The translations under genes and the position numbers were made by a program. A model generated the notes under the pieces. The model worked only from the letters and a program-made list of their open reading frames with translations, was not told the DNA's origin and ran no database searches. 64,000 nt of DNA from Pontiella desulfatans (GTDB lineage: Bacteria > Verrucomicrobiota > Kiritimatiellia > Kiritimatiellales > Pontiellaceae): NCBI RefSeq assembly GCF_900890425.1, contig NZ_CAAHFG010000004.1, positions 850,330 through 914,329 on the forward strand, written 5' to 3'. Shown in pieces: positions 1 to 64,000 of the stretch. Position 1 is the stretch's first letter. Every line of letters begins with the position of its first letter.

Positions 1-118
1 GTTTAGACGGCCTTGCCGGTTTCCAATCGATAATTCGCTCCCGATTCAAAGGGTTGTGCTGTCCTTTGCTTGTTGCTATGCTCGCGTGCGTCGGGCGGGG
101 CGATGAGTGGAGGCGTTG

Positions 119-1969
119 ATGGATAAATCGCTAAAGAAGCAACTTGGTCTGCTCGATGTCTATGCCATCTGCAGCGGGGCCATGATCAGCTCCGGGCTGT
201 TTGTCCTACCTGGCATCGCGGCCTCGAAGATCGGGCCGGCCGTCATCTATGCCTATTTGCTCTCGGGCCTGCTGCTGATCCCCTCGATGCTTTCGATGGC
301 GGAAATGTCGACCGCGCTGCCGCGGGCGGGCGGATCCTACTTTTTCGTTAGCCGCAGCCTCGGCGGCATGTTCGGGACGATCGACGGCGTGGGGGTCTGG
401 CTGGCGCTGATTCTGAAAACATCGATCGCGCTGCTGGGCCTCGGGGCCTATTTGGCGGCATATGTCCACCTGCCGATGCAGCTCGTCGCCATCGTGGCGG
501 GACTTCTGTTCATGGGGTTCAACATGGTCGGCGCCAAGGAAACCACCCGGTTGCAGGTCGTTATGGTGATCGGCCTGCTGGCGATCCTGGCTTTCCTGGT
601 TGTCCGGGGCGCGCCCGCCATCGAGCGTGAATTCTACACGCCGATGGCGCCGGAGGGTTGGGAAAAACTGTTGCCGACCGCTGCGCTGGTCTTCATCAGC
701 TACATCGGCGTAACCAAAGTCGCCAGCATGGCGGAAGAGGTGAAGAACCCATCGCGCAACCTGCCGTTGGGCATGTTTATTTCCCTGGTTTCCATCCTGG
801 TGCTCTATGGCGCGGTCGTGGCGGTCGTGGTCGGCATCGTTCCGGCGGAACAGCTCTATGCAACCCTGACGCCGCTTTCGGACGCGGCGGACATCGCCAT
901 CGGCCCGACCGGAAAAACCCTCGTCAGCCTAGGCGCCGCGCTGGCGTTTGCCACCACGGCCAACGCCGGCATCATGTCGGCCAGCCGCTATCTGCTGGCG
1001 ATGAGCCGCGACCGCGTCATCCCCCACGGGCTGTCGCGCTTTTCCCGCTTCAAGACGCCGTGCCGCGCCATCGCACTGACTTCCGCCATCATTATCCTGG
1101 TCGTCGCCTTCACCGGGCTCGAGCGGATCGCGAAACTGGCCAGTGCGTTCCAGTTGCTGGTGTTCGCCTTCGTCAACATTGCCGTGATTGTGATGCGCGA
1201 GAGCGGCATCGAGAGCTACGACCCCGGCTTCAAGAGCCCGTTCTATCCATGGGTCCAGGTGGTCGGCATCCTTGTTTCCGTGGTGTTGATCCCCGAAATG
1301 GGCCTGATGCCGAGCATCTTTGCCATGGGGCTGGTGGCCATCGGCGTGGTCTGGCATAACCTCTACGCCAGCAAACATATCGCGCCGCGCGCCGGCGCGG
1401 TCGCCAAAATGGCCGAGCGGTTGGGCGAACGCCTGCTCGAACGCGATGCCGATGCGATGGGGCTGCGCACCGAGCTGCGGCAGATCATGAAGGAGCGCGG
1501 CCTGCGTGAGAAAGACCCCTTCGTCGAAGTGGTGCAGAGTGCCCATTTCATCGAAATCGAACCCGGCATCGATTGCGAAGAGGTGATCCGCCGCGGCGCA
1601 GCCCTGCTGGCCGGGCAAAGCGGGATTTCGCGCGACCTCATTCTCGGCGCCCTGCTCGAGCGCAACCGGCTCGGCGAAACCCCGGCCGGCGCAGGTGTGG
1701 CGCTGCCGCATCTGCTCCTGAACGATGTCGAGGGCTTCCACATGGTGGCCGCCCGCTGCATCCACGGGCTCGATTTTCCCGGCGCGGCGCAAGGCATCCA
1801 TGCCGTTTTCCTCCTCTTGGGCGCCCGAAGCAATCCAACCCGCCACCTGCGCTTCCTCGCCGAGATCGCCCGCCGCGCCGAAAACCCGCACTTCATCGAC
1901 GACTGGATTTCCGAAAAATCGGTGGATGGCCTTCCAGAGCTTTTGCTCGCCGGAGACCGCCAGCCGTAG
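119..1969 (+). CDS. APC-family permease fused to a C-terminal PTS EIIA-like domain
   Basis: The first ~430 residues are a polytopic APC (amino acid-polyamine-organocation) transporter, with the family's opening glycine-rich helix (SGAMISSGLFVLPG) and about twelve hydrophobic segments. After a polar linker, residues ~490-610 resemble a fructose/mannitol-type EIIA domain. Its ALPH motif puts a candidate phospho-acceptor at His531. The substrate is probably an amino acid or other small organic cation; the EIIA part may gate transport according to PTS phosphorylation state, which is inference. ATG at 119 is preferred over the in-frame GTG at 107, because TGGAGG ends five bases before it. No EI or HPr gene lies nearby. 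A hairpin terminator follows the stop. Confidence 0.88.
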   Translation: MDKSLKKQLGLLDVYAICSGAMISSGLFVLPGIAASKIGPAVIYAYLLSGLLLIPSMLSMAEMSTALPRAGGSYFFVSRSLGGMFGTIDGVGVWLALILKTSIALLGLGAYLAAYVHLPMQLVAIVAGLLFMGFNMVGAKETTRLQVVMVIGLLAILAFLVVRGAPAIEREFYTPMAPEGWEKLLPTAALVFISYIGVTKVASMAEEVKNPSRNLPLGMFISLVSILVLYGAVVAVVVGIVPAEQLYATLTPLSDAADIAIGPTGKTLVSLGAALAFATTANAGIMSASRYLLAMSRDRVIPHGLSRFSRFKTPCRAIALTSAIIILVVAFTGLERIAKLASAFQLLVFAFVNIAVIVMRESGIESYDPGFKSPFYPWVQVVGILVSVVLIPEMGLMPSIFAMGLVAIGVVWHNLYASKHIAPRAGAVAKMAERLGERLLERDADAMGLRTELRQIMKERGLREKDPFVEVVQSAHFIEIEPGIDCEEVIRRGAALLAGQSGISRDLILGALLERNRLGETPAGAGVALPHLLLNDVEGFHMVAARCIHGLDFPGAAQGIHAVFLLLGARSNPTRHLRFLAEIARRAENPHFIDDWISEKSVDGLPELLLAGDRQP

Positions 1970-1976
1970 GCACGAA

Positions 1977-2000
1977 AAAGCCCGCTCATTGGCGGGCTTT
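1977..2000. terminator. Terminator hairpin between convergent genes
   Basis: A nine-base-pair perfect stem (AAAGCCCGC and GCGGGCTTT) with a six-base loop starts just after the permease stop. A-rich and T-rich flanks on the two sides mean it could serve the permease on the plus strand and the small lipoprotein gene on the minus strand. Confidence 0.7.
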
Positions 2001-2021
2001 CGAGAAAAGGCGGTTGATGCT

Positions 2022-2198
2022 CTAGTAGTTCTGGCCAGAGAGGCCGGGCACGCTGCGCGAGCCTTCCCATTGCTGGGGCGTGTTCCAGGGCATGTTGGAA
2101 TATTCCTGGTCGTCCACGTATCCGTCGTCCGTCGTGGCGCATCCCGCAATCAGAATCGAGACGGTTGCGGCCAAAAGAATGAATGCTGTTTGTTTCAT
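2022..2198 (-). CDS. Small predicted lipoprotein (58 aa)
   Basis: The frame encodes 58 residues beginning MKQTAFILLAATVSILIAGC, a textbook lipoprotein signal with lipobox IAGC. The mature part is short, polar and Asp/Gln/Asn-rich, with no recognised domain. It lies downstream of the HU gene on the same strand, past HU's terminator, and ends against the 1977-2000 hairpin. No good Shine-Dalgarno sequence precedes the ATG, which lowers certainty. Function unknown; small envelope lipoproteins of this kind are often annotated only as hypothetical. Confidence 0.55.
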   Translation of the reverse strand: MKQTAFILLAATVSILIAGCATTDDGYVDDQEYSNMPWNTPQQWEGSRSVPGLSGQNY

Positions 2199-2203
2199 AG
2201 GTC

Positions 2204-2238
2204 AAAAAAAGAACCGCCCCGCAGTACGGGACGGCTTT
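2204..2238 (-). terminator. Rho-independent terminator of the HU gene
   Basis: Read on the minus strand, a GC-rich stem (CCGTCC pairing with GGGCGG, one G-U pair) is followed by TTCTTTTTTT. It begins about 18 bases after the HU stop codon. Confidence 0.65.
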
Positions 2239-2255
2239 TCCAATCCAAATCCAGA

Positions 2256-2534
2256 TTAGAGTACAGCGTCCTTGGCTGCTTTCGCGATGCGGAACTTCAG
2301 AACGGTCTTGGCCGGAATCTGAATGGTTTCGCCGGTGGCTGGGTTGCGGCCGGAACGGGCTGCGCGGTCAACCTTAACGAGCTTACCGATACCAGGAATG
2401 GTGAATCCGTCTGCTGCGCCTTCATATGCGAGCTCAGCGAGGCCGTCGAGGGCGTCCTTGGCCTGAACTTTAGAAATGTCTGCTTTTTCAGCTACTGCTG
2501 CGATGATCTGCGATTTGGTCATAGGTTTTCCCAT
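2256..2534 (-). CDS. HU-family DNA-binding protein
   Basis: This 92-residue protein matches the usual length of bacterial HU/IHF proteins. It has the N-terminal dimerisation helices (MTKSQIIAAVAEKADISK) and the DNA-binding beta arm with the signature GRNPATGETIQIPA, whose proline intercalates in DNA. It would compact the nucleoid as a dimer. The ATG at 2534 has GAGGAG about eight bases upstream, so the MGKP start is preferred over the internal methionine. A terminator follows directly, so it is probably transcribed alone. Confidence 0.95.
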   Translation of the reverse strand: MGKPMTKSQIIAAVAEKADISKVQAKDALDGLAELAYEGAADGFTIPGIGKLVKVDRAARSGRNPATGETIQIPAKTVLKFRIAKAAKDAVL

Positions 2535-2843
2535 AATATGATCTCCTCGATACTTTCCTGGTTAATTCCAACAACAAACTGTCCGACTCCATATCGGCTC
2601 AGCGATAGAAAGTTTCTAGGCTATTACGCATTCCTTAGCAATAGGAAAATGTATAAAAACCAATATTTACGGGGGTGGAATCGATGTTTTGTGTTTTCAT
2701 GACGAGACATTGATAAATACGATCATATTACGTGCAAATGAGTCACCTTGTGGCTTGCCCAAAGCAAACCATTCTGGTTCTATTTCAACCGAAGGGCGGA
2801 TATAGGCTTGGCCTATTCTAAAATCAAGGGATCTCCTCAGGGA
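2535..2843. other. Divergent intergenic region between HU and the mrp operon
   Basis: About 300 bases, AT-richer than the surrounding genes, carrying the HU leader and presumably the mrp promoter. On the minus strand a TTGCTA/TAGAAA pair with 17-base spacing (2613-2641) is a possible HU promoter. I see no clear promoter for mrpA and no repeat or RNA gene. A frame open to mrpA starts further upstream (2748), but its predicted product there does not look like MrpA. Confidence 0.4.
2613..2641 (-). promoter_or_regulatory. Possible HU promoter
   Basis: On the minus strand TTGCTA (2641-2636) and TAGAAA (2618-2613) are spaced by 17 bases, each matching four of six sigma-70 consensus positions, ~80 bases upstream of the HU start. 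Confidence 0.3.
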
Positions 2844-5195
2844 ATGTTTGCATTTTTGACCATTTGTTTTGTTGCGGCGCTGGTTGCTCCGATAGTGCAT
2901 CGGTATTTTCCAAGGCACACGGGGGCAGTGCTTTCCGTTGCGCCGTTGGCCATGTTTGTTTGGCTTTTGACGCAGTTGGCGGGTGTAATGCACGGGCATC
3001 CGGTCGAGCAAGGCTTGGTTTGGATTGAAAAGCTGGGTTTGGAGCTGGCCTTCCGCCTGGATGGGCTCTCCATGCTGTTTGCGCTGATCATCAGCGGCAT
3101 CGGAACGCTGGTTATTCTCTATGCGCAGGGCTATTTCAAGGGGCATCCGCAACAGGGCCGCTTCCTGATGTATATCATCGCTTTCATGGCTTCCATGCTC
3201 GGCGTTGTGCTGGCCGACCACCTTTTGCTCGTTTTTATCTTCTGGGAATTGACCAGTTTCACCTCCTACCTGCTGATCGGCTTCAACCACGAGAGCGCCG
3301 ATGCCCGCAACGCCGCGCTGCAGGCCATGCTGGTGACCGTGCTGGGAGGCCTCTTCCTGCTGGCCGGCATGATTCTGCTGGCCGATGCCGCCGGCACGTG
3401 GCGCCTTTCCGAAATCATCCAACGGGGCCATGCAATTGTTGAGCATCAACATTATTTGCCGATCCTGATCCTGGTTTGCATCGGCGCCTTCACCAAGTCG
3501 GCCCAGTTCCCGTTCCATTTCTGGCTGCCCAACGCCATGCAGGCGCCGACGCCCGCCAGTGCCTACCTGCACTCCTCCACCATGGTCAAGGCGGGGGTCT
3601 ACCTGCTTGCCCGCCTGCATCCGGCCCTGGGGCATACGGACGAGTGGATGCTGATCCTCACGACCATCGGCACCACGACCTTCCTGCTCGGGGCCATCAT
3701 GGCGCTGGGGCAGCACGTGCTCAAGCGCCTGCTCGCCTACACCACCGTCTCCGCCCTGGGCGCCATGGTCATGTTGCTCGGCGTTGGAACCAAATACACC
3801 ATCAAGGCCATGGCCGCCTTCGTGCTCGCCCATGCCTTCTATAAAGCAACGCTCTTCATGGTCGCCGGCGGCATCACCCACGAAACCGGCGGCGAAACCT
3901 CCATCGACAAGCTCGGCGGCCTGCGCAAGGCCATGCCGTTCTCGTTCGCCTGCGCCCTGTTGGCCGGCCTCTCCATGGGCGGCTTCCCTCCCTTCTTCGG
4001 ATTCGTGGCCAAGGAAACCTGGCTGCATGCGCTCGGCGACCATCCCTTGCTGATTGCCGCCACCGTGGTTGGCGGCGCGGCCTATGTGCTGGTTGGTTTA
4101 TCAACCGGTCTAAAACCGTTCATTGGAAAAATGCCCGAAGGATTGCATGCCCACGAGGTGCCGCTATCCATGCGCATCGGGCCCATGGTGCTCGGACTCG
4201 GCGGTCTCGTGCTGGCCTTCTTCTGCGGAACCATCGGCCATGCGCTGGTCGAACCGGCCGCCACCGCGATCTATGCCAAACCCCTCGAAGTGCATCTGCA
4301 CCTGTGGGCCGGCTTCAATAAATATCTTGTGATCAGCCTCGTTACCCTCGCCATCGGAACCGGCTGCTATCTCGCCCGCCCGTTCTTCGTGAAGGTTGCC
4401 GAGCGGCTCCGCCCCATCACCCGCTTCGGGCCGGATGCGGTCTATCAACTGAAGCTTAATTCCGTCCTCAGGTTTGCCGCGTGGCAGACGCGCGTTATGC
4501 AGACCGGCATCTTGCGCGACTATATCCGCGTGACCGTCCTTTCGGTGGTCGCCCTGGTGGGGGCGGCCTTCTACCGCGCCGGCGGCTTCCAGCGGTGGGA
4601 AAACCTGTCGCCCATTTCACCACGCATTGCGCTGGTTGCCATGCTGATGATCGCGGCCGCATTTGCCACCACCTATTCCAAATCGCGCCTGCGGTCGATC
4701 CTGTCGATGGGCGTCGTCGGCTACAGCATGGCGATGCTCTTCACCTTTTTCGGCGCGCCCGACCTGGCCATGACGCAGCTGGTGATCGAAACGTTGACCG
4801 TCATCCTGCTCGCGCTCGCGTTCTACCACCTGCCGCCCTTCAGTCATGGCTCGACCAAACGGACGCGCGCGATCGATGTCGCCATCGCCTCCGGCGCCGG
4901 GGTCATGGTCACGCTGCTGGTGCTCGCGGCGTTGCATGTGCAGACGCCCACGCCCGTTTCGGACTACTACCTCGACCATAGCTACAAAGACGCGCACGGC
5001 CGCAACGTCGTCAACGTCATCCTCGTCGACTTCCGCGCGCTCGACACCCTGGGCGAAATCACCGTGCTCACCATCGCCGCGCTCGGGGCCTATGCCCTGC
5101 TGAAGCTGCGCCCGGGTCGTAGACGCGACGCCCTCGTCGCGTTGCCGCGCGACAGCGGTGAGGGCACCGCTTCTACGAAGGAGGGGCAGCCATGA
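2844..5195 (+). CDS. mrpA: Mrp Na+/H+ antiporter subunit A
   Basis: About 783 residues form the large MrpA subunit, related to NuoL. An N-terminal proton-antiporter core contains the conserved Lys/His helices (SAQFPFHFWLPNAM and LHSSTMVKAGVYLL), and a C-terminal MrpA/MbhE-like segment (GAPDLAMTQLVIETLTVILL) follows. It exchanges cytoplasmic Na+ for protons in the inner membrane within the seven-subunit complex. ATG 2844 was chosen because the hydrophobic first helix begins there. The stop overlaps mrpB (ATGA). The last ~27 residues, Arg/Asp/Gly-rich, are encoded by a repeat-like sequence and are probably not functional. Confidence 0.95.
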   Translation: MFAFLTICFVAALVAPIVHRYFPRHTGAVLSVAPLAMFVWLLTQLAGVMHGHPVEQGLVWIEKLGLELAFRLDGLSMLFALIISGIGTLVILYAQGYFKGHPQQGRFLMYIIAFMASMLGVVLADHLLLVFIFWELTSFTSYLLIGFNHESADARNAALQAMLVTVLGGLFLLAGMILLADAAGTWRLSEIIQRGHAIVEHQHYLPILILVCIGAFTKSAQFPFHFWLPNAMQAPTPASAYLHSSTMVKAGVYLLARLHPALGHTDEWMLILTTIGTTTFLLGAIMALGQHVLKRLLAYTTVSALGAMVMLLGVGTKYTIKAMAAFVLAHAFYKATLFMVAGGITHETGGETSIDKLGGLRKAMPFSFACALLAGLSMGGFPPFFGFVAKETWLHALGDHPLLIAATVVGGAAYVLVGLSTGLKPFIGKMPEGLHAHEVPLSMRIGPMVLGLGGLVLAFFCGTIGHALVEPAATAIYAKPLEVHLHLWAGFNKYLVISLVTLAIGTGCYLARPFFVKVAERLRPITRFGPDAVYQLKLNSVLRFAAWQTRVMQTGILRDYIRVTVLSVVALVGAAFYRAGGFQRWENLSPISPRIALVAMLMIAAAFATTYSKSRLRSILSMGVVGYSMAMLFTFFGAPDLAMTQLVIETLTVILLALAFYHLPPFSHGSTKRTRAIDVAIASGAGVMVTLLVLAALHVQTPTPVSDYYLDHSYKDAHGRNVVNVILVDFRALDTLGEITVLTIAALGAYALLKLRPGRRRDALVALPRDSGEGTASTKEGQP
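5115..5181. repeat. Palindromic repeat-like element in the 3' end of mrpA
   Basis: The segment is bounded by CGTAGA (5118) and its complement TCTACG (5172) and contains further short inverted repeats (GCGACGCCCTCGTCGC). It lies inside the mrpA reading frame, gives an un-MrpA-like basic tail, and its right end supplies the AAGGAGGGG ribosome-binding site of mrpB. Confidence 0.5.
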
Positions 5196-5593
5196 CCTCC
5201 ATCATCTTCCGCACCGCCACGCGCTATATGTTTCCGCCACTGCTGGTTTTCTCGGTCTACGTGCTGCTGCGCGGCCACCATTATCCGGGCGGCGGCTTTG
5301 TTGGCGGGCTCTTCGCGGGATCGGCCTTTTCGCTGTATGCGCTGGCGTTCACCGTGGCCGAAGCCCGTTCCATCCTGCGGTTCGATCCGCGCGACATCAC
5401 CGCGGCCGGCCTTGCCGTCGCGCTGCTCAGCGGCATCCCGCCGCTCTTTTCCGGCAACGCGTTCCTGACGGGGACGTGGTGGGAGCTGCCTTTCATGGAT
5501 CTGGGCACGCCGCTCGTTTTCGACGTCGGCGTCTATTTGGTGGTGCTTGGCGTTTTGCTGACGCTCGTCTTTGCGCTAGGGGAGGAGGAATAG
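5192..5593 (+). CDS. mrpB: Mrp antiporter subunit B
   Basis: 133 residues with four hydrophobic helices and the MrpB hallmark [15 protein letters not shown] near the start. Only the C-terminal MnhB-type domain is present, the typical length for stand-alone MrpB. Its start overlaps the mrpA stop by four bases (ATGA), indicating translational coupling, and AAGGAGGGG sits upstream. It acts in the inner membrane as part of the Mrp complex. Confidence 0.94.
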
Positions 5594-5594
5594 C

Positions 5595-5942
5595 ATGGAA
5601 GTCGTCCTCGCCCTTGTGATTGGCGTGCTCTACGGAGCCGGGCTCTACCTCATGATGCGCCGCAACCTGGTGCAGCTGATCATCGGCCTGGGCCTGCTCA
5701 GCCACGGCGCCAACCTGCTGATCTTCACGGCCGGCGGCCTGCGCGAAACCGGTGCGCCGATCTTGGCCGAGGGCGAAAAGCATTTCGCCGCCATGCCCGC
5801 CGACCCGCTGCCGCAGGCGCTGATCCTAACGGCCATCGTGATCAGCTTCGCCGTTACCGCCTTTGCGCTGGTGCTGTTCCTGCGCACCTACCAGACCGTC
5901 GGCACCGACGATGTGGACCGGATGAAGGAGACCGACACATGA
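5595..5942 (+). CDS. mrpC: Mrp antiporter subunit C (NuoK-like)
   Basis: 115 residues, three transmembrane helices, homologous to NuoK. It shows the conserved pattern [20 protein letters not shown] and, in the third helix, [20 protein letters not shown], diagnostic of MrpC. It starts one base after the mrpB stop with GGGGAGGAGG upstream, and its stop overlaps mrpD. Confidence 0.95.
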
Positions 5943-7438
5943 CCCTTCTACCATCGCTCCCCATCACGATTCCGCTCGCCGGCGCGGTGCTTTGCATGCT
6001 CTTCCGCAGGAGCATTGCCGTGCAGAAGGCGATCGCCTTCTGCACCTCGGCCATCATTTTGCTGACGTCCCTCTGCATCATGGCCCACACCAAAAATGGC
6101 ACCATTGCCGTAATGAATGTCGGCAGTTGGCAGGCCCCGTTCGGCATCACGTTGGCGATCGACATGCTTTCGAGCGTCATGCTGGTGCTGGTTGGCCTGC
6201 TGGCGGTCGGGGTTTCGGCCTATGCCTGCTTCGATCTCGACCGGCCGCGCATGCAGCTCGGTTTCTTCCCGCTCATGCTCATTTTGCTGATGGGCGTCAA
6301 CGGTGCGTTCGTGACCGGCGACCTGTTCAACCTCTACGTCTGGTTCGAGGTGCTGCTGACCGCCTCCTTCATTCTTTTGGCGCTCGGCGGCGAGCGGCAG
6401 CAGCTGGAGGGGTCGATCAAGTATGTTGCGCTCAACCTGCTCTCGTCGGCGCTGTTCTTGGCGGGCATCGGTATTCTCTACGGCATGGCCGGCACGCTCA
6501 ACATGGCCGAGCTCGCGCACCTGGTCCAGGAGGGCGGGCGCGGCGGGCTCGTCACGATGGTGGCGGTGATGTTCATGATGGCCTTCGGCATCAAGTGCGG
6601 CATGTTCCCGCTTTATTTCTGGTTGCCGGCATCCTACCCAACCCCGCCCGCCGCCGTCACCGCGCTCTTTTCCGGCCTGCTCACCAAGGTCGGCGTCTAC
6701 TCGCTCATCCGCGTCTTCACGCTGATCTTCGACACCGACCCCGATTTCCTGCACGGCATGATTCTCGCCGGGGCCGGGCTGACGATGCTCTCCGGCGTTT
6801 TGGCCGCCGCCGCGCAATACGAGATGCGCAAGATTCTCGCCGTGCACATCGTCAGCCAGATCGGCTACATCGTGATGGGCCTGGGCCTCTTCACTAAACT
6901 GGCGCTCACGGGCACCATCGTCTATCTCATCCACGTCATCATCGTGAAAACCAACCTTTTCCTCGTCGCCGGTGCCATCAACCGCATCAAGGGAACCTAC
7001 GACCTGCACAAACTCGGCGGACTCTATAAGGAGAAGCCCGGCCTCTCGATCCTCTTCATCATTTCCGCCATGTCGCTGGCCGGCGTGCCGCCGCTTTCCG
7101 GTTTCTTTGCCAAGCTCACGCTCATCATCGCGGGGTTGCGGGCGGAATCGTGGTTGATTGTTGTGGTTGCGCTCGGCGTCAGCCTGCTCACGCTCTATTC
7201 CATGACCAAGATCTGGACGTATGTCTTCTGGAAACCCGCGCCCGAACCGCTGCCCGACCTCGATCCCATGTCCAAGGGCAAGTGGTTCGTCTTCCTGCTT
7301 CCGATGATCGGCTACACCATCCTCACCATCGCCATCGGCGTTTTCGCCGGCCCGATCTTCGACTATGCCGATGCCGCCGCCGGGCAGCTCATGAATCCAC
7401 AGGGCTATATCGACGCCGTCCTCGGAGGTGCGAAATGA
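5939..7438 (+). CDS. mrpD: Mrp antiporter subunit D (NuoN/NuoM-like)
   Basis: 499 residues, about fourteen helices, of the proton-conducting antiporter family. The conserved motif [22 protein letters not shown] contains the essential helix-7 lysine region, and [12 protein letters not shown] carries the helix-5 glutamate. It pairs with MrpA as the second NuoL-like channel. It overlaps mrpC by four bases. Unlike the tight A-D junctions, a 373-base repeat-filled gap separates it from mrpE. Confidence 0.95.
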
Positions 7439-7811
7439 TGCCGCTTTGCAATAGGTTGAATGACCGCAAAGACGCGAAGACGCGATGGTTTTCCTTGGTG
7501 AATAATATTCCCGTCGCTTTGCGCCTTCTCGTCTTTGCGGTCAAGCAATGTGCCAAGGGCACAACACAATTTAGCATGGGGCAACGCCCCATGTTCAGAT
7601 GCATCCATAATCGGATTTGCCCTGTAGGGGCAACACACTTTCCGGCAGCCTTTGTGTTGTCCATTCAGGACAAAATTTCCATCGCGGCATCAAACCTTGG
7701 GCTGCGCCCAAGGCTAAATTGTGTAGTGCCTTCGGCACATCAGATAAAACCCGGTTCCGGCGTTGTGCGCCTTCGCGTCTTTGCGGTCAGATCATTTGCG
7801 AGGGCCGGGTA
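7439..7811. repeat. Repeat-filled gap inside the mrp operon (mrpD-mrpE)
   Basis: The gap consists of nested inverted repeats. TGACCGCAAAGACGCGAAG (7461) is complemented at 7521-7543 and again at 7767-7789. Between them, an arm containing GCACAACACAATTTAGC (from ~7558) is answered by GCTAAATTGTGTAGTGC (~7714). The transcript could form large hairpins, yet no T-run terminator is evident, so mrpEFG may still be co-transcribed. No credible coding frame is present. Confidence 0.7.
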
Positions 7812-8291
7812 ATGCAACTCTTCGTCACCAACGTCCTGATATCGCTGCTCTGGGCGCTGCTCACCGGGAAGGTGTCGGTCGGCAACCTGGCGGTCGGCTT
7901 TGTGCTGGGCTATGTTGCGCTGACGCTGCTCCATTCGGAGAAGGAGGAACGGAAGAATTCCTATTTCCGGAAATCGCTGCAGATTGTCCGCTTCGCGCTC
8001 TTCTTTACCAAGGAGCTGGTTGTCTCGTCTTGGCGCGTTGCCCGGGATGTCATCAAGCCGCTGCCCGAAATGCGCCCCGGCGTGGTCGGTATTCCAATCG
8101 ATGCCGAGACCGACTTGGAGATTACCTTGCTGGCCAACGTGATCTCGCTGACCCCCGGGACGTTGAGTCTCGATGTTTCGCCGGATCGGAAGACGCTCTA
8201 CATCCATGCGATGTACGTGATCAATCCCGACGACCTGCGCAAGGAAATCAAGGAAGGCCTCGAGCGCCGCCTGCTGGAGCTGCTGCGATGA
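7812..8291 (+). CDS. mrpE: Mrp antiporter subunit E
   Basis: 159 residues with two N-terminal hydrophobic helices and a soluble domain typical of MnhE/MrpE. The signature is LLANVISLTPGTLSLDVSPD, followed by the C-terminal YVINPDDLRKEIKEGLERR. ATG 7812 follows GAGGGCCGGGTA; the frame is open further upstream, but that part lies in repeat sequence and has no MrpE character. MrpE supports assembly or activity of the complex. Confidence 0.93.
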   Translation: MQLFVTNVLISLLWALLTGKVSVGNLAVGFVLGYVALTLLHSEKEERKNSYFRKSLQIVRFALFFTKELVVSSWRVARDVIKPLPEMRPGVVGIPIDAETDLEITLLANVISLTPGTLSLDVSPDRKTLYIHAMYVINPDDLRKEIKEGLERRLLELLR

Positions 8292-8312
8292 GCAAAACTG
8301 GAAAAATGATTA

Positions 8313-8386
8313 GCCACGAAAGAACGCAAGGAAAGCAAAGCCATGGCTCGGTTTTTCCTTTGTGTTCTCTGCGCTCTTTTGTGGCC
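8313..8386. repeat. Interspersed palindromic repeat between mrpE and mrpF
   Basis: GCCACGAAAGAACGCAAGG is answered by an imperfect complement (CTGCGCTCTTTTGTGGC) about 50 bases on. The same consensus (GCCACnAnAGAnCGCAAAG) recurs at 32684 and near 55200. Confidence 0.6.
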
Positions 8387-8414
8387 AAGGCTTATCCCTA
8401 TTTGGAGTGGTTCA

Positions 8415-8681
8415 ATGGTTGAGCTTGTTTGCCCGCTTGTGATGCTGATGCTCACCGTTGCTTTTGCGGCGGCGTTTGTCCGCGTGGTCATTGGCCCCAC
8501 GCTGTCCGACCGCGTCATCGCGCTCGACATGGCCGCCACCATCGTGGTGGCCCTGATTCTCACGCACTGCGTACAGTCGGGCTCGTTCTACTACATCCCC
8601 GCCGCCATCAGTATTGCGCTGCTCTCCTTCATCGGCACCGTCGTGCTGGCCATCTACATCAGCCGGGGAGGTGCCGAATGA
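8415..8681 (+). CDS. mrpF: Mrp antiporter subunit F
   Basis: 88 residues and three helices, with the conserved MrpF loop VVIGPTLSDRVIALD. ATG 8415 is preferred: GGAG lies seven bases upstream and the protein then has normal MrpF length, whereas the longer open frame (from 8343) reads through the 8313-8386 repeat. Its stop overlaps mrpG by four bases. Confidence 0.93.
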   Translation: MVELVCPLVMLMLTVAFAAAFVRVVIGPTLSDRVIALDMAATIVVALILTHCVQSGSFYYIPAAISIALLSFIGTVVLAIYISRGGAE

Positions 8682-9022
8682 TCCGCGAAATCCTCGTCTC
8701 CATCTTCCTGCTCGCCGGCGGCGTCCTCTCCATCGTCGCCGCCGTCGGCGTGATCCGCCTGCCCGACCTCTTCTGCCGCATGCACGCCGCCACCAAGACC
8801 GGGACGGTCGGCGTCAGCGCCATCGTCATCGGCATGATGATCCATTTCGGCAACATCACCGTCACCTCGCGCGGCGTGCTCGTGATCGCATTTTTCCTGC
8901 TCACCGCCCCCGTCGCCGCGCACATGATCGGCCGTGCCGCCTACCGCTCCGGCGTCGCCCTCTGGATCCTCACCCGCATCGACGAGTGGAAAACCCATGG
9001 CGAAATGGAACAAGACGATTGA
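8678..9022 (+). CDS. mrpG: Mrp antiporter subunit G
   Basis: 114 residues, three helices, with the diagnostic sequence GVIRLPDLFCRMHAATKTGT following the first helix. It is the last gene of the operon, coupled to mrpF by an ATGA overlap and followed by a strong terminator. All seven Mrp subunits are therefore present in canonical A-G order. Confidence 0.95.
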   Translation: MIREILVSIFLLAGGVLSIVAAVGVIRLPDLFCRMHAATKTGTVGVSAIVIGMMIHFGNITVTSRGVLVIAFFLLTAPVAAHMIGRAAYRSGVALWILTRIDEWKTHGEMEQDD

Positions 9023-9043
9023 TCCCCATTTCGTGAACTGCGG

Positions 9044-9072
9044 AAAACCGGGGTGTTTCACTCCGGTTTTTC
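9044..9072 (+). terminator. Terminator of the mrp operon
   Basis: A 12-base-pair stem (AAAACCGGGGTG with CACTCCGGTTTT, one G-U pair), a three-base loop and a closing T-run lie 22 bases after the mrpG stop. Confidence 0.85.
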
Positions 9073-9151
9073 TAATTGCAGAAAACTGTTGACGTTGCGA
9101 CGAAAGTTCCCACAATGCCCCGCTTAATTTGCCATTTAGGGGCAGGCGAAA

Positions 9152-9601
9152 ATGAATCTGAAAAAAGTGCTATCACCAGAAACGGTTTGGGTCGATCTCA
9201 AGGCCGACACCAAGGATGGAATCATCGAAGAGATGATCGATCGCCTTGTTGCGGCGGGAAAAATCAAGGATCGCGATGCCGCACTGGAAGCGGTTAAGGA
9301 GCGCGAGTCCAAAATGTCGACCGGCATGCAGAACGGGGTGGCGATTCCGCACGGCAAGACCGATGCGGTAAAATCGCTGGTGGCCGCCGTTGGGCTTAAT
9401 AAGGATGGCGTCGATTTTGATTCAATGGATGGGGCGCCTTGCACGATCTTCATCATGACGGTTTCCCCCACCAAGCGCACCGGGCCACACATTCAGTTTC
9501 TGGCCGAAGTCAGCCGCCTGATCAGCCAACCCGCCGAGCGCGAAAAGTTGCTGGCCGCCAAGACCCACGGCGATATCTACGAAATCTTGACAGGAAAATA
9601 G
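9152..9601 (+). CDS. PTS EIIA type-2-like (fructose/Ntr) protein
   Basis: 149 residues cover a single EIIA fold. The motif NGVAIPHGKTDAV gives His67 as the expected phosphorylated residue, and RTGPHIQFLAEVSRL matches the conserved second half. In this family the domain receives phosphate from HPr or NPr. No sugar EIIB/EIIC is adjacent. Instead it lies five bases before a CPA2 antiporter gene, so a regulatory role on ion transport, like PtsN acting on K+ systems, is inferred. Start 9152 has GGGGCAGGCGAAA upstream. Confidence 0.88.
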   Translation: MNLKKVLSPETVWVDLKADTKDGIIEEMIDRLVAAGKIKDRDAALEAVKERESKMSTGMQNGVAIPHGKTDAVKSLVAAVGLNKDGVDFDSMDGAPCTIFIMTVSPTKRTGPHIQFLAEVSRLISQPAEREKLLAAKTHGDIYEILTGK

Positions 9602-9606
9602 ATCCC

Positions 9607-11406
9607 ATGTTCCGAACCGCTCTCGCAGCAATCCTCCTAATGGTCGCGCCCTTGGGGGCGGCTCTCGCAGAACCCTCCCATGCCGAATCCGCGGATCATG
9701 CCATCGAGCATGTTTCCGGCGCCCATGCCGAACACGCTCCGGCCATGGAGGCGCATGCCGCCGGGGCCGCACACGATGAACATGCCATAGCCGAGGAGGG
9801 GCACAGCATCACCCACATGATGATGCACCTGATCCTGCAGCTGGCCATCATCATTGTTTGCGCCAAGGTCGGCGGCTACCTGTTCCACCGCTTCCTCAAG
9901 ATGCCTTCCGTGCTCGGCGAGCTCGCTTCGGGCATGGTGATTGGCCCTTACGCCCTTGGCGGCATGATCACCGTGCCCAATCTCGGTATCCTGTTTGCGG
10001 AAAACCACGGCTTCGCCACCTCGGCCGAGCTGTACGGCATCGCCACGCTGGCCTCCATCATCCTGCTGTTCCTGGCGGGGCTCGAAACCGACCTCGCCGC
10101 GTTCATCCGCTATTCCGTAGTGGGTTCGTTCGTCGGACTAGGCGGACTGGTGGCCGCATTCGTGATTGGCGACCTCTGTGCCGTTATGTGGCCGGGCAAT
10201 GGCATCGACAGCTTCATGGAGCCGGCGGCGCTGTTCCTCGGGGTGATCTCGGTGGCTACTTCGGTGGGGATTACCGCCCGAATCCTGGCGGAAAAGAAAA
10301 AGATGGCCTCGCCCGAGGGCGTAACCATCCTGGCCGGCGCGGTCTTCGACGACGTGTTCGGCATCATTACCCTCGCCATCGTCATGGGCATGGCCAAGGT
10401 CAGCATGGGCGAAGGCGTCGCCTGGGGGCCGATCTGCATGATCGCCCTGAAAGCCATCGGCTTTTTCGTGATTGTTACGGCGCTGGGGCTGATCTTCTCC
10501 CGCAAGATCACGGCGATGATCAAGCGCTTCAAGTCGAAGGAGATCATTGTGGCCATCTGCTTCGGCCTCGCCCTCCTGCTGGCCAGCCTGGCGGAGATGG
10601 CCGGCCTGGCAATGATCATCGGCGCCTACATCATGGGCCTGGCGCTTTCCCGCACCGACCTAGCCCACGAGATCGAGCACCATCTCGAAGGCGTCTACAA
10701 CATCCTCGTTCCCATCTTTTTCTGCGTGATGGGCATGATGGTCGACTTTACCGCCATGAAACCCGTTCTCATCTTTGGCTCGGTTTATTCCGTTTTGGCC
10801 GTTTTCTCCAAGGTGATCGGCTGTGGAGTCCCGGCTTTCCTGATGAAGTTCAACATGCGCGGTTCGCTGCGTATCGGCCTGGGCATGCTACCGCGCGGCG
10901 AAGTGGCGCTGATCGTGGCCGGCATCGGCCTCGCCGGCGGCATCATCGACCAGGGCATCTTCGGCGTCGCCATCATGATGACCGTGGTCACCACCATGCT
11001 TGCGCCGCCATTGCTGGTTAAATCGTTCGAGGGCGGAAGCGGCCTGCGCAAGGAGATGGAAGGCGGCGAAGAGGACATCGAGACCATCGAAATCGAGTTT
11101 CCTTCGAGCGATATCACCGAGTTCCTGCTCAATCGTTTCGTGCGGGCGTTGCAGGCCGAGGAATTCTTCGTGCACCACCTGCACACCGACCAACCGACCT
11201 ATCGCGTACTCAAGGACGACATCGCCTTCACGCTGATCGAGGAAGACAACAAGCTGGTCATCAATGTGCCGCATGCCAACCAGCATGTCGCCCGCATGAT
11301 CCTGCTCGAAGAGCTGCTCTCGCTCACCGACCTGCTCGAGTCCACCAAGCAGATGAAGTCGGTCGATGAAATGGGCGCCGACCTTATGGGCGGCATGTTC
11401 GCCTAG
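9607..11406 (+). CDS. CPA2-family monovalent cation/H+ antiporter with His-rich N-terminus
   Basis: About 599 residues. A signal peptide-like start (MFRTALAAILLMVAPLGAALA) is followed by ~50 residues with ten histidines and many Glu/Asp/Ala. Then come about twelve helices of the CPA2 (KefB/NapA-like) family, with GVISVATSVGITARIL and AGAVFDDVFGIITLA, the latter carrying the paired Asp typical of electrogenic exchangers. A soluble C-terminal ~130-residue domain ends the protein. It probably exchanges Na+ or K+ for H+. Co-transcription with the preceding EIIA gene is suggested by the five-base gap. The His-rich segment may bind metal or sense pH; that is inference. Confidence 0.85.
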   Translation: MFRTALAAILLMVAPLGAALAEPSHAESADHAIEHVSGAHAEHAPAMEAHAAGAAHDEHAIAEEGHSITHMMMHLILQLAIIIVCAKVGGYLFHRFLKMPSVLGELASGMVIGPYALGGMITVPNLGILFAENHGFATSAELYGIATLASIILLFLAGLETDLAAFIRYSVVGSFVGLGGLVAAFVIGDLCAVMWPGNGIDSFMEPAALFLGVISVATSVGITARILAEKKKMASPEGVTILAGAVFDDVFGIITLAIVMGMAKVSMGEGVAWGPICMIALKAIGFFVIVTALGLIFSRKITAMIKRFKSKEIIVAICFGLALLLASLAEMAGLAMIIGAYIMGLALSRTDLAHEIEHHLEGVYNILVPIFFCVMGMMVDFTAMKPVLIFGSVYSVLAVFSKVIGCGVPAFLMKFNMRGSLRIGLGMLPRGEVALIVAGIGLAGGIIDQGIFGVAIMMTVVTTMLAPPLLVKSFEGGSGLRKEMEGGEEDIETIEIEFPSSDITEFLLNRFVRALQAEEFFVHHLHTDQPTYRVLKDDIAFTLIEEDNKLVINVPHANQHVARMILLEELLSLTDLLESTKQMKSVDEMGADLMGGMFA

Positions 11407-11412
11407 GTTCGG

Positions 11413-12162
11413 CTACTCCCCAAACAGCTGGCGGAACACCCGCTCGGGATTCGCGAGGAAATCGTGGGTGACCTGGTAGTGTTCGGTTTCCCGGTATTCG
11501 ATCCGCTCCAGGCCGTTGGGGGTGCACTGGTAGATCCAGGCACCCGGATAGGCCATCATGATCGGCGAGTGCGTTGCAATAAGGAACTGCGAGCGCTCGG
11601 CAACCAGGTCGTGCATGCGTGCGAGCACGGTGAGCTGCCGCTGGGGGGAAAGGGCGGCCTCGGGTTCGTCGAGAATATAGATCCCGTTTCCGCCAAAGCG
11701 ATTCATCACCAACGCAAGAAACGATTCGCCGTGCGATTGCTCATGAAGCGATACCCCGCCATAGGAATCGATGACCGGCGGCCCGAAGGCCGGCTCCGCA
11801 TCCATGCGTTCGATTTCGGTGGCGACGTTGAAGAAGCTTTCGGCGCGCAGGAAAAACCCATCGCTCGGTTTTTCGATGCCCCGGCTGATGCGCAGATGGT
11901 CGTGCAGCTCCGAATGGGAGGCGCGGGTGCTGAACGAAAAGTTGGCGGTACCCCCTTCCGGATTGAACCCCATGGCCACGGCGATGGCCTCCAGCAGGGT
12001 GGATTTACCCGTTCCGTTTTCCCCGATGATGAACGTGACCTGCGGATGCAGCTCGATGCTCTTCAACGAGCGCACCGCCGGCAGGCTGAAGGGATAGCGG
12101 TCGAACGACTCGACCAATTCCCTGCGCAAGAGGACTTCACGAATGAATTGGGATGAAAACAT
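11413..12162 (-). CDS. AAA family ATPase (RecF/ABC-type, single domain)
   Basis: 249 residues with Walker [10 protein letters not shown], an ABC-like signature region ([10 protein letters not shown]), Walker [17 protein letters not shown] and a switch histidine (IATHSPIMM). It lacks a membrane domain and the long coiled coil of SMC/RecN, matching the small cytosolic AAA_21/AAA_23 type. Such proteins often go unassigned; some act in DNA maintenance or with a toxin partner, but no partner lies alongside. It is convergent with the antiporter gene. Confidence 0.8.
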
Positions 12163-12258
12163 GGACGTAGACTATGCAGAATCGTACCGGGCGTCAAACG
12201 ATGCTGGAGGATGCGGATTCCTTTTGCTAGCTTGTTCTTTTTAAACAAGGAGATTGGA

Positions 12259-12576
12259 ATGTCAGAATTCAACGATGTAACGGTGGTTCGCGAGGCGAAT
12301 GTCTATTTCGACGGCAAGGTGACGAGCCGGACGGTGGTGTTCGGGGATGGAACGAAGAAGACGCTGGGCTTCATGCTGGCCGGCGATTATTCGTTCGATA
12401 CCGGTGTCGCGGAGATCATGGAAATCATCGGGGGCGAAATGGATGTGTTGCTGCCGGGGTCCACGCATTGGAAGACCGTCAAGGCCGGCGAGTCGTTCGA
12501 TGTTCCCGCCAACTCCAAGTTTGATCTGGTGGTCAAGGAATACGCCGACTATTGCTGTAGCTATATTGAGGCATAA
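12259..12576 (+). CDS. ppnP: Pyrimidine/purine nucleoside phosphorylase
   Basis: 105 residues, a compact cupin of the DUF1255/PpnP family. [21 protein letters not shown] and [16 protein letters not shown] correspond to the E. coli YaiE core. The family splits nucleosides with phosphate to free base and ribose-1-phosphate. ATG 12259 follows AAGGAGATTGGA, a strong ribosome-binding site. Confidence 0.9.
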
Positions 12577-12658
12577 AGTCAGCCGGAGCTTTGCCGAGAG
12601 GAGCGGCCTCGCTACCTGGTCGCCGGGGTCGTCGACCCTCCTGCAAAGTAGTTGTCAT

Positions 12659-13069
12659 CTATTTGCGGGAATCAAGGACCGGCGTTCCGGCTCCGTGTGC
12701 AATGATCATGAGCGTCGCGCCGATGAGGGCCAAGTTTTTCATGAATGAGATGGTCTGCTGTTGCACCTGTGCAGGATCGTCGAATGTCCAGAAGTCGTGG
12801 AACCAATAGGTCGCCAGCAGCAGGAATACCATGAGCAATGCCGCTCCGATTCTTGCCTTGTAGCCCATCAGAACCGAAAGGCTCCCCGCAACGAGGAAGA
12901 CAATGGCTCCGGCCAAGAGCAGTTTCAGCGCAGGGACGCCTTCCGATGCCATATAGGCCGAAACATCGTTGAACTTGGGAATCTTGTTCCCGAGTGCGCT
13001 CATCAGGAAGATGCCGATGAACAGTAGCCGGCCAACGATGTTTAGCAGGGTGCTGATCAATGCGTTCAT
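12659..13069 (-). CDS. DoxX-family membrane protein
   Basis: 136 residues with four helices and typical DoxX features: GRLLFIGIFLMSALGNKI at the start and FLLLATYWFHDFW in the middle. DoxX-like proteins are often found with redox or thiol-stress genes. Here it is the last gene of a three-gene minus-strand operon behind an FMN reductase and a pirin, all divergent from a LysR regulator, which suggests an oxidative or electrophile-stress unit. Confidence 0.85.
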   Translation of the reverse strand: MNALISTLLNIVGRLLFIGIFLMSALGNKIPKFNDVSAYMASEGVPALKLLLAGAIVFLVAGSLSVLMGYKARIGAALLMVFLLLATYWFHDFWTFDDPAQVQQQTISFMKNLALIGATLMIIAHGAGTPVLDSRK

Positions 13070-13081
13070 TTGCTATGCTCC

Positions 13082-13630
13082 TTACTCGTTTGCAAGATGT
13101 GCTTCGTAGTCTAGAATGGCGGATAGCAGTCGTTGCTCGTCGTCCGGATTGGTGAAGGCCTTTTCGCCAGCATCGTAGGTTTGGTGGAAACTACCCACAA
13201 AGAAGTCGGCAAACACTGCGGAGGCTCCCCAATGGGGGAATACGGCTTTCATGTTGGCCAGGTTGGTTTGTCCGCCTCGCGGCCCGGGGGATGCGCTCAT
13301 AAGCATGACGGGCTTTTTCTGGAAGACCGAGCCGTCCATCCTTGATAGCCAATCCATGACGTTCTTGAAAAAAGCGGGCATCATGCCGTTGTGTTCCGGC
13401 GAGGCAATCAGGTAGGCATCGTGTGAATCGAACTGTTCGCGCAGCTTTTGGATGCTCTCCGGGATTCCGAATTCCTTCTCAAGATCCTCCGAAAAGATCG
13501 GGGCATCGAAGTCCGGCAGGTTGATCAGGGTTATCTTTTGATCCTTGAATCGCTGTTCCGCATGCTCCAATAGTTGTTTGTTAACCGAACGGCTGGAATT
13601 ACTGCCGGCGAAAGCCAATATGTTTTTCAT
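13082..13630 (-). CDS. NAD(P)H-dependent FMN reductase
   Basis: 182 residues of the flavodoxin-like FMN_red family. The FMN phosphate loop is GSNSSRSVNKQL and the isoalloxazine-contacting loop is SPEHNGMMPAFFKNVMDW. It would reduce FMN, quinones or azo compounds in the cytoplasm. It lies 12 bases before the DoxX gene and 21 bases after the pirin gene, indicating one operon. AAAGGACAA precedes the ATG. Confidence 0.9.
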   Translation of the reverse strand: MKNILAFAGSNSSRSVNKQLLEHAEQRFKDQKITLINLPDFDAPIFSEDLEKEFGIPESIQKLREQFDSHDAYLIASPEHNGMMPAFFKNVMDWLSRMDGSVFQKKPVMLMSASPGPRGGQTNLANMKAVFPHWGASAVFADFFVGSFHQTYDAGEKAFTNPDDEQRLLSAILDYEAHLANE

Positions 13631-13651
13631 GGAATTGTCCTTTATCTTTTC

Positions 13652-14362
13652 CTAAGCGAGGTCGAACACGAGTATTTCGGAGGGCTCGACCCCCGTGAAG
13701 GCCAACGGGCCTGCTTTTTCGATGGCGGCTCCATCCCCGGCCACGAGCAACTCACCATTAAGGGTCAGCTTGCCGCTCACCACCTGGACCCAAACGTTTC
13801 GGCTTGATTCGGTTTGTTTTACGACCGTTGCGCCTGGTTCGATTATCGATGCATACAACCGGGCGTCCTGATGCATGGATACGGACCCTTCCGCTCCGTC
13901 CGGCGAGGCGACCAGCTTGAGCGTATTGGTCTTTTCTTCTGGCGGATAGTGTTTCTGCTCATAGCTCGGTTCCACATTGAGCTCATTGGGTTTGATCCAG
14001 ATTTGCAGCAAGCGCATCGGTTGGTCGTCCAGCGGGTTGAATTCGCTGTGCGTAATGCCTGAACCGGCGCTCATTCGCTGCACATCGTTCGGTCGGACGA
14101 CCGACCCGTTGCCCATGCTGTCGCGGTGTTCGAGCGCGCCTTCGACCACGTAGGAAATGATTTCCATGTTTTCGTGCGGATGCGTACCGAATCCTTCGCC
14201 GGGTTCGATGATGTCGTCGTTGATGACGCGTAGGGATTGGAATCCCATGTGGCGTGGATCGTAGTATTCAGCGAACGAGAACGAAAAACGGCTATGCAGC
14301 CAGCCATGTTCCGCCACGCCACGCTCATCTGCTTTCCGGATTACGATTTGATTCGTCTTCAT
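13652..14362 (-). CDS. Pirin family protein (YhhW-like)
   Basis: 236 residues, a bicupin pirin close to E. coli YhhW. The N-terminal cupin carries the metal-binding pattern FGTHPHENME and HSEFNP. Pirins of this type have quercetin dioxygenase activity in vitro; the physiological role is uncertain. Start 14362 is preferred since AAGGAG sits six bases upstream and homology begins there. An in-frame ATG at 14443 would add a Tat-like segment (TRRAFLPATVATAVGVAA) and cannot be excluded. Confidence 0.88.
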   Translation of the reverse strand: MKTNQIVIRKADERGVAEHGWLHSRFSFSFAEYYDPRHMGFQSLRVINDDIIEPGEGFGTHPHENMEIISYVVEGALEHRDSMGNGSVVRPNDVQRMSAGSGITHSEFNPLDDQPMRLLQIWIKPNELNVEPSYEQKHYPPEEKTNTLKLVASPDGAEGSVSMHQDARLYASIIEPGATVVKQTESSRNVWVQVVSGKLTLNGELLVAGDGAAIEKAGPLAFTGVEPSEILVFDLA

Positions 14363-14498
14363 GTCATGCTCCTTGGCCGCAACGCCGACGGCGGTCGCCA
14401 CGGTCGCTGGTAGGAAGGCCCTTCGGGTTTCATTCGTTTTCATGTAAAGAATCCTAGGACAGATTATCGATATGTAAAATATAAGAAACGTTGACAAC

Positions 14499-14517
14499 TA
14501 ATATTAAAAAAATATTA
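14499..14517. promoter_or_regulatory. Candidate LysR operator
   Basis: TAATATT and AATATTA form a perfect seven-base inverted repeat separated by five A residues, nine bases before the LysR start and in the divergent interval facing the pirin operon. AT-rich dyads of this kind fit LysR-type autoregulatory sites. Confidence 0.45.
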
Positions 14518-14525
14518 ATCGACGC

Positions 14526-15443
14526 ATGGAGCTGAGGCATCTGAAATATTTCATTGCGGTGGCCGAGGAGTTGCATTTCGGTCGGGCCGCCGAGCGTCTG
14601 CACATGGCGCAGCCCCCGTTGAGCCAGCAGATTAAAAACCTGGAAGACGAACTTGGCGTGTTGCTCCTTGCGCGCACCAAGCGCAAGGTTGAACTCACTC
14701 CGGCGGGCCGGCTTTTTCTGGATGAGGCCCGCCTGACATTGATTCAGGCAGAGCGGGCACAACGGATTGCGGTCGAGGCCGACCACGGCGTGCGCGGCCA
14801 TTTGCGTATCGGATTTGTTACCTCCGCCTGCTACAGCATTCTTCCGGGACTCATCCGCCGCTTCCGAAAGGAAAACCCGCTGATTGATCTGGAGTTGATG
14901 GAAATGACTCCTTCCAGGCAGATTGCGGCCATGGAGGAGGGGAGCATTGATGCCGGGATCCTCCGCCCGCCTGTAGGGCCTAGCTGCCTCAGGGTAAAAA
15001 CGATGTTGGAGGAACCGATGGTTGCCGCACTGCCGGTCGATCACCGAAAAGCCGACCAAAAATCCATCAACCTGAAGACCTTGGCCGGCGACGCCTTCAT
15101 CCTTTTTCCCCGCCACCACGGCCCCGGCATTTTCGACGTCGTCATGAAAGCCTGCCATGAAGCCGGTTTCACACCGAGCGTATCCTATTCGCCCAACGAG
15201 ATGCAGACCATTCTAGCCTATGTCGCCGCCGGAATGGGAGTGTCGCTGGTTCCGCAGTCCCTGTCCGGTTTTCACCAACACTCCATCGTGTACCAGTCGC
15301 TTCGTGGTAGCCGTGTGCGGGTCGAGTTGGCATTGATTAGCCGACGGAGCGAAGAGAATCCGATTCTTGATCTTTTCAGTGCACTGGGTTCCGAGGTGGG
15401 TATGGAATATGCCAGCCAGTTCCAGAAAACGTTAACCCAGTAA
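14526..15443 (+). CDS. LysR-family transcriptional regulator
   Basis: 305 residues. An N-terminal winged helix-turn-helix ([20 protein letters not shown], then [14 protein letters not shown]) is followed by a periplasmic-binding-protein-like effector domain. Divergent orientation to the pirin-FMN reductase-DoxX operon makes that operon its likely target. The dyad at 14499-14517 is a candidate site. The effector cannot be read from sequence. Confidence 0.93.
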
Positions 15444-15448
15444 CAACG

Positions 15449-16102
15449 ATGAACAAACTATACATAGGCATCGATGTCCAGGTGCGGCGCCCATGCGCGT
15501 TTGCGGCCTTGGATGAATCGGGCACGCTGATGCAGTCCGGATGGTTTCCGACGGCCCGGGAAGGGCGGCGGAGCCTGGAGCCGCTGGCAAAGGGGCATCG
15601 CTTGCACATCGGCATCGATGAATCGCGCGTTCCGCTCGCCAAGCCTCGGGAATGGTATTGGAACGGATCGAAGCAGGAGTGGCGCACGCGCAAGGCCTCC
15701 GAAAAAGGATTGGGGCGCCACTGCGAGGTGGCCATCAAGGCGCACAATCTCGCCAATCCGCAATGGACTCCGATGAAGAAGGATGCGCCCGGATGGATGC
15801 AACTGGGCTTCGGTTTGTTCAAGGAACTCGATCCGCTCGGAACAACCTACGAAGCCTTCCCCTCGGCCTCCTACAAGATGCTAGAAAGCGACCCATCGCT
15901 CCAGCTAACCATCAACTTTTCCAACATGCGTCTCGGCAAGACCGACATGCTCGATGCCTGGATGGCCGCCGCCACCGTCCGCGAATACGTCGAAGGCCGC
16001 GGCATGGAGGTCGGGGGTGGCGATGGTCTCGGAACCATCATCCTGCCCCGGAAACTCAAGAAGCCGATCCCCAACGTCCTCCATTGGCCATCCCTGGGGT
16101 GA
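15449..16102 (+). CDS. DUF429-like protein, C-terminus in a palindrome
   Basis: 217 residues. The start MNKLYIGIDVQVRRPCAFAA has the RNase H-fold first strand with a conserved Asp (GID), and YEAFPSASYKML and LGKTDMLDAWMAA resemble the DUF429 predicted-nuclease family. It begins five bases after the LysR stop, so the two may be co-transcribed. The final residues (HWPSLG) and the stop codon fall inside the hairpin at 16089-16146, so the natural C-terminus was probably altered by that element. Function not established. Confidence 0.65.
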   Translation: MNKLYIGIDVQVRRPCAFAALDESGTLMQSGWFPTAREGRRSLEPLAKGHRLHIGIDESRVPLAKPREWYWNGSKQEWRTRKASEKGLGRHCEVAIKAHNLANPQWTPMKKDAPGWMQLGFGLFKELDPLGTTYEAFPSASYKMLESDPSLQLTINFSNMRLGKTDMLDAWMAAATVREYVEGRGMEVGGGDGLGTIILPRKLKKPIPNVLHWPSLG

Positions 16103-16146
16103 CATCCAAATGCGCGATCGTGCATTTGGATGTCACCCCAGGGATG
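16089..16146. repeat. 25-bp perfect-stem hairpin with CGATCG core
   Basis: Positions 16089-16113 are exactly complementary to 16122-16146 around the eight-base loop GCGATCGT. It overlaps the 3' end of the DUF429 gene and lies between convergent genes. There is no T-run, so a simple terminator is unlikely. Confidence 0.9.
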
Positions 16147-16189
16147 CGAAGAGGCGCCTTGTTGCGGCAGGGGGCGCTGCGCCAACTCG

Positions 16190-16930
16190 TTAGTTCAGGC
16201 GGTTGTCGGCGGATTCCAGATCGGCTTTTTTCACGGAGTCGCCCTCCTTGCGCTTGCGGATGCGCGCGGTGTGCTCCTCGATTTTGGAGCGGCTTCCCTT
16301 GATGTTGAAGACGCGGTTTTGGTCGTCCACCAGCACCACGAGGTTTCCATAGAGCTCGGTCCCTTTTTCCCGTCCGCCTTGGAGGTTCCGAACAGTTACA
16401 TTGTCCGAGTTGAACACAAATGTTCCCTTGGAAGCCTCCTGGTTGAAGTCGACACGGGTTACGGTCTTGTCGAGAAGCACGAACGCCTGTTCCTCCTTGT
16501 CGAAGCCAATGAGATAGAATTCGGCGTGGATCGGTTTGTGGTATGGAATGGTACCGCTTCTCTTCAGCGTAATCTTGTATTCCGTGGAGGAGGTCTGAAC
16601 CTGCACGTCGCGGTCGTTGGCGGAGTTGTTGGCATCCGCGAAGGAGAACCCTTGGTTTTTCCGGTCGGTGGCCTGCGCCACCTGGATGTCGATTTTCGGC
16701 GGGCTGTTCACGAGCACAAATTTTTGGTCGTCCGCAGAGAGGCTGCTGATCGAAACCTGCACCTCTTTTCCGCCATCCATCAGCAGGGTGATGTTGCCAT
16801 TCATGTTTTCGATCATCTCGGCCTGGATCTTTCGGCCGAAGGAATCTGTCCAGGTTCGCATCTCGGCAAGCGCGGAGGACGGGACGAGTGCAGTTAGGGT
16901 CAGTGCGGTTATGGCGGCGATTGCTTTCAT
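16190..16930 (-). CDS. Secreted protein with an SHD1-like N-terminal domain
   Basis: 246 residues. A Sec signal peptide (MKAIAAITALTLTALVPSSALA) precedes an SHD1-like module (RTWTDSFGRKIQAEMI, then VQVSISSLSADDQKFV), a fold common in Planctomycetes and Verrucomicrobia exported proteins. The remaining ~170 residues look like an all-beta domain without a recognised family, ending in a charged tail. Probably envelope-located; function unknown. It is bracketed by two perfect palindromes (16089-16146 and 17033-17076). Confidence 0.75.
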   Translation of the reverse strand: MKAIAAITALTLTALVPSSALAEMRTWTDSFGRKIQAEMIENMNGNITLLMDGGKEVQVSISSLSADDQKFVLVNSPPKIDIQVAQATDRKNQGFSFADANNSANDRDVQVQTSSTEYKITLKRSGTIPYHKPIHAEFYLIGFDKEEQAFVLLDKTVTRVDFNQEASKGTFVFNSDNVTVRNLQGGREKGTELYGNLVVLVDDQNRVFNIKGSRSKIEEHTARIRKRKEGDSVKKADLESADNRLN

Positions 16931-17032
16931 GGTGTTGCTCCTTTCGCGGGTTTGATGAACAGATTAACGGGGAAAGGCTAAGGGTGGAGGCAAAAATGCG
17001 CAAGGGGTTTCCGGAACAATGCGATGGAAAAG

Positions 17033-17076
17033 GTATATCATCCAACCACCACGATCGTGGTGGTTGGATGATATAC
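17033..17076. repeat. 44-bp perfect palindrome
   Basis: Positions 17033-17054 are exactly complementary to 17055-17076 with no loop; the centre is CACGATCGTG. It lies five bases past the stop of the ABC exporter gene (minus strand) and ~100 bases upstream of the SHD1 gene. There is no clear T-run. The core CGATCG is shared with the hairpin at 16089-16146. Confidence 0.92.
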
Positions 17077-17081
17077 TTTCG

Positions 17082-18791
17082 TTAGAAAAGGCTTTTGGTG
17101 TAGAGGGTGTGGTAGTAGCCCCCGAGAGCCGTCAATGCCTGGTGCGTACCGTTCTCAACGACTTGGCCGTCGCGCAGGACAAAGATGGTGTCGGCGTGTT
17201 TCACGGTGGAGAGGCGGTGGGCGATGATGATCGTTGTGCGGTCTTTGCACAGGCGCTCCATGGCATCCTGGATCAGCTGTTCGGACTCGGTGTCGAGCGC
17301 GGAGGTGGCCTCGTCGAAAATGAGGATGGGCGGATTCTTCAGGAAGACCCGGGCGATGGAGACGCGCTGTTTTTGCCCGCCGGAAAGTTTGACGCCGTGC
17401 TCGCCGACGGGCGAGTCGAAGCCTTCGGGCAGCGATTCGATGAAGTCGAGAATGTTGGCCTGCCGGGCGGCGGCGACCAGCTCTTCTTCGTTCGCTTCGC
17501 GGTTGCCAAAAAGAATGTTGTCGCGGATGGTGGTGTCGAACAGGAAGGGCGACTGCTGAACAATGCCGATTTGTTCGCGCAGGAAGTGCTGGCGCAGGTC
17601 GAGGACGTTGACGCCGTCGATGGCGATGCGGCCTTCCCGGGCTTCGTAGAAGCGGGGAATCAGCGCGGCGAGGGTGGACTTGCCCGCGCCGGATTCACCG
17701 ACGAGCGCCACGGTCTGGCCGGCCTTGATGGAGACGGATACCTGGTTCAACACCTTGGCGTCGTTGCCTTCGTAGGCGAAGGAGAGGTTGGCCACTTCGA
17801 TCGCGCCGGTCACGTGTTCGGGTTCGACCGGGTTGGGGCGGTCCTGGATGTCGGGCTCGATATCCATGATTTCGGTGAAGCGCTCGAACGAGGCGGCGCC
17901 CTGGCCAAACTGTTCGACAAAATTGACCATGCGGTCGATCGGCTTGGTCATGAAGCGCGCGAACATGAGGAAAACGAGAATGTCGGCAATGTCGGCCTTT
18001 CCGTTGAACACCATGATCGCGCCGGCGACGGTGATGAGGATTTCGTGGCTGTGGATGAGCCCCATCATGGTGGAGTGGAAGGCGGCCATGGTGTGGTACA
18101 TCGTTTCCTTCGACTCGCGGAAGTCGTGGTTAACCTCGTCGAACTGGGCCACGGCGTGGTGTTCGCTGGCGAAGGATTTAACCTCGCGGATGCCCTGGAT
18201 CGAGTTTTCGATGTTGGCGTTGATGTCGGCCACGCGGCGGCGCATGACGCGCACGTTCTTGCGGAAGCGCTTTTGGAAGAGGATGCCGCAGAGCACCATG
18301 ACCGGCAGGGGGATCAGGGCGATCCACGCGAGGGTGGGGTTCATCCAGAACATGCAGGCGAAGGCGCCGCTGATGGTGAAGGTGGCCAGGAAGAGATCTT
18401 CCGGGACATGGTGCGCCACTTCGGAGATGGTGAAGAGGTCGTTGCTCAGGCGCGACATGATGTGTCCGGTCTTCGTTTTGTCGAAATAGCTGAACGAGAG
18501 CTTTTGCAAATGGCGGAAGAGCACGCCGCGCATGTCGGTCTCGATACGCGTTCCGAGCACGTGCCCCCACTTGATGTTGCTGAAGGCGGAGAAGGAGAGC
18601 ACCACCACGAGCATGGCAAGCAGGGCGACGGTTCCGGCGACCTCCGCCGCCGGGGCTTCGCCCAGTTTGAAGAGGTGGCGCGTGACGAGCGGAATCAGGA
18701 TGGCGCACAGCGAACGGACAAACGCCATGGAGAGGTCGAGTGCAAACAGGGGCCGGTGCGGCCGGTAGAATGCAACAAAGCGCTTGATCAT
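17082..18791 (-). CDS. ABC exporter, fused permease and ATPase (MsbA-like)
   Basis: 569 residues. Six N-terminal helices (ABC transporter type 1) lead to a nucleotide-binding domain with Walker A GESGAGKST, signature LSGGQKQR, Walker B ILIFDEATSALD and switch His in IIAHRLSTV. It works as a homodimer in the inner membrane; lipid, lipid A or drug export is possible. The ATG overlaps the pyruvate kinase stop by four bases, so the genes are translationally coupled. Confidence 0.9.
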   Translation of the reverse strand: MIKRFVAFYRPHRPLFALDLSMAFVRSLCAILIPLVTRHLFKLGEAPAAEVAGTVALLAMLVVVLSFSAFSNIKWGHVLGTRIETDMRGVLFRHLQKLSFSYFDKTKTGHIMSRLSNDLFTISEVAHHVPEDLFLATFTISGAFACMFWMNPTLAWIALIPLPVMVLCGILFQKRFRKNVRVMRRRVADINANIENSIQGIREVKSFASEHHAVAQFDEVNHDFRESKETMYHTMAAFHSTMMGLIHSHEILITVAGAIMVFNGKADIADILVFLMFARFMTKPIDRMVNFVEQFGQGAASFERFTEIMDIEPDIQDRPNPVEPEHVTGAIEVANLSFAYEGNDAKVLNQVSVSIKAGQTVALVGESGAGKSTLAALIPRFYEAREGRIAIDGVNVLDLRQHFLREQIGIVQQSPFLFDTTIRDNILFGNREANEEELVAAARQANILDFIESLPEGFDSPVGEHGVKLSGGQKQRVSIARVFLKNPPILIFDEATSALDTESEQLIQDAMERLCKDRTTIIIAHRLSTVKHADTIFVLRDGQVVENGTHQALTALGGYYHTLYTKSLF

Positions 18792-20200
18792 TTCAACAGG
18801 GTGGCGGGGGTATCGACCTGGAGGAAGTTGGTGTGGGCGGAATAGATGTGTCCTCCGCCGATGAAGACGATCAGGTCGTCCATCTCAATCAGCCCCTCGT
18901 CGACCAGTTGTTTGAGGGCTGCCTTCACCAATGCGTCGGTGGTTGGCGGAATATCGATCTTTTCGGCATAGACGCCATAGTTGAGCGAAAGTTCGCGCAC
19001 GGTGCGCGCGCTGGCGGAAAGCGCGAAGATCGGGGTCTTGCCCCGGTAGGAGGCGCAGATCTGGGCGGTGTCGCCGGACTTGGTGCTGGTGATGATGGCC
19101 TTGGCCGGAATGGCGGCCGCCATGGCCACGGCCGATTTGGCCAGGTGGTTGCGCGGCATCAGCTCGGCCGATTGCTGGACGACCGGGAGATCGTGGGTCA
19201 TCGTCGTCTCCTGGGCTTCGACGTTGCGGGCGATATCGGCCATGGTGGTGACGGCCTCGACCGGGTATTTGCCATAGGCGGTTTCGCCGGAGAGCATGAC
19301 GGCGTCGGTGCCGTCGTAGATGGCGTTGGCAACATCCGAAACCTCGGCGCGGGTGGCGCGCGGGTTGTCGATCATCGTATGCAGCATCTGGGTGGCGGTG
19401 ATGACGGGCTTCACGCGGCGGATGCAGGTTTTGATCATCCGTTTCTGGATGATCGGAACCTCTTCGGCGGGAATCTCGATGCCCAGGTCGCCGCGGGCAA
19501 CCATTACGCCATGGGCGACGTCGAGGATCTCCTCGAGGTTGTCGACCCCTTCGCGGTTTTCGATTTTGGCGATGATCTTGACGGGACTCTTGCGCATGTT
19601 GAGGATGCTTTGGATTGCCATTACGTCGTCGCGGTTGCGCACGAAGGAGTGGGCGATGAACTCGACATCGGAGCGGGTGGCCCAGTCGATGAAGTTGGCG
19701 TCCTTTTCGGTGAGTGCGGGCAGGTCGAGCTCGACGTTGGGCACGTTGACGCTCTTCCTGTTTTTGATTGCGCCATTGTTTTCGGCCCGGCAGACGAGCA
19801 GGCCCGCCTGTTTTTCAACCACGGTCAGGTGCGTCTCGCCGTCGTCGATGAGGATGTCGCTGCCAACGGGGACTTCCTCGCAGAAATCTTCGTAGTTGAC
19901 CTTGAACCCAGCCTCCGGAACCGACTTGTCGCCGATGCGCACAAGATCGCCGGTGACCAGCTCGATGGCGTCTTGCATTTCGCAGGTGCGCACTTCGGGG
20001 CCCTTGGTATCGATCAGCACGCCGATGCTTGCGGATACCGCGCGGATGTTTTCGAGCATCATGTCGGCCTCTTCCAGGGAGATGTGGGCCGTGTTGAGGC
20101 GGGCGACGTTCATGCCGGCATCGTAGAGTTTCTGGATAAAGTCGCGCTCGCAGCGGTTGTGGGCGATGGTACAGATGATTTTGGTCTGTTTCTTGTACAT
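18788..20200 (-). CDS. pyk: Pyruvate kinase
   Basis: 470 residues, the standard length. The beginning (KTKIICTIAH... ARLNTAHIS) matches the phosphate-binding N-terminus, DTKGPEVRT and VARGDLGIEIPAEEVP are the family signatures, and the active-site Lys lies in KIIAKIENREG. It converts PEP and ADP to pyruvate and ATP in glycolysis. ATG 20200 has AGAGGA four bases upstream. The frame is open far upstream, but that part is antisense to the phosphatase gene and not coding. Coupled to the ABC exporter downstream. Confidence 0.96.
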   Translation of the reverse strand: MYKKQTKIICTIAHNRCERDFIQKLYDAGMNVARLNTAHISLEEADMMLENIRAVSASIGVLIDTKGPEVRTCEMQDAIELVTGDLVRIGDKSVPEAGFKVNYEDFCEEVPVGSDILIDDGETHLTVVEKQAGLLVCRAENNGAIKNRKSVNVPNVELDLPALTEKDANFIDWATRSDVEFIAHSFVRNRDDVMAIQSILNMRKSPVKIIAKIENREGVDNLEEILDVAHGVMVARGDLGIEIPAEEVPIIQKRMIKTCIRRVKPVITATQMLHTMIDNPRATRAEVSDVANAIYDGTDAVMLSGETAYGKYPVEAVTTMADIARNVEAQETTMTHDLPVVQQSAELMPRNHLAKSAVAMAAAIPAKAIITSTKSGDTAQICASYRGKTPIFALSASARTVRELSLNYGVYAEKIDIPPTTDALVKAALKQLVDEGLIEMDDLIVFIGGGHIYSAHTNFLQVDTPATLLK

Positions 20201-20273
20201 AAGTCCTCTTCGGGGTTGCCGGCGCAGGTTTTTAGCAGATTGCCGGGTGCGTACTAGCCCATAATTGAAAAAA

Positions 20274-20471
20274 TCAATAGTGCGGCGGACGTTCGTTTCT
20301 TGCAATTTCCTGGGGATGCTGAAGTTCTTCGAGTTTGTTTTCGAGTTTTTCCAGCCGTTTGTTGAGCCGCGCGAGATCCTGCTGTTGCCGGAAAACCTCG
20401 TTGTTGAGCTGCGCAATGGTTTCGTCCTGCAGGGCCGAAAGGGTTTCAAGTTGGATGATCCGCTCTTCCAT
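20274..20471 (-). CDS. slyX: SlyX family protein
   Basis: 65 residues from MEERIIQLE, nearly all a coiled coil, ending NERPPHY. The PPHY end is characteristic of SlyX proteins, whose function is unknown. An in-frame ATG at 20483 would add four residues. It is transcribed toward pyruvate kinase with ~70 bases between them, and divergently from the phosphatase array. Confidence 0.8.
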   Translation of the reverse strand: MEERIIQLETLSALQDETIAQLNNEVFRQQQDLARLNKRLEKLENKLEELQHPQEIARNERPPHY

Positions 20472-20578
20472 GCCGTGGAACATAGCAGATTCCGTTTCGA
20501 AGGGGAGGCGTTTAATCGCCTTTTGCGTTGATGAAGGGGGGCGCTTTGATAAGAATAGGGCAAACCTAGGGAGACGCG

Positions 20579-21793
20579 ATGCCTGACAATTTGCATGATA
20601 CCGGTTTCTTGCTTCAGAACCTGATGGAGCATATGACCGACAACATCTACTTCAAGGACCGCCAGTCGCGCTTCATCATGGTCAACCGGGCCTTCTGCGA
20701 ATGGACGGGGTTGGACTGCGGGGCGGTGGTCGGGAAAACCGATTTCGACCTCTTTGCCTCGGAGCATGCGCAACAGGCCTACGCGGACGAACAGCGCATC
20801 ATCGAAACCGGCCAACCACTGATCGGCATCGAGGAAAAGGAGACCTGGGAAGACGGGCACATCACTTGGGTCTCCACCACCAAGATGCCGCTGAAGAATT
20901 CCGATGGGGAGACGATCGGCACGTTCGGGGTTTCGCGCAATATCACCGACCATAAGGAGGCCGAGCTCAAGGCCAACTATTATTCCGAGCAAATCCGCCG
21001 CATTAAGGAGGAGATGGAGGAGGATGTGCGCATGGCGGGCGAGCTGCAGAAAACCTTCTTCCCCCGCCACTACCCCTGTTTCCCCGAAGGCGTTGCGCCC
21101 GGCCAAAGCGGCGTCGGCTTCTTCCACCACTACCACGCCAGCGGGTTGGTCAGTGGCGACTTCTGCACCGTTCGCCGTCTTTCCGAAAGCGAATCGGGCA
21201 TCTTCCTGTGCGATGTGATGGGGCACGGGGTGCGCGCGGCCCTCGGCACGGCGCTGATCTGCGCGATGGTCGAAGAGATTTCCGGGGAGGCCCAAAACCC
21301 CGGCGATTTCCTCGCCCGCATGAACGAGCTCCTGCTGCCCATCATGCGGCAGGAGGATATGTTCCTCTACGCCACCGCCTGCTACGCGGTGTTCGATGCC
21401 CGCAGCGGCTTGTTGCGGATCGCCAACGCCGGCCATCCCATCCCGCTGCATTCCCGGGGCGGCGAAGGCGGCGTGGGCTGGCTCTTCGGCGATGAATCCG
21501 TGCGGGGCCCCGCCCTGGCCATCGCCGAGGGGGCGGAATACGAAACCTTCGATATTCAATTGGGGGTTGGCGATTCGGTGGTCATGTATACCGACGGGCT
21601 CTACGAAGTGGAGGATGCCTCCGGCGAGGAGTTTGGCGAACAGCGTCTGCTGGCGGCGGCGCAACGGCTGGCCGGCCAATCCCTGGAGGCCCTCTTCCCG
21701 GCGCTCGTGGCCGAGGCCAGCGCCTATGCGGGCGGAAAGCTCGACGACGACGTCTGCCTGGTTGGCCTGCATTACCGGAAGCCGATGCAATAG
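20579..21793 (+). CDS. PAS-PP2C (SpoIIE/RsbU-type) phosphatase, copy 1
   Basis: 404 residues, no membrane segment. Residues ~10-125 form a PAS sensor (MTDNIYFKDRQSRFIMVNRA... ITDHKEAEL), ~125-160 a coiled coil linker (RRIKEEMEEDVRMAGELQK), and ~185-395 a PP2C phosphatase. Metal-site aspartates are visible in SGDF, DVMGHG, YTDGLYE and DDDVCLV. Proteins of this type dephosphorylate anti-anti-sigma factors in partner-switching systems; no STAS or RsbW-type kinase gene is adjacent. First of three tandem paralogues, nine bases ahead of copy 2. AGGGAG precedes the ATG. Confidence 0.88.
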   Translation: MPDNLHDTGFLLQNLMEHMTDNIYFKDRQSRFIMVNRAFCEWTGLDCGAVVGKTDFDLFASEHAQQAYADEQRIIETGQPLIGIEEKETWEDGHITWVSTTKMPLKNSDGETIGTFGVSRNITDHKEAELKANYYSEQIRRIKEEMEEDVRMAGELQKTFFPRHYPCFPEGVAPGQSGVGFFHHYHASGLVSGDFCTVRRLSESESGIFLCDVMGHGVRAALGTALICAMVEEISGEAQNPGDFLARMNELLLPIMRQEDMFLYATACYAVFDARSGLLRIANAGHPIPLHSRGGEGGVGWLFGDESVRGPALAIAEGAEYETFDIQLGVGDSVVMYTDGLYEVEDASGEEFGEQRLLAAAQRLAGQSLEALFPALVAEASAYAGGKLDDDVCLVGLHYRKPMQ

Positions 21794-21801
21794 GGAACCC
21801 G

Positions 21802-23022
21802 ATGGACCTGAGGGACAAAGACTACCTATTGCTCAAGAACCTCATGGACAACATGACGGACAGCATCTACTTCAAGGATCTTGAATCCCGTTTCGTCATG
21901 GTCAACCGCGCCTCGGCCCGGTGGCAAGGCTTCGAGCAACCCGACGACGCCATCGGCACCTCCGATTTCGACACCTACCAGGAAGAGGATGCCCGCCGGA
22001 TGTTCGCGGACGAGCAGCGCATCATCGAGACCGGCATCCCCTTGGTGGGGCTCGAGGAGGAGGAAACCTCCAAGAACGGGCAGGTGGCCTGGGTTTCCAC
22101 CACCAAGATGCCGCTGCGCGACGACGACGGGCGGATCGTGGGCACCTTCGGCATCTCGCGCGACATCACCGAACACAAGCAGGCCGAGCTGAGCGCCGCC
22201 CGCTATGCCGAGCAGGTCCGCCTCATCAAGGAGGAGATGGAGGACGATGTCCGCATGGCCGCCGAACTCCAGAAAACCTTTTTCCCGAACACCTACCCAT
22301 CCTTCCCCGCAGGATGCGCCCCCGCCGATAGCCGCGTGGGCTTTCTCCACCGCTACCACCCCAGCGGCATGGTCAGCGGCGATTTCTGCTCCATCCGCCG
22401 CCTGTCCGAAACCAAATGCGGCGTCCTGCAATGCGATGTGATGGGCCATGGCGTCCGCGCCGCCCTGGTTACGGCCCTGATCTGCGCGATCGTCGAGGAA
22501 TTGTCGCAGCAGGAGCACGACCCCGGCGCCTATCTCGCCCGAATGAACGAGCTGCTGCTGCCCACCCTGCGGCGGGACGACTCGTTCCTCTACGCCACCG
22601 CCTGCTATCTGGTCTTCGATACCGCCACCGGCCTGCTGCGCCATGCCAACGCCGGGCATCCCGTTCCGCTTCTTTTCCAGGGGGCGGCCGCCGAATGGCT
22701 GATGGAGGATGCGGCGCTGCGCGGACCGGCCCTGGCCGTCTGCGAAGGGACGGAGTTCCTGACCCTGGAAAAACAGCTTGCCCCCGGCGATTCGGTGGTC
22801 ATGTATACCGATGGACTCTACGAAGTCGAAGGGGCCAACGGCGAGGAATTCGGGGAACAACGGCTGGCCGACTCCGCGCGGCGGCATGCCCGGCTCCCCC
22901 TTCGGGAATTGTTCCCGGCCTTGATCGGCGATGCCCGGCGGTTTGCCGGCGCCAACGCCTTCGACGACGATATTTGCCTGGTCGGCCTCGAGTGCCGGGC
23001 GCTACAGGAAGAAAAGGATTAG
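21802..23022 (+). CDS. PAS-PP2C (SpoIIE/RsbU-type) phosphatase, copy 2
   Basis: 406 residues, colinear with copy 1. The PAS domain (MTDSIYFKDLESRFVMVNRA), linker (LIKEEMEDDVRMAAELQK) and phosphatase domain (SGDFCS, CDVMGHGVRAAL, YTDGLYEVEG, DDDICLVGL) are all intact. The expected acidic metal ligands are present, so it is probably active. Divergence from copy 1 is spread along the length, including the PAS pocket. It is separated by nine and four bases from its neighbours, so the three genes form one operon. Confidence 0.88.
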   Translation: MDLRDKDYLLLKNLMDNMTDSIYFKDLESRFVMVNRASARWQGFEQPDDAIGTSDFDTYQEEDARRMFADEQRIIETGIPLVGLEEEETSKNGQVAWVSTTKMPLRDDDGRIVGTFGISRDITEHKQAELSAARYAEQVRLIKEEMEDDVRMAAELQKTFFPNTYPSFPAGCAPADSRVGFLHRYHPSGMVSGDFCSIRRLSETKCGVLQCDVMGHGVRAALVTALICAIVEELSQQEHDPGAYLARMNELLLPTLRRDDSFLYATACYLVFDTATGLLRHANAGHPVPLLFQGAAAEWLMEDAALRGPALAVCEGTEFLTLEKQLAPGDSVVMYTDGLYEVEGANGEEFGEQRLADSARRHARLPLRELFPALIGDARRFAGANAFDDDICLVGLECRALQEEKD

Positions 23023-23025
23023 CGA

Positions 23026-24246
23026 ATGGAGCATCAAGCCAACCATGGTTTCCTGCTGGAAAACCTCATGAACAACTCGTCGGATTCGATCTATTTCAAG
23101 GATCTCCAATCCCGCTTCATCAAGGTGAACCAAGCCTGCGCCGACAAGCACGGGTGGGAGTCCCCGGAATCGGTCAAGGGAAAGAGCGATTTCGATACCT
23201 TCACGCAGGAACATGCCGAACAGGCCTTCGCCGATGAACAGCGCATCATCAAAACCGGGGAGCCGCTCGACGCGGTCGAGGAAAAGGAAACCTGGCCGGA
23301 TGGTTCGGTCACCTGGGTGTCCACCACCAAGCTGCCGCTACGCAACGAGGCCGGCGAGATCATCGGAACCTTCGGGATGTCGCGCGATATCACCGAGCAT
23401 AAGGAGGCCGAACTGCGAGCCCGGCGCTATGCCGATGAAATCAACAACATCAAAGACGAGATGGAAAACGATGTCCGCATGGCCGGCCAGCTGCAGAAAA
23501 ACTTTTTCCCGCGCACCTATCCAGACTATCCGGAAGGGGCCGGCCAGGAGGCGAGCTGTGTGGAATTCCTGCACCGCTTCAACCTCAACCGGCAGGTAAC
23601 CGGCGACTATTGCGCCATCATGCGCGTGTCCGACCACGAGGCCGGCATCTTCCTGTGCGATATCTGCGGGGTGGGTGTGCGAGCCGCGCTGGGCACGGCG
23701 CTGATCCGCGGCATCATGCAGGAGATCTCTTCGCTGGGGAACGATCCGGGTGCCTATCTTGCGCGGATGAACGGCCTGCTGCTGCCGCTGCTCCACCAGG
23801 AAGGCCTGGCGCTCGATGCCACCGCCTGCTACCTGGTGTTCGATGTCCGGACCGGCATGACCCGGTTTGCGAATGCCGGCCATTCCATGCCGATCCATTT
23901 CCAGGACGGAACGGCCGCCCAATGGCTCACCGAAGGGTGCTCCCAATGCGTAGGCGACCCGCTGGCCCTGAAACCCGAAGCCGCCTACGCCACCGTCGAG
24001 CGCCAGCTCGCTCCCGGCGATTCCGTGGTGCTCTTCACCGACGGCTTATACTCGGTGTGCAACAACGTGGACGATCCCCTGGGTAAAAAGCGCCTGCTCG
24101 ATGCCGCCCATAGTTTGGTGGGCGAACCCTTGGCGGACATCTTCGATGGCCTGGAGGGCGATGCCCTCGCCTTCTCCAGGAACGGCTGCTTTTCCGACGA
24201 CGTCTGCCTGGTGGGCTTCCACTACCGGAAACCCATGGGCGGCTAG
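23026..24246 (+). CDS. PAS-PP2C phosphatase, copy 3, divergent catalytic loops
   Basis: 406 residues with the same architecture (SSDSIYFKDLQSRFIKVNQA PAS; NNIKDEMENDVRMAGQLQK linker). The aspartates in TGDY, CDICG, FTDGLY and SDDVCLV remain. However GHG has become GVG, TDGLYE has become TDGLYS, and NAGHP has become NAGHS. The metal site may survive while neighbouring conserved residues have been lost, so reduced, altered or regulatory activity is possible. Last gene of the triplet. Confidence 0.86.
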   Translation: MEHQANHGFLLENLMNNSSDSIYFKDLQSRFIKVNQACADKHGWESPESVKGKSDFDTFTQEHAEQAFADEQRIIKTGEPLDAVEEKETWPDGSVTWVSTTKLPLRNEAGEIIGTFGMSRDITEHKEAELRARRYADEINNIKDEMENDVRMAGQLQKNFFPRTYPDYPEGAGQEASCVEFLHRFNLNRQVTGDYCAIMRVSDHEAGIFLCDICGVGVRAALGTALIRGIMQEISSLGNDPGAYLARMNGLLLPLLHQEGLALDATACYLVFDVRTGMTRFANAGHSMPIHFQDGTAAQWLTEGCSQCVGDPLALKPEAAYATVERQLAPGDSVVLFTDGLYSVCNNVDDPLGKKRLLDAAHSLVGEPLADIFDGLEGDALAFSRNGCFSDDVCLVGFHYRKPMGG

Positions 24247-24332
24247 CACACGGGCAAGCATAACCATTCCGCCGCCGTTTCAGCCCCTGGTTAAGGCGTG
24301 AATTTTAAAACAGGATGCAGTAGGGTGCCTTC

Positions 24333-24974
24333 ATGAAACTGATAACCACACTTTGCCTATTGGCTTGCTGCGCCTCCCGCGCCGGTCTCGAATGGAAGGA
24401 AAAAGAGGTTGCGATGGAGGTGCTGCCCACGCAGGTCTTCACCGAAGCCGTGTTCCGTTTCACGAATGCCGGGCCGCAACCGATCACCATTGGCGATGTG
24501 CGCGTCGGGTGCGGCTGCCTTGCCCCCAGGTTGGCTAAGCGCACCTACGCCGTCGGCGAAGACGGCGAGCTCGTCATCCGGTTCGACCTCCGCAACCGTA
24601 CCGGCCAGCAAAAAAAACAGGTTGTCGTGAAAACCAGCGATGGGGCCGAAACCAAGCTGACGACCCTGGCCGATATCCCCAAGGCCTACGACATCGCGCC
24701 CATCATGATGAAGTGGGTCGATGGCAATACCGCGGAGAGCAAGACGGCCAAGCTCGTCAATCCCAACAAAATCCCGATCAAACTCGTTTCCGCAAACTCG
24801 TCGCACAAGGATCTCCCCGTCGTGCTGAAAACCATCCGCGAAGGCTTCGAATACGAGGTGGTGGTCACCCGCGCCCCCACGGCCAGGAATGCCCGCGCCG
24901 TCGTCCGCATCGAGACCGAAAAGCTGGACGGCCAGGAATCCAAAACCCTCAAGTTCTACGTCCACGCGCAATAA
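24333..24974 (+). CDS. DUF1573-domain exported protein
   Basis: 213 residues. A short hydrophobic export signal with LLACC could be a lipoprotein or Sec signal. The DUF1573 Ig-like region follows (FRFTNAGPQPITIGDVRVGCGC), then a second beta-sandwich segment. Such proteins are common and uncharacterised in PVC and Bacteroidetes envelopes. Its stop TAA overlaps the start of the PLD-like gene by one base. Confidence 0.8.
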   Translation: MKLITTLCLLACCASRAGLEWKEKEVAMEVLPTQVFTEAVFRFTNAGPQPITIGDVRVGCGCLAPRLAKRTYAVGEDGELVIRFDLRNRTGQQKKQVVVKTSDGAETKLTTLADIPKAYDIAPIMMKWVDGNTAESKTAKLVNPNKIPIKLVSANSSHKDLPVVLKTIREGFEYEVVVTRAPTARNARAVVRIETEKLDGQESKTLKFYVHAQ

Positions 24975-25489
24975 TGGTCGAGTTTGTCAAAAACCGCGGG
25001 ATCTACGAACAGGTCATCATGGAGATGGTGCCCTCGGCCACGGAGTTTGTCTGGATCGCCACGGCCGACATCAAGGACATGCACGTCGGGAGCCGCGCCA
25101 GCTTCCGCCCGTTCCTGGCGGTCTTGTCGGAATTGGTGGAGGAGGGGGTTTCCATCCGCCTGTTGCACGCCAAGGAACCCGGCGAAAACTTCCGGCGGGA
25201 TTTCGACCGCTATCCCGCCCTGCTCGCCGGCCTCGAACGCAATATTTGCCCGCGCGTCCACTTGAAGTCCATCGTCGTCGATGGCCGGATCGCCTATCTC
25301 GGCAGCGCCAACCTCACCGGCGCCGGCATGGGTGCCAAGGGCAAGGACCGCCGCAACTTCGAGTCCGGCATTGTTTCCGACGAACCCTCCATCGTCTCCG
25401 GCACCATGGAGCAGTTCGACGAAATCTGGATGGGCGCCCAATGCGACACCTGCCAGCGCCGCGACTACTGCGCCGACCCTATTGCATGA
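24974..25489 (+). CDS. Single-HKD phospholipase D-like protein
   Basis: 171 residues with one HKD motif: H-L-K-S-I-V-V-D followed by GSANLTGAG, the active-site pattern of PLD-superfamily phosphodiesterases. One motif per chain means it would act as a dimer, like Nuc-type endonucleases. There is no signal peptide, so it is cytosolic. The C-terminus has a CDTCQRRDYC cysteine cluster that may bind metal. ATG overlaps the previous stop (TAATG). Confidence 0.85.
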   Translation: MVEFVKNRGIYEQVIMEMVPSATEFVWIATADIKDMHVGSRASFRPFLAVLSELVEEGVSIRLLHAKEPGENFRRDFDRYPALLAGLERNICPRVHLKSIVVDGRIAYLGSANLTGAGMGAKGKDRRNFESGIVSDEPSIVSGTMEQFDEIWMGAQCDTCQRRDYCADPIA

Positions 25490-25512
25490 TAAGAATAAGG
25501 ATGGATGGAAAA

Positions 25513-26262
25513 ATGGAACGTATTGCGATAGTAACCGGAGCCACATCCGGTATTGGGGAAGCCACGGCGCGCAAGTTCGTGGCCGACGGCATGCAGGTCG
25601 TCGGGTGCGGGCGTACCGCAGAAAAGCTGGTTGCGCTGGAGCAGGAACTCGGAGATGGGTTCTACGGCGTGGCCGGAGATGCCTCGGACGGCGAGGTGCT
25701 GGATCGGCTGTTCGAAACCGCCGTGGAACGGTTCGGCCACGAGGCCGATATCGTGGTGGCCAATGCCGGCCGTGGATTGGGCGGTTCGGTCAAGGACGCC
25801 GACCTTGAACAATTCCGCGAGTTGATCGACATTAATGTGACCGGAACGGCGTTGCTGATTCAGATGGCGGCAAAGCGGATGGTGGAAATGCAGAAAACAG
25901 GATTTCCTGACACCGCCGCCGACATTGTGATTATCGGCTCGGTCGTCGGTCGGCACATCTCACCGTTCAGTGCGGTATACGGCGCATCGAAGTTTGCCGT
26001 CCATGCGCTGGCGGAAGGCCTTCGCCGCGATATCGGACCGCAGGGCGTGCGCGTCTCGCTGGTGCAGCCGGGCATTGTCATCAGCGGCTTCCAGGCGGGC
26101 GCCAACTACAGCGACGTTCTGGTCGATAGCTTCCACGAAAAATTTGGCCCGTTGCCCAGCTGCGACGACATGGCCGATGCGATTTATCATGTGGTCGCGC
26201 TGCCGCCGCACGTCAACATCAGCGACCTCGTCATCCGCCCCACCCGCCAGGATTATCCGTAG
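25513..26262 (+). CDS. Short-chain dehydrogenase/reductase
   Basis: About 249 residues of the classical SDR fold. TGATSGIGEA is the NAD(P) glycine motif, NAGRG the structural NAG motif, and YGASK the catalytic Tyr-Lys, with the expected Ser in IIGSVVG. The loop (VQPGIVISGF) is typical of cytosolic oxidoreductases of the YdfG type. ATGs at 25486 and 25501 are also in frame; 25513 is chosen since the Rossmann strand begins just after and AAGGATGG lies upstream. Confidence 0.88.
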   Translation: MERIAIVTGATSGIGEATARKFVADGMQVVGCGRTAEKLVALEQELGDGFYGVAGDASDGEVLDRLFETAVERFGHEADIVVANAGRGLGGSVKDADLEQFRELIDINVTGTALLIQMAAKRMVEMQKTGFPDTAADIVIIGSVVGRHISPFSAVYGASKFAVHALAEGLRRDIGPQGVRVSLVQPGIVISGFQAGANYSDVLVDSFHEKFGPLPSCDDMADAIYHVVALPPHVNISDLVIRPTRQDYP

Positions 26263-26319
26263 GCGCTGAATTGGAGGGTGAGGCGCTGTCCGAACCCCCG
26301 TGCGCAGGGCACGTTGGCT

Positions 26320-26353
26320 TTGCGGCGGGCGGCTCGGATGGAACCTCGCCCTC
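26320..26353. repeat. 34-bp dispersed repeat, copy 1
   Basis: This 34-base segment, beginning TTGCGGCGGGCGGCTCGG and ending CTCGCCCTC, is repeated exactly at 40030-40063. It sits in the short gap between the convergent SDR and nrdG genes, beside further GAGGGCG/CGCCCTC inverted elements. Confidence 0.85.
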
Positions 26354-26399
26354 CAGAGGGCGGGGCGGTTCGCACGCAGGCTCGCCCTCCAGAATTGGG

Positions 26400-27104
26400 T
26401 TAGGCCCCTCTCAACAAAATCTCTTCGGCGCGGCCGGCCATGCGGTTCTTCAATTCGTGGAGGCGGGCGGCGGTGGTGCGGGGGAGGGCGCGGAATTGCT
26501 TGCCGGGCAGCTCGTCGCGCGGGATGAAGGCCTGGAGGGCGAAGCGCTTGGCTCCGTCGATGATGCTGGCTACTTCGTCCATCAGTTCGTCGGTGTGGTG
26601 GGAGTCGATGACGGTGGTGCGGAACTCGTAGTCGTTGGCTTGGGCTTTGATGAGGTCAATGGACTGTTGGATGACGGAGGTGTTGGAATGGCCGACGAGG
26701 TCGGGGTAGCCTGAAAAGCCGGTCTTGACGTCCATGGCGACATAATCGACGAGCGGCAGGCATTCGGCGAGGCGTTCCGGGTTGGAGCCGTTGGTGTCGA
26801 GCTTGACGGCGAATCCAAATTTGTTTTTGAAGAAACGGATGAGTTCGGCGAGGTCGGGGGCCATGGTGGGTTCGCCTCCGGTGATGACGACTCCGTTAAC
26901 CCAGTCCTTCTTGAACTTGGCGCAGGCGGACTCCAGGCGTTCCCACGATAACCCGGCCTGTTTCTTGCCCATCAGGGCGGCGTTGTGGCAGAAGCCGCAC
27001 GTGAAGTTGCAGCCGCTGGTGAAGAACACGGCCGCAAAATGCTTCGGGTAGTCCACCATCGAGGGTTTTTCGAGGTGAGCGTATATGGATGAGCTGGCGC
27101 TCAT
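26400..27104 (-). CDS. nrdG: Anaerobic ribonucleotide reductase activase (radical SAM)
   Basis: About 234 residues with the radical-SAM cluster motif CNFTCGFC, the glycine-rich SAM motif TGGEPTM and KLDTNGS. It builds the glycyl radical on NrdD using a 4Fe-4S cluster and S-adenosylmethionine. It is the last gene of the nrdD-redoxin-nrdG cassette. Two candidate ATGs (27110, 27104) differ by two residues. Confidence 0.92.
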   Translation of the reverse strand: MSASSSIYAHLEKPSMVDYPKHFAAVFFTSGCNFTCGFCHNAALMGKKQAGLSWERLESACAKFKKDWVNGVVITGGEPTMAPDLAELIRFFKNKFGFAVKLDTNGSNPERLAECLPLVDYVAMDVKTGFSGYPDLVGHSNTSVIQQSIDLIKAQANDYEFRTTVIDSHHTDELMDEVASIIDGAKRFALQAFIPRDELPGKQFRALPRTTAARLHELKNRMAGRAEEILLRGA

Positions 27105-27108
27105 GATC

Positions 27109-27221
27109 AATTCGAAATCCTAATTTTTAAATACGAAACAAATCCCGATCCCCAATTTGAAATTTCGAAACTTCCCCTATTTGAATCTGTTTCGGGTTTC
27201 GTGTTCGGGATTTAGGAATTG
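27109..27221. repeat. Imperfect inverted repeat, AT-rich
   Basis: AATTCGAAATCCTAA with TACGAAAC on the left is answered by GTTTCG and GGGATTTAGGAATT on the right. It fills the gap between nrdG and the terminator of the redoxin gene. Confidence 0.5.
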
Positions 27222-27224
27222 CTC

Positions 27225-27279
27225 TTCAAAAAGTGGCCCGCCGGGCGCGGAGGGAGGAGGTACGCGCGCCCGGCGGGCC
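27225..27279 (-). terminator. Strong GC-rich terminator after the redoxin gene
   Basis: 27235-27249 is exactly complementary to 27265-27279 (15 bp, almost all G-C). On the minus strand the stem is followed by ACTTTTTGAAG. It lies 16 bases after the redoxin stop, so nrdG may need its own promoter or depend on read-through. Confidence 0.8.
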
Positions 27280-27294
27280 GGGTGATGAAAAGCA

Positions 27295-27690
27295 CTAGCC
27301 CTGGGCTTCGGCCAGGATGGTCTGGATCATCTTAGGCGAGATGATCCCCTTGCCGACGTCGGAATAGTCGGTCTGCAATCCAACATACTGGTACAGTTTT
27401 GCTTTCTTGCAGACGGAATCCTTTGCGCCGGGTTGCTGGGTGGCGAGCGGGACAAACTCGCCGGCCTCCGCGTCCCACTCGGTAACGAGCATTGCGGGGA
27501 TGCGCGACGGATTGATGCACTCGGCTTCTGAGAAGGCCAAGAGGCCGTCGAGGGTTTCCACATCGCAGTAGAGCTTCTCGAAGGCGGCGTAGTCTTCCTT
27601 GGCCAGCAGTTTGTCGAGGCGCTGGTTGAGGGTGTGGCATTTGTCGCAACCCTCTTTGCCGAATACTCGGATTTGATATTTGGCTCCCAT
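27295..27690 (-). CDS. Glutaredoxin/thioredoxin-like protein in the nrd cassette
   Basis: 131 residues. An N-terminal strand (YQIRVFGKEG) leads to C15-D-K-C18, a redox-type CxxC at the position used by glutaredoxins and NrdH. A cis-proline-like SRIPAML segment lies in the middle, and further cysteines are at CKKAK. It sits between nrdD and nrdG, so it is probably the dedicated electron donor for the class III reductase, as proposed for the redoxin-dependent NrdD subtype. That role is inference. GGAG lies upstream of the ATG. Confidence 0.7.
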   Translation of the reverse strand: MGAKYQIRVFGKEGCDKCHTLNQRLDKLLAKEDYAAFEKLYCDVETLDGLLAFSEAECINPSRIPAMLVTEWDAEAGEFVPLATQQPGAKDSVCKKAKLYQYVGLQTDYSDVGKGIISPKMIQTILAEAQG

Positions 27691-27702
27691 GATTAATCTC
27701 CT

Positions 27703-27807
27703 AATGAAGAATTAAGATTTCAGAATGGAAAATTGCGGAACTCAAGCGGCGTTGGCCTTTTTCTATATCGAGCTGTCGCAGACCATTCATTCTTAATTCT
27801 TAAATCT
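27703..27807. repeat. Inverted repeat between nrdD and the redoxin gene
   Basis: AATGAAGAATTAAGATTT (27703) is answered by an imperfect complement, TCATTCTTAATTCTTAAATC (27787), around a ~65-base centre. Confidence 0.5.
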
Positions 27808-27818
27808 ACATTCTTAAT

Positions 27819-30524
27819 TTATTTGGCGGTTACGAGTTGCTGATCTGTTTCGTTGGCCTCAACAATGTTGTAGCGGCCGGCGTGGCGGGCGAGCAGCTCG
27901 CCGTAGCGTTTGGACTTGTTCCAGTTCTGCACCTTGCTGAAATAGCCGACCACGCGGGTTTCGCCGACGACGTCGGTTGATCCGCATTCGGGGCAGGCTT
28001 CCAGCAGGCCGCGCGTCTGGTGCTGGCAGTTGTCGCAGAAGGTGAACTCCGGCGAGACGCAAACCTGCGCGGACTGGGTGCGGTAGAACACCTCGGTCAT
28101 GAGGTGCGCGATGGAATCGGCATCCGGACGCTCTTCGCCAATGAAGCAGTGGGTGATGGCGCCGGATTCAATCATCGAATGGTACTTGGATTGCTCGATG
28201 ATGCGGTCGACCAGCGAAACATCGGCTTCGGCGGCGAGGTGGATCGAGTTGGTGTAGTATTCGGCGTCGGCCGGGCCCTTGACGACTTCGCGGGATTCGT
28301 CCGGGAAGTAGATCATGTCGGACTTGGCGAGGCGGCGGGCGGCGGATTCGGCGGGGGATTCCTCGAGGGTGATCTTGAGGTTGTACTTGGCGGCCATCTT
28401 CTTGGCTTTCCGGTACATGTGCGCCACGATCCGGAGGCCGAAGCGCTGGGCTTCCTTGCTGTCGTGCAGCTCCTGGCCGATGAGGAACTTGACGGCATCG
28501 TTCACGCCGATCAGGCCGAGGATGTAGGTGCAGTTTTCAAGGTCGACATACGGCTTGCCGTCGTTGGCCACCTTGCCGATCTGCCAGAGCGGGTGCCCGG
28601 GGCCGCTGAGCATCTCGGCGGCCTTGGCTTTCTTCTGCAGGTGGGCATCGACCGCGAGCTCCATGGTGCGGTCGATCTCTTCGTAGAAGTTCTTCACGAT
28701 GTCGCCTCCCTTGCGCGCGGCGCGGTAGGAGGCCTGCGGAATGTTGATCGTCACGTTCTGGAATCCGCAGAAGCGCATGCTTTCGGGGTGTTTCAGCATG
28801 CGGTTGTCGTCGATGGTGGTGCGCAGGCGGCAGCAGGCGGAGAGGGTGACTTCGTCGCGGTCGAAGATGAAGTAGGTGGAACCGTTCTTCGATGCGAGCT
28901 CGCAGGCTTCCTGGAAGATCTTGAACTGGGCGGGATCTTCGTAGGTTTCGTCGGAGACGTGGAAATCGCACTTCGGGAATTCGAAGATGCGGCCGTGGGC
29001 ATCGCCCTCGCCGAAGACCTTGAGCAGGGCGCTGCAGAAGTTTTGGGCTTCCTCGGTGTAGTCGCCGTAGGTCACGATGGCTTCCCCGTTTTCCGAGAGC
29101 ATGGCGCTAACGTCGGGATCGTAGATGATGCCTTCCTTGTCGTCGGCGAGTTCGCGCAGGACGAGGCGTTGGCCGAGCTCCGGATCGGTGTAGCACAGAT
29201 CCATCAGCTTGTTGCCGTTGGCATCGGTTTCGTTGCGCAATTCCTCGACCAGTTCCACGATGGAGCCGTCTTTCAGGCGCATTTGGTAGTGGCCGCCGGG
29301 GCCGATGGCCGGAACGGTTTTGAGGTAGGACGGAACCCCCGAGTGGATGTTGAAGTCGAGGAACAGGGTTTGGCCGCCGCGCGAGAAGGCGTTTTGCGAG
29401 CCGTTGAAGATGAGCTCCTGCGCAACCTGCTTGAGTTCCTTGGCATCCATTCCAACAAGGAACGGGGCGTAGAGGATGTTGATGTAGGCAATGCCGAGCG
29501 CGCCGGCATAGTTGGCCTGCATCGAGGCCAGGAAGGTGTTGAGGTGGCCGGTCAGCACGGAGGCGGAACGGGCCGGACTCGACGAGGTGTTGAGGTTGAT
29601 CAGCCCGTTGAGACCGTATTTCTTGACATATTCGATCGAGTGCGACGAGCAGTAGACGCGGGTGGGGTAGCCGAGGTCGTGCACGTGCACGGCGCCGGTG
29701 TCGTGCGCACGTTTGACTTCGGGGCTGAAGATGGTGTCGAGCGCCCATTGCTTGAGCACGAGCTCGGCGATGCCGAGGTTCACGGCCTCGGGGTTGTTGT
29801 TCACGATGTTCGAGTTTTCGGTCGATTTGGTGAACATCAGGTTTTCAAGGTAATCCTTGGAAACGCGGTAGAGGGAGAGGTCGCGCAGCTGCTGCGAGTG
29901 GCCGCGTTCGATCAGCTCGTTGTTGACCAGTTCGCGGATGAGGGTGGTTCCGATGATGGTCATGTCGCCGCCGATAATTCGGTTTTCAACGGACTTGGCC
30001 ACATTGATGGCCAGCTCGACGGAAAGGTCGGTCTTGTCGAGGATCTGCTTGACGATGCGCTTGCGGTCCCACGGGAGGTTGACGTTGCTGGAGGAGGATT
30101 CGACGAGGAGCAGGGAGGCGTCGGTGACGTCCACGTCGGAATCGGCGTCGCCGCGGACGCGGATGTTGCGGCGGGCGATTTCGCGTTGCTTGCGGTAGCG
30201 CTTGTAGGTGGCCACCACGAGGGTTTCGCCCTGTTCGGCGAGGGCGATTTCGACCAGGTCCTGGACGTCTTCGATTTTGGGGATGCGTTTGCCGTTGTCC
30301 TCGGTGTGGACATAGAACTCGCTCATCGGGTTGTTGAGCTGCTGCAGCACTTGGTCGGTGATTTTCGAGGCCAGGCCTTCGTTCTTCGCAAGTTGGTGTT
30401 TGCGTGCGACATCTTCGACCGCGCGGTCGATAGCCAGCTCAATTTTCTGCCAGCTGAATGGTACAACGAGTCCAGAACGCTTCTGGAAGCCATCGAATGC
30501 AGCGTTGGGTCTTTCTCCCGACAT
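27819..30524 (-). CDS. nrdD: Anaerobic (class III) ribonucleoside-triphosphate reductase
   Basis: 901 residues, longer than E. coli NrdD (~712) because two ATP-cone-like regions precede the catalytic barrel: ~12-110 (VVPFSWQKIELAIDRAV) and ~125-215 (PWDRKRIVKQILDKTDL). Active-site cysteines appear in LSACCRLR. The C-terminus carries zinc-site pairs CDNC and CPEC and the glycyl radical loop RVVGYF near residue 860. It reduces ribonucleotides to deoxyribonucleotides without oxygen. Two ATP cones suggest elaborate allosteric control. AGGGGGT precedes the ATG, and two NrdR-like boxes lie upstream. Confidence 0.95.
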   Translation of the reverse strand: MSGERPNAAFDGFQKRSGLVVPFSWQKIELAIDRAVEDVARKHQLAKNEGLASKITDQVLQQLNNPMSEFYVHTEDNGKRIPKIEDVQDLVEIALAEQGETLVVATYKRYRKQREIARRNIRVRGDADSDVDVTDASLLLVESSSSNVNLPWDRKRIVKQILDKTDLSVELAINVAKSVENRIIGGDMTIIGTTLIRELVNNELIERGHSQQLRDLSLYRVSKDYLENLMFTKSTENSNIVNNNPEAVNLGIAELVLKQWALDTIFSPEVKRAHDTGAVHVHDLGYPTRVYCSSHSIEYVKKYGLNGLINLNTSSSPARSASVLTGHLNTFLASMQANYAGALGIAYINILYAPFLVGMDAKELKQVAQELIFNGSQNAFSRGGQTLFLDFNIHSGVPSYLKTVPAIGPGGHYQMRLKDGSIVELVEELRNETDANGNKLMDLCYTDPELGQRLVLRELADDKEGIIYDPDVSAMLSENGEAIVTYGDYTEEAQNFCSALLKVFGEGDAHGRIFEFPKCDFHVSDETYEDPAQFKIFQEACELASKNGSTYFIFDRDEVTLSACCRLRTTIDDNRMLKHPESMRFCGFQNVTINIPQASYRAARKGGDIVKNFYEEIDRTMELAVDAHLQKKAKAAEMLSGPGHPLWQIGKVANDGKPYVDLENCTYILGLIGVNDAVKFLIGQELHDSKEAQRFGLRIVAHMYRKAKKMAAKYNLKITLEESPAESAARRLAKSDMIYFPDESREVVKGPADAEYYTNSIHLAAEADVSLVDRIIEQSKYHSMIESGAITHCFIGEERPDADSIAHLMTEVFYRTQSAQVCVSPEFTFCDNCQHQTRGLLEACPECGSTDVVGETRVVGYFSKVQNWNKSKRYGELLARHAGRYNIVEANETDQQLVTAK

Positions 30525-30595
30525 TTCTACCCCCTGATAATTAATGGTTTATGGTCTTAAAACGGCATCCTCCCCGTTTTGCGGATTATTAAGCT

Positions 30596-30643
30596 ATCCA
30601 ATGTAATGTGCTAGTGTCAAGGGTTGGGCACAACATCTTGTGG
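30596..30643 (-). promoter_or_regulatory. Tandem NrdR-type boxes upstream of nrdD
   Basis: 30628-30643 (GCACAACATCTTGTGG) matches 13 of 16 positions of the NrdR consensus ACACWATATMTTGTGT; 30596-30611 (ATCCAATGTAATGTGC) matches 11. They start exactly 32 bases apart, the three-helix-turn spacing known for NrdR pairs. On the minus strand a TTGACA (30620-30615) sits between them, so binding should block the nrdD promoter. Confidence 0.7.
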
Positions 30644-30783
30644 TTTTTGTTAGAAAGGCGTATTTTTATTAGGAAATTAGCGGATGATGGACCGGCTCTT
30701 GAAAATCGGGGAGGATGTGGCTTTGAAAATGCTCACTTAGAAAGCATAGTTCCCGCGTTTGGAAATACCGAGGAGGATGGACA

Positions 30784-31371
30784 ATGCCTGAATGGTTGAG
30801 TTTGATTGATGTGGCCTTTGTGGCGGTCGCCGTGTTTTTTGCATGGAGCGGTTTCCAGAAGGGTTTTGCGGCACAGGTGGCCCATATCCTGAGCTTCCTG
30901 ATCATGGGCGGATTCCTGTTTTTTGCGTATCCGACGATTTTCAGCTACTACCGGCGGCTGTTCCGGAGCGTTGAGGAAACCTATCTCATGTGGCTGATCC
31001 TCGCCGGCATGGCGGTCCTGGCCATTTTTGCGTTCGTCGTGTTCAGCAGGGTGTTGGCCAAGATGCTCAAGGCGCAGAGTTCCGAAATCGCCGACGGCGT
31101 CTATGGTTTTTTCCTCGGCCTCGTGCGCGGCCTGCTCACGGCACTGGTCGTCCTGATCCTGCTGGTGATGGTCGATACCACCGGAAGGGTTTCCGGACGG
31201 ATTGGTGTAAAGTCGTTCATTGGCCAGTTTGTTTGCCAAACCCTGGTGCCCCGGATCCAGCCCCGCCTGGCACCCGTCCTTGAAGAAAACATCCAACTGA
31301 TCAAAAAGAAGCTCCTGGAACAGGAAGAGGCCGGGCAACTGGAAGAGGAACAACAACATAATGTCCGCTAA
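30784..31371 (+). CDS. cvpA: CvpA family membrane protein
   Basis: 195 residues with four helices, the second preceded by WSGFQKGFAAQVAHILSFL, the CvpA-type glycine helix. The C-terminal ~45 residues are a charged amphipathic tail. CvpA proteins are linked to envelope homeostasis and colicin V production; the molecular role is unsettled. It overlaps rsmB by 11 bases. GAGGATGGACA precedes the ATG. Confidence 0.82.
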   Translation: MPEWLSLIDVAFVAVAVFFAWSGFQKGFAAQVAHILSFLIMGGFLFFAYPTIFSYYRRLFRSVEETYLMWLILAGMAVLAIFAFVVFSRVLAKMLKAQSSEIADGVYGFFLGLVRGLLTALVVLILLVMVDTTGRVSGRIGVKSFIGQFVCQTLVPRIQPRLAPVLEENIQLIKKKLLEQEEAGQLEEEQQHNVR

Positions 31372-32632
31372 AAGAAACAGCCGGCTCGTCGCCGCCGAAA
31401 TCATCTGCCAATGGATGGAGGACCAAAGCTTCCCCGACCGGAAGCTGGCCACCCTTCAACACGACCACGCCTTCGTTCTCGAGGTCGTCAATGGCGTCGT
31501 CCGGAACCAAAACATCCTGCGCTGGATCGAGCGGAAGTGGGTCGACCGCCCGCCCCGCCTATTCTTCAAGGCCGTCCTGCAGGTCGGGCTATACCAGCTC
31601 CTCTTCATGGACAATGTCGAGCAATACGCCGCCATCTCGGAAACCGTCAACGCCGCCAAGGACCATCCCGGCGGAACCGGCGCCTCGAAAATGATCAACG
31701 CCGTCCTGCGCCGCGCCCAGCGCGAAAAGGAACAGGTGCTGGCCGAACTCGAAAAGCAGCCTGCCCACATCCGCCTCTCCCACCCCGAATTCCTGATGGA
31801 GCGGTGGACGCAGCAATACGGCGAGGCCGATACCCTCGAGCTGGCCAAATGGAACAACGAGCCCCCGGCCACCATCCTGCGCATCGAGCAGGCCGCCGTC
31901 GATGCCGCCGAATTCATCGACAAGTTGCGCGAGGCCGACATTGAGCCGCTGATGCATCCCTATTCCGATAAGGAGATCTTCCTCATCCTGCCGCGCGGCG
32001 TCGCCGTCCGCAAGGTGCCCGGTTACGATGAAGGCTGGTTCACCGTCCAGGATCCCGCCACCTCCGTCTCCGTCGATCTGCTCGCGCCGCGCCCCGGCGA
32101 AGCCGTGCTCGACGCCTGCGCCGCCCCCGGCGGCAAGACCGCCATGATGGCCGGCCGCATGAAAGGGAAGGGCGAGCTGGTTGCCATGGATATGCACGAC
32201 GACCGAATCGACGTGCTCAAGGAAAACCAAAAGCGCCTCAACCTCGACTGGATCGAAATCGTCAAGGGCGATGCGCGGCATCCGGAAACCACGCTGGGTG
32301 AAAGACAGTTCGACGCCATCCTGCTCGATGTGCCCTGCACCAACACCGGAGTCCTCAAGCGCCGCGCCGACGCCCGCTGGCGCATCGACGAAGAGCGCAT
32401 CGGCACCATCACCAAACTCCAACACGAAATCCTCGACGCCTGCGCGCGAATGTTGAAAGAAAAGGGGCGAATCGTCTACAGCACCTGCAGCCTCGAAGCC
32501 GAGGAAAACGAAAACCTCGTGGCCCGCTGGGTGCGCGACCACCCCGACTTCCGCCTCGTCAAAACCGGCAAGGCCTTCCCGCCCGACTCCGGCACCGACG
32601 GCGCCTTCGCGGCGCTGCTGCGGAAAAAGTAG
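31361..32632 (+). CDS. rsmB: 16S rRNA m5C967 methyltransferase (RsmB-like)
   Basis: 423 residues. An N-terminal NusB-like helical domain (~1-140) is followed by the SAM-dependent methyltransferase: DACAAPGGKTAMMA for SAM, DVPCTNTGVLKRR with one catalytic-region cysteine, and STCSLEAEEN with the second. The architecture is that of RsmB rather than RsmF. It modifies helix 31 of 16S rRNA. Overlap with cvpA indicates co-transcription. Confidence 0.9.
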   Translation: MSAKRNSRLVAAEIICQWMEDQSFPDRKLATLQHDHAFVLEVVNGVVRNQNILRWIERKWVDRPPRLFFKAVLQVGLYQLLFMDNVEQYAAISETVNAAKDHPGGTGASKMINAVLRRAQREKEQVLAELEKQPAHIRLSHPEFLMERWTQQYGEADTLELAKWNNEPPATILRIEQAAVDAAEFIDKLREADIEPLMHPYSDKEIFLILPRGVAVRKVPGYDEGWFTVQDPATSVSVDLLAPRPGEAVLDACAAPGGKTAMMAGRMKGKGELVAMDMHDDRIDVLKENQKRLNLDWIEIVKGDARHPETTLGERQFDAILLDVPCTNTGVLKRRADARWRIDEERIGTITKLQHEILDACARMLKEKGRIVYSTCSLEAEENENLVARWVRDHPDFRLVKTGKAFPPDSGTDGAFAALLRKK

Positions 32633-33454
32633 CAACCACGAAATGCCAATTATAGATGCGGCGGCTAAATGTCGGGATTTATTTGCCACAAGAGAGCGCA
32701 AAGATAACAAGGAATTCTCAATGGTTCTGAGTTCTATGCGCTCTCTCGTGGCCAAACCTTTCCTGCTGAGAATTCACAATATTTAATCGACGGAGCAATA
32801 GCTAGCGGCGGAGCCGCCCTGGAGTACGGAGACGGCGTCTCCGTTTTCCCGCCTATGGTTGCGGCGTACAGGCAGAGCGGCATCGCCGATGCCGCAGTCC
32901 AAGGCGCTTGCTATGCTGCGCGCAGGTTTGTTTACCCATTCGAGAAACAGCGGCCAGGTGTTGTGTCGGGGGCGGTTTCGTATCGCCGGCATCTTGCCGA
33001 CCTTGCTGGCACGCGGGGCTGCCGGGACGGCTGCTCGAACTTTTCCTGCAACGATCGAGAAGTAGAGGAATAAAATTCAGCCTTCTGCAGGAGCTGAAAA
33101 ACACAATAATGATTTAGGCAGACCGACCCTTTTAACGACCCTTTTAATTTTTGACCGGATAACCAGATGGACAGGATCGATGGGCGGTTCCAACGGAGCG
33201 GGGACAGGAATCTTCCCGCTCCCGCACCAACCATTCTCCGCAAGGAAATGGCAACGCCCGCTGACGCACCACTTGCTGTACCGAAGGCGTCCCGCCTGCC
33301 CCGCCGAACGGGCAACCACCGCGCGCCCCCAAAACCGTTCGTGATCTTTTGCATCAAACCCTGGGATTCTCTCCCTTTTTCCAACGCCATTCGGAGCCTC
33401 TTGGGTGACCCTTAGTTCATCAAACACAAAGATCAAAGGACCCCTTAGCCCGAC
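32633..33454. repeat. Repeat-rich intergenic region
   Basis: No convincing gene is seen over ~820 bases. It holds a ~139-bp repeat (32651-32789), short hairpins such as ACGGAGAC-GGC-GTCTCCGT (~32826) and GCGGCATC-GCC-GATGCCGC (~32878), an 18-mer shared with 39950 (33028-33045), and a doubled CCCTTTTAA motif near 33130. It reads as a graveyard of interspersed elements leading into a broken mobA. Confidence 0.6.
32651..32789. repeat. ~140-bp dispersed repeat, copy 1
   Basis: The segment recurs in inverted orientation at 55080-55233. Shared blocks include TATAGATGCGGCGGC at the left end, TTTGCCACAAGAGAGCGCAA in the middle and CAATATTTAATCG at the right end. Each copy has an internal imperfect dyad (GCCACAAGAGAGCGC with GCGCTCTCTCGTGGC). 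Confidence 0.85.
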
Positions 33455-33768
33455 CCCTTAGCCGAACTCAACTTTGCCACCACCTGCGATGTACCCGATG
33501 TCCACCTCCCGTTTGTGCGCCTCATGCTGGGCGAAGCCCGCAACCACGATGCCGTCGTGCTGATGCAGGACGGGAAAAAGCAACCGCTGTTCGCGGTCTA
33601 CCGCAAGTCGCTCGTGCCCCAGATCGAGGAGCTCAGCGGCAAGGCAAGCGCGCGGTCTTTGCCCTAGCCGACCGCATCGACGTCCTCTACCTCGAAAGCA
33701 AAGGCAACTGGTACCATAACCTCAACACCCACGACGACGTTGAGCGCTACCGGAAAAATCAAACATAG
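33455..33768 (+). pseudogene. Decayed mobA (molybdenum cofactor guanylyltransferase) remnant
   Basis: Translation from about 33455 gives the C-terminal half of a MobA-type nucleotidyltransferase: ATTCDVPDVHLPFVRLML (metal-binding Asp region) and QPLFAVYRKSLVPQIEEL. That frame stops at ~33667. A frameshift near 33645 restores the expected end, VFALADRIDVLYLE and NLNTHDDVERY, to a stop at 33768. The N-terminal GTP-binding half is absent. It lies 54 bases upstream of the molybdenum hydroxylase operon. Active MobA would make the guanine dinucleotide cofactor. Confidence 0.7.
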
Positions 33769-33821
33769 GTATTGATGATCCGATTTTGGCTGTTTAGTAT
33801 ACTGGCTGGTTAAACGTTTTT

Positions 33822-34628
33822 ATGAGTGACATCTATCCAGCATTGCTGCAAGAGCTTCGCAACGGGACTCCGTTTGTGGTGGCGACCGTCATTGGAACGA
33901 AGGGCTCCACCCCCCGCGAAAAAGGGGCGAAGATGCTGGTTCGGTCCGACGGCTCGATCAGCGGCACCATCGGCGGCGGAAAATTTGAATCGTTGGTGGT
34001 GGAAGCCGCAGCTCAAACGCTCGCCACCGGGGAGTTGGAAACCAGAACCTTTCCTTTGCACGAACACGACAACGAGTCCTTTGGAGCAATCTGCGGAGGA
34101 GAGGTCACCGTCTTACTGGAGCCCCATGCCATGAAACAGCGACTCTTGATTTCCGGGGCAGGCCACTGCGGCCAGGCGCTGGCGGAACTGGCCTTGAACT
34201 GCGGCTGGCCCGTCACCGTTTTTGACGACCGGGAGGAACTCTTCGATACGTCCTTCTATCGGGACGAACGTCTCCACCTTTGCACGGAAGCCAACGCCCT
34301 GGACCGGTTCGCGTTTCAACGTGGGGATTGCATGGTGCTGGTCAGCAAAGGGCATCCCGAAGACCGGGCCGCACTGCGTTCCATTCTCAACCGCAATCCG
34401 GCTCCGAGGCTCGCGTATCTCGGCATGATTGGCAGCGAACGCAAGGTTTCGATGGTGCTTAGCAGCCTGGAAGAGGAGGGCTTTTCCAAAAGCGAGCTGG
34501 AAAAGGTCTACGCCCCCATCGGGCTCGATATTGGCTCGGAATCGCCGGCGGAAATCGCGGTGTCGATCATGGCGGAAATCCTGCAGGTCACCCGGGGCGC
34601 GCGCGGAGGGCACATGCGGTTGAAATGA
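33822..34628 (+). CDS. XdhC/PaoD-like molybdenum cofactor insertion protein
   Basis: 268 residues. The N-terminal XdhC domain (VIGTKGSTPREKGAKMLV, then GTIGGGKFE) and the C-terminal Rossmann domain (LLISGAGHCGQALAELA) are both present. Members bind, sulfurate and deliver the molybdenum cofactor to hydroxylases. It heads the operon and its stop overlaps the nucleotidyltransferase gene by four bases, so it is presumably the dedicated chaperone of the downstream enzyme. Confidence 0.9.
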   Translation: MSDIYPALLQELRNGTPFVVATVIGTKGSTPREKGAKMLVRSDGSISGTIGGGKFESLVVEAAAQTLATGELETRTFPLHEHDNESFGAICGGEVTVLLEPHAMKQRLLISGAGHCGQALAELALNCGWPVTVFDDREELFDTSFYRDERLHLCTEANALDRFAFQRGDCMVLVSKGHPEDRAALRSILNRNPAPRLAYLGMIGSERKVSMVLSSLEEEGFSKSELEKVYAPIGLDIGSESPAEIAVSIMAEILQVTRGARGGHMRLK

Positions 34629-35242
34629 ATGCAACGATCTCCAGCCCGATGGCCCTGCTCTTCCTCGCCGCCGGCGCCTCCCGCCGCATGGGGCGCGACA
34701 AAGCCTTGTTGCCGTGGCAGGGAAAAACGGTTGTTGCCCACCATTACTCGTTGCTGGAACAGGTCGAGGGCATCGATCCCTGGATCGTCACCCGCCCCAT
34801 CGATGTGGCACTAACCACCGAGCTGGAATCCATCGGATGGCCCGGCCACCAACGGATCATCAATCCAAGCGCCCCCGACTGTGAAATGCTCCTCTCGATC
34901 CAGTGCGGCGTTGCCGGCATCCTGAAGCATCCCTATTCCACCGTCGGCATCGCACTCATCGACCAAGTGCTTATCCAGCCACCAACGTTTGAGGCATTGG
35001 CCAACGAGGCGGAACGCAATCCCCAATCCATTCTGCAGCCCTCATTCAATGGTCGGCGCGGCCATCCCGTCCTGCTTCCCCGCAGCGTTGCCGAACAGCT
35101 CGCCGGATTCCAGGGCCCGACGCTCAAACATTTTCTGGAAGAACACAACAATCAACGCTCACTGCTCAAAGTCGACGACCGTGGCGTGGTCACGGATATG
35201 GACACCCCGGCCGCCTATCGGGAGCAGCTTTCACGCCTCTAA
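34625..35242 (+). CDS. MocA-like molybdenum cofactor cytidylyltransferase
   Basis: 205 residues of the NTP-transferase fold. The nucleotide loop LFLAAGASRRMGRDKALLPW and the Lys within it match the MobA/MocA family, and NGRRGHPVLLPRSV is typical of MocA. It would attach CMP to molybdopterin, giving the MCD cofactor used by bacterial hydroxylases of the PaoC/CoxL type. Overlaps the XdhC gene (ATGA) and precedes the 2Fe-2S subunit by six bases. Confidence 0.85.
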   Translation: MNATISSPMALLFLAAGASRRMGRDKALLPWQGKTVVAHHYSLLEQVEGIDPWIVTRPIDVALTTELESIGWPGHQRIINPSAPDCEMLLSIQCGVAGILKHPYSTVGIALIDQVLIQPPTFEALANEAERNPQSILQPSFNGRRGHPVLLPRSVAEQLAGFQGPTLKHFLEEHNNQRSLLKVDDRGVVTDMDTPAAYREQLSRL

Positions 35243-35248
35243 CTGGAG

Positions 35249-35887
35249 ATGCCCATGAAGGAACCGAACAAAGACGATGGACCGTTCCGCTTTTCGCGGC
35301 GCGGGCTGATCAAAACCGCCGTGCCAACCGCCACGGCCGCCCTGGCCGGCGGCATGAACGAAGCCGCGGCCCAAATGGAGCAAGACCGGAAGGAAAAACC
35401 ACTCGGGCCCCATCCCGTTGCCATCGAGCTGAACGTGAATGGCAAGGTGCATAGGGTGACGGTGGAGCCGCGCGTTACCCTGCTGGATGTATTGCGCAAC
35501 GAACTCGACCTCACCGGCGCAAAGGAAGTGTGCGACCGCGCCCAATGCGGCGCCTGCACGGTGCTGCTCGATGGCGACCCCATCAACGCCTGCATGATGC
35601 TGGCCGTCGCCGTCCAAGGCCGCAAGATCCGGACAATCGAGGGCATCTCGCCCAACGGCAAGATGAACAAGCTCCAGGAAGAATTCGTGCAACACGATGC
35701 CATGCAGTGCGGCTTCTGCACACCGGGATTCGTGACGTCCCTCACCCGGTTGCTTGAGGTGGCGCCGAAAGCCACCGACGAGCAAATCGGCAAAGCCTGC
35801 TCCGGCCACCTTTGCCGCTGCGGCACCTATCCGCACGTCCTCAAGGCCGCCCGCGCCGCCGCCGGACGCAAGGAGGTGGAGTCATGA
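35249..35887 (+). CDS. Molybdenum hydroxylase 2Fe-2S subunit, Tat-exported
   Basis: 212 residues. A twin-arginine signal (FSRRGLIKTAVPTATAALAGG) is followed by a plant-type 2Fe-2S domain with CDRAQCGAC and a later Cys, and a C-terminal helical domain with CGFCTPGF and CRCGTY for the second cluster. It passes electrons from the Mo site to FAD. As in E. coli PaoA, the Tat signal on this subunit could carry the whole complex to the periplasm. TGA overlaps the next ATG. Confidence 0.93.
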   Translation: MPMKEPNKDDGPFRFSRRGLIKTAVPTATAALAGGMNEAAAQMEQDRKEKPLGPHPVAIELNVNGKVHRVTVEPRVTLLDVLRNELDLTGAKEVCDRAQCGACTVLLDGDPINACMMLAVAVQGRKIRTIEGISPNGKMNKLQEEFVQHDAMQCGFCTPGFVTSLTRLLEVAPKATDEQIGKACSGHLCRCGTYPHVLKAARAAAGRKEVES

Positions 35888-38046
35888 GTGGTTGGCCCAA
35901 AGAGACAAAGCACCTGAGCAAACGTACCGTCCGCGTCGATGCCAAAGAGAAGGTCACCGGCCGCGCAAAATATACCTACGACCAACATCCGAAAGGCATG
36001 CTGTACGGCATGATGCTGCGCTCCAAATGGCCGGCGGCACGGCTGGAGGAAATCGATCTTCAACCGGCGTTGGACATGCCCGGGGTCGAGGCCGCCGTGC
36101 TGGTGCAGGATGTCCCGCGCGACATCCGTTTTTATGGGCAGGAAATTGCCGCGGTTGCGGCCGCCACCCCGGAGATTGCGGAAGAAGCCATCCGCGCCAT
36201 CAAGCTCAAAGCCACCGTCCGCCCGCATGTGGTCGATCCCATGAAGTCGATCGAGGAGGGTGCGCCCGAGGTTTTCAAAGGGCGAACCAATCTCTCCACC
36301 CCGAAAACCCGCGAACGGGCCAACCCCGATGAAGCCTTTGCAAAGGCGGACGTGGTGGCCGAAGTCACCGTCATGACCCAGGCCGAAATCCACCACCCCC
36401 TTGAAACCCATGGCCATGTGATTGACTGGGGTGCGGACGGCAACGTTACGGTCTGGGCATCGACCCAGGCCATCAGCAGCGTAAAGAACGCCATTGCCAA
36501 GGCGCTTGATGTTCCTTCCAGCCAGGTGCGCGTAATCTCCGAATTCATGGGCGGGGGTTTCGGCGCCAAGTTTGGCTCCGGGGTCGAGGGGCTGGCCTGC
36601 GCGCGGCTTTCCAAGGCAACGAAGAAACCGGTCAAGCTCATGCTCTCGCGGTTCGACAACCACCACTCGGTAGGCAACCGGCCGGGTTCCTACCAAAAGA
36701 TAAAAATCGCGGCCGACAAAAGCGGCAAGCTGGTCGCCTATGAAAACATTGGCTTTGGCTCGGCGGGATATGCCAGCGGCGGAGCCACCGCCGGGGGCGG
36801 CGGAGGAGCCGGGTTCAAGACGCCGTATGTCTACGACGTTCGCCCGGTGAAAACCTCGCAGTTCGGCGTGGCCATCCATGCCGGCTCGGCACGCGCCTTC
36901 CGCGCGCCGCAGCACCCCCAGGGTTGTTTCGGCATGGAGACCGCGATGCAGGAGCTTTGCGATAAGCTCGGCATGGATCCGGTGGAGTTCCGCAAAATGA
37001 ATACTGCGCATGAGGTGCGGCTGAGCCAGTTCGACCTTGCGGCGGAACGGTTTGAATGGAAAAAGAAATTCAAAAAACCGGGCAGCTCGAAAGGCGCGGT
37101 TAAATCCGGCGTCGGTGTGGCCACCGGCGAATGGGGCGGCGGGGGCAAGAACTCCACCGCCGAAGTGATCGTCGGCGAAGACGGCAGTGTTGAAGTCCGT
37201 TGCGGCACGCAGGATCTGGGCACCGCCACCAAAACCTCCATGGCCGTCGTGGCGGCCGAGACGCTCGGGCTTGATCCAACCGATATCGTTTCCCGTTGCG
37301 GCGACACCAACTTTCCACCGTCCGGCGGCAGCGGGGGCAGCACCACTTCGCCGTCGGTCATGCCGGCCGTCAAGGTGGCGTGCGACAACACCATCGAAGA
37401 ACTCCGGCTGGCTTCCGGCATGTCCGACGTCACCGGAAAGAACTGGAAGAAAGCCTGTTCAAAAATCGGCCCCGATCCATTGGTGGTGCAGGGAAAATGG
37501 CGCGAGGGCCTTTCCGGCAACGGAACCGCCGGCGTGCAAATGGCCGAGGTCGAGGTGGATACCGAGACCGGATTCATCAAGGTCAAGAAAATCACCTGTG
37601 TCCAGGACTGCGGCCTGCTGGTGAACCTCCAAACGGCGGAAAGCCAGGCCAACGGCGGCATCATCATGGGCATCAGCTATGCGCTCTATGAAGAGCGCGT
37701 GATGGATGATGCCACCGGTGTTCCGCTCAATCCGAATTTCGAGACCTACAAACTCCCCACGCTGGCCGATATGCCCGAGATTGACGTCACGTTCCAGAAC
37801 ATGCCCGAGCGTGGTGTGATCGGCATCGGCGAACCGGTAACGGTGCCCACGGCGGCGGCGATCGCCAATGCGGTCAGCAATGCCATCGGCATACGCATGA
37901 CCAGCCTGCCCATCACGCCGGCCAAGGTGCTCGATGCGCTGAATGGAACGCCCGGGGCGGAACAAAACATTGCGTGGGATCGCGTCGCCTCCATCTCCAA
38001 AACCGGCGACTTCATCAACCTCGACCAACAGGAGCTTCCGGCATGA
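35884..38046 (+). CDS. Molybdenum hydroxylase Mo-binding subunit
   Basis: 720 residues of the xanthine oxidase/aldehyde oxidase large-subunit family, with no signal peptide of its own. Mo-cofactor contacts are seen in EFMGGGFGAKFGSG, SARAFRAPQHPQG and GGSGGSTTSPSV, and the catalytic base is probably the Glu in IGIGEPVTVPT. The glycine-rich GGATAGGGGGAG insertion is unusual. The substrate may be an aldehyde or N-heterocycle; sequence does not decide. Coupled to both neighbours by ATGA overlaps. Confidence 0.92.
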   Translation: MSGWPKETKHLSKRTVRVDAKEKVTGRAKYTYDQHPKGMLYGMMLRSKWPAARLEEIDLQPALDMPGVEAAVLVQDVPRDIRFYGQEIAAVAAATPEIAEEAIRAIKLKATVRPHVVDPMKSIEEGAPEVFKGRTNLSTPKTRERANPDEAFAKADVVAEVTVMTQAEIHHPLETHGHVIDWGADGNVTVWASTQAISSVKNAIAKALDVPSSQVRVISEFMGGGFGAKFGSGVEGLACARLSKATKKPVKLMLSRFDNHHSVGNRPGSYQKIKIAADKSGKLVAYENIGFGSAGYASGGATAGGGGGAGFKTPYVYDVRPVKTSQFGVAIHAGSARAFRAPQHPQGCFGMETAMQELCDKLGMDPVEFRKMNTAHEVRLSQFDLAAERFEWKKKFKKPGSSKGAVKSGVGVATGEWGGGGKNSTAEVIVGEDGSVEVRCGTQDLGTATKTSMAVVAAETLGLDPTDIVSRCGDTNFPPSGGSGGSTTSPSVMPAVKVACDNTIEELRLASGMSDVTGKNWKKACSKIGPDPLVVQGKWREGLSGNGTAGVQMAEVEVDTETGFIKVKKITCVQDCGLLVNLQTAESQANGGIIMGISYALYEERVMDDATGVPLNPNFETYKLPTLADMPEIDVTFQNMPERGVIGIGEPVTVPTAAAIANAVSNAIGIRMTSLPITPAKVLDALNGTPGAEQNIAWDRVASISKTGDFINLDQQELPA

Positions 38047-39005
38047 ATAACTTTGAATACATAAAGGCCCAGACCGCCGAGAGCGCCTGCGCCGCCGCCG
38101 ATCGGGACACGCGCTTCCATGGGGGCGGCATCGACCTGCTCGGCGAAATGAAGGACTACATCGACTCGCCGAAACGCGTCATCGATGTCTCCGGCCTCGA
38201 CCGCTCCATCAGCGATGAAGGTGCCCATTGGAAACTGGGTGGCGCGGTGCGGTTGGTCGATATTGAAAACCATGCGGGGCTGAAGCAATCGATTCCCGGA
38301 CTCGTGCAGGCGGCGGAACATGTCGGCTCGCCGCAGATCCGCAACCTGGCAACGATCGGTGGAAACCTGGCCCAGCACAGCCGCTGCTGGTATTACCGCC
38401 ACCCCGATGTCAAATGCCTGAAGAACGGCGGATCGCAATGCTACGCCCGCAGCGGCATCAACAAGTTCCATTCCATCTTTGCCGAGGGTGCCTGCATCAG
38501 CCCGGTGGTTTCCAATTTGGGCGTTGCGCTCTCCGCCCTCGATGCCACGGTGCAGGTGATGCGCAAGGGGCAGGTTCGCGAATTGACGATGGAAGCATTC
38601 TACGAAGATGCCGACCTCAACCCGCGGGCGCACAACTCGCTCAAGCCCGATGAACTGGTGGTATCCGTTACGGTGCCCAAGCAACGCACATGCAGTTCCT
38701 ATGTCCAGATCTCGGAAAAGGAAACCTTCGACTGGGCGCTGGTCAGCTGCGCCGTGGCGGCGAACCTGGAAAACAACGTGTTGAGCCATGTGCGGCTCTA
38801 TTTCGGCGTCGTCTCGCCGGTGCCCTACACCCATGCACGGGCGGTTAAGCAACTCGAAGGGATGCGCCTGACCCAATCGGGCGTGGAGGAAGTCGCCGCC
38901 GCCCTGCTCGAAGGGGCGCAAACCTCGGAACACAACCGATACAAGGTGCCCCTTGCAAAAACCATGGCCAAGCGGGCAATCATCGCGTTGGGAGGTCAGT
39001 CATGA
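38043..39005 (+). CDS. Molybdenum hydroxylase FAD subunit
   Basis: 320 residues of the CoxM/PaoB-type FAD-binding family. FHGGGIDLLGEMKDY and GSPQIRNLATIGGNLAQHSRCWYYRH contact FAD. The stretch from CWYYRHPDVKCL onward contains four cysteines (CW, KC, QC, AC), resembling the extra 4Fe-4S site known in PaoB/HcrB-type subunits. It starts inside the Mo-subunit stop and overlaps the small Cys protein by four bases. Confidence 0.9.
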   Translation: MNNFEYIKAQTAESACAAADRDTRFHGGGIDLLGEMKDYIDSPKRVIDVSGLDRSISDEGAHWKLGGAVRLVDIENHAGLKQSIPGLVQAAEHVGSPQIRNLATIGGNLAQHSRCWYYRHPDVKCLKNGGSQCYARSGINKFHSIFAEGACISPVVSNLGVALSALDATVQVMRKGQVRELTMEAFYEDADLNPRAHNSLKPDELVVSVTVPKQRTCSSYVQISEKETFDWALVSCAVAANLENNVLSHVRLYFGVVSPVPYTHARAVKQLEGMRLTQSGVEEVAAALLEGAQTSEHNRYKVPLAKTMAKRAIIALGGQS

Positions 39006-39202
39006 GCCAGCAGTGCTTCTATCTTGAAACCAAGAAACTGCATGTCCCCGCACTCCGCGAGCATGCGTTCACCGAAAAGCCCGACACCGGCTGGGAAGGC
39101 CACTTTTGGTGCTGCCTCACCGGCGCCGAATTCGGCCCCGACGACCAGGTCGTCAACCTGATCGAATGCAGCAACTGCGAGCGCGGCTGTTTTAAGGAAT
39201 AG
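39002..39202 (+). CDS. Small cysteine-containing protein of the hydroxylase operon
   Basis: 66 residues. CC appears at HFWCCLTG, and CSNCERGC ends the protein, so five of six cysteines could hold a metal or Fe-S cluster. No signal peptide and no family recognised. Its ATG overlaps the FAD-subunit stop, showing translational coupling, so it probably helps assemble or serve the hydroxylase. An alternative is a metal-binding remnant of a larger protein. Confidence 0.7.
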   Translation: MSQQCFYLETKKLHVPALREHAFTEKPDTGWEGHFWCCLTGAEFGPDDQVVNLIECSNCERGCFKE

Positions 39203-39465
39203 TACGGAAAAGGAATGCCCCTTGCAGGACGCGGTTCTTTGCGCAGCAAAGGCCGCGTTGAACCCGAGGATCACGCGCCCTCCGTTGGAGAGCCACGTCC
39301 TACACGTCCACCGCCAAGGTTTCATCGATTCCGGGAACCGCCGCTCCATTCCCTCTTCGAACATCATCCCATTAACCGCAGCGCCGAAAAGTTTTTTTCA
39401 CTCTTATCCACATCCTGCTATCTTTTGTTTCCGTAGCATCGGAATACTGGGAATAAAGGAGTAAT
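39203..39465. other. Intergenic, no gene recognised
   Basis: About 260 bases with a short hairpin around GCGGTTCTTTGCGCAGCAAAGGCCGC and a CGCCCTCC-type motif like those at 26350. Near the right end AT-rich sequence and AAAGGAG lead into the small frame at 39466. Confidence 0.4.
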
Positions 39466-39558
39466 ATGAGTGCGCCAAGCAAAGCTGTTTTAGACAAGCT
39501 GGCCAATCCAGCCCATGCAAAGGTTAGCCGCCGGCATGGAATAGACCTGCACGGTTGA
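39466..39558 (+). CDS. 30-residue ORF with strong ribosome-binding site, possible gene stump
   Basis: ATG 39466 follows AAAGGAGTAAT. The frame reads MSAPSKAVLDKLANPAHAKV and ten more residues, then TGA. A +1 frame continues TVEELTNRLKLQE before another stop, which suggests a frameshifted or truncated gene whose remainder was lost to the element downstream. Function unknown. Confidence 0.35.
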   Translation: MSAPSKAVLDKLANPAHAKVSRRHGIDLHG

Positions 39559-39687
39559 GGAGTTAACGAATCGGTTGAAGCTGCAGGAATAGCAGTTCGT
39601 CAGCCACAACGGAAGTGAAGGCAGTAAGCCCCGAAATTTTCCATTGTTGCACAGGGCCAAGGGTTTCATATCCCGGAAGCCAGTATC

Positions 39688-39950
39688 GTGCCTCCCGATA
39701 GAGGCGAGGGTTGCACGGCGTGCCGGGGTCTCAGGCCGTGGCGGGTGAATGAATTGTTTAAGGCGGAACTTGGGAGAACCGGAGCATTCCGCAGAAGCCG
39801 CCGAGGAAGCCGAAGAGGTGACGAGGCGGTATGATGCTCTGGTAGTCGGATCGACCCGTAGTAGAGGGGTAGGCGGGTTAATGCCCGTTGTCCGCAGCGG
39901 GGAGGGGACTCTCTTCCCGCACTCATCACCGGGAAGCAGGGGGAAGGTTC
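39688..39950 (+). mobile_element. Possible group II intron remnant (ribozyme part, no RT)
   Basis: The segment begins GTGCC and holds motifs resembling bacterial group II intron RNAs: GCGGAACTTGGGAGAACC, GGTAGTCGGATCGACC, then CCGTAGTAG and GGCGGGTTAATGCCCG. These correspond to domain I and the strand leading to the reverse transcriptase. No reverse transcriptase frame and no domain V/VI are visible, so it would be a truncated copy. Recognition is by pattern memory only; a covariance search is needed. Confidence 0.4.
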
Positions 39951-40167
39951 GGCTGCTCGAACTTTTCTTAAATTATCTAATGTATCAACTCTGGTACTTT
40001 GACCCTTTTACCCCCTCCACGAAAGAACCTTGCGGCGGGCGGCTCGGATGGAACCTCGCCCTCTACACAGCGGCTCATGATTTATGAAGAGCTAGGCTGT
40101 GGTCTAGGAAAAGGGGCGGTCCGCCTAATTCGTCGTTTTGGTTTTCTGCGCCGCCAGAAATCGGGAT
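39951..40167. other. Intergenic tail with repeats, no gene recognised
   Basis: Contains the end of the 18-mer shared with 33028 (39950-39967), a TTTGACCCTTTTA motif like that near 33130, and the 34-bp repeat copy 2 (40030-40063). The rest shows no coding signal. Confidence 0.5.
40030..40063. repeat. 34-bp dispersed repeat, copy 2
   Basis: Identical over 34 bases to 26320-26353 and in the same orientation. Confidence 0.85.
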
Positions 40168-40932
40168 TTAGTCGAAGAGGTCGAGGTGGTTGGTGAGGAG
40201 TTTGTGGAGGGTTTGCTCGGCTTCCACGAGCTGGAGTTCGTGGTCGGGATTGGCGGTTAGTCGGATTTCGACCTTGCCCATGGAGGGATAGAAGCCAAGG
40301 TCTACGTTCTTCGGGGCGAAGCCGGCTTCTTCGAGAATGGTGACGATATCCGATTCGCCGATGCCTTTGGTGCGGACGGTGGATACGAGGTTGGGGCGGG
40401 CATCGGCATAGGTTTCCTTGAGCCAGGGGATGATTTTCTCGCTTAAAATGGCATTGAATTCGTTCGGTGGCCCGGGCAGGACAAACAGGGTTTTCCCATT
40501 GGCCAATTCGATGCGCTGGCCGGGGGCGGCGCCGACGGAGTTGGGTAGGACGTTCGCGGATTCCAGCACCTGCGCCTGCCGGGTGGCGGCCAGCGTGACG
40601 GTGCGGCCTCGCTTCTCGTACCAGCTTTTCAAGTATTCCACGGTCGGTTGGTCGATGATGATTTTCTGGCCGAGCAGTTTGGCGAGCGCATCGCGGGTGA
40701 TGTCGTCGATCGTGGGGCCGAGGCCGCCGCTCACGAAGACGAGGTCGACCCGGTCGAGGGCTTCATCGACGGCGCTGCCTATGGTGGGGATGTCGTCGGG
40801 AATGGTGGTGTCGCGGGACAACTGCAGTCCGATGGCCGAGAGCGCTTCGCCGAGGTCGCGCCCGTGGGTGTTGAGCGTGCGTCCGCTGAGCAGCTCGTTG
40901 CCGATCGAAATGAGTTCTGCTTGAAAGTTCAT
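40168..40932 (-). CDS. cinA: CinA-type molybdopterin-binding domain protein
   Basis: 254 residues, the N-terminal MoCF-like domain of CinA only; the C-terminal nicotinamide-nucleotide amidase domain is absent. Signature motifs are ISIGNELLSGRTLNT, VFVSGGLGPTIDDITRDAL and VLPGPPNEF. In CinA this domain acts as ADP-ribose/FAD pyrophosphatase. It is divergent from the DUF4143 ATPase. Confidence 0.88.
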   Translation of the reverse strand: MNFQAELISIGNELLSGRTLNTHGRDLGEALSAIGLQLSRDTTIPDDIPTIGSAVDEALDRVDLVFVSGGLGPTIDDITRDALAKLLGQKIIIDQPTVEYLKSWYEKRGRTVTLAATRQAQVLESANVLPNSVGAAPGQRIELANGKTLFVLPGPPNEFNAILSEKIIPWLKETYADARPNLVSTVRTKGIGESDIVTILEEAGFAPKNVDLGFYPSMGKVEIRLTANPDHELQLVEAEQTLHKLLTNHLDLFD

Positions 40933-40983
40933 GGTGTCGCAGTCTGCGGAAGGAGACCTGAGGGTACAAGATTAATTGACAGC

Positions 40984-41041
40984 TGACCGAATTTTGAATA
41001 ATACGGTCATCGTCATGACTGTATTTGTTGGAATACGGTCA
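40984..41041. promoter_or_regulatory. 16-bp-period operator array in front of the DUF4143 ATPase
   Basis: A ten-base word occurs four times with starts exactly 16 bases apart, alternating in orientation: TGACCGAATT (40984), AATACGGTCA (41000), TGACTGTATT (41016), AATACGGTCA (41032). The words pair into two 26-bp dyads 32 bases apart. A TTGACA (40976) and AATAAT (40997) promoter-like pair overlaps the first dyad. The array ends 18 bases before the ATG at 41060. Autorepression or regulation by an unlinked dimer is likely. Confidence 0.7.
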
Positions 41042-41059
41042 GTTTTGGGGCGAAAAACC

Positions 41060-42193
41060 ATGTATGTTCCACAGGCACAACTGAAAAACCTGGAGAAGCT
41101 GGTACTTCCGGGTAAGGCTTTGATTGTTTACGGTGCGCGCCAGACCGGAAAAACAACGCTGGTTAAACGCTATTGCGAGTCGGTCAATGAATCCTATCTT
41201 TATGTCGATGGTGAGGATTTAGCCGTTCGGGATGCTTTGGAGAGCCATTCAGTGGAACGGTTGAAGGCGTTTGTTGGAGCCAATCGGTTACTGGTGGTTG
41301 ACGAGGCCCAGAGCATTCGGAAAATCGGGCGAAACCTTAAATTACTGATCGATCATGTGCCGGATTTGAAAATCATCGCCACGGGCTCTTCCTCGTTCGA
41401 GTTGGCCAAGGATGTTGGCGAGCCATTGACGGGCCGTAGCTATGTTTTGCACATGTATCCGTTGGCGCAGTTAGAGTTGGCATCGATGGAAAACCGCCAT
41501 GAAACCGAGTCGTGCCTTGAGGAGCGGTTGGTCTACGGGAGTTATCCCGAAGTTGTGCTGCTTCGGGATGATTCACTTCGGAAACGGCACCTTTCGACGA
41601 TGGTGGGAGTCTATCTCTTCAAGGATATCCTTGCGCACGAGAACGTTCGCGACTCGGATAAGCTGAGGCGGTTGCTGCAGCTTTTGGCCTTTCAGATTGG
41701 TAAAGATGTTTCGCACAATGAACTGGCCACGCAGTTGGGTATGAGCAAGAACACCGTGGCCCGATATCTGGATCTTCTGGAGAAGGTTTTTGTGATCTTC
41801 CACCGCAACGGATTTAGTCGGAATCTGCGCAAGGAGCTTTCCAAGAGCAATCGCTATTACTTCTTCGACAATGGAGTAAGGAATGCCCTGATCAATAATT
41901 TTAATCCACTAAGCCTGCGGGATGATGCTGGTTTGCTATGGGAAAACTATGTGGTTTCCGAGCGGTTAAAGCGGAATGAGTATGGGGGGCTGTTCGTGTC
42001 GTCCTGGTTTTGGCGAACGTATGACCGCAAGGAGATCGACTTGGTTGAGGAATCCGGGGGGCAGCTCCGCGGTTACGAGATGAAGTGGAAGGAGGCGCGA
42101 AAGACCAGCGCGCCAACCGACTGGGTGAAACAATACCCAGAGGCGACGTTTGAGGTGGTTCACCCCGGAAACTATCTGCCCTTTATCACCTAG
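41060..42193 (+). CDS. ATPase of the AAA_14/DUF4143 family
   Basis: 377 residues. The N-terminal AAA+ domain has Walker A YGARQTGKTT and Walker B RLLVVDEAQS. A winged-helix-like middle (NELATQLGMSKNTVARYLDLL) comes next, then the DUF4143 end with a PD-(D/E)XK-like pattern, KEIDLVEESGG and YEMKW. The family is widespread, often multi-copy and uncharacterised. ATG 41060 was chosen since the frame upstream runs through the operator array. The gene stands alone behind that array. Confidence 0.85.
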   Translation: MYVPQAQLKNLEKLVLPGKALIVYGARQTGKTTLVKRYCESVNESYLYVDGEDLAVRDALESHSVERLKAFVGANRLLVVDEAQSIRKIGRNLKLLIDHVPDLKIIATGSSSFELAKDVGEPLTGRSYVLHMYPLAQLELASMENRHETESCLEERLVYGSYPEVVLLRDDSLRKRHLSTMVGVYLFKDILAHENVRDSDKLRRLLQLLAFQIGKDVSHNELATQLGMSKNTVARYLDLLEKVFVIFHRNGFSRNLRKELSKSNRYYFFDNGVRNALINNFNPLSLRDDAGLLWENYVVSERLKRNEYGGLFVSSWFWRTYDRKEIDLVEESGGQLRGYEMKWKEARKTSAPTDWVKQYPEATFEVVHPGNYLPFIT

Positions 42194-42197
42194 GCCA

Positions 42198-43118
42198 ATG
42201 GAAACGACGAATCAACATTCTTTAATAGTGGATAACGGTCAGGCGAAGTCGCGGCTGGATGCCTTCCTGGCCTCGGTGGAGCCGAAGGTCTCGCGCTCGG
42301 CGTGGAAGGCGCTGATTATGGAGGGGCTGGTGACGGTGAACGGCGCGGCCAGCAAACCCAACCAAAAGCTGAAGACGGGCGACGCGGTGGCATGGACGAT
42401 CCCGAACCGGGCACCGGTTGCGGCGATCCCCGAGGAGATGCCGCTTAACATTCTCTTCGAGGATGAAGCGGTGATCGTGCTGAACAAGCCGCCGGGGCTG
42501 GTGGTGCATCCGGCGGCCGGGAATCCATCCGGCACGTTGCTGCACGGCTTGCTGTTCCACGATCCGGCGTTCCAGACGCTGGAACGCGCGGGCATCGTGC
42601 ACCGGCTCGACAAGGATACGAGCGGCGTGATGGTGGTGGCCAAGACCGAGGCGGCGATGGCCCACCTGCAGGCGCAGTTCAAAGGGCGCCAGACCGAAAA
42701 GGAATACCTCGCCCTGGTCTGGGGCGAGCCGCCGAAAAGCGGCCGGATCCAAACCCTGCTGGGGCGCCATCCGGTGCACCGCAAGAAGCAGGCGGTGCTG
42801 AAGGAGGAGGGCCGCGAGGCGATCTCGAACTATGAGCTCGTGGAGCAGTTTCCCGAAGCGGCGCTCATGCGCGTTGGGATCGAGACGGGGCGCACGCACC
42901 AGATCCGCGTGCACATGGCGCACATCCGGCATCCGATCGTTGGCGACACGGTCTATGGCCGCGCCCGGAAAAACCGGTTGCCGGTCGAGCCGGGGCGGCA
43001 GATGCTGCACGCCGCCAAGCTCACGTTCAACCACCCGGAGTCCGGGAAAAGGCTTTCCTTCGAAGCCCCCTTGTTCGATGATATGCGCCAACTTTTGGAA
43101 TCTCTACGGAACGGATAA
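42198..43118 (+). CDS. RluA-family pseudouridine synthase
   Basis: 306 residues. An N-terminal S4 RNA-binding domain (SRSAWKALIMEGLVTVNG) precedes the catalytic domain, with the active Asp in HRLDKDTSGVMVVAK and the conserved GRTHQIRVHMAH. The S4 domain suggests an RluD/RluC-type rRNA target. The stop overlaps the next ATG (TAATG), so it is coupled with the glycosylase gene. Confidence 0.92.
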   Translation: METTNQHSLIVDNGQAKSRLDAFLASVEPKVSRSAWKALIMEGLVTVNGAASKPNQKLKTGDAVAWTIPNRAPVAAIPEEMPLNILFEDEAVIVLNKPPGLVVHPAAGNPSGTLLHGLLFHDPAFQTLERAGIVHRLDKDTSGVMVVAKTEAAMAHLQAQFKGRQTEKEYLALVWGEPPKSGRIQTLLGRHPVHRKKQAVLKEEGREAISNYELVEQFPEAALMRVGIETGRTHQIRVHMAHIRHPIVGDTVYGRARKNRLPVEPGRQMLHAAKLTFNHPESGKRLSFEAPLFDDMRQLLESLRNG

Positions 43119-43867
43119 TGGCGGAAACCACATACCAGGGCTTGATCGAGGATTTGGAGAACTATCTCCTGTACCAGCGCGACGAGGGCGTTCAGCGGCT
43201 GGAGGTCGACCGTGCCGTGCTGGAGGAGCTGGCCAGGGAGCCGGAGCCGGAAACCCCGGAGGTCGTGGTGGTCGAGGCCGCGCCGATCCCCGACGATTTC
43301 GATTCGCTCGAAGCCATTGCCGCGCATGTTTCCACCTGCACCAACTGCGAATTGTGCCAAACGCGCAACGCCACCGTGCCGGGCGAGGGCAACGGGGACT
43401 CCCCCGCGATCATGTTCATCGGCGAAGGCCCGGGGGCGGACGAGGACGCGCAGGGGCGGCCGTTTGTCGGCAAGGCCGGTCAGCTTCTTGACAAAATGAT
43501 CGAGGCCATGGGCTATGCGCGCGAAGAAATCTACATCGCCAACGTGGTTAAATGCCGCCCGCCGGGCAACCGCAAGCCGGTGCGCGAAGAGATGGACTTG
43601 TGCCTGCCCTATCTACGGCAGCAGATTGGCCTGATTCGGCCGAAGATCATTGTCGGCCTGGGCGGAACGGCCTTGGAAGGGCTGCTGGGCCGGCCCGTGG
43701 CCATCTCCCGCATGCGCGGTGTTTGGCAGGAATATGCCGGCATCAAACTCATGCCGACCTTCCACCCGTCCTACCTTTTGCGCGATCCGACCAAGAAAAA
43801 GGATGCCTGGGCCGATCTGAAGCTCGTGCTGGCCGAGCTGGGCAGGGTGCCGCCGCCGAGGACGTAG
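43118..43867 (+). CDS. Uracil-DNA glycosylase, family 4-like (Fe-S)
   Basis: 249 residues. After a ~65-residue polar N-terminus, a 4Fe-4S-type [10 protein letters not shown] begins the catalytic domain, with [17 protein letters not shown] as motif A and FHPSYLLRD as motif B. Remaining cluster cysteines are in [12 protein letters not shown] and MDLCLPYLR. It removes uracil from DNA. The N-terminal extension resembles that of bacterial proteins once annotated as phage SPO1 DNA-polymerase-related. Confidence 0.92.
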
Positions 43868-44003
43868 GGGAGTATGGCTGGGGAGAATCCGTCTTCGGCA
43901 TTCCACGTTTCCGTCTTGAATATTGAACGTTGTCCATCCTTATCATGTCTTGAACATTTTTTGCTGGCAAGGGGGGCGCTTTGGCTTAACATGGCGCGTA
44001 CGT

Positions 44004-44663
44004 ATGGTTGCTGATCTAAATCTGGAGCCGGAAGAGATTCCGGAGGACGGGGAGCTTCTCGAGGAAGTTTCCGAAGAGGAGCTGGAAGATGCCGGCCCTC
44101 CCGACGATGAACTGGTGCTCAAGGCGCAACAGGGCGACGTGCATGCGTTTGACCAGCTCGTCGAGCGCTACCACAGCAAAATCTATGGCCTCACCTACAA
44201 TATGTGCTCCAACCGCGAGGATGCCGAAGATCTGACCCAGGAGGTTTTCGTGAAGGCCTTCGAGGCGTTGCCGCGCTTCCGCGGAAAGTCGTCTTTCTAC
44301 ACCTGGCTCTACCGCATCGCGGTCAATAAGACCATAAACTATAGGAAAAAGCGCAACCGCAAGCGGGCCTTGAGCCTCGATTCGTTCGACCAGGACATCA
44401 AAACCGACGATGTCTACCACGATCTAACCTCCAAGGGATCGCCGTTGCGCAGCATCAGTTTGTCGGAACTTCAAATTAAATTGAACGAAGCCCTGCAAAA
44501 CCTGTCAGAGAAGCACAGAACCGTTGTGGTGTTGCATGATATGCAGGGGGTGCCACACGAAGAAATAGCGAAAATGGTTGGGGCATCGGTTGGAACGGTT
44601 CGATCGAGATTGTTCTACGCCAGAAGACAAATGCAATCTGAACTGTCGGAGTTCATGAAATGA
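44004..44663 (+). CDS. ECF-type RNA polymerase sigma factor
   Basis: About 219 residues. An acidic N-terminal extension (~35 residues, many Glu) is followed by sigma region 2 (DQLVERYHSKIYGLTYNMC, then EDLTQEVFVKAFEALPRF) and region 4 (LSEKHRTVVVLHDMQGVPHEEI, GTVRSRLFYARRQM). No region 3, hence ECF/RpoE-like. No strong ribosome-binding site is visible, so the start is uncertain. It overlaps a gene for a one-helix membrane protein, probably its regulator. Confidence 0.9.
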   Translation: MVADLNLEPEEIPEDGELLEEVSEEELEDAGPPDDELVLKAQQGDVHAFDQLVERYHSKIYGLTYNMCSNREDAEDLTQEVFVKAFEALPRFRGKSSFYTWLYRIAVNKTINYRKKRNRKRALSLDSFDQDIKTDDVYHDLTSKGSPLRSISLSELQIKLNEALQNLSEKHRTVVVLHDMQGVPHEEIAKMVGASVGTVRSRLFYARRQMQSELSEFMK

Positions 44664-45124
44664 TGGGCGATAAAATGAATACTGAAGCAACGGCCGAAAG
44701 CGAGGCCGAGGTGCTCTTGCGGCAACTCATGCACCTTAAAAACTACGAGATCCCCGAAACGGCTCGCATGACCCGCAACAAACAAAACATCATGCGGCAG
44801 GTCCGCCAAACCCAGGCGGGCAAGCGCAGGTCGCTCGGCGAGCTCATGGAAATGAACATGCCCTGGTTCTTTGCCGAGCCCAAATACGGCATTGCGGCGC
44901 TTTTCGTGGCGTTCATTGGCCTGCAGTATGCCGGAATGACCTCCCGCAACTCCTCCCAAAGCACCGGCATATACACCACCGCGAGCAACATGGCTTCCTT
45001 CGAACAAGCCACGACGGTCACCAATAGCGCCTATCCCCGACTCCCGAACAACTATCCGCTTTTCAGATCCCCGGAAGGGGGCGACGGCACCGTGGTACCC
45101 GTCGGGTTCCAGTACCGGGAATAG
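44660..45124 (+). CDS. One-helix membrane protein, putative anti-sigma partner
   Basis: 154 residues. A ~70-residue cytosolic-looking N-terminus, rich in Arg/Lys/Gln and without the ZAS zinc motif, precedes one transmembrane segment (YGIAALFVAFIGLQYAGM). A ~60-residue Ser/Thr/Asn-rich external tail follows. ATGA overlap with the ECF sigma gene is the classic arrangement for a sigma regulator, so an anti-sigma role is inferred; no family is recognised. A terminator follows. Confidence 0.65.
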   Translation: MMGDKMNTEATAESEAEVLLRQLMHLKNYEIPETARMTRNKQNIMRQVRQTQAGKRRSLGELMEMNMPWFFAEPKYGIAALFVAFIGLQYAGMTSRNSSQSTGIYTTASNMASFEQATTVTNSAYPRLPNNYPLFRSPEGGDGTVVPVGFQYRE

Positions 45125-45146
45125 GATTTCATCTCCTCCTCAAACG

Positions 45147-45185
45147 CGAAAGCGGCAACCTCCGGGCTGCCGCTTTCGTCTTTTA
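45147..45185. terminator. Terminator between the sigma operon and the serpin gene
   Basis: An 11-bp perfect stem (CGAAAGCGGCA with TGCCGCTTTCG) with a ten-base loop is followed by TCTTTTA. It lies between convergent genes. A related hairpin appears at 62792. Confidence 0.85.
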
Positions 45186-45198
45186 GCGTTCGGCGACT

Positions 45199-46986
45199 TT
45201 ATGAAGAAGGATCGGCGACGCGGCCGATGAAGAGGATGGTACCCGTGCTGTTTTCGCGGATGAGGAACAGGAACGGGTGGTTGGCAATAAACATGGCCGG
45301 CATGCTCGTGGGGCGGATGCCTACCGCAGTGGCGGCGGCGGCCTCGGTGCCTTCCTCGTTCACCTCAACAAACGCCTTGTGGACGACCCAGTCGATGAAA
45401 AGCCCGCCCTTGCCATTCATGCCCGAAAGGTCGGCTTGGTCTGAAAATGCCAACGGCATGCCCATGGCCGCCAGGTGCCGGCCAAGCTCCAGCGTGGATT
45501 CCTGTTTAAACTTCGGCAGCTGAACCATCACCTCGCGTTTATTGAATTCCAGCGAGGCCAGTGTTTCCGCATTCAGCGCGTTTTCCAGTGCGGGCAGGCC
45601 TCCGGCTTTTTCCGGAAGCAGAATGAGCATGGAAAGGTCGTTCCCTTCATACGGCAGTTCCAGGGCTTGGAAATCCTTGCCCTGCGCCCGATTGAAGTCG
45701 TCGCTCCGCATCATCATGGAAACCATGGCCTCGGTTCCGGGCTTGACGGTGAAGAGGGCTTGGCGCGTCATTTTTGGATCAAACGAGTTTGCCCAATTGC
45801 CCTTGAAATAGATCGCGTTCGCGAGAACGAGCTTGGTCGAAGCGGTCAGCATGTTTTCCTTAATCAGGTTTTTGATGCGATCCATGGTCTTGGCTTCGAC
45901 CCAATTATTGATCCGCAGGCGCGCGGCCTCGGTGTCGCCCTTGAAATCAACGGCCACGATCTCCGAGCCGTAGAATTCCTTCGTCATGCCGAGATAGTCC
46001 GGCAGGAAGGTGTAGTCTTCCTGCGGCCAAAGCGAGTTGGCGACGCTGAGTTGAACGTCGCCCTTTTTCTGGATGCCGTTGAGTTTTTCCCGGAGAAAGG
46101 AAAAGGCGGGGTGGGTGGCGCCCTGGCCGCCGAAATGGAGGGTGTCGTCCATCTGCTGGGCGGTTTCGCCGCGCGCGCCGCCATAGACCATGGCGAGGGC
46201 GGAGGCGACGCCATAGGGCGAGAGGAACAGGTTGCCGTCTTCCTGTGCGGAGAGCTGCTTATAGAGATCGAAGGTGAGCTGGTTGACCGAGCTGGCCGGA
46301 TCGAACGCCGCCTCGCTGGGCTTCGGGTTTTTCCAGACGAGGTCTGAAATCTCGAGGATGGTTTTGCTGCCGCTCTTCTTGTCCCGCAGTTCGAGGTTTT
46401 TGGCCACCCACATGCCGTCCATTTTCTTGATGCTGGTAATCTTCAGCTTGCGTAGCTCCTTGCCCTTGGGGTCGAGCGTTTGCGCTTCAAGCAGCATGCC
46501 CATGTTTTTCTCGATCCAGAGCCGCATGGTGTTTTTCGAACCCGGGATGGGCACATCGACCACATGGCTGGGGCGGTTGAGTTTTTTTTCCTCGTCGATC
46601 AGTTTCGAGTTGGGCCACCACAGCACGGAAAAGCTCAAGTCGGCCCAGGTGAGGCCGGTGCCGAGGATGTCGGAGGTGGGCTTGTTCTTTTTGTTCGAGA
46701 AGTCGTAGGAGGGCACATCGTTGTTCCAGGTGATGGTGAGCGTTTCCTTGTCGATGGTGTATTTCGCGGTGGGCGTTTCCGCGCCCCAGTCCAGCTCCAT
46801 CCCAACCGGCAGGTTGGCCTTGGTGAACCCATTCGCGGTTCGTACCTTGAGCGAGCCGGTCAGTTCCAGCGGATCGGACGGCAGCTTGGTGCGCACCAGC
46901 TCCAGGATGTCATCCGCCGGCAACGGCTCGCAAAATGCACCCATTGAACTGAGGATCGTAATAACGGACAAAAAAAATCTTTTCAC
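45199..46986 (-). CDS. LolA-like domain fused to a serpin
   Basis: 595 residues, ~200 more than a serpin. A signal peptide (MKRFFLSVITILSSMGAFC) is followed by ~190 residues resembling outer-membrane lipoprotein-sorting (LolA-like) proteins: GMLLEAQTLDPKGKELRKL, VAKNLELRDKKSGSKT. The serpin covers ~220-595, with NLFLSPYGVASALAMVYGGARG and LVLANAIYFKGNW. The reactive loop hinge is EEGTEAAAATA, the small-residue pattern of inhibitory serpins. By alignment to alpha-1-antitrypsin, P2-P1-P1' is Pro-Thr-Ser. Probably exported and protects the envelope from a protease; target unknown. Confidence 0.85.
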   Translation of the reverse strand: MKRFFLSVITILSSMGAFCEPLPADDILELVRTKLPSDPLELTGSLKVRTANGFTKANLPVGMELDWGAETPTAKYTIDKETLTITWNNDVPSYDFSNKKNKPTSDILGTGLTWADLSFSVLWWPNSKLIDEEKKLNRPSHVVDVPIPGSKNTMRLWIEKNMGMLLEAQTLDPKGKELRKLKITSIKKMDGMWVAKNLELRDKKSGSKTILEISDLVWKNPKPSEAAFDPASSVNQLTFDLYKQLSAQEDGNLFLSPYGVASALAMVYGGARGETAQQMDDTLHFGGQGATHPAFSFLREKLNGIQKKGDVQLSVANSLWPQEDYTFLPDYLGMTKEFYGSEIVAVDFKGDTEAARLRINNWVEAKTMDRIKNLIKENMLTASTKLVLANAIYFKGNWANSFDPKMTRQALFTVKPGTEAMVSMMMRSDDFNRAQGKDFQALELPYEGNDLSMLILLPEKAGGLPALENALNAETLASLEFNKREVMVQLPKFKQESTLELGRHLAAMGMPLAFSDQADLSGMNGKGGLFIDWVVHKAFVEVNEEGTEAAAATAVGIRPTSMPAMFIANHPFLFLIRENSTGTILFIGRVADPSS

Positions 46987-47047
46987 AGACGACTCCTATA
47001 TTGGGCCACGGAAGAACACGGATTAACACCGATAGGAATCCGTGGCT

Positions 47048-49426
<2,379 letters not shown>

Positions 49427-49521
49427 AGAATCTAATGTGGGTTGGTTGTTGCTGTTTGCCTTGGGGCGGGAATTTCCGGTGGCAAGGCGCCGGGGGGGGG
49501 CGAAGCGGCGGCGGTGTTGCG

Positions 49522-50178
49522 CTACTCTTCTTCCTCTTCGTCTTCCCGGCCTTCGATCATCTTCTGCGTATCCCAGGCGCGTTTGCACTTGCGGATCTGC
49601 TCGTTGTAGTTATCGACCTGCTCCTTGGTGACGCCCTGTCCATGCGCCGCCGCCAGGCTGGCCATCTGCTTGATGGCGCGGTAGGCCTTTTCGTATTGGC
49701 CGGTAATATAATAGGCTTCGGCCAAGGTGCTCCAGACGTGGTGGTCGTCCGGCGCAAGAACCATGGCATCCTGGGCGAGGACGATCGCCTTTTGCCCGTC
49801 TCGGAAGGAGGGGTCTTCGGCCGTAGCGTAGAGCCAGGCCAGGTTGTTCTTGAGCTTGAAGTCTTCTGGGTAATCCTTCACCAGCTCCGAAAGGATTTTC
49901 TCCGCCTTGCCGTATTGCTTGGCGTTGATGTAGACGTGGCCGACGATGTAGCGCGACTCCTGATGCATCGGGTCGATTTCCAGGATGCGCTCGTAGGCGC
50001 TGATGGCCGAATCGAAATCGTCCTCCGCGAAATAGGCGGATGCCACGTTGAGCAGGAACGCAATGCGCTCCTCGTCGGTCTTGCTGTCGAGTTGGAGGCC
50101 CGAGGGCGTATTGGTTTGCTGGGCCAGGGCACCGGTGGAAAGCAGGGCCGCCATTGCGAGGATGAGTGTGCGTTTCAT
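49522..50178 (-). CDS. Exported TPR-repeat protein
   Basis: 218 residues. A signal peptide (MKRTLILAMAALLSTGALA) precedes three or four TPR-like helical pairs (AYFAEDDFDSAISAYERILEID, VYINAKQYGKAEKILSELV, EAYYITGQYEKAYRAIKQM). It ends in a run of glutamates. Probably a periplasmic scaffold; partner unknown. It follows the cdaR-like gene by 12 bases, making it the last member of the c-di-AMP operon. Confidence 0.85.
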   Translation of the reverse strand: MKRTLILAMAALLSTGALAQQTNTPSGLQLDSKTDEERIAFLLNVASAYFAEDDFDSAISAYERILEIDPMHQESRYIVGHVYINAKQYGKAEKILSELVKDYPEDFKLKNNLAWLYATAEDPSFRDGQKAIVLAQDAMVLAPDDHHVWSTLAEAYYITGQYEKAYRAIKQMASLAAAHGQGVTKEQVDNYNEQIRKCKRAWDTQKMIEGREDEEEEE

Positions 50179-50190
50179 GATAAAAATCTC

Positions 50191-51141
50191 CTAATGGGTC
50201 GTGCCGATCTCAATATGGACTACGGCGGGTTCGGTTTTGACGAGTTGCAGGCCGGTGGGAAGGTCGACCTCCACCGGCAGGTCGTAGCCCGCGCTTTCCG
50301 TCAGGTCGTGGCAGGCGACATAGGCAAAAATATCCGAGGCCCGCAGTTTCTCGATCTTCTGCTGCTGGCCTTGCACGATGATTTCCACCGTTAGGGGTTG
50401 TACGCTGATTTGGCGTTTTTCGCCCGGGGCGCACATGGTTCTGACCGGAATCTTTTCGAAGGTTTCCGTGCTGGAGTGGGCTTCGATGAAAAATTCGACG
50501 GAGACCCAGTCGGGCGCGACCCGCATGCGTCCCGCCTGGGGCAGGGCGATCGGTACGCTCTCCTTGAACGAACCCTTGCGATCCTTCAGGTCAACCGGTT
50601 CGGTGTGGATGTTTTCCATTTCATCCAGCACTTGGCGTGCGCCCGCCACGCTGACCGATGCCGGCGTACAGACAATCCGTTCGATCTCAAGTCCCGCCGG
50701 CAACGAGCCCTCGATGGCTGCCTTGACCGGCAACGACCGCTCGCTTTCCTGGTCGAGCCGTACGACGATTTCGGACGGGCTGAAGCTGACCACTTTTGCG
50801 CCGGTCGGGTTCTTGAGGAATTTTTCCGAAAGCTTGATGGTCATCTCCTTGCCGTGCTCGGGGTTGGCCACGGGAACGACCACCTTGAGCTGCTCGTTGT
50901 TCATATAGCGGAAATCCTCGCGCGAGCCACGGAACTCGATGTTCACGCGGTGCACCGATTTTTCCCAGACCGCCCAGCCTTCCGGAACAGCGACATCGAC
51001 CGTGATGTTCGAGACCGGCAGCTCCAGCCCGATGGTTTTCCGGATGCCTTGCCACGCAAAGAAGGCCAGCCCAATGCAAAGCAGGATCAGCCATTTGTCG
51101 CGGTTGACCTGAATCCAGAATCTGGAGAAGCTATTCTTCAT
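50191..51141 (-). CDS. YbbR/CdaR-like regulator of diadenylate cyclase
   Basis: 316 residues. One N-terminal helix (KWLILLCIGLAFFAWQGI) anchors an extracytoplasmic part made of YbbR-type beta repeats, e.g. VDVAVPEGWAVWE and VKAAIEGSLPAGLEIERI. In Firmicutes CdaR binds and regulates CdaA. It overlaps cdaA by 11 bases. Confidence 0.85.
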   Translation of the reverse strand: MKNSFSRFWIQVNRDKWLILLCIGLAFFAWQGIRKTIGLELPVSNITVDVAVPEGWAVWEKSVHRVNIEFRGSREDFRYMNNEQLKVVVPVANPEHGKEMTIKLSEKFLKNPTGAKVVSFSPSEIVVRLDQESERSLPVKAAIEGSLPAGLEIERIVCTPASVSVAGARQVLDEMENIHTEPVDLKDRKGSFKESVPIALPQAGRMRVAPDWVSVEFFIEAHSSTETFEKIPVRTMCAPGEKRQISVQPLTVEIIVQGQQQKIEKLRASDIFAYVACHDLTESAGYDLPVEVDLPTGLQLVKTEPAVVHIEIGTTH

Positions 51142-51997
51142 CCTGCTCCTCGTTGAGGGTCATTAAAACGGTGTCGGAGAGCATGGCTTCGCCGGTTTGT
51201 ATCTTTTCGCGGAAGCGGGCCAGCCCGGTTCGCTCGCGGCGCAGCATCGACGACAAGACCCGGTGGAGCTTTTCCGCATTGAGCCCGCGGCGCAGGCGGC
51301 CGTTGTAGGCAATCGAAACCGCACCGGTCTCCTCCGATACCACGATCACGATGGCGTCGGTCTCTTCGGTAATGCCGATTGCGGCGCGGTGGCGTGTGCC
51401 GAGCATCTTGCTCAGCTCCTCTTTCTGCGAAAGCGGGAAAAGGCACCCGGCGGCGCAAATGCGGTCGCCCGAGATAATCACGCCGCCATCATGCAGCGGG
51501 GTGTGCGGGAAAAAGATCGTGGCCAGCAGCTCCGAGCTGACGGCGCTGTTCATCCGGGTGCCCGTATCCTGTATGGCGCGCGTTCCAATCTCGCGCTCGA
51601 TGGCAATCAGGGCGCCGATCTTGCGTTTCGAGAGCAGCTTCACCGTCTGCAGGATGGGTTCAACCAGGCTTTTCTGCGAGGCCATTCCATTGTTGCGCCA
51701 GGGTTGGCGGCCCAGGCGCGCGAGCACCCGCCGGATCTCGGGCTGGAAAATCACCATGATGGCCAGCGTAATATAGAGCATCAGCTTGGAGAGGATCCAG
51801 TTGAGCACATCGAGGTGGCTGAGGCTGGTGACGGCCGAAAGGATGCCAAACAGCACAATCAGCCCCGAAAGGATGGACGCGCCGCGCGTCCCCTGGAAGA
51901 GCCGGAAAACGAAATAAAGCAAGCCGGCCAGGATGAATATCTCGATCCATCCCAGCGTATTCGGTACTTCAAAGGCTTCTTTCCATTCCTGCATCAC
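51131..51997 (-). CDS. cdaA: Diadenylate cyclase CdaA
   Basis: 288 residues with three N-terminal helices (LGWIEIFILAGLLYFVFRLF and following) and a DAC domain. The active site shows LHDGGVII, where the usual motif is DGA, and GTRHRAA. It makes c-di-AMP from two ATP, a messenger controlling K+ and osmolyte balance. The Ala-to-Gly change is conservative and activity is expected. The start overlaps the folP stop by one base. Confidence 0.92.
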   Translation of the reverse strand: MMQEWKEAFEVPNTLGWIEIFILAGLLYFVFRLFQGTRGASILSGLIVLFGILSAVTSLSHLDVLNWILSKLMLYITLAIMVIFQPEIRRVLARLGRQPWRNNGMASQKSLVEPILQTVKLLSKRKIGALIAIEREIGTRAIQDTGTRMNSAVSSELLATIFFPHTPLHDGGVIISGDRICAAGCLFPLSQKEELSKMLGTRHRAAIGITEETDAIVIVVSEETGAVSIAYNGRLRRGLNAEKLHRVLSSMLRRERTGLARFREKIQTGEAMLSDTVLMTLNEEQDEE

Positions 51998-52866
51998 TAA
52001 TCACCGGCAGAAAGTGTATCCGCGATCCGGCAAACATCGCAAGTTTCGATTACGTCGTGCACCCGCAAAATGTGGGCCCCCCGGGCCGCCGCCCAGGCCG
52101 CAACCCCCAGGCTGCCCGCCATCCGCGCCGCCGGGGTGTCCCGGGCGAGGATCTCGCCGATGAACCGTTTGCGCGAAGCCCCGACCAGGATCGGGCATCC
52201 GCACTCCGCCAGTTGCGGCAGGCCGCGCAGCAGCGCCAGGTTGTGGGCGAAGGTTTTCCCGAAGCCGATGCCCGGGTCGATCACCATGCGGTTGCGGCCG
52301 ATCCCTTCTTGCTCCGCGAAGTCCAGGCGGGCCTTCAGATAGTTGCGGACTTCCCCGACGACATCGCCATAGGTCGGATTGTCCTGCATGGTCTGCGGCG
52401 AACCCTGCTTGTGCATCAGCACCACACCTGCTCCGGATTCCGCCGCAACCCCCGCCATGCCGGCATCGTGTTCGAGCGCGGAAACATCGTTGATGATATC
52501 CGCACCGGCCTCCAGGGCGAGGCGCGCAACAGCTGATTTCATCGTATCGATCGAAATCGGGATGTCGGAATGCTCGCGGATTTTCCCGATGATGGGAACG
52601 GTGCGCTCAATCTCTTCGGAAACCGGAACCGGCTCGGCGCCCGGGCGGGTCGACTCGCCGCCGATGTCGATGAGGTCCGCCCCCTGCGCAACCATTTCCA
52701 GCGCGCGCTCGACCGCCTTGCCCGGATCGGAAAAGACGCCGCCATCGGAAAACGAATCCGGCGTGACATTCAAAATACCCATCACCAGCGTCCGCTCGCC
52801 AAGCACCAGCGTCCGTCCCTTGCACGGCCAGGTATGGATTCTCCTTGGTGTCATGACTAAATTCAT
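51997..52866 (-). CDS. folP: Dihydropteroate synthase
   Basis: 289 residues. VMGILNVTPDSFSDGG is the first DHPS signature and LIDIGGESTRPGAEPV the second; DPGIGFGK and SRKRFIG complete the pterin and sulfonamide sites. It joins p-aminobenzoate to hydroxymethyl-dihydropterin in folate synthesis. Start 52866 overlaps the stop of the upstream phosphodiesterase gene (ATGA). An ATG 24 bases further upstream is in frame but less likely. Confidence 0.94.
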   Translation of the reverse strand: MNLVMTPRRIHTWPCKGRTLVLGERTLVMGILNVTPDSFSDGGVFSDPGKAVERALEMVAQGADLIDIGGESTRPGAEPVPVSEEIERTVPIIGKIREHSDIPISIDTMKSAVARLALEAGADIINDVSALEHDAGMAGVAAESGAGVVLMHKQGSPQTMQDNPTYGDVVGEVRNYLKARLDFAEQEGIGRNRMVIDPGIGFGKTFAHNLALLRGLPQLAECGCPILVGASRKRFIGEILARDTPAARMAGSLGVAAWAAARGAHILRVHDVIETCDVCRIADTLSAGD

Positions 52867-53630
52867 AGCATGACTCGCAACCCATCCCAAGGCACGGTTA
52901 CGGCTTCTCCGAGCCGGGCTTGGAGGGCGTGGTGTTCGGAGTTGTGGGTGAGGTGGGTGATGAAGGATTTTTTTGCGCCGATCCGGGCGAGGCTTTCAAC
53001 GCATTGTTCAATGTTGAAGTGGGTGGGGTGTTCCTTCGGGCGCAGGCCGTCGAGGATCATGGCGTCCATATCGGTCAGCAACGCGTACGTCGTCTGGGGA
53101 ATGCCGTTGCAGTCTGGAATATAGCCGATGCGCCTGCCGTCTCCTTCGATCAGGAAGCCGTAAATGGTGTCCTTGCCGTGCGAGACGGGCAGGGGGGTAA
53201 CGGTTGCCCCGCCCACCGCAACCGCGTCGGTTTGTTCGGTGAACCGGACGCGCGGCACGCTTTCGAAATTATAGCCTTGGTCGACATAGTCGAACTTCTT
53301 GCGCATGAGCCGGATGGTTTCTTCCGAGCCATGGACGGGGATATGGCTTTCCTGCAGGGCGCTGAAGCGGCGGACATCGTCGAAGCCGAAGACATGGTCG
53401 GCGTGCGCGTGGGTCAGGAACACGGCATCGACGCGTTCAACGCCGAAGCTCAAGACCTGGTCGCGGAAGTCGGGCGGGGTGTCGAAGACGAGGTGTTGGC
53501 CTTCGGTCACGACATAGAGGCTGCAGCGCCGCCGTTTGTTTTCCGGTTGGGTGGAGGTGCATACGCCGCACGTGCATCCAATCATGGGAATGCCGTGCGA
53601 GGTTCCGGTTCCTAAAAAAGTAAAATCCAT
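52863..53630 (-). CDS. Metallo-beta-lactamase-fold phosphodiesterase (PhnP-like)
   Basis: 255 residues. The start (MDFTFLGTGTSHGIPMIGC) with CTCGVC, and the metal motif THAHADHVFG, are typical of the PhnP/YycJ-like cyclic phosphodiesterase group. Further ligands are in VSHGKD and the C-terminal FITHLTHNSEHHAL. PhnP opens cyclic ribose phosphates; the substrate here is not determined. First gene of the folP-cdaA operon, ~70 bases after the membrane protein gene. Confidence 0.87.
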   Translation of the reverse strand: MDFTFLGTGTSHGIPMIGCTCGVCTSTQPENKRRRCSLYVVTEGQHLVFDTPPDFRDQVLSFGVERVDAVFLTHAHADHVFGFDDVRRFSALQESHIPVHGSEETIRLMRKKFDYVDQGYNFESVPRVRFTEQTDAVAVGGATVTPLPVSHGKDTIYGFLIEGDGRRIGYIPDCNGIPQTTYALLTDMDAMILDGLRPKEHPTHFNIEQCVESLARIGAKKSFITHLTHNSEHHALQARLGEAVTVPWDGLRVML

Positions 53631-53701
53631 TGTCTACACTCGCTTCGCTTAAGTACGCGAAGTCAGCAAAGCAGATTCTTAGCGTCCTTTGCGAGCTTCT
53701 G

Positions 53702-54466
53702 TTAAATTACAACACAGTGCCTGACGAGTGCTTTTGAGCGGGGGAAGATGATGTCGAACCGGTCGGGCAACTCGGCGCCGTTGTCGAGGTCGGGTTTATA
53801 GGCGACGTTGCGGAGCAACAGATATCGGCTGGAATATTCCTGCAGCAGCCCGGCAAACTCGATCACCGCGCCATCCTCCAGCATTTCCACGATCACCTGT
53901 TTGCTGAGGTATTTCTCCAGCACCGGCTCGTAGGCATTGGGCACGGTTTCGAGCAGCGTGTTGCCGATTTCCCCGGCGCGTTTGTCCGCACCGGCCACCT
54001 TGCCCATGGGCGTGGCCTTTTTCATCGAGCCAATAAGCATGCCGAGCGATTGCGAGATGGCATCGCGCAGGGTGTTGAAGACGTTCCAGAGCCCGCGGCG
54101 GAAACGGCGCGCCAGCGAGGGATTGGCAATGCGCCTGAGTTCCTTCTGCCAACGCTCGTATTCCTTCGTGCCGGCCAGCGGCGGTGGTTGGACGATTTTT
54201 TTGATTCCTTCGATTTCGGGGGCGTAGAGGACATAGCTGGATTTCCGGTGGCCTGACTCGTTTTTTTCGGGGTGGTCGAACTCCAGCTCCATGGCCTGGG
54301 GATAGGCGATGAAGCGCCCCCACAGCCATTTGCCCGATTGCATCAGGATCATCACCGGTTCGCGGTTGAAATATTTCAGGCAACGGTCGCGCCTGCGCCG
54401 CGCCGCGATCGCCGCAATGGTTGCCGCCGCAAACAGCAGCGCCATCGGTAGCCAGAATTCGAGCAT
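53702..54466 (-). CDS. Membrane-anchored protein of unknown function
   Basis: 254 residues. One N-terminal helix (MLEFWLPMALLFAAATIAAIAA) is followed by RRRRDR, so the remainder is probably cytosolic. The middle has a basic helical region (SLARRFRRGLWNVFNTLRDA) and the end is beta-rich. No family recognised. It may lead the minus-strand operon below it. Confidence 0.65.
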   Translation of the reverse strand: MLEFWLPMALLFAAATIAAIAARRRRDRCLKYFNREPVMILMQSGKWLWGRFIAYPQAMELEFDHPEKNESGHRKSSYVLYAPEIEGIKKIVQPPPLAGTKEYERWQKELRRIANPSLARRFRRGLWNVFNTLRDAISQSLGMLIGSMKKATPMGKVAGADKRAGEIGNTLLETVPNAYEPVLEKYLSKQVIVEMLEDGAVIEFAGLLQEYSSRYLLLRNVAYKPDLDNGAELPDRFDIIFPRSKALVRHCVVI

Positions 54467-54521
54467 TCGTTTCCCCTTCAGAAAGACGGGAAAACTACAG
54501 GAAGCTGGTTAGGGATGGCGA

Positions 54522-54560
54522 CAAAAAGAAGGCCCCGTTTGAAGGGAATCAAACGGGGCT
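54522..54560 (-). terminator. Terminator of the 72-aa gene
   Basis: 54533-54543 is exactly complementary to 54550-54560 (11 bp, loop of six). On the minus strand it is followed by CTTCTTTTTG. It lies six bases after the small gene's stop. Confidence 0.85.
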
Positions 54561-54565
54561 GGTGC

Positions 54566-54784
54566 CTATGCGGCGGCGTGTTCGTAGTAGTGGGCATCGC
54601 TCCAGCATAGCGGCAATGCCTCTCCCGAGGGGAACGCCAGTTCCGACTTCAGGAAGTTTTCAGGGCGCTGGATGATTTCGCCTGTGTGGGCGCGCGCCCG
54701 GATCGTCGGCGATCCGGGGTTGATGACATCCGGCAGGTCGATCACCTCGACCAGGTCTCCCGTTGGTACATGTTTGAGGAACAT
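54566..54784 (-). CDS. Small conserved hypothetical protein (72 aa)
   Basis: 72 residues beginning MFLKHVPTGDLVEVIDLPDV and ending near LPLCWSDAHYYEH. AGGAGG lies six bases before ATG 54784, a consensus ribosome-binding site, and a strong terminator follows, so it looks like a real single-gene unit. Similar short proteins in other bacteria are sometimes labelled acetyltransferase without support. Function unknown. Confidence 0.75.
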   Translation of the reverse strand: MFLKHVPTGDLVEVIDLPDVINPGSPTIRARAHTGEIIQRPENFLKSELAFPSGEALPLCWSDAHYYEHAAA

Positions 54785-54970
54785 TTCATACCTCCTAGTA
54801 GTTGTTGTTTTGTGCCTTTCACTACCTTTCGACCATACCTTTTCGAAAGGGTTCATTTGGACCATCAACTATTTTCATATGTGAGAAAAATGTGAAATTG
54901 GCACAAGAGTAGCCCGGTCGGGAATCGCCCGGAACCGAACGCTTATAGGAACTTAGCTTGAATGGTCTCT

Positions 54971-55038
54971 CCACAGAGGACATGGAGCACAGAGAAATAG
55001 TGCAATCCCGCTCCTCTGTGCCTCAGTGCCCTCTGTGG
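54971..55038. repeat. CCACAGAGG-type palindromic repeat
   Basis: CCACAGAGGACATGGAGCACAG is answered by an imperfect complement ending CCCTCTGTGG, around a ~20-base centre. It could form a long hairpin. Confidence 0.65.
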
Positions 55039-55079
55039 TAAAAAAAACGAATCAGTTTAATTTGGTATTATTGCTCCGG

Positions 55080-55233
55080 CGATTAAATATTGTGAATCCT
55101 CGGAAGGGAAGGTTTGGCCACACAATTGAGAAGCAATTGCGCACATGGAACTCAGAACTATACAGAGAATTCCTTGTTAACTTTGCGCTCTCTTGTGGCA
55201 AATAAATCCTGATATTTAGCCGCCGCATCTATA
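55080..55233. repeat. ~140-bp dispersed repeat, copy 2 (inverted)
   Basis: Reverse-orientation copy of 32651-32789. Shared blocks are CGATTAAATATTGTGAAT, GAGAATTCCTTGTTA, TTTGCGCTCTCTTGTGGC and GCCGCCGCATCTATA. It carries ~15 extra bases in the first half (around ACAATTGAGAAGCAATTG). Confidence 0.85.
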
Positions 55234-55288
55234 AGCGGGGTTTGTTCTGGGAGGGGCAGGTCTTCGCCGAAAAAATGACTCTGGGGAG

Positions 55289-55322
55289 TTGACAATCCCG
55301 AACGTTTGGTTATTTTGCCAAA
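55289..55322 (+). promoter_or_regulatory. Promoter and operator of the first arsR module
   Basis: TTGACA (55289) and TATTTT (55311) are spaced by 16 bases. The dyad TTTGG-N8-CCAAA (55305-55322) overlaps the -10 box, the usual place for an ArsR site. The arsR start follows 19 bases later. Confidence 0.6.
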
Positions 55323-55340
55323 TATAAATCCGAGGGAACG

Positions 55341-55661
55341 ATGACCGGGCAGGAAAAAAATCTTTTTACGGCGAAGGCGAATGTGCTCAAGGCACTGGCC
55401 CATCCGACGCGGCTGTGGATGGCGGAGCAGCTCGAACAGGGCGAAATGTGCGTCTGCGAGTTTGTCGATAAGATCGATGCCGACTTTTCGACGATCTCCA
55501 AGCACCTTTCCGTTCTCAAGCAGGCCGGTATTGTCGCGGACGACAAACGTGGCAAGCAGGTCTACTACACCCTGAAGGTGCCCTGTGTGATGAACTTCAT
55601 GCATTGCGTGGAGGAAGTGCTTGCCAACAACGCGAAAACGCAGGCGGAGCTGCTGAAATAG
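55341..55661 (+). CDS. arsR: ArsR-family repressor (module 1)
   Basis: 106 residues of winged-helix ArsR/SmtB fold. GEMCVCEFVDKI carries the CVC As(III)-binding pair in the recognition-helix region, and FSTISKHLSVLKQAGIV is the DNA-binding helix pair. It should release its operator on arsenite binding. First gene of the module with permease, DGC, thioredoxin and CcdA genes. Confidence 0.9.
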   Translation: MTGQEKNLFTAKANVLKALAHPTRLWMAEQLEQGEMCVCEFVDKIDADFSTISKHLSVLKQAGIVADDKRGKQVYYTLKVPCVMNFMHCVEEVLANNAKTQAELLK

Positions 55662-55679
55662 GAGCGTCGAAGGTCGGAG

Positions 55680-55733
55680 GGTCGAAGGTCAAAAGTCGGG
55701 AGATGCCTGACATTCGACTTTTGACTTTAGACC
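55680..55733. repeat. Imperfect inverted repeat arsR-permease
   Basis: GGTCGAAGGTCAAAAGTCG (55680) is answered by CGACTTTTGACTTTAGACC (55715), so the leader of the permease gene can fold into a 19-base imperfect hairpin. Confidence 0.7.
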
Positions 55734-55752
55734 TTGGACCGGAGAATTAGAC

Positions 55753-56709
55753 ATGTTCAATTGGCTAGACAACCTAATGACGCTGCTGGTGGAGAACGGT
55801 TTCCACCTTTCGCGCGAAACCCATGTGGGCGAGAGCGTCCATTTCTTTTTCTACGACACGGTCAAAATCCTGATCCTGCTCTCGGTCATGATCTTCTTGA
55901 TCTCCTACCTGCGCACGTTTTTCCAGCCGCAGAAAACCAAGGCGCTGCTCGAAAAGATCCACGGGCCGAAGGCGCACGTGGCCGCATCGCTGATGGGGAT
56001 CATCACGCCGTTTTGTTCCTGCTCGTCGGTGCCGATCTTCATCGGCTTCATCGAGGCGGGCATTCCGTTGGGGGTCACCTTTTCCTTTCTGGTCACCTCG
56101 CCGATCGTGAACGAGGCGGCCTTCGCCGTGCTATGGGCGGCCTTCGGCTGGAAGGTGGCCTTCACCTATGCCGGAATGGGCGTGGTGATTGGCGTGGTCA
56201 GCGGCATGATCATTGGTCGCTTCAAACCCGAAGGGCATCTGGAGGAGGAGGTGTTCAACGGAGAGGGCTTCAACAAGACCAAACCCGACATGACCCAGAA
56301 AGAACGACTCGCCTACGCCGGTGAACACGTACGGGAAATTATCAAGAAGGTTTGGATCTACCTGCTCGTCGGCATCGCCATCGGCGCGGCCATCCACGGG
56401 TGGGCGCCGGAGGAAATCCTGGCCAAATATGCGGGGAGCGACAATCCGCTCAGCGTCGTGATCGCCGTGCTCTGCGGCGTGCCGCTCTATGCCAATGCGC
56501 TGGGGACTATACCGATCGCCGAGGCGCTCATTGGAAAAGGCGTCGGGCTCGGAACCGCACTCGCTTTCATGATGGCCGTCACGGCGCTCTCCGTCCCGGA
56601 AATGGTGCTCTTGCGCAAGGTGATGAAGCCGCGCCTGATCGCCATCTTCGTGGCGACGGCGTCGATCGGGATCCTGATCGTCGGGTGGATGTTCAATCTG
56701 TTGTTTTAA
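55753..56709 (+). CDS. Permease of the ArsP/YraQ (DUF318) family
   Basis: 318 residues, about eight helices. The hallmark GIITPFCSCSSVPIFIGFIEAG appears in the first half and LCGVPLYANALGTIPIAEAL in the second. Some members (ArsP) export methylated trivalent arsenicals; the substrate here is inferred only from arsR linkage. AAN-rich linker ~155-195 is hydrophilic. Confidence 0.85.
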   Translation: MFNWLDNLMTLLVENGFHLSRETHVGESVHFFFYDTVKILILLSVMIFLISYLRTFFQPQKTKALLEKIHGPKAHVAASLMGIITPFCSCSSVPIFIGFIEAGIPLGVTFSFLVTSPIVNEAAFAVLWAAFGWKVAFTYAGMGVVIGVVSGMIIGRFKPEGHLEEEVFNGEGFNKTKPDMTQKERLAYAGEHVREIIKKVWIYLLVGIAIGAAIHGWAPEEILAKYAGSDNPLSVVIAVLCGVPLYANALGTIPIAEALIGKGVGLGTALAFMMAVTALSVPEMVLLRKVMKPRLIAIFVATASIGILIVGWMFNLLF

Positions 56710-56716
56710 CGTGGAA

Positions 56717-56744
56717 CGGTGCTGTGCGCCGTTTCTTGGAAGGA
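56717..56744 (+). repeat. Leader repeat ahead of the DGC gene
   Basis: This 28-base leader matches 25 of 28 positions at 57154-57181, ahead of the thioredoxin gene. Both end TGGAAGGA, the ribosome-binding site. Confidence 0.75.
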
Positions 56745-56749
56745 GAGCC

Positions 56750-57121
56750 ATGAGTGCGAATGAAAAGGTATGCCACGGCGGCCCGAAACTGGTGTTCGCC
56801 TGCTCGGGCGCCGCGGATGTCGGCGCCTTGGCCGACCAGGCCGCGCGGAAAATGAACCGCGATGGAACCGGAAGCATGTTCTGCATGGGCGGCATCGGCG
56901 GGCGCGTCGAGCCGATCATGAAAAAAACCGAAACCGCCGAGAAAATCCTGGCGATCGATGGATGCCCGCTCAATTGCGTTAAGGCCACGCTGGAATCGGC
57001 GGGGTTTGACGAGTTCGAGCACCTATTGGTCACGGAACAGGGCTTCGAAAAAGGAAAAACGCAAATCAACGACGCAACCATTGCCAAGGTGGCTGAAGCA
57101 GGGGCGACTTTGCTTGCATGA
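56750..57121 (+). CDS. DGC-type putative zinc-binding protein
   Basis: 123 residues. KLVFACSGAADVGALADQA, a C-M-G-G-I-G-G sequence and IDGCPLNCVKATLESAG are typical of the small DGC (putative zinc-binding) family found near redox and metalloid genes. Four cysteines are placed to bind metal. Function not established. GGAAGGAGAG precedes the ATG. Confidence 0.8.
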   Translation: MSANEKVCHGGPKLVFACSGAADVGALADQAARKMNRDGTGSMFCMGGIGGRVEPIMKKTETAEKILAIDGCPLNCVKATLESAGFDEFEHLLVTEQGFEKGKTQINDATIAKVAEAGATLLA

Positions 57122-57126
57122 ATATA

Positions 57127-57168
57127 CGGCGCGGAGCACCCTGCTACATAGAGCGGTGCTCCGCGCCG
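57127..57168. repeat. 14-bp perfect-stem hairpin before the thioredoxin gene
   Basis: 57127-57140 is exactly complementary to 57155-57168 with a 14-base loop, between the DGC and thioredoxin genes. Its right arm is part of the leader repeat. Confidence 0.9.
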
Positions 57169-57181
57169 TTTCCTGGAAGGA
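57154..57181 (+). repeat. Leader repeat ahead of the thioredoxin gene
   Basis: Second copy of the 28-base leader at 56717-56744, three mismatches. Confidence 0.75.
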
Positions 57182-57187
57182 ATGGAA

Positions 57188-57700
57188 ATGAAGAAAAACA
57201 TCATAACGGTTTTAGTGTTGGCCATCGCGGTGGTGGCCGTGGTGGAAATAAAAAACCGGAAAAAGGCGTACGCGCCGGACAGCAGCTGCCCGGATGGCAT
57301 GTGCTTTCTCCCCTTTCCCGAAGAAAAAATGAGGCCCGGTTCCGCTAGGGAAGAACCCATGGCACAACAACCGTTGCCCCGTCTGCTCGACCTTGGCGCC
57401 GGCAAATGCGTTCCCTGCAAGACCATGGCGCCGATCCTCGACGAAATGAAGGAAACCTTCGCCGGCCAGCTCGATGTGGTCTTCATCGATGTCTGGGAAA
57501 ACGAGGGCGTGGGTGGGAAATATGGCATCCGGATGATCCCCACCCAGATCTTCTTCGACGCCGAAGGCAAGGAACTCTTCCGCCACGAGGGCTTCTATGC
57601 CCGCGAAGACATGCTCGCGAAATGGAAGGAACTAGGCTACGCCTTCGACGAACCGCAGAACATCGAACAAGCAACTTCGAACGTCGAAGGTGAGGATTGA
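57188..57700 (+). CDS. Exported thioredoxin-like protein
   Basis: About 170 residues. A membrane anchor or uncleaved signal (MKKNIITVLVLAIAVVAVV) is followed by a short spacer with a CPDGMC pair and a thioredoxin domain with active site KCVPCKT and cis-Pro in GIRMIPTQIFF. It probably works outside the membrane and is reduced by the adjacent CcdA. The last ~15 residues come from repeat-like sequence (57658-57700). Its stop overlaps ccdA. Confidence 0.88.
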   Translation: MKKNIITVLVLAIAVVAVVEIKNRKKAYAPDSSCPDGMCFLPFPEEKMRPGSAREEPMAQQPLPRLLDLGAGKCVPCKTMAPILDEMKETFAGQLDVVFIDVWENEGVGGKYGIRMIPTQIFFDAEGKELFRHEGFYAREDMLAKWKELGYAFDEPQNIEQATSNVEGED

Positions 57701-58398
57701 TGGAAGCGTTGTTCTCCAGCTTGACCCGGGCGGTTGAGGGTACGCCTGCAATCGCTTTGGGCACCGCGCTGGTGTGGGGCATTTTAAGTATTTTACTCAG
57801 CCCGTGCCACCTCGCGAGCATACCGCTCATTGTCGGCTTCATCGACGACCAGGGAAAGACCACCACAGGCCGGGCGCTATGGACGTCCACCCTGTTTGCC
57901 ACGGGCATCCTGGTCACGATTGCGGTCATTGGAATCGCCACCGCCCTGGCAGGCCGCATGCTGGGCGACCTCGGCGCGTATGCGAATTATTTCGTCGCGC
58001 TCATCTTTTTCTACGTTGGCCTGGGATTGCTGGGCGTTGTCCCCTTAAGCTGGAACAAGCCGGAGCATGTGGGTGAAAAACGCAAGGGATTCTTCGCCGC
58101 GTTCATGCTCGGGCTCATCTTTGGCATTGCGCTCGGCCCATGCTCGTTTGCCTATATGGCGCCCATGCTGGGCATTGCCTTCAAGCTCGGCGCCGAGCAA
58201 CCCATCTATGCCGGCAGCCTGCTGCTGATGTATGGCCTCGGCCATTGCGGGGTCATCGCCATCGCCGGGGTGTCGGCGGGATGGGTGCAGAAATACAAGG
58301 ATTGGAACCAGGAGTCGCGCGGGGCGTTCCGCCTAAAGAAAATCTGCGGCATCCTCGTCATCCTCGGTGGCCTCTACCTGATCTATACGGCACCCTAG
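57697..58398 (+). CDS. CcdA/DsbD-type thiol-disulfide transporter
   Basis: 233 residues with six helices. ILLSPCHLASIPLIVGF and ALGPCSFAYMAPML carry the two membrane cysteines that relay electrons from cytosolic thioredoxin to extracytoplasmic thiol proteins. It overlaps the exported thioredoxin gene by four bases (ATGA), so that protein is the likely partner. Confidence 0.9.
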   Translation: MMEALFSSLTRAVEGTPAIALGTALVWGILSILLSPCHLASIPLIVGFIDDQGKTTTGRALWTSTLFATGILVTIAVIGIATALAGRMLGDLGAYANYFVALIFFYVGLGLLGVVPLSWNKPEHVGEKRKGFFAAFMLGLIFGIALGPCSFAYMAPMLGIAFKLGAEQPIYAGSLLLMYGLGHCGVIAIAGVSAGWVQKYKDWNQESRGAFRLKKICGILVILGGLYLIYTAP

Positions 58399-58465
58399 GC
58401 TAATTACAAAAACTGAAACAGCGGTTGATCTTCCTGGCCCCGGGCACATAAACCCCTATTTCGAT

Positions 58466-58495
58466 TTGACATTTAGCTAAATAACTAAATATAAA
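58466..58495 (+). promoter_or_regulatory. Promoter and operator of the second arsR module
   Basis: TTGACA (58466) and TATAAA (58490) are spaced by 18 bases. Between them lies ATTTAGCTAAAT (58471-58482), a perfect palindrome, followed by a third half-site CTAAAT (58485). The arsR start is seven bases downstream, as in other ArsR self-repressed genes. Confidence 0.7.
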
Positions 58496-58502
58496 CGCGG
58501 CC

Positions 58503-58877
58503 ATGGAAACGACATTGGACATCCTGAAGGCGGTTTCGGACAAAAACCGGTTGCGCGTGGTCGCCGCGCTGAGCCGCTATGACGAGTTGTGCGCCTGCCA
58601 GATTACGGAATTGTTGGAAGTCAGCGGGGCGACGGTGTCGCGCCATTTAGGCATTCTTCAGAAAGCCGGATTGCTCGACAGCCGCAAGGATGGGCGCTGG
58701 GTCTATTTTAAATTGGCCAGGCCGACTGGCACCGATCCGTTCTTCCAATGGTTGGAAACAACCTTCGCCGGTTCCTCCGAGCTAAGGGCGGATTTAGAAG
58801 CGTTGGAAAAAATTGTTGGAATCACCAGGGAAGACCTCTGCCGCCAGCAGCGCGGCGAAGCATGCTGCCCGAAATAG
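58503..58877 (+). CDS. arsR: ArsR-family repressor (module 2)
   Basis: 124 residues. LCACQITELLEVSGATVSRH places a Cys pair (CAC) and the DNA-reading helix together, differing from the CVC of module 1. The C-terminus has a separate CC pair (EACCPK). It probably represses the acr3-arsC-arsD-arsA genes. A short repeat-like stretch (58880-58935) separates it from acr3. Confidence 0.9.
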   Translation: METTLDILKAVSDKNRLRVVAALSRYDELCACQITELLEVSGATVSRHLGILQKAGLLDSRKDGRWVYFKLARPTGTDPFFQWLETTFAGSSELRADLEALEKIVGITREDLCRQQRGEACCPK

Positions 58878-58947
58878 GATTAATGGAGGGTTGGCGGCCT
58901 CGCCGACCGGGCAGACGGCGTCTGCCCCTCCACATAAGGAAAACACG

Positions 58948-59994
58948 ATGAGCGAAAACAAAGACACGGGAATCAGTTTTTTCGAGAAATATTTGACGGT
59001 GTGGGTGGCGCTTTGCATGGTGGGCGGCATTCTGATCGGGAAGTTTCTTCCGGCCATCCCGGCGTTTCTCGGAACCCTCGAATATGCCAACGTTTCGATC
59101 CCGGTGGCGGTGCTGATCTGGATCATGATCTATCCGATGATGATGAAGGTCGACTTCAAGAGCGTGAAGCATGTGGGGGAAAATCCGCAGGGATTGTTTG
59201 TCACCTGGGTCGTCAACTGGCTGATCAAGCCGTTCACCATGTTCGGCATCGCGTGGTTGTTCTTCTACGTCATCTTTAAAAACCTGATTCCGGCGGATCT
59301 GGCGAAGGACTATCTCGCCGGTGCCGTGCTGCTCGGTGCGGCGCCCTGCACGGCGATGGTCTTCGTCTGGAGTCATCTCACCAAGGGCAATCCGGCCTAC
59401 ACCGTGGTGCAGGTGGCCACCAACGACCTCATCATCCTGATCGCCTTCGTGCCGATCGTGAAATTCCTGCTCGGCGTCAGCGATGTGTTTGTCCCGTGGG
59501 ATACGCTCTTCCTCTCCGTTGTTCTTTTCGTTGTCGTTCCGCTCACCGCCGGCGCACTGACCCGCGGGCATATGCTCAAGACGAAAGGGAAGGACTACTT
59601 TGAAAAGACGTTTCTGCCGAAGTTCGGCAACATCACGATCATCGGCCTGCTGCTGACGCTGGTGATCATCTTTTCCTTCCAGGGCAACGTGATCATGGAG
59701 AACCCGGTGCATATCGGGCTGATCGCTGTCCCGCTGATTCTGCAGACCGTGCTGATCTTTTTCATCGCCTATCTCGGCGCGAAGGCGCTCAAGCTTCCGC
59801 ACAACGTCGCCGCGCCCGCCGGAATGATCGGCGCCTCCAACTTTTTTGAACTTGCCGTGGCCGTCGCCATCGCGCTCTTCGGTACCACCTCGCCCGTCGC
59901 GCTTGCCACCATTGTCGGCGTGCTGGTCGAAGTGCCCGTCATGCTGATGCTCGTCGGCTTCGCCAACCGCACCACCCATTGGTTCAGGAATTAG
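58948..59994 (+). CDS. acr3: Acr3-type arsenite efflux permease
   Basis: 348 residues, ten helices, of the BASS superfamily. VLLGAAPCTAMVFVWSHL holds the essential Cys of Acr3 and IGASNFFELAVAVAIALFG the conserved second half. It exports As(III) across the inner membrane and may be energised by ArsA encoded downstream. ATG 58948 with AAGGAAA upstream; the longer open frame is not conserved. Confidence 0.94.
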   Translation: MSENKDTGISFFEKYLTVWVALCMVGGILIGKFLPAIPAFLGTLEYANVSIPVAVLIWIMIYPMMMKVDFKSVKHVGENPQGLFVTWVVNWLIKPFTMFGIAWLFFYVIFKNLIPADLAKDYLAGAVLLGAAPCTAMVFVWSHLTKGNPAYTVVQVATNDLIILIAFVPIVKFLLGVSDVFVPWDTLFLSVVLFVVVPLTAGALTRGHMLKTKGKDYFEKTFLPKFGNITIIGLLLTLVIIFSFQGNVIMENPVHIGLIAVPLILQTVLIFFIAYLGAKALKLPHNVAAPAGMIGASNFFELAVAVAIALFGTTSPVALATIVGVLVEVPVMLMLVGFANRTTHWFRN

Positions 59995-59998
59995 TTTA

Positions 59999-60062
59999 TG
60001 ACCGCGAAGACGCAAAGAAACCAAGATTTCTATTCCTTCGGGCCTTAGCGTCATTGCGGTCG
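59999..60062. repeat. CGCAAAGACGC-type palindromic repeat (acr3-arsC)
   Basis: TGACCGCGAAGACGCAAAG is answered by CCTTAGCGTCATTGCGGTCG. Same family as the repeats at 7461, 7521 and 7767. Confidence 0.75.
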
Positions 60063-60094
60063 AATTTAATCGTGTTAAGTGAAAGGAAATTATG

Positions 60095-60529
<435 letters not shown>

Positions 60530-60568
60530 TCGTACCGCAGGCAACCCGCCTGCCCGATGGAGAAGAAA

Positions 60569-60919
60569 ATGAAAACACTGAAGATCTATGATCCCGCCAT
60601 GTGCTGTTCGTCGGGCGTGTGCGGCCCGGATGTCGATACCGAGCTGGTGCAGCTGGCCGGCTTCCTGAAAAACCTGGACGAAGCCGCAGTGACGGTCGAG
60701 CGCTACAACCTGTCGCAGCAGCCCGCCGCCTACACCTCGGGAATCATTGCCGAGACCCTCAAGGAAAAGGGCACCGCCGCCCTGCCGCTGGTCCTTGTTG
60801 ATGACGAGGTGGTCAGCACGGGCTCCTATCCCGATCTTGCAACCCTCGCCTGCCTGCTCGGAACCTCCGGGGTTTCCCTCGACGTCCCCGACTGTTCCGG
60901 TTGTTCGGGCTGCTGCTGA
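60569..60919 (+). CDS. arsD: Arsenite metallochaperone ArsD
   Basis: 116 residues. PAMCCSSGVCGPDVD contains the three As(III)-binding cysteines (CC and C). The C-terminus adds two CSGC-type pairs and CC. It hands arsenite to ArsA, encoded next. GGAG lies upstream of ATG 60569; an in-frame ATG at 60557 adds four residues. Confidence 0.94.
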   Translation: MKTLKIYDPAMCCSSGVCGPDVDTELVQLAGFLKNLDEAAVTVERYNLSQQPAAYTSGIIAETLKEKGTAALPLVLVDDEVVSTGSYPDLATLACLLGTSGVSLDVPDCSGCSGCC

Positions 60920-60940
60920 GCCACCACGTAGTGGCGGCTC
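60918..60940. repeat. Hairpin at the arsD stop
   Basis: GAGCC and GGCTC enclose CACGTAGTG, overlapping the arsD stop codon. A related dyad (GCACTACGTGC, ~60952) follows. Confidence 0.6.
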
Positions 60941-60996
60941 TACGGGTAAAGCCTGCACTACGTGCTGGCTTAACGTACGCAAGGGATAGACCATTT

Positions 60997-62769
60997 ATGA
61001 ATACATTATTGAATAAAGCGTCACGCTTCCTGTTTTTCACCGGCAAGGGCGGGGTGGGAAAAACCTCCATGTCCTGTTCCATTGCCGTCGGCCTGGCGGG
61101 GCAGGGAAAAAAGGTGCTGCTGATCAGTACCGATCCCGCCTCCAACCTGCACGAGGTGCTCGAAACCGATCTCGGTTCCCGTCCCGTTCCCGTGAACGGC
61201 GTACCGGGGCTCGATGCCATGAATATCAACCCCATGACGGCGGCCGAGGAATATCGCGAGCGCATGGTCGGCCCCTACCGGGGCGTGCTGCCGGAAGAAG
61301 CCGTTCAGCAGATGGAAGAGCAGCTCTCCGGCGCCTGCACCGTCGAGATTGCCGGCTTCAACGAGTTTTCAAAATTCATCGGCGACGAGTCGATCATCGG
61401 GCAGTACGACCATGTGGTGCTCGACACCGCGCCAACCGGCCATACGCTGCGCCTGCTCAATCTGCCCTCGGCGTGGAACGACTTTATTGCCGGCAATGAA
61501 ACCGGTTCCTCCTGCCTCGGCCCCGTCGCCGGACTGGCCAGCCAGAAGGCCCTCTATGAACAGGTCGTCGCCGCGCTGAAGAATCCGGAGCAAACCCTGC
61601 TTGCCCTCGTGGCCCGCGCCGAACCCATGAGCCTGGCCGAGGCTTCGCGCGCCAGCGCCGAGCTGGCGGAACTCGGACTGACCAACCAGCATCTCATTCT
61701 CAATGGCGTCTTTTCCGAAGCCGGCGACGATGCCGTTGCGCAGGCCTTCGCGCACAAGTCGAACGCCGCCATCGCGGGCATGCCCGAAAACTTCCGCTCG
61801 CTCGAAAAGACGCTCGTTCCGTTCCGTCCGCATGGCGTGATGGGCGTGGGCGCGCTCCAGGCCGTGGCCCGGGGTGAAGCCGACCCCGCCTGGCTCGATG
61901 CCCCCGAATCCCTGCGTTCCGCGCTGCCCGCTGCGTTGGAAAACGTGCAGGGGTGGGATGCGCTTTTCGAATCGCTCGAAAGCCGCGGCAACGGCGTCAT
62001 CATGACCATGGGCAAGGGCGGGGTGGGTAAAACCGTCATGGCTTCGGCCATCGCGGCGGAGCTGGCGCAGCTCGGCCATTCCGTGCTGCTTTCCACCACC
62101 GATCCGGCGGCGCACGTGGCCGAAACCATCGGCGCGGGGCTGCCCAACCTGCAGATCGACCGCATCGATCCCAAGGCCGAAACCGAAGCCTATTGCCAGG
62201 ACATCCTTTCGAAAAACCGCAGCAAGCTTTCGGAGGCCGACCTGGCCCTGCTCGAAGAAGAGTTGCGCTCGCCCTGCATCGAAGAGATCGCCGTGTTCCA
62301 GGCCTTCGCCCGCACCGTCGCCAAGGGGTCGAACCAATTCATCGTGCTCGACACCGCGCCCACCGGCCATACCTTGCTCTTGCTCGATTCAACCGAGGCC
62401 TACCATCGCGAAGTTGCCAAATCGACGGACGACCTTCCGGCGGAAGTGAAGGAACTCCTGCCGCGCATCCGCGATCCCGAATTCACCAAGGTGCTGATCG
62501 TGGCCCTGCCCGAGGCCACGCCGACGCACGAGGCCGAAGACCTCCAGCGCGACCTGCGCCGCGCAAACATCGAACCGTTCGGCTGGATCATCAACCGCAG
62601 CTTCGCCGTTTCCGGCACAACCGATCCCGTCCTTTGCGCCAAGGGCCTGCACGAAACCGACTACATCCAGGAAATCGCCAACGGCCTTTCAGCCCGGCAA
62701 ACCGTCATCTCCCCCTGGATCGGCAAGGAGCTCTCCGGAGCCGATCGCCTGCATCTGCTGACGCGCTAG
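60997..62769 (+). CDS. arsA: Arsenite-stimulated ATPase ArsA (tandem)
   Basis: 590 residues in two homologous halves. Walker A GKGGVGKTS lies near residue 17 and GKGGVGKTV near 338, each half with DTAPTGHT. Cys residues for the metalloid site appear in SGACTVEIAG and RSPCIEEIA. It powers Acr3 export using ATP. Full tandem architecture as in plasmid ArsA. A terminator follows. Confidence 0.95.
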   Translation: MNTLLNKASRFLFFTGKGGVGKTSMSCSIAVGLAGQGKKVLLISTDPASNLHEVLETDLGSRPVPVNGVPGLDAMNINPMTAAEEYRERMVGPYRGVLPEEAVQQMEEQLSGACTVEIAGFNEFSKFIGDESIIGQYDHVVLDTAPTGHTLRLLNLPSAWNDFIAGNETGSSCLGPVAGLASQKALYEQVVAALKNPEQTLLALVARAEPMSLAEASRASAELAELGLTNQHLILNGVFSEAGDDAVAQAFAHKSNAAIAGMPENFRSLEKTLVPFRPHGVMGVGALQAVARGEADPAWLDAPESLRSALPAALENVQGWDALFESLESRGNGVIMTMGKGGVGKTVMASAIAAELAQLGHSVLLSTTDPAAHVAETIGAGLPNLQIDRIDPKAETEAYCQDILSKNRSKLSEADLALLEEELRSPCIEEIAVFQAFARTVAKGSNQFIVLDTAPTGHTLLLLDSTEAYHREVAKSTDDLPAEVKELLPRIRDPEFTKVLIVALPEATPTHEAEDLQRDLRRANIEPFGWIINRSFAVSGTTDPVLCAKGLHETDYIQEIANGLSARQTVISPWIGKELSGADRLHLLTR

Positions 62770-62791
62770 GCGCACCAGCCCCAAAACGCGA

Positions 62792-62827
62792 AAAGCGGCA
62801 ACCTTATAGGCTGCCGCTTTCTGCATT
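62792..62827. terminator. Terminator between arsA and glyA
   Basis: AAAGCGGCA pairs with TGCCGCTTT, and the downstream sequence is CTGCATTTTTC. It serves the ars operon and possibly glyA, which converges. Similar in sequence to 45147-45185. Confidence 0.8.
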
Positions 62828-62848
62828 TTTCACTGCTGGCGGTTCCGG

Positions 62849-64000
62849 TTACGGAATCGGGAACTGGGCGGTGAGGGCAATGACCTCTTCCTTGATCTGG
62901 GCCAGAACCGCGTCGTTGTCCGCATGGCGGATGGCGCGCTTGATGAACTCCGCAATCTTTTCCATTTCCGCTTCCTTCATGCCGCGAGTGGTTACCGCCG
63001 GGGTGCCGATGCGGATGCCGGAGGTGACGAACGGGCTCTTGGTGTCGAACGGGATGGCGTTCTTGTTGACGGTGATGGCCGCCTTGTCGAGCGCGATGGC
63101 CGCATCCTTGCCGGTGACGCCGGTCTTGGTGAGGTCGACCAGCATCAGGTGGTTGTCGGTTCCGCCGGAAACCAAACGGATGTCGTCGTCTTCCAGCGCG
63201 GCCGCCAGTGCCTGGGCGTTTTTCACGACCTGCTGCTGATATTGCTTGAACGAGGGCTGGAGGTCTTCGTGGAAGCAGACGGCCTTGGCCGCGATGGTGT
63301 GCATCAGCGGGCCGCCCTGGATGCCCGGGAACACCTGCTTGTCGATATCCGCCGCGAATTTTTCCTGGCAGAGAATCATGCCGCCGCGCGGGCCGCGCAG
63401 GGTTTTGTGCGTGGTGGTGGTTACGAATTCGGCATACGGAACCGGGTTCGGGTGGCAGCCCGCCGCCACGAGGCCGGCGATGTGCGCCATGTCGACCATC
63501 AGGTAGGCGCCGCAGCTGTCGGCGATCTTGCGCAGGCGCTTGAAGTCGATGATGCGGGAGTAGGCGGACGCGCCGGCAACGAGCATCTTCGGCTTGTGTT
63601 TGTCGGCCAGGGCCTGGACGTTGTCGTAGTCGATTTGCTCGGTTTCCTTGTCGACGCCGTAGGGCACCACGTTGAAGAAGCGGCCGGAAAAGTTCATCGG
63701 GTGGCCGTGGGTCAGGTGGCCGCCTTCGGCGAGGCTCATGGCGAGGATGGTGTCGCCGGGGTTGAGCATGGCGTAGTAGACGGCCATGTTGGCGCCGGAA
63801 CCATGGTGCGGCTGCACATTGGCGTGCTCCGCCCCGAAGAGCTCCTTGGCGCGGTCGATGGCGAGGCGTTCGGCTTCATCCACCCATTCGCAGCCGTTGT
63901 ACCAACGTTTGGCCGGGTAGCCTTCGGCATATTTATTGGTCATGCGCGAGCCGGCGACTTCGCGGACGGCCTTGCTCACGATGTTTTCGGAGGCGATCAG
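62849..64000 (-). CDS. glyA: Serine hydroxymethyltransferase, N-terminus beyond the window
   Basis: The visible ~383 residues include LIASEN at the window edge, [32 protein letters not shown], and the PLP-binding lysine region [17 protein letters not shown]. The start codon lies past 64000, roughly 30-45 codons away by family length. It interconverts serine and glycine, supplying methylene-tetrahydrofolate. C-terminus is complete. Confidence 0.95.

What the first reader, a model, noticed from the sequence alone, without database searches (positions are those of the whole stretch)
40984..41041. Four-site, 16-bp-period alternating operator in front of a DUF4143 ATPase
A ten-base word (TGACCGTATT and its complement) occurs four times with starts exactly 16 bases apart, flipping orientation each time, so that it forms two 26-bp dyads spaced 32 bases. 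It overlaps a promoter-like TTGACA/AATAAT and ends 18 bases before the ATG. DUF4143 ATPases are common and uncharacterised; a clear operator suggests tight, cooperative control. Who binds it is unknown: the ATPase itself has a helix-turn-helix-like segment (NELATQLGMSKNTVARYL).
Basis: partly seen in the sequence, partly recalled or inferred. Interest (0 to 1): 0.65.

Follow-up and report, generated by a model that had tools for sequence, protein, structure and literature searches.

The report
ATPase that reads its own operator
The repeat in front of this gene is a docking array for the gene's own product, a very common but uncharacterised ATPase (candidate defence protein PDC-S01); three amino acids in the protein change in step with three bases of the repeat across phyla, so the family almost certainly controls its own promoter and its DNA code can be read from sequence.

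Summary
The array is real: four 10-bp words, 16 bp apart, alternating in orientation (two exact copies, two with one mismatch), ending 18 bp before the ATG. It is not local. In 152 distinct upstream regions of relatives (same phylum, Bacteroidota, Chloroflexota, others, plasmids), an alternating 16-bp lattice scores high in 83 (0.7 expected from shuffles). No other period does this except the 32-bp harmonic, and no other part of the locus shows it. The geometry is conserved but the word is not. Word and protein change together: of 377 residues, 229, 230 and 231, at the start of the HTH recognition helix, are the three most associated with the word. Each pairs with one base (229 with word base 2, 231 with base 3, 230 with base 4; for example D229->C 39/39, N231->A 25/25), and this survives phylogenetic and held-out tests. 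So the AAA_14/DUF4143 ATPase itself binds the array, most likely as a cooperative autorepressor. The protein is PDC-S01, reported as the fourth commonest candidate defence system in prokaryotes. Gene and array form one ~1.26-kb insertion absent from congeners. Binding and repression are inferred, not measured.

The parts
40984..40993 (+). half-site 1, TGACCGAATT
41000..41009 (-). half-site 2, TGACCGTATT on the - strand
41016..41025 (+). half-site 3, TGACTGTATT
41032..41041 (-). half-site 4, TGACCGTATT on the - strand
40981..41044 (.). whole lattice: four 16-bp cells, each the reverse complement of its neighbour (two 26-bp dyads, 32 bp repeat)
   Evidence: fit (4 cells, -79 to -15 from the ATG)
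40976..41002 (+). promoter-like TTGACA (40976-40981) and AATAAT (40997-41002), 15-bp spacer, overlapped by the first dyad
   Evidence: sequence; not called by the scanner because of the short spacer
41060..42193 (+). AAA_14-DUF4143 ATPase, 377 aa, PDC-S01 type
41132..41155 (+). Walker A, GARQTGKT (residues 25-32); Walker B/DEAQ is residues 81-84 (41300-41311)
   Evidence: alignments; near-invariant in 152 relatives
41714..41785 (+). helix-turn-helix (helices 219-226 and 230-242 of the model)
   Evidence: AlphaFold2 model; Pfam HTH_11 and HTH_24 below cut-off
41744..41752 (+). specificity residues S229-K230-N231 at the N-cap and first turn of the recognition helix
   Evidence: covariation; helix starts at 230
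42014..42085 (+). R319...E325-x-D327...E340-x-K342, PD-(D/E)XK-type signature in the C-terminal domain
   Evidence: R319, E325 and D327 in 152/152 relatives, E340 150, K342 148
40933..42197 (+). approximate extent of the insertion (array + gene) between the cinA-like gene (-) and the rluD-like gene (+); congeners have about 36 bp here
   Evidence: exact ends not resolved

Best explanation
The array is the operator of an autoregulatory circuit. The AAA_14/DUF4143 ATPase binds its own promoter through its winged HTH. Each subunit reads one 16-bp cell, contacting word bases 2, 3 and 4 with residues 229, 231 and 230, and the A/T-rich tail less specifically. Subunits occupy 2 to 8 consecutive cells in alternating orientation, as dyads stacked every 32 bp (about three helical turns), which should give steep cooperative binding. 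Here the first dyad covers the promoter-like hexamers, so the expected effect is repression that keeps an ATPase-nuclease protein low until it is released or the protein is titrated. Shown by sequence: the lattice, its location, its uniqueness in this genome, and the residue-to-base code. Inferred: physical binding, cooperativity, repression, and any link to defence.
For: Lattice: 83 of 152 upstream regions score >=22 at period 16 against 0.7 expected, 66 score >=24 against none in the shuffles; other periods have 0-11, apart from the 32-bp harmonic. It occurs only in the 150 bp before the gene: 83 there, against 1, 0, 0 and 0 in farther upstream, early CDS, mid CDS and downstream regions. Arrays have 2-8 cells (mostly 4) and end a median 27 bp before the start codon; Bacteroidota -7 motifs TAnnTTTG lie inside or just downstream of arrays. 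Code: partial Mantel peak at residues 222-231, r 0.37, against 0.13 for the best window outside it and 0.17 for the permutation maximum. Base-by-base: 229 with word base 2, r 0.66; 231 with base 3, r 0.61; 230 with base 4, r 0.42. Tables: D229->C 39/39, A229->T 6/6, N231->A 25/25, K231->C 19/19, H231->C 5/5, I231->A 4/4. Disjoint nearest-relative pairs: Fisher p 7e-7, 2e-5 and 0.013. Leave-one-out with training below 55% identity: triple predicted 53% from residues 229-231, 26% from whole-protein nearest neighbour, at most 25% from control triplets. Held-out proteins: predicted words found upstream better than in 500 of 500 permutations. Model: residue 230 begins the recognition helix. No second array in this genome.
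Against: No binding or expression data. About 60 of 152 relatives have no confidently fitted array, and the closest relative (63% identity, L032) has at best one weak dyad. The sigma-70-like hexamers have a 15-bp spacer. One Thermus DUF4143 gene (TT_P0211) changed expression in a transcriptome (PMC4406477), but cause and direction of control there are unknown. In STAND ATPases the winged helix is usually regulatory rather than DNA-reading (from general knowledge), so the role here departs from the nearest folds.
Confidence: 0.87

Rival explanations
1. The array is bound by a separate regulator, encoded elsewhere, that controls the ATPase gene.
For: Many defence genes are controlled by dedicated regulators, for example WYL-domain proteins (PMC9122601) and RptR (PMC12255303), listed.
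Against: The word tracks three residues of the ATPase itself, base by base, across horizontally scattered copies. Gene and array arrive together as a single-gene insertion with no partner. Array words are enriched only at the gene.
Confidence: 0.04
2. The dyads act as RNA hairpins in the 5' leader, or as DNA cruciforms, rather than as protein sites.
For: Each dyad could form a 10-bp stem with a 6-nt loop.
Against: Different dyads of one array share the same word, and cells fit one 16-bp lattice in both registers, including odd numbers of cells; hairpins need neither. No Rfam match. The word covaries with HTH residues.
Confidence: 0.02
3. The array is an end or target site of a mobile element and the ATPase-nuclease is its mobility protein (comparable to Tn7 TnsA plus TnsC, or a homing system); promoter overlap is incidental.
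For: Gene plus array is a clean insertion between cinA and rluD. The family is sporadic and multicopy. AAA plus PD-(D/E)XK-type residues are conserved. Two genomes show a second array or dyad about 400 bp upstream.
Against: No array at the downstream end (0 of 147), none at empty sites, no transposase in this insertion, no target duplication seen. The array ends near the start codon and covers promoter motifs.
Confidence: 0.06
4. The protein binds its promoter to activate, not repress, itself (positive loop with a switch threshold).
For: Long upstream arrays (up to 8 cells reaching -150) could also recruit polymerase.
Against: Arrays overlap or touch core promoter motifs and often reach within 15 bp of the start codon, which favours occlusion.
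Confidence: 0.12

Closest known systems
PDC-S01 phage defence candidate (PADLOC models PDLC04786-04792; AAA_14 + DUF4143)
   Same: The protein matches PDLC04789 over its full length (3e-148), as do 11 of 11 tested proteins. PMC12988326 calls it the fourth commonest defence candidate in prokaryotes and an ATPase fused to a PD-(D/E)XK domain.
   Different: I found no report of DNA binding, an operator, autoregulation or a recognition code for it in the held library.
Archaeal AAA+/STAND ATPases SSO1545 (2fna) and PABY2304 (2qen)
   Same: Best fold matches, Z 15.4 and 15.3 over 255 residues, covering the P-loop and winged-helix part.
   Different: Only 18-19% identity; DNA reading by their winged helix is not known to me.
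IniR of mycobacteria, a signal-transduction ATPase acting as transcription regulator (PMC5760070)
   Same: A SSO1545-like ATPase that controls transcription.
   Different: Its DNA-binding domain is a separate C-terminal SdiA-like domain, it senses trehalose and controls another operon.
Autorepressing ATPases of plasmid partition operons (RepA/ParA; PMC4492784)
   Same: An ATPase that represses its own promoter, each copy with its own operator (title and start of abstract seen).
   Different: Different ATPase class; linked to segregation genes, which are absent here.

Membership tests
AAA_14 / DUF4143 protein (PF13173 + PF13635) | Both Pfam domains above gathering score | tested here: met
   95.0 against 27 bits and 143.4 against 28.1 bits
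AAA_14 / DUF4143 protein (PF13173 + PF13635) | Intact Walker A and Walker B residues | tested here: met
   G25, R27, K31, D81, E82 conserved in at least 150 of 152 relatives
PDC-S01 defence candidate | Full-length match to a PDC-S01 model | tested here: met
   PDLC04789, residues 4-376, E 3e-148; 11 of 11 aligned proteins
PDC-S01 defence candidate | Protects against phage | not testable with these tools
   Described as unvalidated in PMC12988326
PD-(D/E)XK superfamily | Conserved acidic/lysine signature | tested here: met
   E325, D327 152/152; E340 150; K342 148
PD-(D/E)XK superfamily | Fold of the C-terminal domain matches known members | tested here: inconclusive
STAND / archaeal ATPase fold group | P-loop plus winged helix arranged as in 2fna and 2qen | tested here: met
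   Z 15.4 and 15.3 at 3.4-3.6 A over 255 residues; fold only
Autoregulatory DNA-binding protein | Operator at own promoter | tested here: met
   Array in the 150 bp upstream, overlapping promoter motifs
Autoregulatory DNA-binding protein | Protein determines operator sequence | tested here: met
   One-to-one residue-base covariation
Autoregulatory DNA-binding protein | Binding changes transcription | not testable with these tools
   No expression data for this gene

The most novel reading that the evidence does not exclude
PDC-S01 proteins form an ATP-dependent, lattice-nucleated assembly on their own promoter, so that the promoter is both the off-switch and the storage site of a STAND-like ATPase-nuclease. 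Infection or nucleotide-state change would release it and at once raise its expression, and a simple three-residue code lets many mutually blind copies coexist in one cell.
Probability: 0.2. Interest if true: 0.85.

Novelty: new variant of a known kind. Interest (0 to 1): 0.74.

Why it matters
PDC-S01 is reported as the fourth most common candidate defence system in prokaryotes, with about 29,500 bacterial and 10,000 archaeal occurrences and no validated function (PMC12988326). This work gives a concrete biochemical handle: these ATPases should bind a defined DNA lattice, the target word should be predictable from three residues, and a binding assay can be set up for many members at once. It also suggests a DNA-reading use of a winged helix in a STAND-like ATPase, and shows how many horizontally spreading copies could coexist: words differ in 33 of 36 co-resident pairs, no more than in random pairs.

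Tried and rejected
Viral contigs: protein and profile searches gave one distant partial hit only, so phages are not the main carriers. Known RNA: no Rfam match. Copies of the word near paralogues in the same genome: none; the seven paralogues examined upstream (23-29% identity) have other dyads, one (L007) with 16-bp geometry. Distant DUF4143 proteins: only 4 of 54 have a three-site 16-bp array, against none at any other period except one at 32, so the lattice belongs mainly to this subfamily. Active divergence of words between co-resident copies: not supported, 3 of 36 pairs share the triple against 8.7% for random pairs. A second array at the gene's 3' end: none. A homologous solved structure by sequence: only generic P-loop matches. 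The association of word base 10 with Y321 (41/41 T) is weaker in independent pairs (p 0.0095) and may be a clade effect.

Full report
Observation. The sequence at 40984-41041 contains four 10-bp words whose starts are exactly 16 bp apart and whose orientation alternates: TGACCGAATT (+), TGACCGTATT (-), TGACTGTATT (+), TGACCGTATT (-). They form two 26-bp dyads 32 bp apart. Two of the four are exact and two carry one mismatch. TTGACA and AATAAT are present upstream and inside the first dyad, but with a 15-bp spacer, and the promoter scanner did not accept them. The array ends 18 bp before the ATG at 41060. No other dyad with up to three mismatches occurs in the 8.66-Mb genome.

The gene. The 377-aa product has AAA_14 and DUF4143 domains and matches PADLOC's PDC-S01 model PDLC04789 end to end. 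An AlphaFold2 model (mean pLDDT 80.6) places a helix-turn-helix at residues 219-242, with the recognition helix starting at residue 230. The nearest solved folds are the archaeal ATPases SSO1545 and PABY2304, then NLR/apoptosome ATPases. Walker residues and a C-terminal E-x-D...E-x-K signature are almost invariant in 152 relatives. PMC12988326 describes PDC-S01 as an ATPase fused to a PD-(D/E)XK domain, the fourth commonest defence candidate in prokaryotes; it lists validation as pending for most such candidates.

Relatives. Homologues at 36-63% identity were collected from public genome contigs, own-phylum genomes (46 of 388 carry one), Bacteroidota (48 of 395), Chloroflexota (6 of 301), plasmids and one metagenomic phage contig. 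The distribution is patchy and some genomes carry four or five copies. In this genome's congeners the cinA-like and rluD-like genes lie next to each other with about 36 bp between them and no ATPase. So array and gene together are an insertion of about 1.26 kb; its exact ends were not resolved.

The lattice is a family feature. For 152 distinct upstream regions I scored three alternating 10-bp sites at every spacing from 11 to 40 bp. At 16 bp, 83 regions score 22 or more (0.7 expected from dinucleotide shuffles) and 66 score 24 or more (none in the shuffles). Other spacings have 0-11, apart from the harmonic at 32. The signal is confined to the 150 bp before the gene: 83 there, against 1 in the next 150 bp upstream and 0 in early CDS, mid CDS and downstream. 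Fitted arrays have two to eight cells, mostly four, and end a median 27 bp before the start codon. In Bacteroidota the -7 motif TAnnTTTG lies within or just after the array. Distant DUF4143 proteins rarely have it (4 of 54).

The word differs but follows the protein. Across arrays the word runs from TGACCGTATT to TTGCCGAATT, TCACCAAAAA, TCGCAAAAAA and TCTAAAAATT; T at base 1 and the A/T tail are shared, bases 2-5 vary. I compared word similarity with protein similarity along the chain, removing overall relatedness. The only strong peak is at residues 222-231 (r 0.37; best outside the peak 0.13; permutation maximum 0.17), and the three best single residues of 377 are 229, 230 and 231. Base by base, residue 229 goes with word base 2 (r 0.66), 231 with base 3 (0.61) and 230 with base 4 (0.42). 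The table is close to deterministic for many residues: D229->C 39/39, A229->T 6/6, N231->A 25/25, K231->C 19/19, H231->C 5/5, I231->A 4/4. N-A, K/H-G on the other strand and E/D-C on the other strand are classical contacts (general knowledge). All 15 SKN proteins with fitted arrays have TGAC, including this one; all four SRN proteins have TGAA; all five DKN proteins have TCAC.

Controls. In 43 disjoint nearest-relative pairs, changes of residue and base coincide (Fisher p 7e-7, 2e-5, 0.013). Predicting bases 2-4 from residues 229-231, using only proteins below 55% identity, succeeds in 53%, against 26% for the nearest whole protein and at most 25% for 60 random triplets. For 21 proteins without a fitted array, the predicted word is found in lattice geometry upstream better than in any of 500 permutations. 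Array fitting and word orientation used no protein information.

Interpretation. The simplest reading is that the ATPase binds its own array with its winged HTH. Binding to consecutive cells should be cooperative, and because arrays sit on promoter motifs the likely outcome is repression. These last steps, and any role in defence, are inference. A separate regulator, an RNA hairpin or a mobility end explain the residue-base code poorly or not at all. The closest relative by identity (63%, L032) has at best one weak dyad, by eye TAACCGAATT GATGCA AATTGGGTCA in the upstream printed, and about 60 relatives lack a confident array, so the circuit may be reduced or lost in some lineages.

Limits. 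The literature search covers open-access full text only; DUF4143 appears in one paper of that library, where a Thermus member is among genes that rise in wild-type cells carrying a plasmid.

Noticed in passing
L284 1469-1526 and 1886-1943 (Bacteroidota genome G534); similar distal dyad in L293 (G444): A second array of the same word lies about 400 bp upstream of the promoter-proximal one; possible distal operator for looping, or an element end.
   Followed up: partly
residue 321 (window 42020-42022) and word base 10: Y321, next to the PD-(D/E)XK-type motif, goes with T at word base 10 in 41 of 41 arrays; possible second DNA contact by the C-terminal domain, or a clade effect (Fisher p 0.0095 in independent pairs).
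   Followed up: partly
window 40933-42197: Congeners have an empty site of about 36 bp between cinA-like and rluD-like genes, so this is a single-gene insertion; the rluD-like ATG at 42198 follows the ATPase stop by 4 bp, so the ATPase promoter may now drive rluD.
   Followed up: yes
L007 upstream (own genome, C3 near 240038): A distant paralogue (about 29% identity) has a perfect dyad AAAATACGGA-ATAGAT-TCCGTATTTT with the same 16-bp geometry just before its start codon.
   Followed up: no
own genome G000: The genome holds 13 DUF4143 domain matches; several examined have unrelated dyads upstream, suggesting that self-control with other geometries may be general in the superfamily.
   Followed up: partly
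G534:C1:3764594 and 3781668: Two identical TGACGGAATG-N6-AATTCAGTCA dyads 17 kb apart, away from any known DUF4143 array; duplicated element or other target.
   Followed up: no
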